In this document: positions 1 to 43,867 of the stretch, in pieces
How positions within the stretch are numbered: the first letter of the stretch is position 1
How the letters are laid out: each line of letters starts with the position of its first letter
Assembly (NCBI GenBank): GCA_902774185.1
Contig: CACYHE010000026.1
Span: 1-43,867 of the forward strand
Direction of reading: 5' to 3'
Source: an uncultured Bacteroidales bacterium
GTDB lineage: Bacteria; Bacteroidota; Bacteroidia; Bacteroidales; Paludibacteraceae
DNA length: 43,867 nt
The notes under the pieces: generated by a model
What the model saw: the letters and a program-made list of their open reading frames with translations, nothing else
Databases searched by the model: none
What the model was told of the DNA's origin: nothing
Translations under genes and position numbers: made by a program

Positions 1-126
1 ACGTAAACCAACGTAGTGTTTGCGGTGGGGAAAGCGGAGCTACCCCGAGTACTTCCTACTAAAACTGAGTTTTGGTACATGTACGAGGGGTTTGCCCGCT
101 TGGCGCCTTCGCCGGCATCTCTCCAC
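1..126. other. Unassigned tail of an upstream gene or RNA
   Basis: This stretch ends in a clear plus-strand terminator (127-157), so it is probably the 3' part of a transcript that begins outside the window. One plus frame is open from position 3 to a stop at 60-62 (about 19 residues), too little to identify a protein. Small hairpins are visible (AAAAC/GTTTT near 61-76; GGCG/CGCC near 101-112), which also fits a structured RNA end or a 3' UTR. I cannot tell these apart. Confidence 0.3.
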
Positions 127-157
127 ACGTCGATCTCACCCGAGACCGGCGTTTTTT
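127..157 (+). terminator. Intrinsic terminator of the upstream transcript
   Basis: ACGTCGATCTC (127-137) pairs with GAGACCGGCGT (142-152) around an ACCC loop, with one mismatch and one wobble pair, and runs into six T residues (152-157). Confidence 0.75.
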
Positions 158-209
158 GTGCAATAAATATGCTGTACTGAATAAAAAAGTGCATTTTTTG
201 TTCAATATA

Positions 210-241
210 TTTGCATAATTGAATAAAAAGTTGTAACTTTG
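210..241 (+). promoter_or_regulatory. Bacteroidetes-type promoter for the retropepsin locus
   Basis: TTTG at 210-213 and TAACTTTG at 234-241 are 20 bp apart, matching the Bacteroidetes -33/-7 promoter. The -33 box is extended as TTTGCATAATTGAA, like other promoters in the window. Transcription would start near 247, about 20 nt before the ATG at 270. Confidence 0.75.
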
Positions 242-269
242 CAGCGCAAATTACTAATTATCGTTTAAT

Positions 270-452
270 ATGAAAAAGGTTCACATGGGTGGATACTCCA
301 TAGTTATCCCTGACAATTACGTTCATCGCGTCAAAGTGAGCCGCATTAAAGGTTCACACGATGTTAGACTTGGACTTACCAAAACAGACAGCGCTTCTGC
401 AGCTGCCGGTACTTTTGCGCAATACCCCTGCTGGGAAAGCGACATACACTAA
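270..452 (+). CDS. Short ORF of 60 residues overlapping the retropepsin gene
   Basis: This ORF has the first ATG after the promoter, with a leader of about 20 nt and a natural-looking start (MKKVHMGGYSIVIPDNYVHR). It overlaps the next gene by 92 bp in another frame. After about residue 33 it looks like a shadow of that gene (Ser/Ala-rich). I do not recognise a family. It could be a real small protein whose translation delivers ribosomes to the ATG at 361, a leader peptide, or the 5' part of one protein joined by a frameshift. No obvious slippery heptamer is seen in the overlap. Confidence 0.35.
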   Translation: MKKVHMGGYSIVIPDNYVHRVKVSRIKGSHDVRLGLTKTDSASAAAGTFAQYPCWESDIH

Positions 453-750
453 ACTAGCCCTATGGGATACCGGAGCTGAGATGTCCGGCGTTAGTGAAGA
501 ACTGGCTGCGTGGTTGCAGTTGGAGCCGCGCGATGAAGGCATGTATATGCAGTCGGCTTCTGAAACGGTTTCCGTTAAAGTAGCTAATTGCCAGTTTGAG
601 TTGCCTTCTGGTGAGTTATTTGAACAAGATGTTCTGATTCTTCCAACAAACGATACACCAGTCATCATTGGTTTGGATATCATCAAACAAGGCTATTTCG
701 CTTTAAAACCAGAGCAAGACTTATTGCATTTTCATTACGAATTAGTATAA
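361..750 (+). CDS. Retropepsin-like clan AA aspartic protease
   Basis: This 129-residue protein has the single-domain retropepsin layout: a first strand (LLQLPVLLRN, about residues 12-21), the catalytic loop D36-T-G-A followed by a helix (MSGVSEEL), and the late hydrophobic-hydrophobic-Gly-x-Asp strand (IIGLD, about 102-106) before a short C-terminal strand. Retroviral-type proteases of this size act as homodimers, each chain giving one Asp. No signal peptide or membrane segment is present, so it is probably cytoplasmic. ATG 361 is the only start in this frame after the stop at 337-339. The leader between promoter and start holds the short ORF at 270. No reverse transcriptase or gag-like gene is nearby, so it is a domesticated family member. 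Its substrate is unknown. Confidence 0.75.
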   Translation: MLDLDLPKQTALLQLPVLLRNTPAGKATYTKLALWDTGAEMSGVSEELAAWLQLEPRDEGMYMQSASETVSVKVANCQFELPSGELFEQDVLILPTNDTPVIIGLDIIKQGYFALKPEQDLLHFHYELV

Positions 751-790
751 ACTTTGCAGTTATTGCGCCTATTACTAATTAAACGTCTCG

Positions 791-817
791 TCCCTGTCAT
801 TGCTGGCAGGGATTTTT
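791..817 (+). terminator. Intrinsic terminator after the retropepsin gene
   Basis: TCCCTG (791-796) pairs with CAGGGA (807-812) and is followed by five T residues (813-817). Confidence 0.75.
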
Positions 818-867
818 CGTAATTATGCCTCAAATCTGTATAAAAAACTCAAAAACTATCAAAAATA

Positions 868-899
868 TTTGCGTATATCGAAAAAAAGCAGTACCTTTG
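868..899 (+). promoter_or_regulatory. Promoter with no protein gene behind it
   Basis: TTTG (868-871), 20 bp, TACCTTTG (892-899). The block AAAAAAAGCAGTACCTTTG at 881-899 recurs in the promoter of tRNA-Asp (ending at 39904). No convincing coding region follows for about 670 bp, so the product may be a non-coding RNA. Confidence 0.65.
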
Positions 900-1510
900 T
901 GGCGTATTTTGTCACGCACTGCGTGAGGTTTGAATATTTAGGGGTAGTTCACGTCGTGGAAGTGTCCTATTAGTGCGAAAGAAATACAGGACATGATAGA
1001 TAGCGTCTTACGCGCTTTGTTTTGACTCATCTGAATCTGGTAAATTCATAACATGTAACAAAACATTGCGACACTAAGATGCCTATAGTATGTATGTATA
1101 TGTGCGCGCATATGCGTGTACTTTAGTTATATAATACGTACGGCGTGGGCTACGGTGTTGCTGTTTGTTACAAAGGCAATACCAGAGCCTAGATGAGTGG
1201 AACAGCAAGATTGCAGTCCCGCTTTTTTTTATATATATGTTTGCGGGAAAAAATGTGATCTTTGACATATTCGGACATCTGCCTGATTGCAATGCAATCA
1301 TTCCCCCGAATGTGAAGGGGAGTTGCTTTGCACATTTTTGCAAGGCAATTAGATGCCTGAATATATACTTTCGCCGAATACTATTGTATGCAAGCATCCA
1401 TACTATTCAGCGAAACTATATAGCCGGATAAATCCTCCGGCAAAAATATGATCTTTGACATATTGGATTACCGTAAAAAGAAAGAAATTTTGCATTTTTG
1501 TGCGAAATTA
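900..1510 (+). other. Structured non-coding stretch, possible RNA gene
   Basis: About 600 bp behind a strong promoter with no credible protein: the ORFs here (88 and 104 residues, opposite strands) run across hairpins and a repeat, and match no family I know. Visible structure on the plus strand: GTCCT/AGGAC around 964-992; TCCCGC (1217-1222) with GCGGGA (1243-1248) flanking a T8 run; a long hairpin TTTCGC-c-GAATA-(bulge)-GTATG (1369-1390) with CATAC-TATTC-a-GCGAAA (1399-1415); and GCCGGA (1423-1428) with TCCGGC (1436-1441). The T run after 1222 could end a transcript of about 325 nt. I see no match to an RNA family I know by heart. Confidence 0.4.
1243..1466 (+). repeat. Two copies of a hairpin plus GATCTTTGACATATT module
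   Basis: GATCTTTGACATATT occurs exactly at 1257-1271 and 1450-1464, 193 bp apart. Each copy is preceded by an A-run (AAAAATGT / AAAAATAT) and by the right arm of a GC-rich hairpin (GCGGGA at 1243-1248; TCCGGC at 1436-1441), and followed by a GGA-containing stretch. The common layout suggests a duplicated element, not chance. It does not carry a proper -7 box, so it is not simply two promoters. Confidence 0.55.
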
Positions 1511-1542
1511 TTTGCGTATGTCAGAATTTTGTAGTACTTTTG
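1511..1542 (+). promoter_or_regulatory. Promoter of the 39-aa ORF / DUF6169 pair
   Basis: TTTG (1511-1514), 20 bp, TACTTTTG (1535-1542), with the extended -33 form TTTGCGTATGTCAGAA. Predicted transcription start is near 1549, about 20 nt before the ATG at 1570. Confidence 0.7.
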
Positions 1543-1569
1543 CAGCCGCAAAAGTGAAAGGACTGATTT

Positions 1570-1689
1570 ATGGAAGCAGTAGTTTATCGTACTGCAGAAG
1601 AAAAACGTTCTGCGCGCAGACGCCTCATTGCCATAAAAGAGGCTGTTGAAGAACAGATGCGTCAGCGAATGGAAAAAATGGAGTGGTAA
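1570..1689 (+). CDS. Small basic/acidic helical protein, 39 residues
   Basis: This is the first ATG after the promoter and encodes 39 residues, mostly charged and predicted helical (EEKRSARRRLIAIKEAVEEQ in the middle, ending KMEW). Its stop (1687-1689) is one base before the GTG start of the DUF6169 gene, so the two are probably translationally coupled. The pattern of a tiny charged ORF directly before a larger gene suggests either a coupled leader or a partner protein. I do not recognise the family. The short length makes chance possible, but promoter position and coupling support it. Confidence 0.5.
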   Translation: MEAVVYRTAEEKRSARRRLIAIKEAVEEQMRQRMEKMEW

Positions 1690-1690
1690 C

Positions 1691-2173
1691 GTGAATTTCT
1701 TGTCTGCAGAAGAAATTAATCAGACATCGCCTTATCAGGTAACGCAGGTAGATGAATTGTCCGTCCGGTTTTGTACACAATATGGTGTCCATTACTGGGT
1801 CGGTTTTCTGCGTGATATATTCATTCTTACCGAGAATGGTTACTATTTGTATATAACCAACGAGTCTGAAACTAAAGGAGCTGACTCTCTTGTTTATGAA
1901 ACAGTAGTGGCTATTATTGCTAATTTCTTTGCGCACTCTGCTTCAGACGCGATGTTATACATTTGTTCTCCCTCTGATAGCCGACAAGCAACGCGTGCTC
2001 GTCTTTTTGAAATGTGGTTCAATAAAACGGAAGAAGCTAAATCGTTTACATTACAGACATATTCAAATATAGACGAAGGTGTGAAATATTTCTATGGAAT
2101 CATTTTGCGAAAAGACAATCCTGAACATGATAAGATGATAGGTATCTTCAAAGAGTTCCTTTCTGATAACTAG
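1691..2173 (+). CDS. DUF6169 family protein
   Basis: From GTG 1691 the protein has 160 residues. It shows the pattern I associate with DUF6169 of Bacteroidetes: an N-terminal strand region (FCTQYGVHYWVGF), a segment with AIIANFFAHS, the motif MLYICSPSDSRQATRARLFE followed by MWFN, and late NPEHDKMIGIFKEF. There is no signal peptide or membrane helix, so it is cytoplasmic. The function is unknown. I prefer GTG 1691 to the in-frame ATG at 1646, because that ATG lies inside the 39-residue ORF and adds a basic stretch out of character with the family. A strong terminator follows, making a two-gene unit. Confidence 0.7.
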   Translation: MNFLSAEEINQTSPYQVTQVDELSVRFCTQYGVHYWVGFLRDIFILTENGYYLYITNESETKGADSLVYETVVAIIANFFAHSASDAMLYICSPSDSRQATRARLFEMWFNKTEEAKSFTLQTYSNIDEGVKYFYGIILRKDNPEHDKMIGIFKEFLSDN

Positions 2174-2196
2174 TAGTTAGTTTATCTATATAACAT

Positions 2197-2248
2197 GCGG
2201 TAATCCAATAGAGTGGAAACACTCAAAGCGGATTGCCGCTTTTTTTTT
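2197..2248 (+). terminator. Strong intrinsic terminator after the DUF6169 gene
   Basis: GCGGTAATCC (2197-2206) pairs with GGATTGCCGC (2230-2239) with one wobble pair, followed by nine T residues (2240-2248). The T-run also holds the -33 box of the next promoter. Confidence 0.85.
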
Positions 2249-2276
2249 GTGCTTTTTGCACACGCGCGTACCTTTA
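2246..2276 (+). promoter_or_regulatory. Probable promoter of the giant secreted protein
   Basis: TTTG (2246-2249), 19 bp, TACCTTTA (2269-2276). The last base departs from the usual TTTG. The start would be near 2282, giving a leader of about 135 nt that contains the 2287-2375 hairpin. Confidence 0.5.
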
Positions 2277-2286
2277 TAGAATTGTT

Positions 2287-2375
2287 GTGGCAGCGAGCAT
2301 AGGTGTGGTACTAATATATCTTTTTGTATCATTTTAGTATCTTTTTGAAATATTTATCCACACCTATGCCGCCAC
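2287..2375 (+). promoter_or_regulatory. Long hairpin in the 5' leader of the giant gene
   Basis: GTGGC (2287-2291) and GCATAGGTGTGG (2297-2308) pair with CCACACCTATGC (2358-2369) and GCCAC (2371-2375), about 17 pairs with a short asymmetric bulge. The loop of about 49 nt is AT-rich and repeats TATCTTTTTG. The stem would form in the mRNA 40 nt before the start codon, with no T-run, so it looks more like a leader element or protein site than a terminator. Confidence 0.6.
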
Positions 2376-2416
2376 GTGACAAATTAAAGAAATTAACAAA
2401 ATAAAACAAAAATGAT

Positions 2417-5400
2417 ATGAAAAAACAAATTTTTAAGTCAGGATTTTTCCTGAAGTGTTTAATGGTGCTCTTTGCTATAGGCTGGAGCACAAGTGCTGTG
2501 AAGGCAGCACCGTCGTATTTCCGCGTGGAGATTATTCCTGTGCTGGAAAACGGAGCTGTAGGTAAGTTGTTTGCGTGTGATAATTCTTCCGCAAACAGCA
2601 AATACGGCAATTATTTGTATAATATCGGTAAGGACGGACTTTGGACGGTTTGTTCGGACGAGAGCACGCATTGGGAACAGACCATCGAGCACGGAGCAGG
2701 TGGAGGTGTACAATTCTATGCGAGGGCTCAAGCAGGCGATAAACGAACCATGTTTGAAGGATGGTATTGGGATGCAGCCTGTACAGAGCGGCTGAAGTCG
2801 TCTTCTTCCGGCAGCGTTACTTTTACAAACTCATCGAATTTTACTGTGTCCGGAAACGGTAGGACGCTTACATCCTATCCAAGTGCTGCTGCTGCCGAGG
2901 CCGGAACAAAAATTGTCATTTATGCCAAGTTCGTAAAGACTGTACCGGATTTTGATTGGTCCACTTTGGCGGTAACTCCTGTGGATGAGGGAAAATACTA
3001 TATTTACAATCTTGCTACACATAGATTCCTAAAAGCCCCCCAAAATGGGAATGGTAGCAGTTCGAACAAACCGGGTACTACAGCCAATCCGGCAGAGGCT
3101 ACTTTATTTACTTTCGATTCTTTACGCATAGGTACAAATGCGACTTACCTTAGCAAAATAGATGATGATGGTGTAACAGCAACCCGTTCATACACGGAAT
3201 GTTGGCTTACATACAACGACAATGGAACGATTCGGTATGCAAGCGGTAACGGTTATTCTGATTGGAAGGTCCCATCTAACCCCAATACGATAAATAACTG
3301 GATGCATATATGGTCATGGGAGTCTTTGGGAACAGATACATTTTTAATCGCCAAAGGTGATGCCTCCTCAAAACCCACTTTTAACTCTAACCTTGAAGTG
3401 TATACCGATGGAAGTTTGGATTATGGTGCAGGAGGAGGCCTGAAGCGTAATAATGGTATCTATTGGGTATTTATATCGGAAAATGCCTTGCTGTCTCAGT
3501 CGGCGGTGAATTCGCTCAATGAAAACGGTTCTGTTACCATCGATGCTTCTCCGACCGCAACCGGTACCGCGTATGTGAAATTCAATGTGTCGAGTGCTAG
3601 TCTTCCTGCCGGTTTTGAATATTCTTTGACTGGAGGTGACGGACATTTTGACATTGTAGAAGAATCCGCTACATGTAGTGATGGTATCTTGACGGTGCCG
3701 GTGACCTATACGGCGCAGAATGTACATGCCGTTTCGTCTCCGGCATCGACCGCCACAGTAACGGTTACTTCTGTCAATGGCGGAGATCCTGTTGAGGGAA
3801 CCGTAACAGCATACGTGGACTTGCAGCCTAAGTTTGCATTGATAGTAGATGAACTCGATTGGAATGCTGAAGGAGAGACCTTCTATAAAGGCATGGAAAT
3901 TGCTGCTTCGCAGCGTACCTATTTGGCAAACAAACTGATTTATAATCCCGCTCAGACTACTGGCATAGCAGCCAATAATGCAACTTGGACTGCAACGATT
4001 GAAGGCACGAACGCGGATCAATTTAAGTTTGCAAACGGTACGCGAGAAGTAAGCGGAGCATATTCGGCAAGTCTGTTGGATGTCATTTATGCGCCGACCA
4101 CGACTGGCGAGCACACGGCTACGTTACATATCGTAACCAGTTATACAGCATCGAATGGAGAACAAACCTACGAGAAGAATATCACCTTATCGGGTATTGG
4201 TTCTGCCGCTTCGCGCATTACGTTTGCGGCAAACGGTAGTGAAACGCCGCTGACTGCAGAGAGTTATAATTACGGCGATATTATCGGTACAAATCATAAA
4301 GATGTAACGGCGGAATTGTTTATCTCGCAGATTACGAGTCCGTCTTATGTTTGGAATGATCCGGCTGAGGTGTTCGAACTCGATGAGAGCACGATTGATT
4401 TAACAAAAAAGAATCAAACCCTTTCGTTCCGTGCGCATCCGGATAATCCTGTTGCTACCAACACCGATTATACAGCTACACTCACGGTTTCCGGTAAGGG
4501 TACCGCCAATGAAGATGTATCCGCAGTTCTTACCTTGACCTATCGCGCATTGCCGCTCATTCAGACGACTGTTACATGGAATTGGGAAACGATGAAAGAG
4601 AATAGAACGGTTACCAATCCTATTTCCACCAATTCCGATGGCGTTTGGGTACTCACTAAAACGGCAGGAGATGCTGTAACCTACAATGATGCAGCTAAAT
4701 CGGCTACAGCAGCTTACTTGCATCATGAGCCGGGAAAAACAGCCGCTTATATTCTCTCTATCCCTCAAACTGATACCTATACGGCTTTTGAACAAGAGTA
4801 TGAGACAGAGATTGTTCCTCTCCCTAAACATGTGGTTATTGATCGTAAAGAATATTTGGGAGACAATAGCGCACATACTGAAGGCGAATATGGTAAAGTG
4901 GCAAAATGGTCGGGAAGTTGGGAAACTTGGGATGAAGCTACGAAAACGTTACAGGTGAGAGGTGATAATATATGGTTTTATTTTAGCGGGCAGACCAAGT
5001 TTGAATTTGATTTCGAGGTATCTGGCTCCAATAGTTGGACTATAAAAGAACTTGATAGCAATGGAGGTACTATTCGTACGATTCAAAGTTCTGCAGCACT
5101 TACTGCCGGTCATAATGTGTTTACCATTTCTCCGCAAACTGCTCAATTGAATATGAAGGGAAATGGAAAAATGACTAATATTGAGTTCTATGAAGTAGAT
5201 ACCATTTCCGCAGATTATCCTCAAGTAGCCCTGATTCGAGATGGGAATAATGTAAGTTCGTTGGATCTAACCGCTACGTTCTCCAATAAGCGAGTCGTGA
5301 CCGCTTCGCTCAATGCAACCGCTGCGCAGTACTTTGAGATTAGTTGTGCCGGTAAGAGTACGGGCTCGTCCTTTGTGTTTAACGGCGATGATGGTCTAGG

Positions 5401-8400
5401 TATCGGATTAACGCAAAATAAAGTGATTACGGTAGCGCTCAAAGATGGAGTGAATGTCAATGAGGCACAACAAGTGTCTATGGGTAATACCTGCGTGTTG
5501 ACTCTCTCGGATGACTATACGTATAACCATGAGGAATTATCTTTGCCTATTGTGATTGTTTCCCCGAGTGAAATCACCTATAAACATTCGGATTATGGTA
5601 CATACGTTGTTACCTATAGCGATAATGTGCCGCATACGGTTTCGAGTGCAGATTATGTAAAAACAATTACTGAAACAGACCCTGCGCTTTATGTTGTTAC
5701 CTTGAGTGCTCCTACTCCTACAGCCTCCGGCTATGTGTTCCAAGGATGGAAGATAGGCGAAGAAATCGTATCTTGCTCTCCGTCGTTCACTACCTCCATA
5801 GGTAGAGACTGTGAAGTAACAGCATTGTTTGACCGGATAAAGGGAGAATACTTTAAGGTGGGTACTGTTTATTACGATGATCTCGCTAGAGCACTTAGTG
5901 TGGCAGGCAATTCAGCCGTACATAAAGTAGTCACGGTAACCAAAGATACTACCTTAGGTGATGGTCATACGCCGATCACATATACTATTCCTGCTAGTGT
6001 GACGTTATTGGTTCCGCATAAGGCTAATTTCGATACTTTACAAATTACACCAGAGGTTGTAAACATGGCAAACCAAAAGGTATTATCGGCATACCGCACC
6101 TTAACGCTAACGGAAGGTGTAAATATCATTTGTAACGGTAATATCTGCGTGTCAGCAAAATTGCTCTCTTCCAACGGTGGTAATAAATCGGCTTATCCCA
6201 CGGATGAGTGCGGTGTGATTAACATGGCGAACGGTGGTCACATCGAACTGAACGAAGGTGCCAACCTCTATTGCTGGGGTTATATCAAGGGTCAGGATAT
6301 GGACCAAGGTAATAACACGCAGCATGTGGGTTCGGTAACTGCCAACGCCGGTTCGGTTGTTTGGGAGAACTTCGAGTTAGGCGACTGGCGAGGCGGTTCT
6401 GCTTCATTGGATATCTATAATAATAACGTCATCGACCATCGTAAGTTGTTCCCATTCCAGAGTTATGCGATTCAAAATGTGGAGGTTCCGACATCCTTTA
6501 AGTTTGGTTCGGTATTGCGCAATTACACCAGTATCACCACTGGTATGGGTAATCATGGTGCAGTATTCTCGATGATTGGTCCTTCGGAGACGATGTTCTT
6601 GCTGACCGATGAGCAATCATTAGTTCGCACATGGTATGACGCAACGTCCGACTTGACGTGCTATGAATTAAGCGGTACGGCGCAATTAGATGCCCTGCAT
6701 ATTACGGTATATGTATCGATGAGTTCAGAGGACTTCATCTTACCTATCTGCAATAGTATGCACATCATCTTAAAGGATTGTAACATGACGCTCTCCAACC
6801 CGCTTATGATGCAAGCCGGTTCTATCATCGAGATAAAACCGACGGGTACGGTTAATCTGGAGAACGAACTCTATATGTATGATAAGGACCAATGGGGTAA
6901 GTATGCGCACAACTACTATTTCCGTTCCTTCAATAACCTCACCAGCCATAAAGACCGTGGTGCAGAAGACTCCAAAGAGGGGCTGGATGATGCGAAGCTG
7001 ATTGTGGATGGTGTGCTGAATGTACAGAATGGCGGTAAAATCTTTACGACCGCCGGAGGAGCAAACGTCATGGGTAACGGAGGAGGAGAACTTCATTTCA
7101 AACAAGCATTACCAGATCCGGAACGTTTATGGGCAGTTAGAGTAAAATCAGACTTGCCTTATATCGAGTGGGAGTATAATGATGCAACTGCTGCTAACCT
7201 GTGCAACGAGGATGGTTCTTACACTCGCTCAATAGCGAATGCCTCCTTCTACAATATTCACGGACGTTGGTTCCATGAAGAAGATAAAGATGAGGCGGAA
7301 GACCATACCTATTTCTTTACGTACATGGATGGCGGTAATAGCGGACAAGACGACGCTACAACGGCAGCTGTTTATTCGCACGACAAGACCGGTCTGGAGG
7401 AGCGTATGAAATGGTTCAATGTAACCGAGGACGCTTGTGCTAACTGGTGGACAGGAACGAATCCAGAGGCATACTACAACTATACCATGCTTGGCGATTG
7501 GCACCAGTTTATTGAAACCGAGACGGAGAATGTATATAGCGGTTCGAACAATGTGTTGTATCGTAAAGCCGTTTGCGATTGGGCAGAAGAAGGATATATC
7601 GACGAGAATTGTCTTTATACCATCGGCGGTGTGAAGAAAGCCCTTGTGGATGGTGTGTTCATTCCGCTGACAAGCAACGGCTACGACCCGGCTTATCATG
7701 CGACAGCCAATCCTTCGCAGTATTACATCTGCTTCACCGGTTGTAACTGGCACCCCGCTACTCCGTACACCGGAGAAAGCAAGGCGTACACCATCCATCC
7801 GGAAGACGTAGATCTGCATTACATCTGGTTCAATAATGATTGGCTGAACGTACAGCGCGATGAACCGTTCTTCTATACCGAGGACGAGCAGACCAACGTG
7901 AGAACCTATTATGCGTATGTGAACGGCGAATGGGAGGTTGCTACTCCGTATGTAAGCGTAAGCGACGCGGCTGAGACACGTACGTTCTATATGATTAAAG
8001 AGGCATTCAATGTAGCTTCAATCAAGAAGAATGCAACGATTACGCTCTTGCGTGATATACCGAACGTATCAGAGGTATTGACCTATACAACCCAGAATAC
8101 GAATTGTACGCTTGATCTCAACGGACATCTTTTGGCAGGTAATATCGCTAACCTGATTACCGTTAATGCCCCGGGTGCAACCTTCACGATTACTGATAAC
8201 TCGGATCTGAAGAACGGTAAGATTCTCAATGAGGCAAGCAAGGCAGTATATGTACAGAAAGGTACGCTCGTAGTAGCAAACGGTACGATCGAATCGACCG
8301 CTGCTTACGCGATCGATGGAGCTGCTACAACGGCTATCACCATCAACGGTGGTTATTTCGCTGCGGGTACGCAATGCGTACATACAACGGGTACAGGTAC

Positions 8401-10822
8401 TTGTTCTATCAGTGGTGGCCATTTCAACAAGAATGCGGGCTTAGTAAGCTATGTGGCAGAACATAAGTATCCGTTTGAGACGGAAGATCCGAAATATAAG
8501 TATGAAGTATCCGATGCATGGACCATCATCTTCAAGAAGGACGAGACCACGCTCCAAACGCTGCACCTGAAGCCGGGCGAGATGCCGGTTTATACGGCTA
8601 ATGAACCGACCAAAGACAATCAACATTTCACCGGTTGGTTACCTGCGCTAAATGCTGCAACGGCTGATGTTACCTATCAGGCACAATTTGAGGCAATTGG
8701 AGAAAACAAGAGTCGCGTTACGCTCAACTCCAACGGTGGTAACGAAGGATTGCAGTATATCTATGTTACTACGGGTAGTGCCATTGGTACCGTACCGGAA
8801 GGAACAACCAAAGAGGGTTATACCTTCGCAGGCTGGTGGACCACGCAGAACGGCGGTACACAGATGACGGCAGAGACTACCATCTCCGGAAACGTAACCT
8901 ATTATGCGCACTACACGGTTAACCAATATACGCTGACTTGGGATGCAAATGGTGGTGAGTTGAGTGGTTCTTACACCAGCGGTCTTACGAACTGTGGTGC
9001 GGCTATTACGGCTCCGACGGCTACGTTGACCGGTCATACCTTTATCGGTTGGAATATCACTCAGGCGGCTACCATGCCTGCGCATGATGTGACTTACATA
9101 GCACAATGGTCAGTTGCCGCGAAACATTATCTGCAGAATATTGATGGTACGTATCCGGAAACGCCGGAAGCTACGGATGTTGTATCCGGCGAGGCTAATG
9201 GATACGTTACGCCGGCGACAAAGACCTATGACGGCTTTATCACTCCTGCAACGCAGACGGTTCAGATTGGTGTGGCTACTGAGGTAATCTACCAATACGC
9301 TCGTCGTACGTATACCATCACGCTGGATGCAAACGGCGGTACCTGCGCAACGGCTTCGATCAATGTGAAACACGGTGCAACGCCGACGCTGCCGGTTGCC
9401 ACGAAAGATGGTAACAACTGCAGCGGTTGGTTCACGAAGGCGATCGGTGGTGACCAGATCACCAATGAGACCGAGATCCTCTACAACATCGGTACGCTCT
9501 ATGCACAATACGCCGATCTGAATGTAACAGCTCCGTTGACGGTAACTGATACACGTACAGTAGGTGACGTGCGTATCACCACCACCGGTGCATTGACTAT
9601 TACCGGCTCGGTAACGGCAAACAACTTTATCTTGGAGTCGGATGGTGCAACTGCTTCGGGTCAATTCATGGCAGGATACGATAAGTTGACGTACGAGCAC
9701 GCTTACTTCGATATGAAGCTGAATGCGAAGAACCACAAGTGGTACGCTGTTGCAGTACCTTGGCCGGTAGATGCAGAGCACGGTGTCTCTGTTAACGGTC
9801 GCACGCTGACTTTGGGTACAGACTTCGATATTATCTATTACGATGGAGCACGTCGTGCTGTTGAGGGTAAGAATAAGTGCTGGTCGTATGTAGAGGACGA
9901 TGGCGTTAAGACCCTCGTTCCGGGACGTCTGTACATGATCGGTCTGATGGGCGATGCAGCCGTTGTACGCTTCGAGAAGAAAGCATTAACGGTTTTGTCC
10001 ACTACCACTACTTCCGTAACGGAGCATAATTCAGCGAATGCAACGGATGCAGGTTGGAACGGTGTGGCTAACCCGGCACTCTTCCATGCGTTCATCAACC
10101 CCGGTGTAGCGGAAGGTCAGGTATATAATCCGGATAGCAAGAGCTACAGTCTGCTCACTCTCAACACCTCCAGACTCGTTGTAGGTGAAGGTGCGTTCGT
10201 ACAGGCTCCGGCTTCTATTGCAGTGATCCATGCTGAAACGAGCAATCCGTTCTCTGCTCCGCGTCGTGCGCAGGCGCATGCGAACCTTATATATGACGTG
10301 CGTATAGCACCGCTGGATGCAGACTATACCGACCGTCTGTTCGTCAAGACGACGGATAGCAAGGAAGCAGAGGTTTATACGGTAGGCGAAGACCTTGCGA
10401 AAGTAGGTGTCAGCAGCCTCGTGCCGCAAATGTGGGTGAACCGCTATAACGAAAAACTCTGCGTCAACACGCAAGAGTTGCGTAACTATACGGCTACTTA
10501 TCCGCTCGGAATCTCTGTTCCGGCAGAGGGTGATTATACGATCAACGTCGAAGAGACGGACAGCGAGCATACGCTCTATCTGACACTCGACGGCCGCGTG
10601 ATCTGGAACCTGAGTATGGCACCTTATACAACCAAGTTTGAGGCAGGTACGAACCAACGTTACGGTCTGCGTCTGGTAGCCAATGCACCGCAGGTAGTAA
10701 CCGGCATCGAGGGTGCGCTCATCGACGCTAACGGCGAGGTTCGCAAAGTGCTGATCGACAATCAGATCTATATCATCCGCGGTGAGAATGTATATTCTGT
10801 TGACGGTCAATTGGTGAAATAA
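2417..10822 (+). CDS. Giant secreted InlB-repeat protein, probable T9SS cargo
   Basis: This 2801-residue protein starts with a signal peptide (basic MKKQ, hydrophobic LKCLMVLFAIG, cleavage near VKA-AP, about residue 31). The N-terminal 1900 residues are a chain of beta-rich, Ig-like and carbohydrate-binding-like modules that I cannot assign one by one. Residues about 1895-2010 have a short-turn beta-helix look (LDLNGHLLAGN, ITDNSDLKNGKI, ITINGGYF, SISGGHF). Residues about 2050-2365 hold three to four InlB B-repeat (Listeria-Bacteroides) units with N/DxNGG and GYTFAGW motifs, split by a MucBP-like unit (about 2233-2297). The end (about 2700-2801) resembles the T9SS C-terminal module, closing with YIIRGENVYSVDGQLVK. 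It is likely exported by Sec and then by the T9SS encoded at 26.3-32.2 kb, and displayed on the surface as an adhesin or substrate binder. Its ligand is unknown. Confidence 0.85.
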   Translation: MKKQIFKSGFFLKCLMVLFAIGWSTSAVKAAPSYFRVEIIPVLENGAVGKLFACDNSSANSKYGNYLYNIGKDGLWTVCSDESTHWEQTIEHGAGGGVQFYARAQAGDKRTMFEGWYWDAACTERLKSSSSGSVTFTNSSNFTVSGNGRTLTSYPSAAAAEAGTKIVIYAKFVKTVPDFDWSTLAVTPVDEGKYYIYNLATHRFLKAPQNGNGSSSNKPGTTANPAEATLFTFDSLRIGTNATYLSKIDDDGVTATRSYTECWLTYNDNGTIRYASGNGYSDWKVPSNPNTINNWMHIWSWESLGTDTFLIAKGDASSKPTFNSNLEVYTDGSLDYGAGGGLKRNNGIYWVFISENALLSQSAVNSLNENGSVTIDASPTATGTAYVKFNVSSASLPAGFEYSLTGGDGHFDIVEESATCSDGILTVPVTYTAQNVHAVSSPASTATVTVTSVNGGDPVEGTVTAYVDLQPKFALIVDELDWNAEGETFYKGMEIAASQRTYLANKLIYNPAQTTGIAANNATWTATIEGTNADQFKFANGTREVSGAYSASLLDVIYAPTTTGEHTATLHIVTSYTASNGEQTYEKNITLSGIGSAASRITFAANGSETPLTAESYNYGDIIGTNHKDVTAELFISQITSPSYVWNDPAEVFELDESTIDLTKKNQTLSFRAHPDNPVATNTDYTATLTVSGKGTANEDVSAVLTLTYRALPLIQTTVTWNWETMKENRTVTNPISTNSDGVWVLTKTAGDAVTYNDAAKSATAAYLHHEPGKTAAYILSIPQTDTYTAFEQEYETEIVPLPKHVVIDRKEYLGDNSAHTEGEYGKVAKWSGSWETWDEATKTLQVRGDNIWFYFSGQTKFEFDFEVSGSNSWTIKELDSNGGTIRTIQSSAALTAGHNVFTISPQTAQLNMKGNGKMTNIEFYEVDTISADYPQVALIRDGNNVSSLDLTATFSNKRVVTASLNATAAQYFEISCAGKSTGSSFVFNGDDGLGIGLTQNKVITVALKDGVNVNEAQQVSMGNTCVLTLSDDYTYNHEELSLPIVIVSPSEITYKHSDYGTYVVTYSDNVPHTVSSADYVKTITETDPALYVVTLSAPTPTASGYVFQGWKIGEEIVSCSPSFTTSIGRDCEVTALFDRIKGEYFKVGTVYYDDLARALSVAGNSAVHKVVTVTKDTTLGDGHTPITYTIPASVTLLVPHKANFDTLQITPEVVNMANQKVLSAYRTLTLTEGVNIICNGNICVSAKLLSSNGGNKSAYPTDECGVINMANGGHIELNEGANLYCWGYIKGQDMDQGNNTQHVGSVTANAGSVVWENFELGDWRGGSASLDIYNNNVIDHRKLFPFQSYAIQNVEVPTSFKFGSVLRNYTSITTGMGNHGAVFSMIGPSETMFLLTDEQSLVRTWYDATSDLTCYELSGTAQLDALHITVYVSMSSEDFILPICNSMHIILKDCNMTLSNPLMMQAGSIIEIKPTGTVNLENELYMYDKDQWGKYAHNYYFRSFNNLTSHKDRGAEDSKEGLDDAKLIVDGVLNVQNGGKIFTTAGGANVMGNGGGELHFKQALPDPERLWAVRVKSDLPYIEWEYNDATAANLCNEDGSYTRSIANASFYNIHGRWFHEEDKDEAEDHTYFFTYMDGGNSGQDDATTAAVYSHDKTGLEERMKWFNVTEDACANWWTGTNPEAYYNYTMLGDWHQFIETETENVYSGSNNVLYRKAVCDWAEEGYIDENCLYTIGGVKKALVDGVFIPLTSNGYDPAYHATANPSQYYICFTGCNWHPATPYTGESKAYTIHPEDVDLHYIWFNNDWLNVQRDEPFFYTEDEQTNVRTYYAYVNGEWEVATPYVSVSDAAETRTFYMIKEAFNVASIKKNATITLLRDIPNVSEVLTYTTQNTNCTLDLNGHLLAGNIANLITVNAPGATFTITDNSDLKNGKILNEASKAVYVQKGTLVVANGTIESTAAYAIDGAATTAITINGGYFAAGTQCVHTTGTGTCSISGGHFNKNAGLVSYVAEHKYPFETEDPKYKYEVSDAWTIIFKKDETTLQTLHLKPGEMPVYTANEPTKDNQHFTGWLPALNAATADVTYQAQFEAIGENKSRVTLNSNGGNEGLQYIYVTTGSAIGTVPEGTTKEGYTFAGWWTTQNGGTQMTAETTISGNVTYYAHYTVNQYTLTWDANGGELSGSYTSGLTNCGAAITAPTATLTGHTFIGWNITQAATMPAHDVTYIAQWSVAAKHYLQNIDGTYPETPEATDVVSGEANGYVTPATKTYDGFITPATQTVQIGVATEVIYQYARRTYTITLDANGGTCATASINVKHGATPTLPVATKDGNNCSGWFTKAIGGDQITNETEILYNIGTLYAQYADLNVTAPLTVTDTRTVGDVRITTTGALTITGSVTANNFILESDGATASGQFMAGYDKLTYEHAYFDMKLNAKNHKWYAVAVPWPVDAEHGVSVNGRTLTLGTDFDIIYYDGARRAVEGKNKCWSYVEDDGVKTLVPGRLYMIGLMGDAAVVRFEKKALTVLSTTTTSVTEHNSANATDAGWNGVANPALFHAFINPGVAEGQVYNPDSKSYSLLTLNTSRLVVGEGAFVQAPASIAVIHAETSNPFSAPRRAQAHANLIYDVRIAPLDADYTDRLFVKTTDSKEAEVYTVGEDLAKVGVSSLVPQMWVNRYNEKLCVNTQELRNYTATYPLGISVPAEGDYTINVEETDSEHTLYLTLDGRVIWNLSMAPYTTKFEAGTNQRYGLRLVANAPQVVTGIEGALIDANGEVRKVLIDNQIYIIRGENVYSVDGQLVK

Positions 10823-10823
10823 G

Positions 10824-10859
10824 GAGTGAAAGAATGAACGAATGAAAGAATGAGTGAAA
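10824..10859 (+). repeat. Degenerate 8-bp tandem array before the 42-aa ORF
   Basis: Units GAGTGAAA, GAATGAAC, GAATGAAA and GAATGAGT follow directly on the stop of the giant gene and end three bases before the ATG at 10862. It belongs to the family of 7-8 bp arrays seen through the window. Confidence 0.65.
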
Positions 10860-10861
10860 TT

Positions 10862-10990
10862 ATGGAAAAGAAACTATATATTACCCCTCTTGTTGAGGCG
10901 ATGCTGATGGAAGCCATTGGTGCAATCATGAAGACCAGTATTGAGCTGGGACCAGATCCCGCTCCGGAGCATCGTGAACCGAAGTTCTAA
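10862..10990 (+). CDS. Small peptide, 42 residues, possible precursor-like peptide
   Basis: The ORF encodes a 42-residue peptide beginning MEKKLYITPLVEAMLMEA and ending in a Pro-rich acidic tail (LGPDPAPEHREPKF). Bacteroidales genomes carry many such 40-60 residue ORFs with a K-x-Y-x-x-P start, a helical middle and a short polar tail; their role is unknown to me, and some resemble modified-peptide precursors. Here no modifying enzyme or peptide exporter is nearby. It overlaps the start of the next gene by 17-50 bp in another frame, so it may only couple translation from the giant gene to the next one. Confidence 0.45.
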   Translation: MEKKLYITPLVEAMLMEAIGAIMKTSIELGPDPAPEHREPKF

Positions 10991-12803
10991 ACTCATAGTA
11001 TTAATCCTGTTTGCGCTCGTTGGCTGGTGGTTGCCGGCTTGGGCGCAGACAGGCTCTTCTTGTTCTAACCCAATCCGGATGGGTAAGAACTATAGTGCAA
11101 CCATCTCCGGTGCAGGAACGATATGGTATGTGGCAAATACGTTTGATTTGCCACTTACCGTTCAGTTTTATCCGAATGATAATACTGCAGCCGCTCCGAC
11201 CATAGAGATGGACTTTGGCTGTACGCCCGGAGTGTATGACGATTCTATAGTGTGCCGTCTGTTTTGTTATGCCAACGGTTCATACGTGACGCTGCCTCAC
11301 AGAGTAACGCCGGATATGAAAACGAACGCACAGGGTGTCGCTTATTACGAGGTGGCGATGGGTGAGTTTTACCGGGATATGCTGTTAAGCGCCGGTATTA
11401 GCTATAATGTCGATGTGTTCGTCAAGGTTCAATACACCTGTGCCGGCACGATCAACCTCACTCCGGATGCTGAATTCTCACAATGTATGGAGACCGACCA
11501 ATGGTTGTTGTATGACAGAGCGCTTCCTGTGGCAGCGAATGATGAAGAGACCTTCTTTATCGCACCCTATGCCAATTGGCAATACAAAAACATCCGCTAT
11601 GTCTGGAGCGGAACTCAATCTGCTACCGTGGTCCTCGGTACCACCTGCGATTTCTCGCCTATGGACGTGTCGGACGAACGGCGTGTCGCGGTGATGCAGA
11701 TGAAAGCCGGAGGAGACACGGTCATCCAGACCTATGAGGATATCGCCTACTACATGACGTACATGCGCAATCCCACTAATACGGCGAAAGGTGGTATCTT
11801 TTATACCAAAGTGGTTAGTGGTGGTACCGGCTCCTTGAAAGTAGAACTGGTCAAAGAAATTCCGCCGGAAGGAGGAGCCACTCTGCTGGAATACGATGTC
11901 CCGACACCCGTATCGGGCGACACAGCCACGCTTTATGCTATTCCCAAAGCATGGACATCCGCTACTCGTTTTAATACGCCTACTGATCACCTTTTCAAGA
12001 TGTATATCGGTCTGACACCGGATTTTCTTACTAAGGATGCGGTCGGTGTTTATCCGTTTAGTGTGACCGACCATGGGCATTGGTGCGGACTCACGAAGGC
12101 GGAACTGGATGCCCTTTGGGCGCAAACAAGCAAAAAATATCTGTATTTGCGGTTCCAATGTACGCAGAGCACGACAATCACACCTACGCTGTGGACTCCT
12201 TCTGATTGTATCGGCCAAACGAGAATCATCAGGAGAGACACTGTGCTGAGTGTAGCAGCCCGATCCAAAGTTATCCACCGCTTCTATTATAACGATTGGG
12301 TAGGTGGAGACATGACCGTTCAATGGAGCAAAACGAGCACTATGAAGATGCTTGTCTCAGGTGGATGCACTATTGGAACCAGTGAAACAGGAAGCGAGAT
12401 CTTCTATTTCTATAAACTAACGGGACCCGCATATACCATTCCTGAATCAACAATAGCTGAATGGGCGGATCATGTGGATACAGACGGGTATTTCTATGTG
12501 CGGTTCTATACTTCCACAACATCAAGCGGAACTATAACTATCTCTACTAATGCCCCTGAAGAAGCAGATCCGCCTGAAACCGTGCCGGAAATACCTCACG
12601 CAACGGTTTATCTAACTTGCTTAGAGGATGGCGCCGGTGTGCAGATTATGGTCAGCACAGCGCAAACGATACGTATAAACGACGCTAACGGCAACGAATT
12701 ATGGCAGCAGACCGTACAACCCGGTCAACCTCAAGATATTCCTCTTCAAAGTGGGATATATATGCTCATCGGTGAAAATGAGCATATAGAGATACATCTG
12801 TAA
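10974..12803 (+). CDS. Secreted protein with T9SS-like C-terminal domain
   Basis: From GTG 10974 the protein has 609 residues. The signal peptide is clear (NRSSK, then LIVLILFALVGWWLPAWA, cleavage before QTG). An in-frame TTG at 10941 would add 11 residues and overlap the small peptide ORF more; the shorter form has the better signal peptide. The middle is beta-rich with several repeats of an aromatic-rich unit (for example ATISGAGTIWYVANTF early on, and later RSKVIHRFYYNDWVGGDMTV). The last 65 residues (TIRINDANGNELWQQ, then LQSGIYMLIGENEHIEIHL) fit a T9SS sorting domain. It follows the giant protein on the same strand, so the two are probably co-expressed cargo. I do not recognise the family. 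Confidence 0.75.
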   Translation: MNRSSKLIVLILFALVGWWLPAWAQTGSSCSNPIRMGKNYSATISGAGTIWYVANTFDLPLTVQFYPNDNTAAAPTIEMDFGCTPGVYDDSIVCRLFCYANGSYVTLPHRVTPDMKTNAQGVAYYEVAMGEFYRDMLLSAGISYNVDVFVKVQYTCAGTINLTPDAEFSQCMETDQWLLYDRALPVAANDEETFFIAPYANWQYKNIRYVWSGTQSATVVLGTTCDFSPMDVSDERRVAVMQMKAGGDTVIQTYEDIAYYMTYMRNPTNTAKGGIFYTKVVSGGTGSLKVELVKEIPPEGGATLLEYDVPTPVSGDTATLYAIPKAWTSATRFNTPTDHLFKMYIGLTPDFLTKDAVGVYPFSVTDHGHWCGLTKAELDALWAQTSKKYLYLRFQCTQSTTITPTLWTPSDCIGQTRIIRRDTVLSVAARSKVIHRFYYNDWVGGDMTVQWSKTSTMKMLVSGGCTIGTSETGSEIFYFYKLTGPAYTIPESTIAEWADHVDTDGYFYVRFYTSTTSSGTITISTNAPEEADPPETVPEIPHATVYLTCLEDGAGVQIMVSTAQTIRINDANGNELWQQTVQPGQPQDIPLQSGIYMLIGENEHIEIHL

Positions 12804-12913
12804 TCTACGTCCGTATAGCCTCCGTTGAGAGTGCTGCGCAACGATAAACAAAGCTTTGTAGCTTTCGTGAGTGTGCAAAATGTAAATAAATCTTCATTTT
12901 CTTGCTAAAATCC

Positions 12914-12944
12914 TTGTGTATTCCAACTATTTGTTGTATCTTTG
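12914..12944 (+). promoter_or_regulatory. Promoter of the unknown lipoprotein gene
   Basis: TTG (12914-12916), 20 bp, TATCTTTG (12937-12944). Transcription would start near 12951, giving a leader of about 36 nt before the ATG at 12987. Confidence 0.65.
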
Positions 12945-12986
12945 CACGCAGTTTTGTTGAGATGTTGCGGAGATAAGTAATCACCC

Positions 12987-14045
12987 ATGAAACGATTCTA
13001 TTTTATCCTAACAATAATCGCCTTTACCATAGGCGCAGTATCCTGTATAAAGCCCTCTTCGGAGTCGGAAGAACAGGATCAGAAACTGACCTTGCATCCT
13101 TTGATACAGGCACGCTACGATGCCTTGGACTCGGTATTGGAGATCCCGGACGACTTGACGGAAGAGCAACGCTTGGTCTTTATCGAGAATCATGTCTTGA
13201 CAACCCCAATTACGGCGGACGAGTTACTGGCACTGCGCCCTATCCACACCTTGGATCCCGACACGACGGGGTACGGCAACTGGTGGTCGGAACAACGATG
13301 GGAACAAATACGCCTTGCCAACCGTTTTATGCGAATGCAGTTTGTCGCATTCGGTGAGCCGATGAACGAGTGGCAGTGGTCGATCGCCGTACAGAAAATA
13401 GTTGCCGACTATGCTGCTCCCTACGGTATCAGCGAAGAGCAGGCGCTCGACAGCCTTTACGCCGGAGCCGATCATCTGTGCGCCGGAACGCAGTACCAGA
13501 TCAACCTGTGTACCTATGTCATGTCCAGTATCGAGTATTACAAGACCCTTGCCGCCTACCGTTCGTTCATCAACCAACTGCCGGAGGCGCAGCAAGCACT
13601 CTTCATCGAAGAATATGCGGCATGGAACAAGCTCAACAAAGCGCGTTTCGATGCCTATACCGATATCCGTCGTGCCGACAGTCACTACAGCGCCTTGCCG
13701 ATGGAGCTGGAAGGGATGTATGCCGCTTATGCCGAATGCAGAAGGCAGATTCTTAACCAAGAGCAAGCGGTTATCCTGTCCGGCAAGACCTATCAACACA
13801 AACATCCGGTGGTACGCACCAAAGACTGGAATACCTATCTCCAATCGCTCTATAACCAAGCCACGGACGAAGACTCCACCATCGTACAGACACTGGACGA
13901 GACAAACAAAGAGTGGCTTGCCATCCGGCAGAAGATAGCAAACCAATTGCCGGAGCCGCAACAAACGGCATACGATAACCTCACGGCAGACTACCACTGG
14001 ATCATCACCAACGAGCAGGAACACGTCCCGCCGATGTATCAATAA
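12987..14045 (+). CDS. Lipoprotein of unknown function
   Basis: The protein has 352 residues with a lipoprotein signal peptide (MKRFYFILTIIAFTIGAVSC, lipid-modified Cys at about residue 20) and then a Ser/Glu linker (PSSESEEQDQ), the usual form of a Bacteroidetes surface or outer-membrane lipoprotein. The rest is almost wholly helical, with repeated patterns such as LPEAQQALFIEEYAAWN and LPEPQQTAYDNLTADY. The latter faintly recalls the LprI/DUF1311 inhibitor fold, but I am not sure. It has its own promoter and terminator, so it is a single-gene unit. Function unknown. Confidence 0.7.
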   Translation: MKRFYFILTIIAFTIGAVSCIKPSSESEEQDQKLTLHPLIQARYDALDSVLEIPDDLTEEQRLVFIENHVLTTPITADELLALRPIHTLDPDTTGYGNWWSEQRWEQIRLANRFMRMQFVAFGEPMNEWQWSIAVQKIVADYAAPYGISEEQALDSLYAGADHLCAGTQYQINLCTYVMSSIEYYKTLAAYRSFINQLPEAQQALFIEEYAAWNKLNKARFDAYTDIRRADSHYSALPMELEGMYAAYAECRRQILNQEQAVILSGKTYQHKHPVVRTKDWNTYLQSLYNQATDEDSTIVQTLDETNKEWLAIRQKIANQLPEPQQTAYDNLTADYHWIITNEQEHVPPMYQ

Positions 14046-14055
14046 TGACAAGCAT

Positions 14056-14086
14056 AATGCGTTTTCCATCGAAGACGCATTTTTTT
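14056..14086 (+). terminator. Intrinsic terminator after the lipoprotein gene
   Basis: AATGCGT (14056-14062) pairs with ACGCATT (14075-14081), followed by a run of T to 14086. Confidence 0.8.
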
Positions 14087-14136
14087 GTGCCTGAAATACC
14101 TCAAAATGCAAAATTTTAAGAAAAAGCGACAATATT

Positions 14137-14168
14137 TTTGCATAAATGAAAACTTTTTTGTAATTTTG
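14137..14168 (+). promoter_or_regulatory. Promoter of the SecD-like / CAP / caspase cluster
   Basis: TTTG (14137-14140), 20 bp, TAATTTTG (14161-14168), with the extended -33 form TTTGCATAAATGAAAA. The leader to ATG 14199 is about 25 nt. No promoter or terminator is obvious before 18889, so three genes may share it. Confidence 0.75.
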
Positions 14169-14198
14169 CACGCAAAATTGGAAACTAAAATAAATACT

Positions 14199-15365
14199 AT
14201 GAAACAGAAATCGTTTTTCGGCTGTGTGCTTGCAGCCTTGTGCTTGGCAGGAATCAGTCTTTTCGGATTGAGTGCTTGTTCCAAATCCGGTAAATGTACC
14301 ATGGAGAAGGATGGGGGGGTGTCCTTTCAGCTGAAGATGTATGTGCCGGAAGCCTTGGATGCACTGACCGATTATAACACAACCCCGGCATACAAAAATG
14401 CGTTGGCCGTAGCAAAACAGATGAGCAGAACGGGTGAGTCGAGAGATTTTCTGGAGGCTTTCTTTGAGGCATACGAGGCGGAAGGCTATCCATTGGCTTC
14501 GCTTTTCTGCAGTTATACCATGCGCGATAAGGTCAATCGGAGAATGAGTGACGAACAGGTAGAGCAGGTGGTTCGTAATGAGATAGATGATATCTTATAT
14601 AACTCCGTCAACGTGCTCCGTACGCGTCTGGAGCGCAGAGGGGTGCAGGCGAATGTTCGTATTGTAGGCAGTGACCGTATCACGGTTGAGTTCCCCGGTA
14701 AGGAAGAAGGATGGCCGTATTACCGATTGTTGCAAAGCAGAGGAGGCTTGGAGTTTTGGGAGACATACGATACGGCGTATGAGATTGAAGATGAATTGGC
14801 GCAGTTGGAACTGGAAAACCTGATGCTCATTCCTCAAAACAGGTATCGTACGCCTGTTGTGGGTCAGGCATCTTATGCCGATACGGCACGCGTAAACGCG
14901 TATCTCTCTTCGCCGTTTGCCCAAAGCGTATTGCCGCGTGATATCCGCTTCGCATGGGGCCATAAGGCGGTGGATGAACAAGGCATCTATTACGAACTGG
15001 TAGCTCTTCGGGCACGCTCCAACGGAAGACCTGCCATGGAAGGTGATATATTGACGAGTGCTAAAGCAACACGTGCTGACTATGATGAGTCACGTGGAGA
15101 GATAAGGCTTAACATGAACGAAGAAGGCGCACGCATGTGGCAACGGGTGACGAAAGAGAATATCGGTAAATCCATCGCCATCGTGATCGACGGGGATGTG
15201 TACAGCTATCCGATAGTGCAAGACGAGATCAAAGGAGGTCGCTGTTTCATAACGGGAGATTTTACGTTCGAGGAGGCTCAAGAATTGGCGGACATCCTTC
15301 AATCCGGTCAGATGCCCTGCCGTTTTATCATTGTTCAGGAAGATTATATCCAACCGAAAAAATAG
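14199..15365 (+). CDS. SecD periplasmic-domain homologue made as a lipoprotein
   Basis: The protein (388 residues) aligns by eye with the first periplasmic domain of Bacteroidetes SecDF: VNVLRTRLERRGV, the RITVEFPGKEE strand, LLQSRGGLEFWETYD, then NMNEEGARMW, IGKSIAIVIDGDVYSYPIV, GRCFITGDFTFEEAQELADI and LQSGQMP. In SecDF these elements sit between transmembrane helices 1 and 2. Here there are no transmembrane helices after the N-terminus. Instead a lipoprotein signal (LSAC, about residue 27) anchors the domain to a membrane from outside the cytoplasm. The proton-driven channel part of SecDF is absent, so it cannot itself power export. It may be a helper that holds emerging proteins, or a decoy or regulator of SecDF. 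The true secDF is not in this window. The start at 14199 follows the promoter; an earlier in-frame ATG (14085) would precede the promoter and spoil the signal peptide. Confidence 0.8.
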   Translation: MKQKSFFGCVLAALCLAGISLFGLSACSKSGKCTMEKDGGVSFQLKMYVPEALDALTDYNTTPAYKNALAVAKQMSRTGESRDFLEAFFEAYEAEGYPLASLFCSYTMRDKVNRRMSDEQVEQVVRNEIDDILYNSVNVLRTRLERRGVQANVRIVGSDRITVEFPGKEEGWPYYRLLQSRGGLEFWETYDTAYEIEDELAQLELENLMLIPQNRYRTPVVGQASYADTARVNAYLSSPFAQSVLPRDIRFAWGHKAVDEQGIYYELVALRARSNGRPAMEGDILTSAKATRADYDESRGEIRLNMNEEGARMWQRVTKENIGKSIAIVIDGDVYSYPIVQDEIKGGRCFITGDFTFEEAQELADILQSGQMPCRFIIVQEDYIQPKK

Positions 15366-15373
15366 AATAGAAG

Positions 15374-15946
15374 ATGAAACGCATATCGATCTTATTAGCG
15401 GCAGTGATGATGGCTACCGTTGTCATGGCGCAGTGGACGATGGAGATGTACGATCAGTACACCTATGCCGACTATACCACGTACGCACCGTTTAACCAGT
15501 CTTTGGAATCGACCGATTATGACATAGACCTGCTGGAAGCGGCAGTGTTCTATGAGACGAACCGGCAACGGGCATTAAACGGGTTGTCCCAACTGCAGTT
15601 TGATTATAACCTGATGGTATGCGCGCATAATCATTCGGTGGATATGGTTAACTTGGATTTCTTCTCTCATACCAGTCCGGTGGAGGGCAAGACTTCTTTT
15701 ACCGACCGTATGCGGCAAGTGGGTTATGACCGTTGCTGGAGCGCCGAGAACATCGCCTATTGTGCGATCGAATCTTCGTATGCTGAGACGGCAAAGCATT
15801 TGTTGAACCAGTGGATGAATTCTTCCGGTCACCGGGCGAATATCTTGAATGCCCGCTATACGCATATCGGTTGCGGCACGGCTTGCTATCTGGACGGAAG
15901 CTTTGTGTATGTCAAAGCCACACAGAATTTCATGGAGAAGAAATAA
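15374..15946 (+). CDS. Secreted CAP-domain (SCP/PR-1) protein
   Basis: The protein has 190 residues with a signal peptide (MKRISILLAAVMMATVVMA, cleavage before QW). The CAP fold fills the rest: NRQRALNGLSQLQFD (helix 1 and first strand), HNHSVDMVNLDFFSHTSP (the CAP1-type HxxxM...FSH motif with a conserved His), SAENIAY (conserved Glu) and LLNQWMNSSGHRANILN (the CAP2-type W-x-x-S-x-G-H-R motif with a second His). The His/Glu set is complete. Bacterial CAP proteins are extracellular or periplasmic and of largely unknown activity, sometimes metal-binding. The gene lies 8 bp after the SecD-like gene and 6 bp before the caspase-like gene, so the three are probably one operon. Confidence 0.85.
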   Translation: MKRISILLAAVMMATVVMAQWTMEMYDQYTYADYTTYAPFNQSLESTDYDIDLLEAAVFYETNRQRALNGLSQLQFDYNLMVCAHNHSVDMVNLDFFSHTSPVEGKTSFTDRMRQVGYDRCWSAENIAYCAIESSYAETAKHLLNQWMNSSGHRANILNARYTHIGCGTACYLDGSFVYVKATQNFMEKK

Positions 15947-15952
15947 ATTTGC

Positions 15953-18889
15953 ATGATTATGAAACGAATATTTTTGACAGCTCTTCTTGGTTGCGTCATG
16001 ACGATGCAGGTCTTCGCTGTTCAAGACGAAGAGTTTGCAGTTCTCTTGCAAAATGCACAGCAGGGCGATACAGCAGCGCAAAACAAGGTCGGCTACATGT
16101 ATGTCAAAGGAAAGGGAGTTGAGCAGAATTATGAGCAAGCCTTCTATTGGTATCGCAAAGCGGCAGAACAAGGGCATGCTCGCTCTATGTATTACATAGC
16201 GTATATGTACGACGAAGGTAAGGGGGTACCTCAAGATAAGGTACAAGCTTTTCAATGGTACAAAAAAGCGGCCGAACTCGGTGATGCAGATTCTCAGTAC
16301 TGGACAGCTGCCATGTATGAGGTCGGCACGGGAGTGGAGCAAAATATAGAGCAGGCTTTCTATTGGTATAAAAAGGGAGCAGAACAAGGCGAACAATGGT
16401 GCCAATATAGAGTCGGGCTTTTTTATGCAAAGGGGAAAGGTGTTCCTCAGGACTATGCACAAGCGATGTCTTGGTATCGCAAAGCGGCAGAACAAGGGCA
16501 TGCTGGCGCTCAAAACAAATTGGGCTCATTGTATCATAATGCGCAAGGTGTAGAACGGGATTATAAGCAGGCATTGTATTGGTACGAAAAGGCAGCAGCA
16601 CAAGAAGATAAGTATGCTTGTAACAATATAGGTGTTTTGTATGCATATGGTTTGGGGGTGACGCAAGATTTCTCACAAGCGGTTTATTGGTATCGCAAAG
16701 CGGCAGAACAAGGGCATGCTGACGCTCAAAACTCATTGGGCACATTGTATCATAATGCGCAAGGTGTAGAACGGGATTATAAGCAGGCATTGTATTGGTA
16801 CGAAAAGGCAGCAGCACAAGAAAATAAGTATGCTTGTGACAATATAGGTATTTTGTATGAATCTGGTTTGGGTGTGACGCAAGACTATGCACAAGCGATG
16901 TCTTGGTATCGCAAGTCCGCAGATTTAGGTTATTCGAGAGGTCAATACGATGTGGGAAGATTATATTCCAATGGAACTGGTGTGGCAAAAGATTTCACAC
17001 AAGCGGTTTATTGGTATCGCAAAGCGGCAGAACAAGGGTATGCTGCAGCGCAAAATAGTATAGGCGTCAAGTATCATAATGGAGAGGGTGTCGCTCAGGA
17101 CTATAAGCAGGCATTGTATTGGTATTATAAAGCAGCGGAGCAAGGCAATACGAGTGCGTGCAATAATATAGGAATCTTATATGAGTATGGGCTTGGTGTA
17201 AAAAAGAATTGTCCTGTGGCGCTCTATTGGTATAAACGAGCGATAGACGGCGGGTATGCTAAATCCGACACCAACTACGACAAGCTCATCTCTCAAGGAT
17301 ACAAACCGGCAACAGAAGATCCGAATGCCCCGAAACTGCCGCCGTTGTTGGTGATGCAACCAAACTCACTTACCTTTGTAGATGCTTCCGGTAACAATCG
17401 AATTGATGCAGGGGAGGAGTGTTCTATCCGCTTCACTATTAAGAATAATGGTAAGGGTATGGCTCTCAATTGTGAGGCACGGGTTAAGATGTCCGGAACC
17501 ACCAGTGGCGTCACGGTAAAAAACAGCAAACTCCCATCGATTGCTCCGGGCAAAACGCAAGAGGTTTCTATCCCTGTTACCGCTAATACCGATACCAAAA
17601 ACGGACAGTTGACATTCTCCATTGAGGTGTACGAACCTTCCGGTTGGGGAATAGCTCCGTTTGACCTTGCCGTTGAGACTAAAATTTTCGATTCTCCCTA
17701 TCTGCAGGTAGTCGATTATGCCGTTAATTCACCTATCGGAAAAATCCAGAAAATGGTACCGTTTACGCTTACCTTCAATTTGCAAAATACCAAATATGGC
17801 AATGCGGAGAATGTCAAGGTAAAAGTGATTTTACCGGATGACGTATATATCATGGATGGCAGCATCGAGCAGTCTTTCCCGCTTATCAAATCCGGTGAGG
17901 CCAAATCGATCAAACTCACATTAGCTGCCAATAATAACTATTCAACAACGGACATACCTATCGTGATAGATGTGAAGGAGCGTTACGGCAAATACGCAGA
18001 GAATAAAAAACTCAATATAGCCCTCAATCAATCAGCAGCAGTCAGCATCAACATCGCTGCCAAGGATGAACCGCAAGAGGAGCGGAAAGAGATACAGAAA
18101 GCGATGCTGACGAGTGAAGTGGATCGGAATATCCCTATTACGGGTGCCACGAATCCGAATACCTTTGTGCTGATCATCGCCAATGAACATTACCTGCAGG
18201 TAGCAGGTGTGCCGTACGCCCTCAATGACGGAAACATCTTCCGTGAATACTGCATCAAGACGCTTGGCGTGAGTGAGAAACATATCAAGTATTTTGCGGA
18301 CGCGACGGGTAACCAGATCAAGTCCGGCGTTAACTGGTTGGCGAACCTGACCGAGGTGTTTGACAATCCGCAGATCATCGTCTATTATGCCGGACACGGA
18401 ATCCCTGACGAAGCCAGCAAGTCGGCGTACCTGTTACCGGTGGACGGTAACGGTTCGGATATCTCGACGGGCTATAAGTTGGATGACCTGTATGCAACCT
18501 TGGGCAGCATGCCGGCAGCACAGATCACAGTGTTTATGGATGCATGCTTCTCCGGTTCCAAACGCGAACAGGGTATGTTAGCTTCCGCACGGGGTGTAGC
18601 ACTCAAAGCAAAAGCCGGTATCCCGCAAGGAAACATGGTGGTCTTCTCTGCTGCGACAGGTGACGAGACCGCTTATCCGAATAAGGAGCAACAGCACGGT
18701 TTGTTCACCTATTATCTGCTCAAGAAATTGCAAGAGACCAAAGGTGATGTAGCCCTCAAAGATTTAGGTGCATACCTCACCAAACAAGTCAGTCAGCAGT
18801 CCCTCATCATCAACGACAAACGGCAGACCCCGACCGTCACTCCATCCGCCGCAGTAGGCGCAGAATGGCAAAATTGGAAGTTGAAATAA
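15953..18889 (+). CDS. Secreted Sel1-repeat protein with C-terminal caspase-like protease
   Basis: The protein has 978 residues (ATG 15953; ATG 15959 is equally possible) and a signal peptide ending near FAVQ. Residues about 30-440 hold eleven or so Sel1 repeats of 36 residues (A-x-x-W-Y-x-K-A-A-E-Q-G pattern). Then come two beta-sandwich units (about 455-570 and 575-690) of CARDB type (AGEECSIRFTIKNNGKG; VPFTLTFNLQNTK). Residues about 735-978 form a peptidase C14 (caspase/metacaspase) domain with the catalytic His in YYAGHG (H815) and Cys in DACFSG (C865), both intact. The C-terminus shows no T9SS module. It is likely a periplasmic or surface protease in which the Sel1 solenoid binds a partner. 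Cleavage after Arg/Lys, as in metacaspases, is inferred only. Confidence 0.85.
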   Translation: MIMKRIFLTALLGCVMTMQVFAVQDEEFAVLLQNAQQGDTAAQNKVGYMYVKGKGVEQNYEQAFYWYRKAAEQGHARSMYYIAYMYDEGKGVPQDKVQAFQWYKKAAELGDADSQYWTAAMYEVGTGVEQNIEQAFYWYKKGAEQGEQWCQYRVGLFYAKGKGVPQDYAQAMSWYRKAAEQGHAGAQNKLGSLYHNAQGVERDYKQALYWYEKAAAQEDKYACNNIGVLYAYGLGVTQDFSQAVYWYRKAAEQGHADAQNSLGTLYHNAQGVERDYKQALYWYEKAAAQENKYACDNIGILYESGLGVTQDYAQAMSWYRKSADLGYSRGQYDVGRLYSNGTGVAKDFTQAVYWYRKAAEQGYAAAQNSIGVKYHNGEGVAQDYKQALYWYYKAAEQGNTSACNNIGILYEYGLGVKKNCPVALYWYKRAIDGGYAKSDTNYDKLISQGYKPATEDPNAPKLPPLLVMQPNSLTFVDASGNNRIDAGEECSIRFTIKNNGKGMALNCEARVKMSGTTSGVTVKNSKLPSIAPGKTQEVSIPVTANTDTKNGQLTFSIEVYEPSGWGIAPFDLAVETKIFDSPYLQVVDYAVNSPIGKIQKMVPFTLTFNLQNTKYGNAENVKVKVILPDDVYIMDGSIEQSFPLIKSGEAKSIKLTLAANNNYSTTDIPIVIDVKERYGKYAENKKLNIALNQSAAVSINIAAKDEPQEERKEIQKAMLTSEVDRNIPITGATNPNTFVLIIANEHYLQVAGVPYALNDGNIFREYCIKTLGVSEKHIKYFADATGNQIKSGVNWLANLTEVFDNPQIIVYYAGHGIPDEASKSAYLLPVDGNGSDISTGYKLDDLYATLGSMPAAQITVFMDACFSGSKREQGMLASARGVALKAKAGIPQGNMVVFSAATGDETAYPNKEQQHGLFTYYLLKKLQETKGDVALKDLGAYLTKQVSQQSLIINDKRQTPTVTPSAAVGAEWQNWKLK
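16471..16902 (+). repeat. 216-bp tandem duplication inside the Sel1 region
   Basis: 16471-16686 and 16687-16902 are near-identical, each covering two 36-residue Sel1 units; differences are scattered single bases. The identity at DNA level, beyond what the protein needs, shows a recent duplication or conversion, and repeat number may vary between strains. Confidence 0.8.
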
Positions 18890-18906
18890 AAATTTTTGTG
18901 CTTTTA

Positions 18907-18938
18907 TTTGCATATATGCAAAAAAAATAGTAATTTTG
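18907..18938 (+). promoter_or_regulatory. Promoter of the sdh/frd operon
   Basis: TTTG (18907-18910), 20 bp, TAATTTTG (18931-18938). The -33 region is the perfect palindrome TTTGCATATATGCAAA (18907-18922), the same core as in the divergent promoters at 24574. The leader to ATG 19001 is about 55 nt. Confidence 0.8.
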
Positions 18939-19000
18939 CAGCGCAAAATGGTGCGACACTTATTTAACGTTAAATAATTTATCAAAAACAAACAATTTTT

Positions 19001-19708
19001 ATGTGGTTAAAAGACTCTTCTATCGGCCGTAAGCTCGTCATGAGTTTAACCGGTCTGGCGTTGGTCTTCTTCCTGCTTTTCCACGGCGTAATGAATGTCG
19101 TCGTGGTTTTTTCGGAGGATGCTTACAACGCGATTTGTCATTTCTTAGGAGCCAACTGGTACGCACTGGTGGGTACCGTAGGTTTGGCGCTTTTGGTACT
19201 GCTGCATTTCTGCTACGCGTTCTATCTGACGATTCAGAACCGTGCTGCACGTGGCAATGACCGTTATGCAGTAACCGCCAAGAAAGAAGGCGTAGAGTGG
19301 GAATCGGAGAACATGCTGGTTCTCGGTATCATCGTGATCGGTTTCCTGGTACTGCATCTGTACAACTTCTGGTTCCGTATGCAGTTGGCTGAGATCACCG
19401 ACGGTGCGACCGCTTCTTTGGCAGATGCCACCAACGGTGCGCATTATGTAAAGGAATTATTTACAGGTTACGCAACCGGAAATCATGTGGCTGCTCTCAT
19501 CTACTGCGGTCTGTATCTCATCTGGCTTGGCGCTTTGTGGTTCCACCTCCGTCACGGCGTTTGGTCTGCTCTGCACACCTTAGGTTGGAACAACCTCGTT
19601 TGGATGAAACGCATCAAAGTGATCGGCGTTTGCTTGGCTACCCTCGTAGTACTGCCGTTCGTTGTTGTTGTATTGTATTACCTCGGCATGGGTATCGCTA
19701 TGCTATAA
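19001..19708 (+). CDS. sdhC: Succinate dehydrogenase/fumarate reductase cytochrome b subunit
   Basis: This 235-residue membrane protein has five hydrophobic segments (about 12-35, 52-78, 100-125, 158-180, 200-230), the form of the B. subtilis/Wolinella-type di-heme cytochrome b. Histidines in the segments (LFHGVMN, LLHFCYAFYL, LHLYNFW, WFHLRHGVWSALH) are the expected heme ligands. It anchors the flavoprotein and iron-sulfur subunits to the inner membrane and passes electrons between them and menaquinone, in fumarate respiration or succinate oxidation. First gene of the operon, 30 bp before sdhA across a 7-bp repeat array. Confidence 0.9.
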   Translation: MWLKDSSIGRKLVMSLTGLALVFFLLFHGVMNVVVVFSEDAYNAICHFLGANWYALVGTVGLALLVLLHFCYAFYLTIQNRAARGNDRYAVTAKKEGVEWESENMLVLGIIVIGFLVLHLYNFWFRMQLAEITDGATASLADATNGAHYVKELFTGYATGNHVAALIYCGLYLIWLGALWFHLRHGVWSALHTLGWNNLVWMKRIKVIGVCLATLVVLPFVVVVLYYLGMGIAML

Positions 19709-19738
19709 TTAAAAATTAAAAATTAAAAATTAAGAATT
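19709..19738 (+). repeat. 7-bp tandem array between sdhC and sdhA
   Basis: Four units TTAAAAA, TTAAAAA, TTAAAAA, TTAAGAA plus TT fill the whole gap and end exactly at the ATG of sdhA, so the ribosome-landing region of sdhA is made of the repeat. Confidence 0.8.
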
Positions 19739-21841
19739 ATGGCAAAGAAAGAAGAAATAATGGAAGCGGCAAAAGAGACCGCTAAGAAAGTAGCTACCAA
19801 GGTTGCGCAGAAAGCTGTAGATGTAGCCGAGGCTGCTTTGGACGCTGCTGCCGAGGTAGTGAAAGAAGCTACCACTCCTATCATTACGCCTGAAATGGCA
19901 AAGATCCCTGCCGGTCCGCTGGAGCTCAAATGGACGAACTACAAGAACCATCAGAAACTGGTTAACCCTGCTAACAAACGTCGTCTGGACGTGATCGTAG
20001 TAGGTACAGGTCTGGCTGGTGCAAGTGCTGCGGCTTCGTTGGCTGAGATGGGATTCAATGTATTGAACTTCTGTATCCAGGATAGCCCGCGCCGTGCACA
20101 CTCGATTGCTGCACAGGGTGGTATCAACGCTGCGAAGAACTACCAGAACGATGGTGATAGTGTTTATCGTCTCTATTATGATACCATCAAAGGTGGAGAC
20201 TACCGTGCTCGTGAGGCCAATGTATATCGTTTGGCGGAGGTAAGTAATAACATCATCGACCAGTGTGTGGCACAAGGTGTTCCTTTCGCACGTGAGTACG
20301 GAGGTTTGTTAGACAACCGTTCCTTCGGTGGTGCGCAGGTAAGCCGTACGTTCTACGCAAAAGGTCAGACCGGTCAACAGTTGTTGCTCGGTGCTTATAG
20401 CGCATTGAGCCGCCAGATCGGTAAAGGTAAAGTGAAGATGTACACCCGTTATGAGATGCTCGATATCGTGCTCGTTGCTGACGAGAACGGTGAGAAACGT
20501 GCACGCGGTATCATCGCTCGTAACCTCGTCACCGGCCGCATTGAGCGCTTCTTTGCGCACGCAGTGGTAGTTGGTTCAGGTGGTTACGGCAACACGTTCT
20601 TCCTGAGCACGAACGCGATGGCTTCCAATGGTTCCGCGGCTATGCAGATGTACCGCCACGGTGCTTTGTTCGCTAACCCCTGCTACGCACAGATTCACCC
20701 GACCTGTATCCCGAAGCACGGTGACTTCCAGTCCAAACTGACACTTATGTCGGAGTCCCTCCGTAACGACGGTCGTATATGGGTGCCGAAGAAACTCGAG
20801 GACGCAAAGCGTCTCCAGGCAGGCGAAATCAAAGGTCGTGACATACCCGAAGAAGACCGTGACTACTATCTCGAGCGTCGTTATCCGGCTTTCGGTAACC
20901 TCGTTCCGCGTGACGTAGCTTCGCGTGCTGCCAAAGAGCGTTGCGACAAGGGCTACGGCGTGAACAACACCGGACTCGCTGTCTTCCTCGATTTCTCCGA
21001 TGCTATCCAACGCCTCGGAAAGGATGTAGTGGCACAGAAATACGGTAACCTGTTCCAGATGTATGAGAAGATCGTGGACGAGAACCCGTACGAGAACCCG
21101 ATGATGATCTTCCCGGCTATCCACTACACGATGGGAGGTATCTGGGTGGACTACGAGTTGCAGACAACCGTTAAGGGTCTGTTCTGTATCGGCGAAGCGA
21201 ACTTCTCCGACCACGGTGCTAACCGTCTCGGTGCTTCGGCGCTGATGCAAGGTCTGGCAGATGGTTACTTCGTACTGCCGTACACCATCCAGAACTACCT
21301 GAGCGATCAGATCGGTGTACCGCGTATGAGTACGGATCTGCCTGAGTTTGCTGAGGCTGAGAAAGCGGTTCAAGACAAGATCGATAAGTTGATGGCTATC
21401 CAAGGTAAGCGTTCGGTTGATTCGATCCACAAAGAGCTGGGTCTCATCATGTGGGACTTTGTCGGCATGGGTCGTACGGCAGAGGGCTTGAAGGAAGGTA
21501 TCAAGAAGATCGACGCTATCAAGAAAGAGTTCTGGACGAATGTCTATATCCCGGGTGAGGCTAACTCGCTCAACAACGAACTTGAGAAAGCCCTCCGTCT
21601 GGCTGACTTCATCGAGATCGGTCGTCTGATGGCAGTGGATGCGCTCCATCGTGAGGAGTCTTGCGGTGGTCACTTCCGCGAGGAATACCAGACGCCGGAA
21701 GGTGAAGCTCTCCGTCAGGATGACAAGTTCGCATATGTCGGCTGCTGGAAATATATGGGTGAGGATGCAGAGCCGCAACTCATCAAGGAGCCGCTTGACT
21801 ATGAGTTTACGGAACGTAAAACCAGAAATTACAAGAACTAA
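19739..21841 (+). CDS. sdhA: Fumarate reductase/succinate dehydrogenase flavoprotein subunit with extra N-terminal helix
   Basis: The 700-residue flavoprotein oxidises succinate or reduces fumarate. Seen: the FAD-binding Rossmann motif [20 protein letters not shown] (about 84-103), the [12 protein letters not shown] segment with the His that covalently binds FAD, the substrate region ([22 protein letters not shown]) and the helical C-terminal domain with [14 protein letters not shown]. Bacteroidetes homologues usually begin MAKxPxGPL..KWTNY. Here that start is at residue 53 (ATG 19895), preceded in frame by about 52 residues rich in Ala, Lys and Glu ([20 protein letters not shown]), which should form one long amphipathic helix. 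The codon use and lack of stops suggest it is translated, but ATG 19895 remains a possible start. Confidence 0.93.
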
Positions 21842-21846
21842 AAACC

Positions 21847-22077
21847 ATGTTTAATTTAATATTTGGAATATTTGCCCTCTGTTTTGGTTGTTACTCCTTG
21901 TATTTGTGGGTTGCCGGTAAGACTGAAAAGTTTGGTAAACTGGAATCCATGAAAAAAACATTTGGAGAAAAACTAGGTAAAACTATCCATATTATTGGAT
22001 ATGTAGTGACACCTTTATTAGCGGGTATTGTATTTATAGTATTGTATCTTCTGGAAAATAATTTCATTAATCAATAA
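21847..22077 (+). CDS. Small two-helix membrane protein inserted between sdhA and sdhB
   Basis: The 76-residue protein has a first membrane helix (NLIFGIFALCFGCYSLYLWV), a cytosolic-looking basic loop (GKTEKFGKLESMKKTFGEKL) and a second helix (IIGYVVTPLLAGIVFIVLYL). The layout, with KLESM..FG and an IH..Y..P..GI second helix, reminds me of Imm17-type immunity proteins and related small Bacteroidetes membrane proteins, but this is from memory and weak. It starts 5 bp after sdhA and ends 11 bp before sdhB, so it is co-transcribed. Its DNA is visibly more AT-rich than sdhA or sdhB and uses different codons, a sign of insertion. It is not a normal subunit of this complex, where sdhB follows sdhA directly. 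Confidence 0.65.
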   Translation: MFNLIFGIFALCFGCYSLYLWVAGKTEKFGKLESMKKTFGEKLGKTIHIIGYVVTPLLAGIVFIVLYLLENNFINQ

Positions 22078-22088
22078 TACATAGAACA

Positions 22089-22777
22089 ATGGATCAGTAT
22101 ATTGATATTAAAGTACGGGTGTGGCGTCAGGCCGGACCCAAGGCTCAGGGACATTTCGAGACGTATGACCTGAAGCACGTCTTCCAAGGTGCTTCGTTCT
22201 TGGAGATGATTGATATTCTCAACGAGCAACTCGTTGCAGAGCACAAAGACCCTGTTACCTACGATCACGCGCCATCACGACCTGCCAGCTGCACATGCGT
22301 AAGTTCAAAGACGGTGAGACGATCACTGTAGAGCCTTGGCGTAGCCGTGCGTTCCCTGTAATCAAAGACCTCATGGTCGATCGCGGAGCGTACGACAAGA
22401 TCATGCAAGCAGGCGGTTTCGTAAGTGTCAACACCGGTGGTGTACCTGACGCAAACGCTATACCTATTCCGAAGCCGGTAGCTGACGAGGCAATGGATGC
22501 TGCGTCCTGTATCGGTTGTGGTGCATGTGCTGCAGCATGTAAGAACGGTTCGGCGATGCTCTTCGTATCGGCTAAAGTTTCGCAACTGGCCCTGCTCCCG
22601 CAAGGTAAGATCGAGGCTGCTGCGCGTGCGAAAGCGATGGTTGCTAAGATGGACGAACTCGGATTCGGTAACTGTACCAACACCGGTGCTTGTGCCGCTG
22701 AGTGCCCGAAGAGTGTCAGTCTGGCGAATATAGCACGTTTGAACCGCGAGTTCCTTAGCGCGAAATTCAAAGACTGA
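22089..22777 (+). pseudogene. sdhB: Fumarate reductase/succinate dehydrogenase iron-sulfur subunit, deleted and frameshifted
   Basis: The gene starts normally (MDQYIDIKVRVWRQAGPKAQ, then [13 protein letters not shown]) up to VTYDH near 22266, then changes frame at 22267-22275 and continues as [11 protein letters not shown] to the end. The intact C-terminal half keeps both cysteine motifs for the [4Fe-4S] and [3Fe-4S] clusters ([22 protein letters not shown]). Missing is the loop with the three N-terminal [2Fe-2S] cysteines (DCREGIC..C in relatives), about 25 codons. I estimate about 67 bp are lost, not a multiple of three. As written, translation from 22089 ends at 22331, and an internal ATG at 22295 could start the C-terminal half. 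Either the gene is dead, or the sequence or assembly is wrong here. Confidence 0.85.
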
Positions 22778-22800
22778 TCAAGAAGGTCTTTTGATAAGAA

Positions 22801-22831
22801 AAGCCTTAGCCGAGTTTGGCTAAGGCTTTTT
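22801..22831 (+). terminator. Terminator of the sdh operon, overlapping the ybeY 3' end
   Basis: AAGCCTTAGCC (22801-22811) pairs perfectly with GGCTAAGGCTT (22818-22828), followed by TTTTT (22827-22831). The complement also ends in TTTT, so it can work for both strands. The last codons of ybeY, including its stop, are inside the stem. Confidence 0.85.
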
Positions 22832-23228
22832 CTTCTTTAGCAGTCATCTGCTCTTTGGTCTCCGGTGTCTTGTCTCCTTGACCGGTGAGATGAAGGACAC
22901 CGTGGATCAGGATGCGATGTAACTCGTGCTCGAAGGTTGTATGGACCATCTCCGCATTCGAGCGCACAGTGTCCAACGAGATGAAGATATCGCCGTTCAG
23001 CGTGCTCGCCGTGGAGTAATCGAAGGTGATGACATCGGTGTAGTAGTCATGCCCCAAGAATTCCCGATTGACCGCTAACTCCCGTTCATCGGAGCAGAAG
23101 ATATAATTGATATTTCCTACCGTAAAGCCGTAATCGGCAGCTACGGCACGTATCCAACGCCCTATCTTGCGTTCATCCAACGCAGGCATCTCTATGTCTT
23201 CTGTAGTAAACTTTATCATATCGCACAA
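22806..23228 (-). CDS. ybeY: Endoribonuclease YbeY (16S rRNA maturation)
   Basis: This 140-residue protein carries the YbeY zinc motif HGVLHLTGQGDK near residue 113 (two His, with Asp as the probable third ligand, as usual in Bacteroidetes) and the earlier block LNREFLGHDYYTDVITFDY (here AVNREFLGHDYYTDVITFDY), which fits the family. YbeY is a metal-dependent RNase for 16S rRNA 3' end maturation and ribosome quality control, in the cytoplasm. Length is normal for Bacteroidetes. It lies 91 bp downstream of the Gate-domain gene on the same strand and is probably co-transcribed with it. An in-frame ATG three codons later (MIKFTTEDI) is an equally good start. Confidence 0.9.
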   Translation of the reverse strand: MCDMIKFTTEDIEMPALDERKIGRWIRAVAADYGFTVGNINYIFCSDERELAVNREFLGHDYYTDVITFDYSTASTLNGDIFISLDTVRSNAEMVHTTFEHELHRILIHGVLHLTGQGDKTPETKEQMTAKEEKALAKLG

Positions 23229-23258
23229 TAATCACGCAATAATCACGCAATAATCACC
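23226..23258. repeat. Three 11-bp tandem units upstream of ybeY
   Basis: CAATAATCACG, CAATAATCACG and CAATAATCACC, then a partial CAATAGCAC. The array lies at the very start of ybeY on its upstream side. Confidence 0.8.
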
Positions 23259-23319
23259 CAATAGCACCCCCTTGCAAGCCTTGAAATTTAAAGTCTCGCG
23301 TCCGTATTCCCGGTTGATT

Positions 23320-24552
23320 TTATCCGAAGAAAATCGGAGCAATTGCAAACGCCGCAATGATGCCGGCAAGGTCGGCTAACAAACAGCATGCCACAGCATG
23401 TCGGGTATTCTTGATGTTAACGGATCCAAAATATACGGCCAGTACGTAGAACGTGGTGTCGGTTGTTCCTTGCAGGATGCAGCAGAGCCGACCAACGAGA
23501 CTGTCTGCTCCGTAGTTATTCATCGCTTCCAGCATGAGCCCGCGTGCTCCGCTACCGCTGAGCGGTTTCATCAACGCCGTAGGTACTGCTCCCGCCAAAT
23601 CCGTATTGATACCGCACAGGGCAAACAAAGCGGCAATTCCTTGTTCCAACAGTCCCATCGCTCCCGAAGCACGGAACATACCTACTGCTACGAGGATGGC
23701 GATGAGGTAAGGGATGATTCCTATCGCCGTTTGGAATCCACCTTTCGCGCCATCAATGAAGGCGTCATAGACGTTCACTTTGCGGCAAAGGGCTTGAATG
23801 ACAAACCAACAGATGACACCCAATAGGATGATTGCTGCCGCTGCTGCGGATAATACCGAAAGGCGATGGGGAGAGAGCATCGAAGCGCCCCATACCATGA
23901 GTCCCACCAAGGCGGATAGACCGATGACGGTACCTAAGACAACCGGGTCTTTCATCTTGATCTTCTGCGCCACGCAGACGCTGATCAGTCCGACGAGGGT
24001 CGCGACATAGGTAGCGATAAGGATAGGAAGAAAGACATCGGCAGGGTTGGCTGCACCCAGTTCCGCCCGATAGCCCATGATGGTGGTAGGAATCAGGGTC
24101 AGACCACTGGCACCTAAGACCACGAACATGATCATCGCATTGGAGGCTTTGGTCTTGTCCGTATTCAGTTCCTGCAGTTCGCCCATCGCTTTGAGTCCCA
24201 TCGGTGTGGCGGCATTATCGAGCCCTAACATATTGGCGGATATATTCATCAGCATTGATCCGAAGACCGGATGTCCTTTAGGCACTTCCGGGAAGATACG
24301 GCTGAAGAAAGGATTGATGACGCGCCCCAGACTGTTTACGGCACCGGCACGTTCGCCTATTTTCATGATTCCCATCCACAAAGCCAAGATGCCGGTTAGT
24401 CCTATCGAGAGTTCAAAACCCGTCTTGGCACTGTCGAAAGTGGAATTGAGAATATCGGAGAAGATACCGACGTTCCCGAAGCAAATCGCTTGCACCAAAC
24501 CCATTATTACCGCCAGTATAATGAGCGAAATCCAGATATAATTCAAAATCAT
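23320..24552 (-). CDS. Nucleoside-recognition (Gate) domain protein, SpmA-SpmB fusion
   Basis: This 410-residue inner-membrane protein has about ten hydrophobic helices and two Gate domains. The first half resembles spore maturation protein A (SIGLTGILALWMGIMKIGE; NISANMLGLDNAATPMGLKA) and the second half SpmB (AIGIIPYLIAILVAVGMFRA; GSGARGLMLEAM; ILQGTTDTTFYVLAVYFGS). In Bacteroidetes the two are fused, as here, and the organisms do not sporulate. The role is unknown; a transporter or exporter of small molecules is a family-level guess. Its start codon lies about 5 bases after the -7 box, so the mRNA would be leaderless or nearly so. It precedes ybeY. Confidence 0.85.
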   Translation of the reverse strand: MILNYIWISLIILAVIMGLVQAICFGNVGIFSDILNSTFDSAKTGFELSIGLTGILALWMGIMKIGERAGAVNSLGRVINPFFSRIFPEVPKGHPVFGSMLMNISANMLGLDNAATPMGLKAMGELQELNTDKTKASNAMIMFVVLGASGLTLIPTTIMGYRAELGAANPADVFLPILIATYVATLVGLISVCVAQKIKMKDPVVLGTVIGLSALVGLMVWGASMLSPHRLSVLSAAAAAIILLGVICWFVIQALCRKVNVYDAFIDGAKGGFQTAIGIIPYLIAILVAVGMFRASGAMGLLEQGIAALFALCGINTDLAGAVPTALMKPLSGSGARGLMLEAMNNYGADSLVGRLCCILQGTTDTTFYVLAVYFGSVNIKNTRHAVACCLLADLAGIIAAFAIAPIFFG

Positions 24553-24556
24553 GCCG

Positions 24557-24588
24557 CAAAATTACAAAAATTCTTGCATATATGCAAA
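24557..24588 (-). promoter_or_regulatory. Promoter of the Gate-domain gene (minus strand)
   Basis: On the minus strand TTTG (complement of 24585-24588), 20 bp, TAATTTTG (complement of 24557-24564). The start codon follows five bases after the -7 box. Confidence 0.75.
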
Positions 24589-24604
24589 TTTTTTAGTACT
24601 TTTG
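24574..24604 (+). promoter_or_regulatory. Divergent promoter of the methyltransferase gene
   Basis: TTG (24574-24576), 20 bp, TACTTTTG (24597-24604). Its -33 region and that of the minus-strand promoter are the two halves of the palindrome TTGCATATATGCAA (24574-24587). ATG 24613 follows nine bases after the -7 box. Confidence 0.7.
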
Positions 24605-24612
24605 CAGGCCAA

Positions 24613-25416
24613 ATGAACAAAATTCATCAAATAGGAGCGTATATCCGGCATTGTCTGACGGCATGGAACACGACGGGAGAAGGGATTCATTCGCCTTATT
24701 TGTTCTATCTGGTACGTTTTATCTTGCGTGACCGTAATCCGTATTATTGTTTTGCGGATATCGAGCGACGGAGGGAACTGTTGCAGCATTGCGAGGATGA
24801 GCTGGCGGTGGTGGATTATGGTTCCAAAGGTTCGCCGCAAGGTGCCCATGTAGTGCGTCGGGTATGCGATATCGCCAAAAATCATTTGGAACGACCTGAG
24901 ATAGGGCAGATGTTGTTTCGGTTGGCAGTAGCGATGCGGGAGAGCGAGAAACGGGATTTGGAGATCTTAGAACTGGGAACATCGTTAGGCGTGACGACTG
25001 CTTATCTGGCGTCTGCTGACAGTAGGAACAGGGTCGTGACCTTGGAAGGTAGTAAGGCGGTTCTGCAAGTAGCACAAGGTGTTTGGCGGGCATTGCGCTT
25101 GGAGAATATCGAATGGTACGAAGGCAATATCGATGACTCCTTATCTATACGCGCGCGTGAGAAGACGGATATCGCTTATGTGGATGCTAATCATACGTAT
25201 GAAGCGACGAAACGGTATGTGAATTATCTGATTCCGCGTATGCAGGAGAAAGGTGTGATTGTTATTGACGATATCCATTATTCGGACGAGATGGAGCGTG
25301 CGTGGCAGGAACTGAAGGCAGATGAACGGGTGACGACCAGTATGGATCTATATCATGTTGGATTGCTGTTTGTGGATCCGCATTATTTGAAACGACATTA
25401 TCGTATACGGCTATGA
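24613..25416 (+). CDS. SAM-dependent methyltransferase
   Basis: From ATG 24613 the protein has 267 residues. The C-terminal two thirds show a class I methyltransferase fold: motif I LEILELGTSLGVTTAYLA (SAM binding), then VVTLEGSKAVLQVAQ (acidic end of strand 2), IEWYEGNID, TDIAYVDANHTYEATKRYVN and GVIVIDDIHYSDEM. The DANHTYE and DDIHYS blocks are like the O-methyltransferase / Methyltransf_24 group. The substrate is unknown. The N-terminal part (TAWNTTGEGIHSPYLFYLVRF) is typical of the Bacteroidetes subfamily. The first in-frame ATG (24490) lies upstream of the promoter and is rejected. Its stop overlaps the start of the next gene by 4 bp. Confidence 0.85.
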   Translation: MNKIHQIGAYIRHCLTAWNTTGEGIHSPYLFYLVRFILRDRNPYYCFADIERRRELLQHCEDELAVVDYGSKGSPQGAHVVRRVCDIAKNHLERPEIGQMLFRLAVAMRESEKRDLEILELGTSLGVTTAYLASADSRNRVVTLEGSKAVLQVAQGVWRALRLENIEWYEGNIDDSLSIRAREKTDIAYVDANHTYEATKRYVNYLIPRMQEKGVIVIDDIHYSDEMERAWQELKADERVTTSMDLYHVGLLFVDPHYLKRHYRIRL

Positions 25417-25937
25417 TATATACCAAAACAGGAGACAAAGGAACCACTTCGCTGGCGAACGGTGAGCGTGTGGATAAAACCGATGCGCGTATTGAGGCGT
25501 ACGGTACGGTGGACGAGTTGAACAGTTGGATCGGGTTTCTGCGAGCAGGAGTATCGGCTAATGACCAACAGCCAACAGCAAACAGTCCATTGGAGTGGAT
25601 TCAGAATAAATTGTTCAACTTGGGTGCGGAGTTAAGTGAAGCCCCGGGAGAATGGATCACGGAAGCAGATGTCCGGCAGTTGGAACAATGGATAGATGCG
25701 ATGGTGAATGAGACTCCGAAGCAGCATGCTTTTGTCCTTCCGGCAGGTGGAGAGACGGTCTGTAGAAGTCATGTGGCACGCACCGTCTGCCGACGTGCGG
25801 AAAGGAGGATGATTGAGGCAAAATCAAGTGCATTGAGTTTGCAGTTCATAAATCGCTTAAGTGACTATTTATTTGTTTTTGCCCGTCATTTTTGTTACAA
25901 AAACGGAGAAAAAGAAGCGATTTGGTGTAAAAATTGA
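25413..25937 (+). CDS. Cob(I)alamin adenosyltransferase, PduO type
   Basis: This 174-residue protein makes adenosylcobalamin from ATP and cob(I)alamin. Seen: the N-terminal ATP-binding motif TKTGDKGTTSLANGERV, DARIEAYGTVDELNSWIG, and the helical C-terminal motif RTVCRRAERRMI with the Arg/Glu set of the PduO family, then INRLSDYLFVFAR. It is complete in length. ATG 25413 overlaps the methyltransferase stop (ATGA), so the two are co-translated. The loop after GFLRAG contains a 7-bp DNA repeat array (25562-25589) encoding NDQQPTANSP, an insert in a variable loop that should not harm the fold. Confidence 0.9.
   Translation: MIYTKTGDKGTTSLANGERVDKTDARIEAYGTVDELNSWIGFLRAGVSANDQQPTANSPLEWIQNKLFNLGAELSEAPGEWITEADVRQLEQWIDAMVNETPKQHAFVLPAGGETVCRSHVARTVCRRAERRMIEAKSSALSLQFINRLSDYLFVFARHFCYKNGEKEAIWCKN
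25562..25589 (+). repeat. 7-bp tandem array inside the adenosyltransferase gene
   Basis: Units TGACCAA, CAGCCAA, CAGCAAA, CAGTCCA (25562-25589, register approximate). It encodes a Gln/Asn/Pro-rich surface loop. Confidence 0.6.
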
Positions 25938-25965
25938 CGAAAATAACAAAATATTGCTAGAAATA

Positions 25966-25997
25966 TTTGCATAAGTCGAAACTTTTTACTACTTTTG
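25966..25997 (+). promoter_or_regulatory. Promoter ahead of DUF2795 and the T9SS genes
   Basis: TTTG (25966-25969), 20 bp, TACTTTTG (25990-25997), with the extended -33 form TTTGCATAAGTCGAAA. The leader to ATG 26077 is about 74 nt. No further clear promoter or terminator was seen for the same-strand run downstream. Confidence 0.75.
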
Positions 25998-26076
25998 CAC
26001 GATATTTTGAAACACTATGCCCGTACTGGGTTCGTTTGTTATTGAAAATTTATAAGAAATTATATAAATATAACGT

Positions 26077-26304
26077 ATGTATTGGACACTGGAATTAGCT
26101 TCGAAATTGGAGGATGCACCCTGGCCTGCGACCAAGGATGAATTGTTGGATTATGCGAATCGTATCGGTGCTCCGGCAGAGGTGATAGAGAACTTACAAG
26201 AGTTGGAGGATGATGACGAGGAGCAGTATGAAGGCATCTTGGATTTGTGGCCGGATTATCCTACGCAAGACGAGGATTTCTTCTTTGATGAAGAAGAGTA
26301 TTGA
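26077..26304 (+). CDS. DUF2795 family small acidic protein
   Basis: The 75-residue protein begins MYWTLELASKLEDAPWPATK and continues with a helix-turn pattern (DELLDYANRIGAPAEVIENL), the common Bacteroidetes DUF2795 form, ending in a very acidic tail (DEDFFFDEEEY). It is cytoplasmic and of unknown function; a role with nucleic acid or ribosomes is only a guess. It is the first gene after the promoter and sits 45 bp before porP across a 7-bp repeat array, so it may be co-transcribed with the secretion genes. Confidence 0.85.
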   Translation: MYWTLELASKLEDAPWPATKDELLDYANRIGAPAEVIENLQELEDDDEEQYEGILDLWPDYPTQDEDFFFDEEEY

Positions 26305-26310
26305 TGAATA

Positions 26311-26352
26311 GTCGAAAGTCGAAAGACAAAAGACAAAAGACATTGAAAATTG
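26311..26352 (+). repeat. 7-bp tandem array containing the porP start codon
   Basis: Units GTCGAAA, GTCGAAA, GACAAAA, GACAAAA, GACATTG, AAAATTG. The last unit ends with the TTG (26350-26352) that starts porP. Confidence 0.8.
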
Positions 26353-27315
26353 AAACGATATATTGTTCTGTTGGTGGGGCTGATGGCCGTGGTGACTGCG
26401 AGTGCGCAGTTTGATCCTCAGATGGGGCAATATATGTACATGCCGACAGCGTACAATCCTGCATCGGTGGGGGAAGGCGGATTAATGAAAGTGGCGGGTG
26501 CACACCGCATGCAATATGTGGATATCACCAATGCCCCGATGAGTACATGGTTTACTTTTTGTTCGCCCTTCGTAATCGGGAAAACCAGCCATGGTGCGGG
26601 AGTGCGTTTTTTGAATGACCGGTACGGACTATTCACGACGCAATCGTTTTATGCACAATATGCGTATCGGCAGAAATTGGGGAAAGGATATTTGGGAATA
26701 GGAGTTGATCTTGGATTTGTAAATGTGGGCTTTAAGGGCGATTCGATCAACCTCAGTCAGATGGGGGACGATTACCACAAAGCCAACGACGACGCAGTGC
26801 CGACGGGCAGTAAGTCGGGAATGAAATTTGACATGGGGATAGGTCTCTATTACAGCACTTCGGTGTGGTGGGTTGGTGCCAGTTACAGTCACGTCACCCG
26901 TCCGGCGATAGACTGGAGTGACGGGACCAGCGGAAAGCAACAGGTGGTGACATTATTCGGCACGATGTATGTGACGGGCGGATATCACTTCCGGTTGAAA
27001 AATTACCGAGAGTGGGTATTGACCCCCAGTATGATGGTGATGAGCGATTTCAGGAGTTGGGATATCAACCTGACGCTGATGTGTGATTACAAAGATCGCT
27101 ATCGTTGGGGTTTGGGATACCGCATCGCAGGAAGTGTGAACATATTATTGGGTATTGATATCATATCCGGCTTGCAGTTGGGTTACAGCTGTGAACTGCC
27201 GACCAACAAGTTGCTGCTGGAGAGTTATGGAAGTCATGAATTATATCTGGCGTACGGATTTGATATCCTGAAACCGAAACGAACGAATAAATATAAATCA
27301 ATTAGATACTTGTAA
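26350..27315 (+). CDS. porP: PorP/SprF family T9SS outer-membrane protein
   Basis: The protein has 321 residues and a signal peptide (MKRYIVLLVGLMAVVTASA before QF). The start is TTG, lying in a repeat unit. The N-terminal motif QFDPQMGQYMYMPTAYNPASVG is the classic PorP/SprF start, and the rest is alternating amphipathic strands ending with the beta-barrel-type ELYLAYGFDI. PorP-type proteins are outer-membrane barrels associated with the PorK/PorN ring, needed for the T9SS or for surface attachment of particular cargos. It lies directly before gldK, as in Porphyromonas gingivalis porP-porK-porL-porM-porN, so it is probably the core PorP. Confidence 0.88.
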   Translation: MKRYIVLLVGLMAVVTASAQFDPQMGQYMYMPTAYNPASVGEGGLMKVAGAHRMQYVDITNAPMSTWFTFCSPFVIGKTSHGAGVRFLNDRYGLFTTQSFYAQYAYRQKLGKGYLGIGVDLGFVNVGFKGDSINLSQMGDDYHKANDDAVPTGSKSGMKFDMGIGLYYSTSVWWVGASYSHVTRPAIDWSDGTSGKQQVVTLFGTMYVTGGYHFRLKNYREWVLTPSMMVMSDFRSWDINLTLMCDYKDRYRWGLGYRIAGSVNILLGIDIISGLQLGYSCELPTNKLLLESYGSHELYLAYGFDILKPKRTNKYKSIRYL

Positions 27316-27317
27316 GT

Positions 27318-28667
27318 ATGAAAATGAGTAAAGTTTTGCCATTGGTCGCATTATCTGCGATGATGATGGTAAGTTGCAACAAACCGGCAGGAGAACTTGT
27401 GGGAGCTTACAAAGCAACCAATTTCAAGGAGGCGAATCCGTACGGTATGTTGTTTATCAAGAAAGGTTCTTTCATGATGGGTGCCAACACGCAGTCGGCT
27501 GTTTTTGAGCAACCGGATAACATCGTGATGGTGACTGTAGATGCATTCTGGATGGATGAAACGGAGATTACCAACAATGAGTATCATCAGTTTGTAAACT
27601 GGGTACGTGACTCGATTGCATTGACCAATCTGGTGGCAGCCGGTATGACCGATTACGCTATCCAACCGAAGGATGATGAGTTCGATGAGGAGAATTTCCA
27701 TCTGGACTGGAGTCGTAAAGTGCCTTGGAAGAGTCAAGAGGAAGACATCAAAGATGCTTTGTCGCCGATGTTCTATTCCGATGGTAGTTTGAATACCAAC
27801 TCTCTGCATTATCGTTATACATGGGTGAATATGGATGAGGCGCTGCCGCAACGTAATAAGTTCGACGTGGCAACCAGTACGTATCCTCCCGGATCAACGG
27901 CACGTGTAGATACCTTCTGGGTGAATGATAACGGTGAGATCAAAGACTCAACGCTCTATCGTCCGTTGAAAGAGCCGAAGGATTTGTTGACGACGAAGAT
28001 CATCTGTATCTATCCGGATACGTTGGTTTGGGCGCGTGATTTCCAATTCGCGTACAATGACCCCTTGCTGAAGATGTACTTCAAGCATCCGGGTTATGCA
28101 GAATATCCTGTAGTAGGTGTAACCTGGGAGCAGGCTCATGCGTTCTGTAACTGGCGTACCAAATATTTCAACGCGTATTCAAACATGGAGGTCAACGAAT
28201 ACCGTTTGCCGACTGAGGCGCAGTGGGAGTATGCGGCACGTGGCGGTCGTAAGATGGCAATGTATCCATGGGGTAGCAACTACGCACGTGATGCCAAGGG
28301 TTGTTTCTTTGCAAACTTCAAACCGTATCGTGGCGGTTATACCGATGATACCGGAACAACGACAATGAAGGTTGCTCAGTTCCGTCCGAACGATTTCGGT
28401 CTGTACGATATGGCCGGTAATGTGGCAGAGTGGACCAATTCGGCTTACCAGACATCCATGAATAACTACATCCATGACTTGAATCCGGATTACAGTTATA
28501 TGGCTCGTAAGGAAGATCCGGACATCTTGAAACGCAAAGTGGTAAAAGGCGGTAGTTGGAAGGATATCAGTTATTTCATGCAATGCGGTGTTCGTACGTA
28601 TGAGTATCAGTACGAGAGCCGTCCGTACATCGGCTTCCGTTGCGTACGCGCATACATAGGCGATTAA
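27318..28667 (+). CDS. gldK: T9SS ring lipoprotein GldK/PorK
   Basis: The 449-residue lipoprotein has the signal MKMSKVLPLVALSAMMMVSC (lipid Cys at about residue 20). The body is the formylglycine-generating-enzyme-like fold characteristic of GldK/PorK: MLFIKKGSFMMGANTQ, VDAFWMDETEITNNEYHQFV, YPVVGVTWEQAHAFCNWR, YRLPTEAQWEYAARGGR, GLYDMAGNVAEWTNS and VKGGSWKD with the final GFRCVRAY. The enzyme's catalytic cysteines are not expected to work here; in T9SS the fold is structural. With GldN it forms the large periplasmic ring under the outer membrane. It starts 2 bp after porP. Confidence 0.93.
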   Translation: MKMSKVLPLVALSAMMMVSCNKPAGELVGAYKATNFKEANPYGMLFIKKGSFMMGANTQSAVFEQPDNIVMVTVDAFWMDETEITNNEYHQFVNWVRDSIALTNLVAAGMTDYAIQPKDDEFDEENFHLDWSRKVPWKSQEEDIKDALSPMFYSDGSLNTNSLHYRYTWVNMDEALPQRNKFDVATSTYPPGSTARVDTFWVNDNGEIKDSTLYRPLKEPKDLLTTKIICIYPDTLVWARDFQFAYNDPLLKMYFKHPGYAEYPVVGVTWEQAHAFCNWRTKYFNAYSNMEVNEYRLPTEAQWEYAARGGRKMAMYPWGSNYARDAKGCFFANFKPYRGGYTDDTGTTTMKVAQFRPNDFGLYDMAGNVAEWTNSAYQTSMNNYIHDLNPDYSYMARKEDPDILKRKVVKGGSWKDISYFMQCGVRTYEYQYESRPYIGFRCVRAYIGD

Positions 28668-28710
28668 TCATTATATAAATAAAGAAAATATTTAAAACAG
28701 AAATAGAATT

Positions 28711-29631
28711 ATGGCTACAGAAAAGAAAGGCCTTTGGGCAAGATTTATGCATTGGTACGAGTCTTACAACGGTAAGAACATCGTAAACATTGTTTATTCA
28801 GTAGGTGCATCGGTCGTTATTATCGGTGCGTTGTTTAAGATTTTGCACTGGCCGGGAGCTAGTCAGGTGCTTATGTTGGGTATGTTCACCGAGGCATTCC
28901 TGTTCATCATCGGTGCTTTGGATCACCCGCACCCTGAGTTCCACTGGGATAACGTTTTCCCGCAATTGTTGGAGTATGGTACGAAACCGGAGTTGTTGGA
29001 GGAGAAATCCAAACAAGCACGTCCGACCTTGTTGGGTGCCGGCGTAGCAGGTGCACCTGTTACCGCAACCGGAATGGCCGGTACTGCTGCGGTAGAAGGT
29101 GGTGCCGGTGCCGCTAAAGTTCCGACCCTCAAGGATGAGGATTTGAAAGCATTGAAAGACGGCATCGCTGATTTGGCGAAGACCGCTACCCAGTTCGCAG
29201 AGTTGGGCAAAGTGGCTGATAAGGGTGTTAAATTAGGCGAGAAGCTGGCTGCCGCAGAGGAAGCAGCAGCTACCTATACCACGAAATTGTCGGCTGCCGG
29301 TGTGGCTACCGATTCGTTCACGGCGGCTACGGCTAACTTGGCTCAGAACTATGCTCAGATCAGCGGAGATGTTGCTCGTGTAGCTGATGAGACCAAAGCT
29401 TACAAAGCAGGTGTGGAAGAAGTAGGAAAGAAACTCGCTTCGTTGAACTCTGTATATGAATTGCAGTTGCAAGCCATCAACGCACAAGTAGAGGCACAAA
29501 AGACGGCTGCGGTAGCTGCGAAGGAAGCCGCTGAAGCACAGGCTGCTTTTGCTGCAGGTACGAAGCAACTGCAGAAGCAGGTAACAGACTTGAACGGTAT
29601 CTATGGTAACATGCTGAACGCATTGGCATAA
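28711..29631 (+). CDS. gldL: T9SS motor protein GldL/PorL
   Basis: This 306-residue inner-membrane protein has two transmembrane helices (about 24-45 and 53-70) near the N-terminus, each with the expected buried charge: K43 in the first (LFKILHWPG) and E61 in the second (MFTEAFLF), residues used for proton-driven rotation. The long cytoplasmic tail is Ala-rich and coiled-coil (about 130-306). GldL pentamers surround a GldM dimer to power secretion. It is longer than some GldL proteins because of the Ala-rich middle (GVAGAPVTATGMAGTAAVEG). Confidence 0.93.
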   Translation: MATEKKGLWARFMHWYESYNGKNIVNIVYSVGASVVIIGALFKILHWPGASQVLMLGMFTEAFLFIIGALDHPHPEFHWDNVFPQLLEYGTKPELLEEKSKQARPTLLGAGVAGAPVTATGMAGTAAVEGGAGAAKVPTLKDEDLKALKDGIADLAKTATQFAELGKVADKGVKLGEKLAAAEEAAATYTTKLSAAGVATDSFTAATANLAQNYAQISGDVARVADETKAYKAGVEEVGKKLASLNSVYELQLQAINAQVEAQKTAAVAAKEAAEAQAAFAAGTKQLQKQVTDLNGIYGNMLNALA

Positions 29632-29671
29632 TTAGTAAGAACGAATATAAACTCAATAAAAACATTCAGCA

Positions 29672-31243
29672 ATGGGTGGAGCAAAAAACTGTCCGGAAAC
29701 CCCGAGACAACGAATGATTGGTATGATGTACTTGGTGCTCACCGCTATGTTGGCGTTGAACGTAAGTACGGATATCCTCAATGGTTTTACATTGGTGGAT
29801 AACAGTCTGCACTCCTCTATCACTGCATCGGATACACGAAATGCGAAACTCTATCGGGATTTCCAAGCGGCCAATGCCGATAACCCCGAGAAGACGCAGG
29901 AGTGGTTCGATAAAGCAAAAGAGGTGCATCTTCGTGCAGATTCATTATATAACTATCTTCAGAACTTCAAGGACCAGTTGGCTATCATGGCAGACGGTAG
30001 AGGTCGTTTTGAGAAACTGAAAGCAGAGGGATTGGATCCGACGATGCATATTCAAGGTAACTCCAATCTGGACGTTACCGGAACGTATGCTTTGGTGCAG
30101 GGTCATGGTCTTGAGTTGAAAGATATCGTAGCGTATTATCGTGATTACGCCTCTGAGTTGGTAGAAAGCGATCCTGCATTGCGTCACGCTATTCAGACCG
30201 CTTTGGCTACAGAGCGTGGTTACAATGCGCACGATAACGATTCCTGTGATTGGGAGATCGCGGTTTTTGACGGTATGCCTGTAGGTGCGTCTGTCACTAT
30301 TTTGACCAAGATGCAGAACGATGTACGTACGACGGAGGGTCAGGTAATTCAATACTTGATGGATCGTACGGATGCAGGTGACCTGCGCGTGAATAAACTG
30401 AACGCATACGTGATGGCCAATTCGGATGTGGTAATGCGTGGCGGTAAGTACCATGCACAGATCTTGTTGGCTGCCGTTGACTCAACGCAGCGTCCGGAGT
30501 ATTATGTGGAAGGTGCCCGTCTGAATGACCAAGGTGTATATGAAGTACCTGCTACCAGTCTGGGATTGAAGAAATACACCGGTTGGATCTCGTTCATGAA
30601 TCCGGCTACCGGTCTGATGGACAAACTGCCGTTCAGCGGAGAGTATACCGTGACGGAGCCTGCTGTGATCATTTCTAACGAAGAGTTGGATATTATGTAT
30701 CGTGGATACGACAATAAGTTCTCTGTTTCTGTTCCTGGCGTATCGAGCGAGAAGATCAAGGTAACTGCGAACGGTGGGCAGGTGAAGAAGCAAGGTGAGA
30801 GATGGATCATCGTTCCGGGAGACAATTCCAAGGAGATTACGGTGAACGTATCAGCTGAGTTGGACGGAAAGATGCAAAATCTGCCTCCGAAGAAGTACCG
30901 TGTACGTAAATTGCCGGATCCTTCTCCATTCTTCAATTCGCGTGAGAAAGACTATGCAAGCGGTGAGATTTCTTCTTCGGCTCTGACGCATAACACAGGT
31001 ATTGTAACGGTATCCTATGGTACAGACGGAATCTTGAATCTGCCGTTTACCGTAACGAGTTTCACCTTGTTTGTTAACGGTCAGTATATCGATACCAAAG
31101 GAAACAAGTTTACGCGTGAGCAATTGGATAAGCTGGGTAAACTTAGGAGCGGTAGTTTCGTGATGATAGAGAACATCCGTGCGTTAGGTCCGAATGGAAA
31201 GGAATTCCGTGTTCCGTCATCCTTAGCCTTCAAACTGAATTAA
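29672..31243 (+). CDS. gldM: T9SS motor/shaft protein GldM/PorM
   Basis: The protein has 523 residues. After the short cytosolic start (GGAKNCPETPRQRMIGMMYL) comes one transmembrane helix (about 17-38, LVLTAMLALNVSTDILNGF), then a helical D1 domain and three beta domains, as in the GldM/PorM periplasmic shaft. Near the end are SFTLFVNGQYIDTKGNKFT and LDKLGKLRSGSFVMIENIRA, typical of the D4 domain that touches the GldK/GldN ring. It carries torque from the inner-membrane motor to the outer-membrane ring. Confidence 0.93.
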   Translation: MGGAKNCPETPRQRMIGMMYLVLTAMLALNVSTDILNGFTLVDNSLHSSITASDTRNAKLYRDFQAANADNPEKTQEWFDKAKEVHLRADSLYNYLQNFKDQLAIMADGRGRFEKLKAEGLDPTMHIQGNSNLDVTGTYALVQGHGLELKDIVAYYRDYASELVESDPALRHAIQTALATERGYNAHDNDSCDWEIAVFDGMPVGASVTILTKMQNDVRTTEGQVIQYLMDRTDAGDLRVNKLNAYVMANSDVVMRGGKYHAQILLAAVDSTQRPEYYVEGARLNDQGVYEVPATSLGLKKYTGWISFMNPATGLMDKLPFSGEYTVTEPAVIISNEELDIMYRGYDNKFSVSVPGVSSEKIKVTANGGQVKKQGERWIIVPGDNSKEITVNVSAELDGKMQNLPPKKYRVRKLPDPSPFFNSREKDYASGEISSSALTHNTGIVTVSYGTDGILNLPFTVTSFTLFVNGQYIDTKGNKFTREQLDKLGKLRSGSFVMIENIRALGPNGKEFRVPSSLAFKLN

Positions 31244-31255
31244 TACATAATTACT

Positions 31256-32218
31256 ATGATAAAGAAACTTAGTATTATTACATGTCTGGTGCTTGGAGCA
31301 ATCACCATGCAGGCCCAGCACAATGTGACGTCCTTCTTTAACGAGTTGGGTATGGCCAATATTCGTACAGAGGAGTTTTCGAAAGCACATGATACGATTG
31401 TGATGGTGGATCACCGCATTGATGATGTGATCTGGTCACGTGTCGTTTATCGTATCATTGACATGCGTTACCGTCAGAACTATCAACTTTATTTCCCGAC
31501 GAAACCGGATGACATGCATTATAAGAACTTGCTGCGTCTTATTATTGATGCCGTGGTTGCGGATGAAGGATTGAAGTTGTACCGTCCCAGTACGGAGCAT
31601 CTCAAACCTGATTTTACTCCGGAGAATATCATCTTGAATCATCAGTTACCTCGTGATGCGTTCTTTATCCGTGATCGTAGCAAGAAGGAGCCGGACGATG
31701 AGGACTACATGGATATCACCAAATCCAAGTACATGTTGGTGAACTGCGTGGATACGACAACAGGTAAATTGAAGTTCCAGGACTATAAGTTCGAAGATAT
31801 CACATGCAATCAGGTGAAGTATCTGATTCAGGAGGTAGTGTTCTTTGACAAGCACACTTCCCGTCTGCATACGAAGATTATGGCGATCGCACCGTTGCAT
31901 CCTTGGAAGATTATGTCCACAGATTCGACTCAAGTATCACAAGCTTTACAAGAGTCCGTGATGTTCTGGATTCCGTTCGACGATTTGCGCCCGTACTTGG
32001 CAATGCAGTACATCATCCCGAACCGCAATGAGACGAAGCATGTGACGTATGATGAGTTCTTCCAAAAACGTCTGTTCACATCGTATATTGTAGGTGAGGG
32101 TAATATGTACAACCGTATGATTCCGGATTATGAGCATACGTATGAGGGAATCAAGAAGGAACAAGACCGCATTGCGATGGAATTGCTCAATTTTGAACAA
32201 GACCTCTGGGAATACTAA
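31256..32218 (+). CDS. gldN: T9SS ring protein GldN/PorN
   Basis: This 320-residue protein has a signal peptide (MIKKLSIITCLVLGAITMQA before Q). The DUF/GldN body includes DVIWSRVVYRIIDMRYRQN, LYFPTKPDD, VQDYKF-like FQDYKFEDITCNQV, YLIQEVVFFDKHTSRLHTKI, MIAIAPLHP-like AIAPLHPW and FDDLRPYLAMQYI, followed by TYDEFFQKRLFTSYIVGEGN and NRMIPDYEHT, all matching GldN/PorN. It sits in the periplasm bound to GldK. The stop (32216-32218) touches the ftsX start. Confidence 0.93.
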   Translation: MIKKLSIITCLVLGAITMQAQHNVTSFFNELGMANIRTEEFSKAHDTIVMVDHRIDDVIWSRVVYRIIDMRYRQNYQLYFPTKPDDMHYKNLLRLIIDAVVADEGLKLYRPSTEHLKPDFTPENIILNHQLPRDAFFIRDRSKKEPDDEDYMDITKSKYMLVNCVDTTTGKLKFQDYKFEDITCNQVKYLIQEVVFFDKHTSRLHTKIMAIAPLHPWKIMSTDSTQVSQALQESVMFWIPFDDLRPYLAMQYIIPNRNETKHVTYDEFFQKRLFTSYIVGEGNMYNRMIPDYEHTYEGIKKEQDRIAMELLNFEQDLWEY

Positions 32219-33079
32219 ATGCGTAAACATCACTTTAGAAATTCCTACTTTATTTCAGCCGTTAGCGTAACCTTGGTGTTATGTCTGATTGGTTTGGAAT
32301 GTGTGCTCCTGCTGTCCGCAGGAGCGCTTGTTACGCGCATGCGCGAGAACATGACGGTGACAGCAGTGCTGTCGCAGGAAGCGGATAGTGCCCAATGTGC
32401 CCGTTTGGAGGCTATCGTGTCGGACCAGACACGCTATAGCAGTTTCAAGTATATTTCGGCAGAGGAAGCATTGGAGGAGCATATCCGTTCTTTAGGAGAA
32501 GATCCCAGTGCCTTTCTGGGGTATAACCCTTTGAGCGCCAGTTATGAGATTCATCCGACGGATGCATACAGTCATCCGGACAGTTTGTTGATGCTTTCGT
32601 CGCAATTGAATGCATTACCTTATGTGGAAGAAGTGATCTATCCGCGTGACTTGGCAGATCTGATGACCAGTAATGTGCAGGATATTACATTGATCTTGCT
32701 GGCCGTAGCATTGGCGTTGCTGTTGGTTTCTATGGTGTTGATTGTGAATACGATCCGATTGCAGATTTATGCAAAGCGTTTTCTGATTAACACGATGACA
32801 CTGGTAGGTGCTACGTCTTGGGTAACGCGTCGTCCGTTTGTACGGCGTAATATGTGCATGGGGTTCTTGTCCGGTGTGGCTGCATTGGCTATCTTGAGCG
32901 GTGTGGTATATTATGTGAATCAAGAACTAGGCATTCTGCTTTTCCCGCTTACGTGGCAGAATATTGCATTTGTATCGGTGGTTGTATTATGTGCAGGACT
33001 GCTGATCACGTTGTTTGCTTCTCTCATTGCTACGGGACGTTATATCCGCATGGACAATAACACGCTCTATGAGGTATAG
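32219..33079 (+). CDS. ftsX: FtsX-like cell-division permease
   Basis: This 286-residue inner-membrane protein has the FtsX plan: one N-terminal helix (about 12-35), a periplasmic domain (about 40-150, with LNALPYVEEVIYPRDLADLM), then three more helices in the C-terminal half (about 158-180, 215-237, 248-272). FtsX with FtsE transmits signals to peptidoglycan hydrolases in division. No ftsE is seen here. ATG directly follows the gldN stop, so translation is coupled. Confidence 0.88.
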   Translation: MRKHHFRNSYFISAVSVTLVLCLIGLECVLLLSAGALVTRMRENMTVTAVLSQEADSAQCARLEAIVSDQTRYSSFKYISAEEALEEHIRSLGEDPSAFLGYNPLSASYEIHPTDAYSHPDSLLMLSSQLNALPYVEEVIYPRDLADLMTSNVQDITLILLAVALALLLVSMVLIVNTIRLQIYAKRFLINTMTLVGATSWVTRRPFVRRNMCMGFLSGVAALAILSGVVYYVNQELGILLFPLTWQNIAFVSVVVLCAGLLITLFASLIATGRYIRMDNNTLYEV

Positions 33080-33089
33080 GGGAAGGTGA

Positions 33090-33131
33090 GAGTTAATAGA
33101 TAAGAGTTAAAAGGTAAAAAGGTTTAGAGAT
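33090..33131 (+). repeat. 7-bp tandem array ending at the DUF3098 start codon
   Basis: Six units: GAGTTAA, TAGATAA, GAGTTAA, AAGGTAA, AAAGGTT, TAGAGAT. The last base before ATG 33132 closes the sixth unit. Confidence 0.75.
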
Positions 33132-33347
33132 ATGAAACAATCCTTATCCAAATGGAATCTCATTCTGATTGCGGTTTCGTTTGTCATTATTATCATCGGC
33201 TTTGTGCTGATGGCAGGAGCTCCTTCCGGAGAAGAATATAATCCGGATATTTTCTCCACGCGCCGTATTACGGTGGGACCGATGATTTCGCTCTTCGGTT
33301 TTGTGATGATGCTTTTTGCTATTTTATTCCGTCCTAAGAAGAAATGA
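33132..33347 (+). CDS. DUF3098 family membrane protein
   Basis: A 71-residue protein with two membrane helices (WNLILIAVSFVIIIIGFVLM and VGPMISLFGFVMMLFAILF) separated by a loop with EEYNPDIFSTRRITV and a basic end (RPKKK). This form is typical of DUF3098 of Bacteroidetes, found between ftsX and uppP in many genomes. Function unknown. Its stop overlaps the uppP start by 4 bp. Confidence 0.85.
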   Translation: MKQSLSKWNLILIAVSFVIIIIGFVLMAGAPSGEEYNPDIFSTRRITVGPMISLFGFVMMLFAILFRPKKK

Positions 33348-34153
33348 GTTGGTTTGAAGCGCTTATATTGGGTATAGTGCAGGGCTTGACAGAGTTTCTG
33401 CCGGTATCGTCTTCCGGTCATCTGCAGATAGGTCAGGAGTTATTGGATACCTCCTTGGGAGAGGATAACCTGACGTTTGCTATCTTAGTGCATGCCGCTA
33501 CCGTTCTTTCTACCTTGGTTGTGTTGTGGTATGAGGTGGTTCGTCTTTTCAAAGGTACGTTCCTGACCAAACAATGGAATGATGAGAAAAACTATGTGAC
33601 CAAGATCGTGATATCCATGATTCCGGTAGCTATCGTAGGTACGTTCTTCGAGGACGATATAGAACGTATCTTCAGTGGTAATCTGCTTATTGTGGGAGCC
33701 TGTTTGTTGCTGACGGCATGTTTGCTGGCATTTAGCGAATGGTATCAGAAGAATCGCAAGAGAGTGGGGCACGAAGTGACTTACAGAGACGCGGTCATCA
33801 TCGGTTTGGCGCAAGCAGTAGCGGTATTGCCGGGGCTAAGTCGTTCCGGTACGACTATTGCAACGGGTTTGATTTGCGGAGTGAAGAAAGAGAGTGTTGC
33901 CCAATTCAGTTTTCTGATGGTGCTGGTACCTATTTTGGGTAAGGCCCTTTTGGACTTTATTAAATTATTATCCACCGGTTTTAACACCGGTCTGAGTATG
34001 GGTGCTGCCTTGGTGGGTTTTGTGGCGGCTTTCATTACCGGTTGTTTTGCCTGCCGGTTTATGATAGAGATCGTGCGTCGCCAACGTTTGGTTTGGTTCG
34101 CCGTCTATTGTGCGATAGTGGGATCAGTAGCAATCATAGCAACGATTTGCTGA
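33344..34153 (+). CDS. uppP: Undecaprenyl-diphosphatase UppP
   Basis: This 269-residue inner-membrane phosphatase recycles the undecaprenyl carrier for peptidoglycan and surface sugar synthesis by hydrolysing undecaprenyl diphosphate. Seen: the N-terminal Glu-rich signature GIVQGLTEFLPVSSSGHL (residues about 9-26) and the second signature GLSRSGTTIATGL (about 164-176), with eight or so membrane helices. Length is normal. It overlaps the DUF3098 gene by 4 bp and is 1 bp from truB. Confidence 0.95.
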   Translation: MSWFEALILGIVQGLTEFLPVSSSGHLQIGQELLDTSLGEDNLTFAILVHAATVLSTLVVLWYEVVRLFKGTFLTKQWNDEKNYVTKIVISMIPVAIVGTFFEDDIERIFSGNLLIVGACLLLTACLLAFSEWYQKNRKRVGHEVTYRDAVIIGLAQAVAVLPGLSRSGTTIATGLICGVKKESVAQFSFLMVLVPILGKALLDFIKLLSTGFNTGLSMGAALVGFVAAFITGCFACRFMIEIVRRQRLVWFAVYCAIVGSVAIIATIC

Positions 34154-34154
34154 G

Positions 34155-34874
34155 ATGTGGGATTTTGAAGAAGGAGAAGTGCTGGCATTCGATAAACCGC
34201 TTCGGTGGACATCGTTTGATTTAGTAGCGAAAGTACGTCATAACGTATGTCGTAAGATCGGGAAAAAGAAACTGAAAGTGGGGCATTCCGGTACATTAGA
34301 CCCTTTGGCTACAGGAGTAGTGATTGTATGTACGGGTAAGAAGACCAAGCTGATTGAATCGCTTCAATACGATGTGAAGGAGTATGTGGCAACTTTGCAG
34401 TTAGGAGCAACCACACCTTCTTACGACTTGGAAAAAGAGGTGGACGCTACGTATCCCACCGCTCATATCACACGCGAACTGATAGATGAGGTGATTCCTA
34501 CTTTCCTTGGAGAGCAATGGCAAGTGCCGCCAGTCTTCTCTGCAGTCCAGATCAACGGCAAAAGGGCGTATGAGTTCGCACGTAAAGGACTGGAAGTGGA
34601 ACTCAAACCCAAGTTGCTGAAGATAGATGAGATAGAGGTGCTGGGGTTTGACGAAGGGACGATGCAACTGACAATTCGCGTGGTTTGCTCCAAAGGGACA
34701 TATATTCGGGCATTGGCAAGAGATATAGGCGAACGATTGGAATCAGGAGCTTATTTGACTGCACTTCGTCGTACCAGGGTGGGGGAGACCCGTGTGGAAG
34801 ACTGCTTAACAATAGAACAATTTTTAAATCAACTCAATAACTGCGAACTTAATTGTTCAAGTGAAACAAGATAA
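34155..34874 (+). CDS. truB: tRNA pseudouridine-55 synthase TruB
   Basis: A 239-residue enzyme that makes pseudouridine at position 55 in the T loop of tRNAs. Seen: DKPLRWTSFDLVAKVR, the catalytic loop KVGHSGTLDPLATGVVIV with the active Asp, YVATLQLGATTPSYDLE, FSAVQINGKRAYEFARKG and VVCSKGTYIRALARDIG. The last part is shorter than in E. coli TruB (no long PUA domain), normal for Bacteroidetes. Part of the conserved uppP-truB-queA block. Confidence 0.95.
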   Translation: MWDFEEGEVLAFDKPLRWTSFDLVAKVRHNVCRKIGKKKLKVGHSGTLDPLATGVVIVCTGKKTKLIESLQYDVKEYVATLQLGATTPSYDLEKEVDATYPTAHITRELIDEVIPTFLGEQWQVPPVFSAVQINGKRAYEFARKGLEVELKPKLLKIDEIEVLGFDEGTMQLTIRVVCSKGTYIRALARDIGERLESGAYLTALRRTRVGETRVEDCLTIEQFLNQLNNCELNCSSETR

Positions 34875-34896
34875 GAATATGTACAAATCAAATGAT

Positions 34897-36000
34897 ATGA
34901 GACTCTGTCAGTTTCGGTTCAAACTGCCGGAGCATTTAATAGCTCAGTATCCTGCTCCATATCGGGACGATGCCCGACTGATGGTACTGCATCGCAAGAC
35001 GGGTGAGATAGAGCATAAGAGATTACCCGAATTGGTGAACTATTTTGATGAAGGTGATCTGTTTGTATTCAATGACAGTAAGGTTTTTCCGGCACGTCTT
35101 TGGGGACGGAAAGAGAAGACCAATGCGTTGATAGAGGTATTCCTGTTGCGGGAACTGAATCATAAAGTGCGTTATTGGGATGTGCTGGTAGAACCGGCGC
35201 GCAAGATCCGTATCGGAAACAAGTTGACCTTTGAGCAGGATCCGGCTATTGTGGCGGAAGTTATTGATAATACCACGAGTCGTGGTCGTACTTTCCGTTT
35301 CCTGACGGACTATGACAATGATGAGTTTGTACCTCGTCTGTATGATTTGGGAACGACTCCGCTGCCTAAGTATATCAAGCGTCCGATGGACGAAGAGACC
35401 TTTGATCAGTATCAGGCATCTTTCCATGATCTGCCTGTGGAGGAGATGGATGCAGAGCGTTATCAGACCATCTTTGCAGATAAGATAGGGGCGGTCGCAG
35501 CTCCGGCATCAGGTTTGCATTTTTCCAAACAGTTACTCAAACGTATGGAGATCCATGGCATAGAGACGACCTTCATGACCAGTCATGTATCGCTTGGCAT
35601 CTTCAAAGAGATTGATGTGGAGGACTTGACGAAGAATAAGATGGAATCCGAGCAGATCATCTTATCACAGAAAATGGCGGATGATGTGAATAAGGCTCGT
35701 GAGTCAGCGCATCGTGTGTGTGCTGTAGGTACGGAGGTGATGCGTGCTATGGAGCATGTAGCCGGTACGAATGGCTTTCTGAAATCGTACGATGGCTGGA
35801 CCAATAAGTTCATCTTCCCGCCGTATAACTTCTCGGTAGCGAATAGTTTCTTTGTGAACTTCTACATGCCGGAGTCCAGTCAATTACTGATGGTAGCTGC
35901 ATTTGCAGGATACGAGGAGACGATGCATGCGTACGAAGTAGCCATCGAAGAGGGGTATCATTTCGGAGACTATGGAGACGCAATGCTGATTGTGGATTAA
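34897..36000 (+). CDS. queA: tRNA ribosyltransferase-isomerase QueA
   Basis: The enzyme transfers and isomerises the ribosyl part of SAM onto 7-aminomethyl-7-deazaguanine in tRNA to make epoxyqueuosine. Starting at ATG 34897 gives 367 residues beginning MRLCQFRFKLPEHLIAQYPA, matching the usual Bacteroidetes start. ATG 34879 or GTG 34861 would add 6 or 12 residues; GTG 34861 overlaps truB. Seen: RDDARLMVLHRKTGEIEHK, DLFVFNDSKVFPARLWGRKE, IGAVAAPASGLHFSKQLL (substrate site) and SYDGWTNKFIFPPYNFSVAN. Complete. Confidence 0.94.
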   Translation: MRLCQFRFKLPEHLIAQYPAPYRDDARLMVLHRKTGEIEHKRLPELVNYFDEGDLFVFNDSKVFPARLWGRKEKTNALIEVFLLRELNHKVRYWDVLVEPARKIRIGNKLTFEQDPAIVAEVIDNTTSRGRTFRFLTDYDNDEFVPRLYDLGTTPLPKYIKRPMDEETFDQYQASFHDLPVEEMDAERYQTIFADKIGAVAAPASGLHFSKQLLKRMEIHGIETTFMTSHVSLGIFKEIDVEDLTKNKMESEQIILSQKMADDVNKARESAHRVCAVGTEVMRAMEHVAGTNGFLKSYDGWTNKFIFPPYNFSVANSFFVNFYMPESSQLLMVAAFAGYEETMHAYEVAIEEGYHFGDYGDAMLIVD

Positions 36001-36041
36001 GGAGTTAGGGAATTAGGGATTAGTGAATTAGAGAATTAGAG
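36001..36041 (+). repeat. 7/8-bp tandem array between queA and ung
   Basis: Repeats of the type ATTAGGGA/ATTAGAGA (GTTAGGGA, ATTAGGG, ATTAGTGA, ATTAGAGA, ATTAGAG) fill the gap exactly from the queA stop to the ATG of ung. Confidence 0.75.
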
Positions 36042-36704
36042 ATGAACGTACGTATTGAGGAGTCATGGAAGCAAGTGTTGCAACCGGAGTTTGACAAGCC
36101 TTATTTCGAACTCCTCACTCAGTATGTACGCCAACAATATCAGACCCGTCGGTGTTTTCCTCCGGCAGGTCTGATTTTTAATGCTTTTGACTCTTGTCCG
36201 TTTGACAAGGTGCGTGTGGTCATCATCGGTCAAGATCCGTATCATGAGGATGGTCAGGCGATGGGACTTAGTTTCTCTGTTCCCGAAGGCGTGCAGATAC
36301 CACCTTCGCTGGTGAATATTTACAAAGAGATCCACCGTGATTTAGGAACGCCTATTCCGCAGAGCGGAGATTTACATCGTTGGTCGGAACAGGGAGTTCT
36401 GTTGCTGAATGCTACGTTGACAGTCGAAGCGCATAAAGCCGGCAGTCATCAGGGCAAAGGATGGGAGGAACTGACGGACGCTGCGATAGATGCGCTCAAT
36501 AAAGGTCGTGAACATCTGGTGTTTATGTTGTGGGGTTCCTATGCCCAACGCAAAGGACAGTTTATAGACCGCAAAAAACATCTGGTACTTCAAACATCGC
36601 ATCCTTCACCTCTATCCGTATATAGAGGATTTGACGGCTGCGGGCACTTCAGTGCTGCCAACAATTATTTGATTAAGAACGGCTTAGATCCTATTCAATG
36701 GTAA
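36042..36704 (+). CDS. ung: Uracil-DNA glycosylase
   Basis: A 220-residue family-1 uracil-DNA glycosylase that removes uracil from DNA to start base-excision repair. Seen: the catalytic water-activating motif VIIGQDPYHEDGQAMGLSFS (Asp in GQDPYH), PSLVNIYKEIHRDLG, GVLLLNATLTVEAHKAGSH, HLVFMLWGSYAQRKG and the DNA-intercalation loop HPSPLSVYRGFDGCGHFSAA. Normal length. The polA gene begins 1 bp after its stop, so the two repair genes are coupled. Confidence 0.96.
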   Translation: MNVRIEESWKQVLQPEFDKPYFELLTQYVRQQYQTRRCFPPAGLIFNAFDSCPFDKVRVVIIGQDPYHEDGQAMGLSFSVPEGVQIPPSLVNIYKEIHRDLGTPIPQSGDLHRWSEQGVLLLNATLTVEAHKAGSHQGKGWEELTDAAIDALNKGREHLVFMLWGSYAQRKGQFIDRKKHLVLQTSHPSPLSVYRGFDGCGHFSAANNYLIKNGLDPIQW

Positions 36705-36705
36705 T

Positions 36706-39033
36706 ATGAAAAAACTATTGCTTATAGACGCTTACGCGATGATTTTTCGTGCGTATTATGCTTTTATACGTGCTCCGCGTATGAACAGTAAGGGAGAGAA
36801 TACTTCGGCTATCTTCGGTTTTTGTGTCACCTTGGAAGACTTGCTCAAGAAGATCAATCCGACGCATGTAGGAGTGGCTTTTGATCCTGCCGGAGGAACT
36901 TTCCGTCATGAGGCGTATGAGCAATACAAAGCGCAGAGGCCGGAGACACCGGAAGATATCCGTAAAGCTGTGCCAGTCATCAAGCAGCTTCTTGAGGCGA
37001 TGAATATCCCGGTAATGGAAGTACCCGGTTTTGAGGCGGATGATGTGATCGGAACCCTTTCCGTGCAAGGAGAACAAGCCGGATTTGAGGTCTATATGGC
37101 AACGCCGGATAAGGATTACGGTCAGTTGGTAAGCGACCATGTGTTCATGTATCGACCGCGTCATACGGGCGGGTTTGAGTTGATGGGGCCTAAAGAAGTG
37201 TGTGAGAAATACGGACTGCAACGCAAGGAGCAGGTTATTGATCTGCTGGGCCTCATGGGTGATGCAAGTGATAATATCCCGGGGTGCAAAGGAGTAGGGG
37301 AGAAGACCGCAGTAGCATTGCTGGAACAGTTCGGTTCAATTGATAACATGTTAGCGCATACGGATGAGATCAAAGGCGCGTTGCGAAGCAAAGTGGAGAA
37401 TCAGGTGGAAGAAATTAAGTTCTCCCGTTTCCTCGCTACGATACGTACCGATGTGCCGATTGCATTGGACGAGAACCTGTTGGCAAAGAAAGAACCGAAC
37501 TTCGAACAACTGACGGCTTTGTATCAGGAGTTGGAGTTTAACACCTTGCTGCGAAAACTACCTCAGCAAGTTCAGAATAATCCGATTATTCCGAATACGC
37601 CGAGTGCACCGAAAAAGTCCAAACAAAGTGATCCTGCCCAGCTCGATCTGTTTGGTTTTGGCGAAGAAGAACCAATAGCTAACAGCCAAGAGCCAATAGC
37701 CACATTTGATACCATCGAAAACCGTCTTTGTCAATACCTGTTGAATCCGGAGGTGGCATTTAATCCGTATAAAGAGCCGGACTGGAATGCACTTAAAGCG
37801 GATGCTGACTTATGGAATCTGTATCATGAAGTAGAACTGCCGTTAGTGGAAGTGTTGCGAGAGATGGAAGCGGCGGGAGTGCGTATTGATGTGGATAAAC
37901 TGAAGAAAGCGGAGATCAGTCTGACGGAGGAACTGAACGCTCTGGAGCAGAAGATATACGAATTGGCACAGGAGAATTTTAATATCAATAGTCCGAAACA
38001 GGTAGGTGAGTTATTATTTGACAAACTCAAATTGGACAGCAAAGCGAAAAAGTCCAAGACAGGGCAGTACTCCACGTCCGAAGAGGTGCTCATGACGCTC
38101 AAAGAGAGACATGCTATTGTGGGGTTGATTTTGGATTATCGGGAACTGAAAAAATTGATCACTACCTATATTTCCGCTTTGCCAGGTTATATAGCAGAGG
38201 ATGGTAAGATCCATACGACTTACAATCAGACCGTGACAGCAACGGGACGTCTAAGCAGTTCGAATCCGAACCTACAGAACTTACCGATCCGTTCCGAACG
38301 GGGCAAATTGATTCGTGAGGCGGTGATACCGGATGAAGGATGCCTCTTCCTTAGTGCCGACTATAGTCAGATTGAGTTACGTCTTATGGCGCATTTCAGT
38401 CAGGATGAGCATATGTTGGCGGCTTTCCGTTCCGGACAGGATATCCATGCGGCTACTGCTGCCCGTATCTATGGTAAACCCATCGAACAGATCACCAAGG
38501 ATGAACGTCGTAAAGCGAAGACGGGCAATTTCGGTATCATCTACGGCATCTCGGCATTCGGTTTGGCGCAGCAACTCGATTGCAGTCGTACCGAAGCGAA
38601 GCAACTGATAGATGATTATTTTGCTGCATTCCCGAGAGTGATTTCTTATATCGAATCGCAAAAAGAGTTAGCGCGGCAGAAAGGCTACGCCGAGACGCTC
38701 TTCGGACGCAAACGCTATCTGCCGGATATTCATTCGCAGAATGCTACGGTTCGTTCGTTTGCAGAGCGTAATGCCGTCAATGCTCCTATCCAAGGAACGG
38801 CGGCCGATATCATCAAGATGGCGATGGTGAGTATTCATAGAAGGCTGAAGGAAGAGGGGCTGAAGGCGAAGATGATTATGCAGGTTCATGACGAACTAAA
38901 TTTCAATGTGCCTATGAATGAAGTAGATCGCGTGCGTGAGATTGTCGTAAACGAGATGCAGAATGCGGTCCATTTGTCGATTCCGTTAATTGCTGAATGT
39001 GGTGTGGGAGAAAACTGGCTTGAAGCTCATTAA
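36706..39033 (+). CDS. polA: DNA polymerase I lacking the 3'-5' exonuclease domain
   Basis: The protein has 775 residues, against roughly 930-950 in typical Bacteroidetes. The 5' nuclease domain is intact (about 1-290: LLIDAYAMIFRAYYAF, GFEADDVIGTL, DKDYGQLV, LMGDASDNIPGCKGVGEKTA). The polymerase domain is intact: motif A DYSQIELRLMAHFSQD (about 551-566), motif B RRKAKTGNFGIIYGISAFG (about 605) and motif C MQVHDELNF (about 726). Between them, residues about 290-380 have a Lys/Pro/Gln linker (SAPKKSKQSDPAQLDLFGFG), a 7-bp repeat-encoded stretch (322-334), and only the tail of the exonuclease fold (LCQYLLNPEVAFNPY). The DxE and YxxxD motifs for proofreading are missing. So it should fill gaps and remove primers but not proofread. 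Confidence 0.95.
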   Translation: MKKLLLIDAYAMIFRAYYAFIRAPRMNSKGENTSAIFGFCVTLEDLLKKINPTHVGVAFDPAGGTFRHEAYEQYKAQRPETPEDIRKAVPVIKQLLEAMNIPVMEVPGFEADDVIGTLSVQGEQAGFEVYMATPDKDYGQLVSDHVFMYRPRHTGGFELMGPKEVCEKYGLQRKEQVIDLLGLMGDASDNIPGCKGVGEKTAVALLEQFGSIDNMLAHTDEIKGALRSKVENQVEEIKFSRFLATIRTDVPIALDENLLAKKEPNFEQLTALYQELEFNTLLRKLPQQVQNNPIIPNTPSAPKKSKQSDPAQLDLFGFGEEEPIANSQEPIATFDTIENRLCQYLLNPEVAFNPYKEPDWNALKADADLWNLYHEVELPLVEVLREMEAAGVRIDVDKLKKAEISLTEELNALEQKIYELAQENFNINSPKQVGELLFDKLKLDSKAKKSKTGQYSTSEEVLMTLKERHAIVGLILDYRELKKLITTYISALPGYIAEDGKIHTTYNQTVTATGRLSSSNPNLQNLPIRSERGKLIREAVIPDEGCLFLSADYSQIELRLMAHFSQDEHMLAAFRSGQDIHAATAARIYGKPIEQITKDERRKAKTGNFGIIYGISAFGLAQQLDCSRTEAKQLIDDYFAAFPRVISYIESQKELARQKGYAETLFGRKRYLPDIHSQNATVRSFAERNAVNAPIQGTAADIIKMAMVSIHRRLKEEGLKAKMIMQVHDELNFNVPMNEVDRVREIVVNEMQNAVHLSIPLIAECGVGENWLEAH
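37671..37705 (+). repeat. 7-bp tandem array at the missing exonuclease domain of polA
   Basis: Five units ACCAATA, GCTAACA, GCCAAGA, GCCAATA, GCCACAT, in frame with polA, coding PIANSQEPIATF. It lies where the 3'-5' exonuclease domain should begin. Confidence 0.8.
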
Positions 39034-39068
39034 GTCATATACCGTATAGTCATTTACCATGTACCATT
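39034..39068 (+). repeat. 7-bp tandem array spanning the DUF4886 start codon
   Basis: Units GTCATAT, ACCGTAT, AGTCATT, TACCATG, TACCATT follow the polA stop; ATG 39059 lies inside the fourth unit. Confidence 0.65.
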
Positions 39069-39832
39069 TATTACTTTTAATCCGTATTTTGTGCATCGGG
39101 AATAGTTTTTCCTGGGATGCAGTGGAACAGGAACTGGTACCGCTCTGTGATGAGAAGGGCGTGCAGATAGAAGTGCATAATCTCTATTATGGCGGTTGTT
39201 CGTTGCAACAACATGCGCAGTTCTTGCTGCATGACAAGGCGGCATATAGTCATCGTGTTTGTACGAATGAGGAACCGCGTATTATCAAGGACACGATCAC
39301 ATTAAGGCAAGCCTTGCAGGATGGTGAGTATGACTACATCTCGTTGCAACAGGCAAGTCATGACAGCGGTATTCGCGAATCTTATGAACCATGGTTAACG
39401 ATGCTCATTGATACGGTGCGTGCATATCAACCCAATGCGCGGCTCTGTTGGATGCAGACTTGGGCATATAGCCAAGATGCTACTCACTCTGCTTACCCGC
39501 GTTACCATAACAGTCAGCAGGAGATGTGGGATAGTATTGTGGTTTGTACCAAATCACAAATCAACCATCACCAATTACCAATCATCCCTTGTGGGCTGGC
39601 TGTACAATACGCACGGCAGACCAAGTTAGGCGATACGATGTGTCGTGACGGATACCATCTTAATTATACGTATGGGAGATATACGGCGGCTTGTGTGTGG
39701 TATGAGATTTTAACCGGAAAGGATGTTCGATTCAATCGATATAAAAATGCAGAGATGACTTCTGAACAACGTCGTTTATCCCAGAAATCTGCTCATAAAG
39801 CGCTTAAAATGGTAGAAAAATTCGGGCTTTAG
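39059..39832 (+). CDS. DUF4886 SGNH-hydrolase-like protein, N-terminus shortened
   Basis: This 257-residue protein has the DUF4886 pattern related to SGNH hydrolases: ILCIGNSFSWDAVEQEL (block I with the Ser of GNSFS), VHNLYYGGCSLQQHAQF, YDYISLQQASHDSG, NARLCWMQTWAYSQDATHSA and the final DGYHLNYTYGRYTAACVWYE with the Asp/His pair. The likely role is an esterase or deacetylase on sugars. Relatives as I know them have a signal peptide of about 20 residues before block I. Here only MYHLLLLIR precedes it, coming from a 7-bp repeat array, so the export signal seems lost. A second repeat array (39548-39589) encodes CTKSQINHHQLPI in a loop. Confidence 0.85.
   Translation: MYHLLLLIRILCIGNSFSWDAVEQELVPLCDEKGVQIEVHNLYYGGCSLQQHAQFLLHDKAAYSHRVCTNEEPRIIKDTITLRQALQDGEYDYISLQQASHDSGIRESYEPWLTMLIDTVRAYQPNARLCWMQTWAYSQDATHSAYPRYHNSQQEMWDSIVVCTKSQINHHQLPIIPCGLAVQYARQTKLGDTMCRDGYHLNYTYGRYTAACVWYEILTGKDVRFNRYKNAEMTSEQRRLSQKSAHKALKMVEKFGL
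39548..39589 (+). repeat. 7-bp tandem array inside the DUF4886 gene
   Basis: Units ACCAAAT, CACAAAT, CAACCAT, CACCAAT, TACCAAT, CATCCCT in frame with the gene, encoding a polar loop. Confidence 0.75.
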
Positions 39833-39872
39833 TCAAGAAAATGCATTTTTTTGAAAAAAAGTTGCCAAAAAA

Positions 39873-39904
39873 TTTGGTCATGTCAAAAAAAAGCAGTACC
39901 TTTG
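39873..39904 (+). promoter_or_regulatory. Promoter of tRNA-Asp
   Basis: TTTG (39873-39876), 20 bp, TACCTTTG (39897-39904). Transcription would start near 39911. The leader of about 75 nt to the tRNA holds two hairpins: GCCC/GGGC near 39934-39945 and CTCCCGT/ACGGGAG at about 39957-39973. Confidence 0.75.
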
Positions 39905-39982
39905 CACCCGGTTTTGAATGAAGCGAGTGTTAAGCCCTTTTGGGCGGAGGCCGCTTCTCCCGTTTAACGGGAGACCGCTCCG

Positions 39983-40056
39983 GGTGCGGTAGTTCAGTTG
40001 GTTAGAATACCGGCCTGTCACGCCGTAGGTCGCGAGTTCGAGTCTCGTCCGCACCG
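39983..40056 (+). tRNA. tRNA-Asp (GTC)
   Basis: A 74-nt cloverleaf: acceptor GGTGCGG (39983-39989) with CCGCACC (40049-40055), discriminator G; D arm GTTC..GAAT; anticodon loop CTGTCAC (anticodon GTC); T arm GCGAG-TTCGAGT-CTCGT. The anticodon stem CCGGC/GCCGT has a C-T mismatch at its outer pair (27-43), where other bacterial tRNA-Asp genes have a pair. No CCA is encoded. It has its own promoter, and a recombinase gene follows 143 bp later, as at tRNA integration sites. Confidence 0.95.
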
Positions 40057-40093
40057 CAGCTTGAGACGCGTTGAAATCAGCACAAAATCTGCA

Positions 40094-40125
40094 CAAATGA
40101 CTTTCACAGATGTGGAAGTCATTTG
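40094..40125 (+). other. Near-perfect 32-bp palindrome between tRNA-Asp and integrase
   Basis: CAAATGACTT (40094-40103) and AAGTCATTTG (40116-40125) enclose CACA/TGTG. All positions pair apart from a T-G step and the two central bases. No T-run follows, so it is not a plain terminator. It could be a recombination or operator site. Confidence 0.7.
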
Positions 40126-40148
40126 CTGTTAATAGGACATTTATTAAC

Positions 40149-40193
40149 TTTTTTTCTTGCCGCAATCAGAAATGGTTCGCGGTAAGAAAAAAA
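40149..40193 (+). other. 15-bp inverted repeat just upstream of the integrase start
   Basis: TTTTTTTCTTGCCGC (40149-40163) pairs with GCGGTAAGAAAAAAA (40179-40193) with one wobble, around a 15-nt loop. The right arm ends 6 bp before ATG 40200, so in mRNA it would hide the ribosome landing area. Confidence 0.7.
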
Positions 40194-40199
40194 ATTAGT

Positions 40200-41438
40200 A
40201 TGTTACAACAAAATTTCGGAACTCTGAGGCAATATGTTCCTGCAGAGTTAAAACACAACTCAAGAGGATGGTACATTGAGTACTACCGCCTAAACCCTAC
40301 CATTAACATGAATGAGCGCGTTCGTCTGATGATGAACCGTGAGCGCAAACGCTGTAAGTCGCTTACAGAGTTCAAACTGCAGACCAGCGCTATTATTCTT
40401 CAAATCAACAACCGACTTGCTGCCGGTTACATCAATCTCCAACAGAACATGCCCGATTATGGTCTCAGTACATCGGATGTGACATCTGGTGATAACGTGC
40501 GTTACTATACGCCGTTGGAACAGGTAATTGACCTTTACGAGAAAGACAAAAGCAAAGAACTGAAGGAAACGACTATGCGCAGCTATAGCTGCTTCTGCAA
40601 ACAGTTTAAGCAGTGGGTACATAAGAATTATCCCACTATGAGTGCTTCTACGTTCTCGCAAATCTTAGCGAACCAATATATGGAGTTCGTGTTGGAAGGT
40701 AATAACTCTAAAGGCAAGACTTCCGTCCGTAAGAAATACGATGAAGATCGCGTAAGCGCGCGTACGTACAATAATAATATAAAGCTTGCGCGTGCGTTCT
40801 TCAGTTGGGCTATGGAGAAGAGTTACGTCCGCACGAATCCGTTTGAGAAGCTAAAGACCAAAAAGGAGGAAAGCAAGGAGCGTACAATCATCCCCAAGGA
40901 AGTACGTGACCGCATAACGGCTTATTTTATGGAAAAGAACCCGACTTTCGTCATCATTATGCAGTTGGTGTATAAATCATTCCTGCGTCCGGTTGAGATT
41001 ACTCGCGTTAAGGTTGAGCAGTTAAACTTCGAAAAACACTGTATAGAGATGAAAGGCTCGCAGAAGAAAAACGGAAAAGCTCACAACGGACGTATGGACG
41101 AGCAACTGGAAGCATTGTTGCGTGATCATATCAAGGGCGCTAAACCAGATGATTACGTATTTGGCGCCGGAACATGGAAGCCGGGAAGCAAACCCTCATC
41201 GTCTCATTCCTATACCATCATCTGGGATAGAATGCGAGAAGCGCTAAAGCTGCCAAGAGAATACCAACTCTACTCGCTACGTGACAGTGGTATCACCAGT
41301 TTGCTCAGAGCTGGAGCAAAAGATTTGGACGTTGTTCAAATTGTTGGTCATAGTGATTTGAGTATGACATTCCGTTATGCAAACCACATTGACGAAGACC
41401 TCATCGAACGCGTCAATAAGATAGCTCCAGCGTTCTAA
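40200..41438 (+). CDS. Tyrosine recombinase/integrase at tRNA-Asp
   Basis: From ATG 40200 the protein has 412 residues: an arm-binding region (about 1-100, with the SRGWYIEYYRLNP start common in Bacteroidetes integrases), a SAM-like core-binding domain (about 110-225, LEQVIDLYEKDKSKELKETT) and a catalytic domain. Catalytic residues seen: R263 (LRPVEITR), R361 in YSLRDSG (the box II His is replaced by Tyr), H384 in GHSD and the nucleophile Y393 in TFRYANH. An earlier in-frame ATG (40110) lies inside the palindrome at 40094. Position right after tRNA-Asp suggests site-specific integration there. No excisionase, mobilisation or conjugation gene is visible in the 2.4 kb that follows, so the element is either a remnant or is longer than the window. 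Confidence 0.88.
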   Translation: MLQQNFGTLRQYVPAELKHNSRGWYIEYYRLNPTINMNERVRLMMNRERKRCKSLTEFKLQTSAIILQINNRLAAGYINLQQNMPDYGLSTSDVTSGDNVRYYTPLEQVIDLYEKDKSKELKETTMRSYSCFCKQFKQWVHKNYPTMSASTFSQILANQYMEFVLEGNNSKGKTSVRKKYDEDRVSARTYNNNIKLARAFFSWAMEKSYVRTNPFEKLKTKKEESKERTIIPKEVRDRITAYFMEKNPTFVIIMQLVYKSFLRPVEITRVKVEQLNFEKHCIEMKGSQKKNGKAHNGRMDEQLEALLRDHIKGAKPDDYVFGAGTWKPGSKPSSSHSYTIIWDRMREALKLPREYQLYSLRDSGITSLLRAGAKDLDVVQIVGHSDLSMTFRYANHIDEDLIERVNKIAPAF

Positions 41439-41460
41439 TAATCACCTTTATAACTTTGTC

Positions 41461-41503
41461 AAAATCCGTCTGTTTTCACATCGAGAATAGACGGATTTTT
41501 CTT
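41461..41503 (+). terminator. Terminator after the integrase gene
   Basis: AAAATCCGTCT (41461-41471) pairs with AGACGGATTTT (41489-41499), then T and C-T-T-T-T. Confidence 0.8.
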
Positions 41504-41579
41504 TTCTATGAAAATTTGTCTCTCTTCTGAAAATAGGACGAATTTTCGAAATAGGAAATTTTTAGGGAAATTTATTCGT

Positions 41580-41739
41580 AACATGCTGATATAACGCATG
41601 TTGCAGCAAATGCAAATAGCGGAAAATCTCCGATATTTTACTTCGTTTGTTCGGTGTTTTCGCTATTTGTCCGGCGATTGAAAACGTAAATCGCTGTAAA
41701 TAAGCCAGATAGCAGCGGAAGATAGCAAAATCTTCCGCT
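41580..41739. other. Cluster of four hairpins in non-coding DNA
   Basis: In 160 bp: AACATGC (41580-41586) with GCATGTT (41596-41602); CAAATAGCG (41613-41621) plus AAAA with TTTT plus CGCTATTTG (41661-41669); GCGATT (41674-41679) with AATCGC (41689-41694); and a perfect 10-bp stem AGCGGAAGAT (41714-41723) with ATCTTCCGCT (41730-41739). No coding region is credible here. Such density fits a structured RNA or a recombination site for the nearby integrase. Confidence 0.6.
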
Positions 41740-41780
41740 CTTTCCCACTGAAGAGCCCCAACCGCCCTGCTATATTGACG

Positions 41781-42104
41781 CTCCCAAACGAGTCTTCAAA
41801 AGCGGAATATGCAGTCAACACTTTCAACATTTTCCTCATAAGTCTTGTGTACTTTCTATGCCAAAGGTCTCTCTTATTTAACCAAGCGAAAGTCTTTGCC
41901 TTTTCCATTCCCAAGAGTCTCCTTTCTTCACGCTGCAAGGGTCTTCACTTTGCGCGACCTTACAAGTCTCTATTGTGCACTGACCTTGTGAGTTCTCATC
42001 AATTTCATTGACCCCAAAGTCTCCGTTTACTCTCCGACCTCGCGAGTCTCTAACCACTCCGCCACCTCAAAAGTCTGTTTGCGCTCGCGCGCCTTTGAGT
42101 CTTA
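41781..42104. repeat. Degenerate array with AGTCT core every 24-27 bp
   Basis: A short core (AGTCT, sometimes GGTCT or AGTTCT) recurs with its G at 41792, 41842, 41867, 41892, 41917, 41941, 41966, 41992, 42019, 42046, 42073 and 42099; a weaker copy (AGTCA) lies at 41814. The spacing drifts from 25 to 27 bp. In the later units the core is preceded by GACC or ACCT, giving short dyads GAC(N6-7)GTC. The DNA between cores differs from unit to unit. It is not in a fixed reading frame, so it is not a protein repeat. The region contains no convincing gene. Confidence 0.7.
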
Positions 42105-42109
42105 CATAA

Positions 42110-42148
42110 ACAAAACTACCGCACGTTTCATCACGAAAAGCGCGGTAG
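42110..42148 (-). terminator. Probable terminator of the minus-strand YqiA/AlkD operon
   Basis: CTACCGC (42116-42122) pairs with GCGGTAG (42142-42148). Read on the minus strand the stem is followed by TTTTGTTTATG. It lies about 50 bp after the stop of the esterase gene. Confidence 0.6.
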
Positions 42149-42199
42149 CGACGGAAACGGGACACGTCAAAGTGATTTAGATAGTAAACAGCAAACGCC

Positions 42200-42808
42200 T
42201 CACACCTCGTTTGTGTATTGTAATTCTATTAACATCTTCTCCGCCAGCGGCACGTACCATGTGCGGACTTCATCAGCGGTGGGAGTATGCCCACCAGGAA
42301 AATGGAATGTACGGTTGTAGTGCTCCAAGAAGAGCGGTTCGAAGTACGCTAAAGTATCTTGCTCTCCGAATATTCCCCACACATGGTCGCTGAATTGCGG
42401 ATTGCAGTTGTCGAATTGCGTAGCTTCCATTGCTGCAAACTCTTTTACCAATGCCTCATCAATAACGAAAGACTGCTTGCTATCCTTGCGTGGCGACTTG
42501 TATTCATGCTGCCCGATGCGTTGGTTTAGAAACTCTGACATCCGGAAATGCGGATTGCCCAACAGAGCAGGAATAGATTTTACAGGAGCTATCATTTGCG
42601 CATAGAATGCGCCACAACTATTCCCGATTAGCAAATCGGGCTTTTCTCTATCTGTCAAATCAGAAATGAATTCCATCGCCCCTTGGGGATGCATAGGCAG
42701 ATCCGGAGTGAGCACTTCTGCTCTCCTTGCAAAAGCCTCTCGCAATGCCACAGCCGGGACACATTGCCCGCTTGCATAAAAGCCGTGTAGGAATAGAATC
42801 TTTTTCAT
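42200..42808 (-). CDS. YqiA/YcfP-like alpha/beta-hydrolase
   Basis: A 202-residue cytoplasmic protein starting KKILFLHGFYASGQC (oxyanion region), with the nucleophile elbow GNSCGAFYAQMIA (G-x-S-x-G), an Asp in GIFGEQDTLAYF and a His in FPGGHTPTADEV. This triad and the short alpha/beta fold match the YqiA/YcfP (UPF0227) esterases. The substrate is unknown. The start overlaps the AlkD-like stop by 4 bp, so the two are co-translated; a terminator follows at 42110-42148. Confidence 0.82.
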   Translation of the reverse strand: MKKILFLHGFYASGQCVPAVALREAFARRAEVLTPDLPMHPQGAMEFISDLTDREKPDLLIGNSCGAFYAQMIAPVKSIPALLGNPHFRMSEFLNQRIGQHEYKSPRKDSKQSFVIDEALVKEFAAMEATQFDNCNPQFSDHVWGIFGEQDTLAYFEPLFLEHYNRTFHFPGGHTPTADEVRTWYVPLAEKMLIELQYTNEV

Positions 42809-43497
42809 TTCACTCGCAAGGTCTTTAGCAAAGCCTTTTGTTCGTCCGCGATACGGAAACTCTCAACGGCTTTCTGGATGGTTTTGTTGTGTGTTTCTTT
42901 CTCCATACGCTGTTGCTGTATATAGGGAAGCGTGGCATCCCATTGTTTGGCAAGCGCCGTAGCAAAGAACCACGCTTGCATCATGCGGATGTAATACTCA
43001 TCAGACTTGATAGATGCAACCCATTCCAAGTATTCCGGTCGAAAAGCCTCGTCCCAAAAATAACGCATCAGCGTGCATATTCCAAAGCGTTTCGTATAGG
43101 TGTGTTTGCTCCTCATCCACTTGCGAACGTACGGTAATAACTCCGTCGTATGTTTCTTGAAGCAACGAGGCGATAGTTGGTCGCAGGTCGCCCAGTTATC
43201 TACATACGGCAGGAACTGCTCTAGATTAGCGATACAGATGTTGAAATCTTTCTCTTCCGACAGGATAAAGGCGTGCAATTGGTTCTCGTCAAAATAGCGA
43301 TGAGGCAAACTGTGCAAGAACTCTTGCGCAGCAGGAGTCTTGCAGATTTGCTTCGCCATTTTGCGCAAGTTCGGTGTCCGCACACCAATAACCGTCTCGC
43401 GTTTGACAGTCGGCAGTAACTTGCTCTGGAAATCCGCATACGCCTTGTCTTGCAAAGCAAATAGTTGAGCGGTAATATCTATTCTATCTATTGTCAT
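42805..43497 (-). CDS. AlkD-like DNA alkylation repair protein
   Basis: A 230-residue, all-helical protein of the AlkD/DNA alkylation repair family (HEAT-like repeats). Seen: GVRTPNLRKMAKQI, FILSEEKDF, NWATCDQLSPRCFKKH, KRFGICTLMRYFWDEAF and the block YYIRMMQAWFFATALAKQWD; the W and D expected in the family's DNA-binding groove (VDNWATCDQ) are present. Members excise bulky or positively charged alkyl bases such as 7-methylguanine or bind damaged DNA. First gene of the pair with the esterase; 12 bp after the partial gene at 43510. Confidence 0.88.
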   Translation of the reverse strand: MTIDRIDITAQLFALQDKAYADFQSKLLPTVKRETVIGVRTPNLRKMAKQICKTPAAQEFLHSLPHRYFDENQLHAFILSEEKDFNICIANLEQFLPYVDNWATCDQLSPRCFKKHTTELLPYVRKWMRSKHTYTKRFGICTLMRYFWDEAFRPEYLEWVASIKSDEYYIRMMQAWFFATALAKQWDATLPYIQQQRMEKETHNKTIQKAVESFRIADEQKALLKTLRVK

Positions 43498-43509
43498 AAC
43501 TCGAATGAC

Positions 43510-43867
43510 TTAAACATCTTTATGCTTTATTATTCTGAAAGTACAGCGGTCGCTTCCCCTGAGAATCGTATTCTCAATCCGAACTTCGAATTGGCTATCC
43601 GGTTCCAGCTGCGACAAGATATATAGAATGCTCTGTCGCGAGCACTCACATTGTTGCGGATGGTTTCTCAGCCCACATTTAACTTTAGGGCACGTACATT
43701 CCAGATAACTCAGTTCATAAACCTTTCCTGCTTCAATCACCCTACCCGTATAGGACTTGCTGTTGTACCCTTCCGTATAGATCCTGTCAAAATCCCCTTC
43801 ATACTTGGCATATATTTGCTTATGTATCTGGAGAACATGATCTTTTACACATTCGATGGCTTCTTCT
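43510..43867 (-). CDS. Cysteine-rich protein, DUF6144-like, cut by the window end
   Basis: The frame is open to the window edge, so the N-terminus is missing; 118 codons are seen. The visible part has LECTCPKVKCGLRNHP, then QQCECSRQSILYIL, a strand EVRIENTILRGSDRCTF and a basic end. Clusters CxCPxxxC and CxCS plus the closing LRGxDxCxF motif resemble the DUF6144 / L-2-amino-thiazoline-4-carboxylic acid hydrolase-like group, where cysteines may bind a cofactor or metal. The exact family is uncertain. It lies 12 bp upstream of alkD on the same strand and is likely its operon partner. Confidence 0.6.
   Translation of the reverse strand, partial: EEAIECVKDHVLQIHKQIYAKYEGDFDRIYTEGYNSKSYTGRVIEAGKVYELSYLECTCPKVKCGLRNHPQQCECSRQSILYILSQLEPDSQFEVRIENTILRGSDRCTFRIIKHKDV

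Follow-up and report, generated by a model that had tools for sequence, protein, structure and literature searches.

Can a DNA polymerase I dispense with its proofreading domain altogether, and, if it has done so, what removed the domain? The question is raised by the polA gene of the window, by which we mean the whole stretch of 43,867 nucleotides analysed here, from an uncultured bacterium of the Paludibacteraceae (Bacteroidales). In this gene, a short array of heptamer repeats stands where the missing domain should begin (Table 1).

Table 1. Features of the polA gene and its product, with positions in the window.
Feature	Position	Strand	Residues	Evidence
polA, coding for a 775-aa DNA polymerase I that lacks the 3'-5' exonuclease domain	36706..39033	+		Pfam, NCBIfam; single unbroken match in most genus members
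5' nuclease (FEN-like) domain	36706..37560	+	1-285	Pfam; aligned to Taq 13-285; AlphaFold2 mostly confident
Disordered linker	37567..37689	+	288-328	AlphaFold2 pLDDT <50
QLDLF, candidate beta-clamp-binding motif	37639..37653	+	312-316	LDLF-type core in 148/148 domain-less genus proteins
Heptamer array (AAnAGCC type), in repeat slot of linker	37667..37702	+		TRF
DTIENRLCQYLLNPE, conserved exonuclease-domain remnant (FDT..AHYLLQPE segment)	37708..37752	+	335-349 (helix 337-346)	Alignment with exo-active and dead relatives; predicted helix
Polymerase domain with catalytic motifs	37786..39030	+		Pfam, AlphaFold2, structural matches, Taq alignment

Domain content of the window PolA

A preliminary description of this DNA had held that the 5' nuclease and polymerase of the protein are complete and the 3'-5' exonuclease gone, with 150-170 residues missing, and both statements are borne out. 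Pfam finds 5_3_exonuc_N (PF02739) at residues 3-170, 5_3_exonuc (PF01367) at 174-265 and DNA_pol_A (PF00476) at 397-773, the last with 541 bits, and the protein scores 988 bits against NCBIfam PRK05755, whose cut-off is 720; no 3'-5' exonuclease family of Pfam is matched in it at an E-value of 0.001. In 22 of 24 relatives of other families DNA_pol_A_exo1 (PF01612) has a hit within PolA; in the window's genome it matches only a separate protein of 306 aa, not PolA. The extent of the loss can be read directly: between landmarks in the nuclease and the polymerase, the median length is 247 residues for 81 proteins with an active exonuclease and 92 for domain-less ones, so that about 155 residues are gone.

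Modelling the structure, a check proposed at the outset, gave the same picture. The AlphaFold2 model (mean pLDDT 88) shows a folded nuclease and a folded polymerase, between them a disordered stretch and then a short helix, and no exonuclease fold. The four structural matches that head its list are to full-length Pol I of Taq and Mycobacterium smegmatis; the Bst and Taq large fragments come next. The Taq motifs DYSQIE, RR..KT.NFG..YG and VHDEL align with its polymerase. The helix belongs to a remnant of the exonuclease domain, whose LLNPE or LLHSE is kept in 147 of the 148 domain-less proteins. This remnant and the QLDLF motif, both of which had been overlooked, flank the heptamer array.

Could another exonuclease of the genome have taken over the editing function? 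The separate PF01612 protein was considered as a compensating acquisition and rejected: related proteins adjoin the same types of neighbouring gene in other families, so this protein is not a gain. In the window's genome, whose assembly is 87% complete, we saw neither another match that would represent a relocated exonuclease domain nor a replacement proofreader for Pol I; it holds one DnaQ-like (PF00929) match and one DnaE match. On the favoured reading Pol I no longer edits, and a separate DnaQ-like protein probably still proofreads. It is a fair inference that such a PolA, taken in isolation, would copy DNA with lower fidelity.

Age, spread and stages of the loss

The loss is real and old. 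Among 358 genomes of the family, 178 belong to the same genus; 171 of these gave a match, and one locus was fetched from each. Setting aside three fragments (L134, L136, L137) and one nuclease-only frame (L135), none of which could be scored, 167 are left, and the domain is absent from 153, dead in 10 and partial in 4. The 153 comprise 152 scored by script and L247 (782 aa, with an altered remnant), and they include some genes that are incomplete yet span the junction (e.g. L116, L118-L120, L133); L030 is counted as dead, though it is nearer to partial. An intact DEDDy active site was found, by alignment columns, in none of the 167. The preliminary description had left it to be seen whether relatives also lack the domain, and the answer depends on their distance: within the genus the domain is missing, dead or eroded throughout, whereas the sister genera nearest on the tree (L255, L258, L282, L274) carry an intact DENDYD. 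The outcome that the preliminary description had named as refuting its proposal, an old loss shared by the relatives, is thereby very nearly reached. The named relatives are assigned to the Paludibacteraceae or the Bacteroidales, and many come from sheep, goat, cattle and deer.

Beyond the genus, 386 of 393 genomes drawn from the order gave a match, and only three, all from this genus, gave a single match over the whole length; in five more the lone match was too weak to span the protein (its extent seen for G050 only), and the rest had at least two. In a draw of 198 genomes from the phylum, a single match over the whole length came from the window's own genome alone; a second genome also gave a single match, but a weak one. 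The number of matches is a coarse screen, as five domain-less members of the genus (G007, G079, G106, G193, G198) gave two or three, and both draws were therefore judged on open-frame length as well: outside the genus, among the matches listed, the open frames measure at least 884 aa in the order draw and at least 907 aa in the phylum draw. In L131 (from G007) and L130 (from G079), an extra insertion in the polymerase part, near query residue 420, splits the match.

The intermediate stages are themselves visible in the columns of a 277-protein alignment, from which the state of each exonuclease was read. The intact pattern is present in 81 aligned proteins, most of the sister-genus proteins among them. 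In nine long members of the genus (L028, L029, L051, L124, L126-L129, L132) the middle part survives (of the type GFDLKNDYK, FDTxxAHYLLQPE), and the ExoIII YxxxD stretch is lost; the ExoI acidic pair has also gone from the long members, bar a DxE-like stretch in L126. In L027, L030, L248, L249 and L251 little is left beyond AHYLLQPE..HD..YL, and the remaining members retain only a remnant of the DTIENRL.xYLLNPE type. In the AlphaFold2 model of L051, whose exonuclease is dead, the fold is kept only in part, with pLDDT below 50 over residues 287-387 and block means of 68-90 across 391-460.

A quick tree of 117 proteins, built on the nuclease and polymerase columns, arranges these states in order: active genera on the outside, then dead exonucleases (g53, g47 and L126), further dead members of the genus, the eroded group, and finally a domain-less clade of 33 representatives (SH-aLRT 99). 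The states require 8 changes on this tree against a mean of 53.8 when shuffled. Considering that active, dead, eroded and removed stages are all alive in one family, the order of events can be read. The catalytic DEDDy residues would have been lost in an ancestor common to neighbouring genera; the dead fold would then have eroded; and nearly the whole domain would have been deleted, in what was probably a single event, in an ancestor from which most of the genus descends. What this would have left is a short helical remnant at the N-terminus of the polymerase and a predicted disordered tether of about 40 residues, now joining it to the 5' nuclease.

The exonuclease is also dead elsewhere in the order: in Muribaculaceae and their kin, part of the genus g30, L302 and Azobacteroides. 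As a separate observation, the Bacteroidales Pol I proteins L073, L078, L079, L081, L082, L084-L086, L088-L094, L096-L101 and L104, together with L087 and L302, also have an inactivated exonuclease, with the length of the region mostly kept.

The heptamer array and possible routes to the deletion

The array itself, to which the preliminary description had drawn attention as lying at the scar, is real and sits inside the deletion junction, between the QLDLF motif and the remnant; it is, however, weak (TRF score 37-41, 75-82% matches) and younger than the loss. Among the 28 nearest proteins, which share 87-91% identity, this slot of the linker is filled by other cassettes, of PVTGNPSPVT, NDQMVNDQMVN, SPSLxGREGVGLF or NSQEP types, or by no evident one. 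Such turnover is seen directly across the genus: 61 of 148 domain-less linkers contain short tandem repeats, their periods ranging between 7 and 28 and being a multiple of 7 in 21 linkers, at a threshold (at least 17 of 21 matches at any lag of 4-30) that only 1 of 740 codon-shuffled linkers passed. Heptamer-based arrays are frequent in the genome too: 0.82 Mb of it contain 147 distinct arrays whose period is divisible by 7 (about 1 per 5.6 kb), with many different units, 70 intergenic and 77 in naive open frames. Slot sequences match repeats elsewhere in these 0.82 Mb in 25 of 143 cases; among 143 control pieces, taken from the polymerase part, 1 did so. From these matches, the varied cassettes and the frequency of arrays, we infer that the slot receives repeats common in these genomes; lying beside the motif and little constrained, it would keep gaining heptamer and other short repeats. 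Heptamer repeats exist in other bacteria as well (PMC4679880).

Several single cases may be recorded here. The polA slot of one species (L041, L164) holds 62 bases that are 98% identical to L384:11472-11533, within a 600-aa open frame of the window's genome; lying beside a AAATGGTAAATGA repeat in L384, this stretch looks like a copied insertion. The standalone PF01612 exonuclease of the window's genome (L342) has a C-terminal tail with about three copies of the 7-aa repeat KAESIKS, as expected of a heptamer-based array. Elsewhere in the window, positions 16451-17036 contain a 216-bp tandem repeat in 2-3 copies.

What, then, removed the domain? That it was merely lost in assembly or gene calling around the repeats is vanishingly improbable: many named relatives are metagenome-assembled genomes and repeats do break assemblies, yet the domain-less frame with the same remnant recurs in 152 genomes, the domain-less frame in one more, and graded intermediates exist. 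The proposal that recombination between heptamer arrays, or their expansion, deleted or replaced the domain draws on the place of the array inside the junction, on the abundance of such arrays in the genome, and on the genus g30, in which repeats immediately precede the dead ExoI site in six of seven dead-exonuclease proteins, four of them with a period of 7 or 14 (L263 7, L284 8, L285 14, L286 7, L288 8, L300 7). Repeats are thus not always mere passengers, as in g30 they adjoin the dead site, and repeat DNA may have contributed to breaking up the domain in that genus. For the window PolA, however, we hold this route to be very unlikely. In relatives with 87-91% identity the slot has a different repeat or lacks one; the loss is far older than the array; dead and eroded intermediates mark a stepwise path; and linker repeats pass the threshold in only 2 of the 14 dead or eroded members of the genus and in 2 of the 23 further dead relatives (they do so in 7 of 81 active proteins and in 6 of 11 other dead members of the family, all six being the g30 proteins just named). 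The two cases in the genus, L126 with period 15 and L027, in which the PDLF motif itself is multiplied, are not arrays like that of the window. The heptamer array is incidental to the loss of the domain in the window PolA, and the proposed deletion or replacement through it is not supported.

Stepwise decay could still have ended in more than one deletion, an outcome that we consider unlikely, if much less so than a role for the repeats. The full tree joins two domain-less proteins, L044 and L046, to the dead-exonuclease species L127 and L128 (support 98), and a tree of the nuclease half does the same (97). In a tree of the polymerase half, on the other hand, they fall with the domain-less clade and all domain-less rows form one clade (91), and their remnant (DTPENR..YLLNPE..FNPY) is nearly that of the main clade. 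AU tests gave p 0.08 for a single domain-less clade on the nuclease half and p 0.51 for L044, L046, L127 and L128 together on the polymerase half. The polA genes of L044 and L046 are possible mosaics, with a nuclease half like that of dead-exonuclease proteins and a polymerase half like that of domain-less ones; a single deletion spread by intragenic recombination also fits, and is an attractive reading.

A conserved linker motif and known types of Pol I

Conservation in the linker is concentrated elsewhere. An LDLF-type core is present in all 148 distinct domain-less proteins aligned, compared with 3.9% of shuffled linkers, and is the best conserved part of an otherwise variable stretch; 83 of the 148 have the Q form (QLDLF in 82), and 53 of 147 aligned at the motif have T at its first position (TLDLF). 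The core is found at this place in 78 of 81 exo-active proteins, namely 44 of 46 exo-active members of the family (Q form in 37) and 34 of 35 other exo-active relatives (Q form in 33), so the motif did not arise with the loss of the domain. Among dead or eroded members of the genus it is kept in 13 of 14 (Q form in 7), among other dead members of the family in 9 of 11 (Q form in 8), and among other dead relatives in 16 of 23, 7 being without the core (Q form in 7). In the eroded L027 and L251 a clamp-type motif, PDLF, is multiplied to three or four copies in the linker.

What could such a motif do? The QLDLF of the window PolA lies where a clamp-binding QxxLF or QL[SD]LF would be looked for, in an exposed, flexible stretch (pLDDT <50), and it fits the consensus peptide for binding the beta sliding clamp, QL[SD]LF. 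In 0.82 Mb of the window's genome the exact pattern Q[LM][DSN]LF occurs in three naive open frames: PolA, topoisomerase IV subunit A, where it is C-terminal, and a 254-aa protein in which it is probably there by chance. The topoisomerase frame (L402:9223-11895, on contig C22 of this genome) matches PRK12758, DNA gyrase/topoisomerase IV subunit A, and its last residues, ...TQLDLF, form a clamp-type motif. A looser DNA pattern of the motif shows no excess over the whole genome (31 sites against 28 in a reversed control), and a regular-expression search for plain QxxLF in the genome's own DnaE, meant as a positive control, failed to find it.

On this evidence from sequence, the LDLF-type motif, ancestral in the Pol I of these Bacteroidota, most likely docks on the beta sliding clamp, and docking would hold PolA at Okazaki-fragment and repair gaps. 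Perhaps, instead, the motif is a merely inherited feature of the linker or binds some other partner, and the exo-less enzyme is Taq-like with no clamp role. This we judge somewhat unlikely, and the most serious of the alternatives: the motif is already there in exo-active relatives, the TLDLF variants are off consensus, and the looser pattern has no genome-wide excess, whilst its conservation against the shuffled linkers, and its fit to the QxxLF consensus used in PMC12926913, speak for clamp binding.

How does the enzyme compare with known types? Taq, Bacillus and Mycobacterium are examples of Pol I with an inactivated exonuclease, and Taq keeps the exonuclease fold nonetheless. Like these, the window PolA is expected not to proofread, and relatives in its genus such as L051 stand at that very stage, the fold of L051 being partly kept in its AlphaFold2 model; unlike Taq, the window PolA has lost the fold itself. 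From canonical PolA1, with which it shares the 5' nuclease, the polymerase domain and the polymerase motifs, it differs in having a helical remnant in place of the 3'-5' exonuclease domain. According to PMC12926913, the canonical three-domain layout is that of most PolA1, though not of all, and the 5' nuclease is the distinguishing domain, so that the window PolA is still orthologous to PolA1; inactive proofreading domains are described there as common in Pol I, with about half of PolA1 having an inactivated exonuclease. The same paper reports a QxxLF clamp motif in PolA2 (APEX) of Actinobacteria, for which its authors know of no earlier counterpart among bacterial family A polymerases (PMC12926913). 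The resemblance lies in a dead proofreading region and a QxxLF motif in an unstructured stretch; the difference is that PolA2, as presented in that source, lacks the 5' nuclease and keeps a vestigial exonuclease fold, whereas the window PolA has the nuclease and not the fold. In the portions of the literature returned by our search, there was no report of an exo-less Pol I or of a clamp motif in this Pol I.

Taken together, we regard it as likely that the window PolA, from a genus of gut Bacteroidales, is a Pol I tethered to the clamp and devoid of proofreading, produced by stepwise decay of its exonuclease. More tentatively, and with the balance of our own judgement still somewhat against it, Pol I of the Bacteroidota at large might be tethered to the clamp through a QxxLF between nuclease and polymerase, a tether that in one genus may have made the proofreading domain expendable and so given rise to an exo-less, clamp-held Pol I in some 150 species. 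If true, a conserved clamp motif in the ordinary Pol I of Bacteroidota would extend the PolA2 precedent (PMC12926913). Two things become testable now: whether tethering to the clamp makes up for the missing domain, and whether these gut bacteria accumulate more errors at Okazaki and repair patches.
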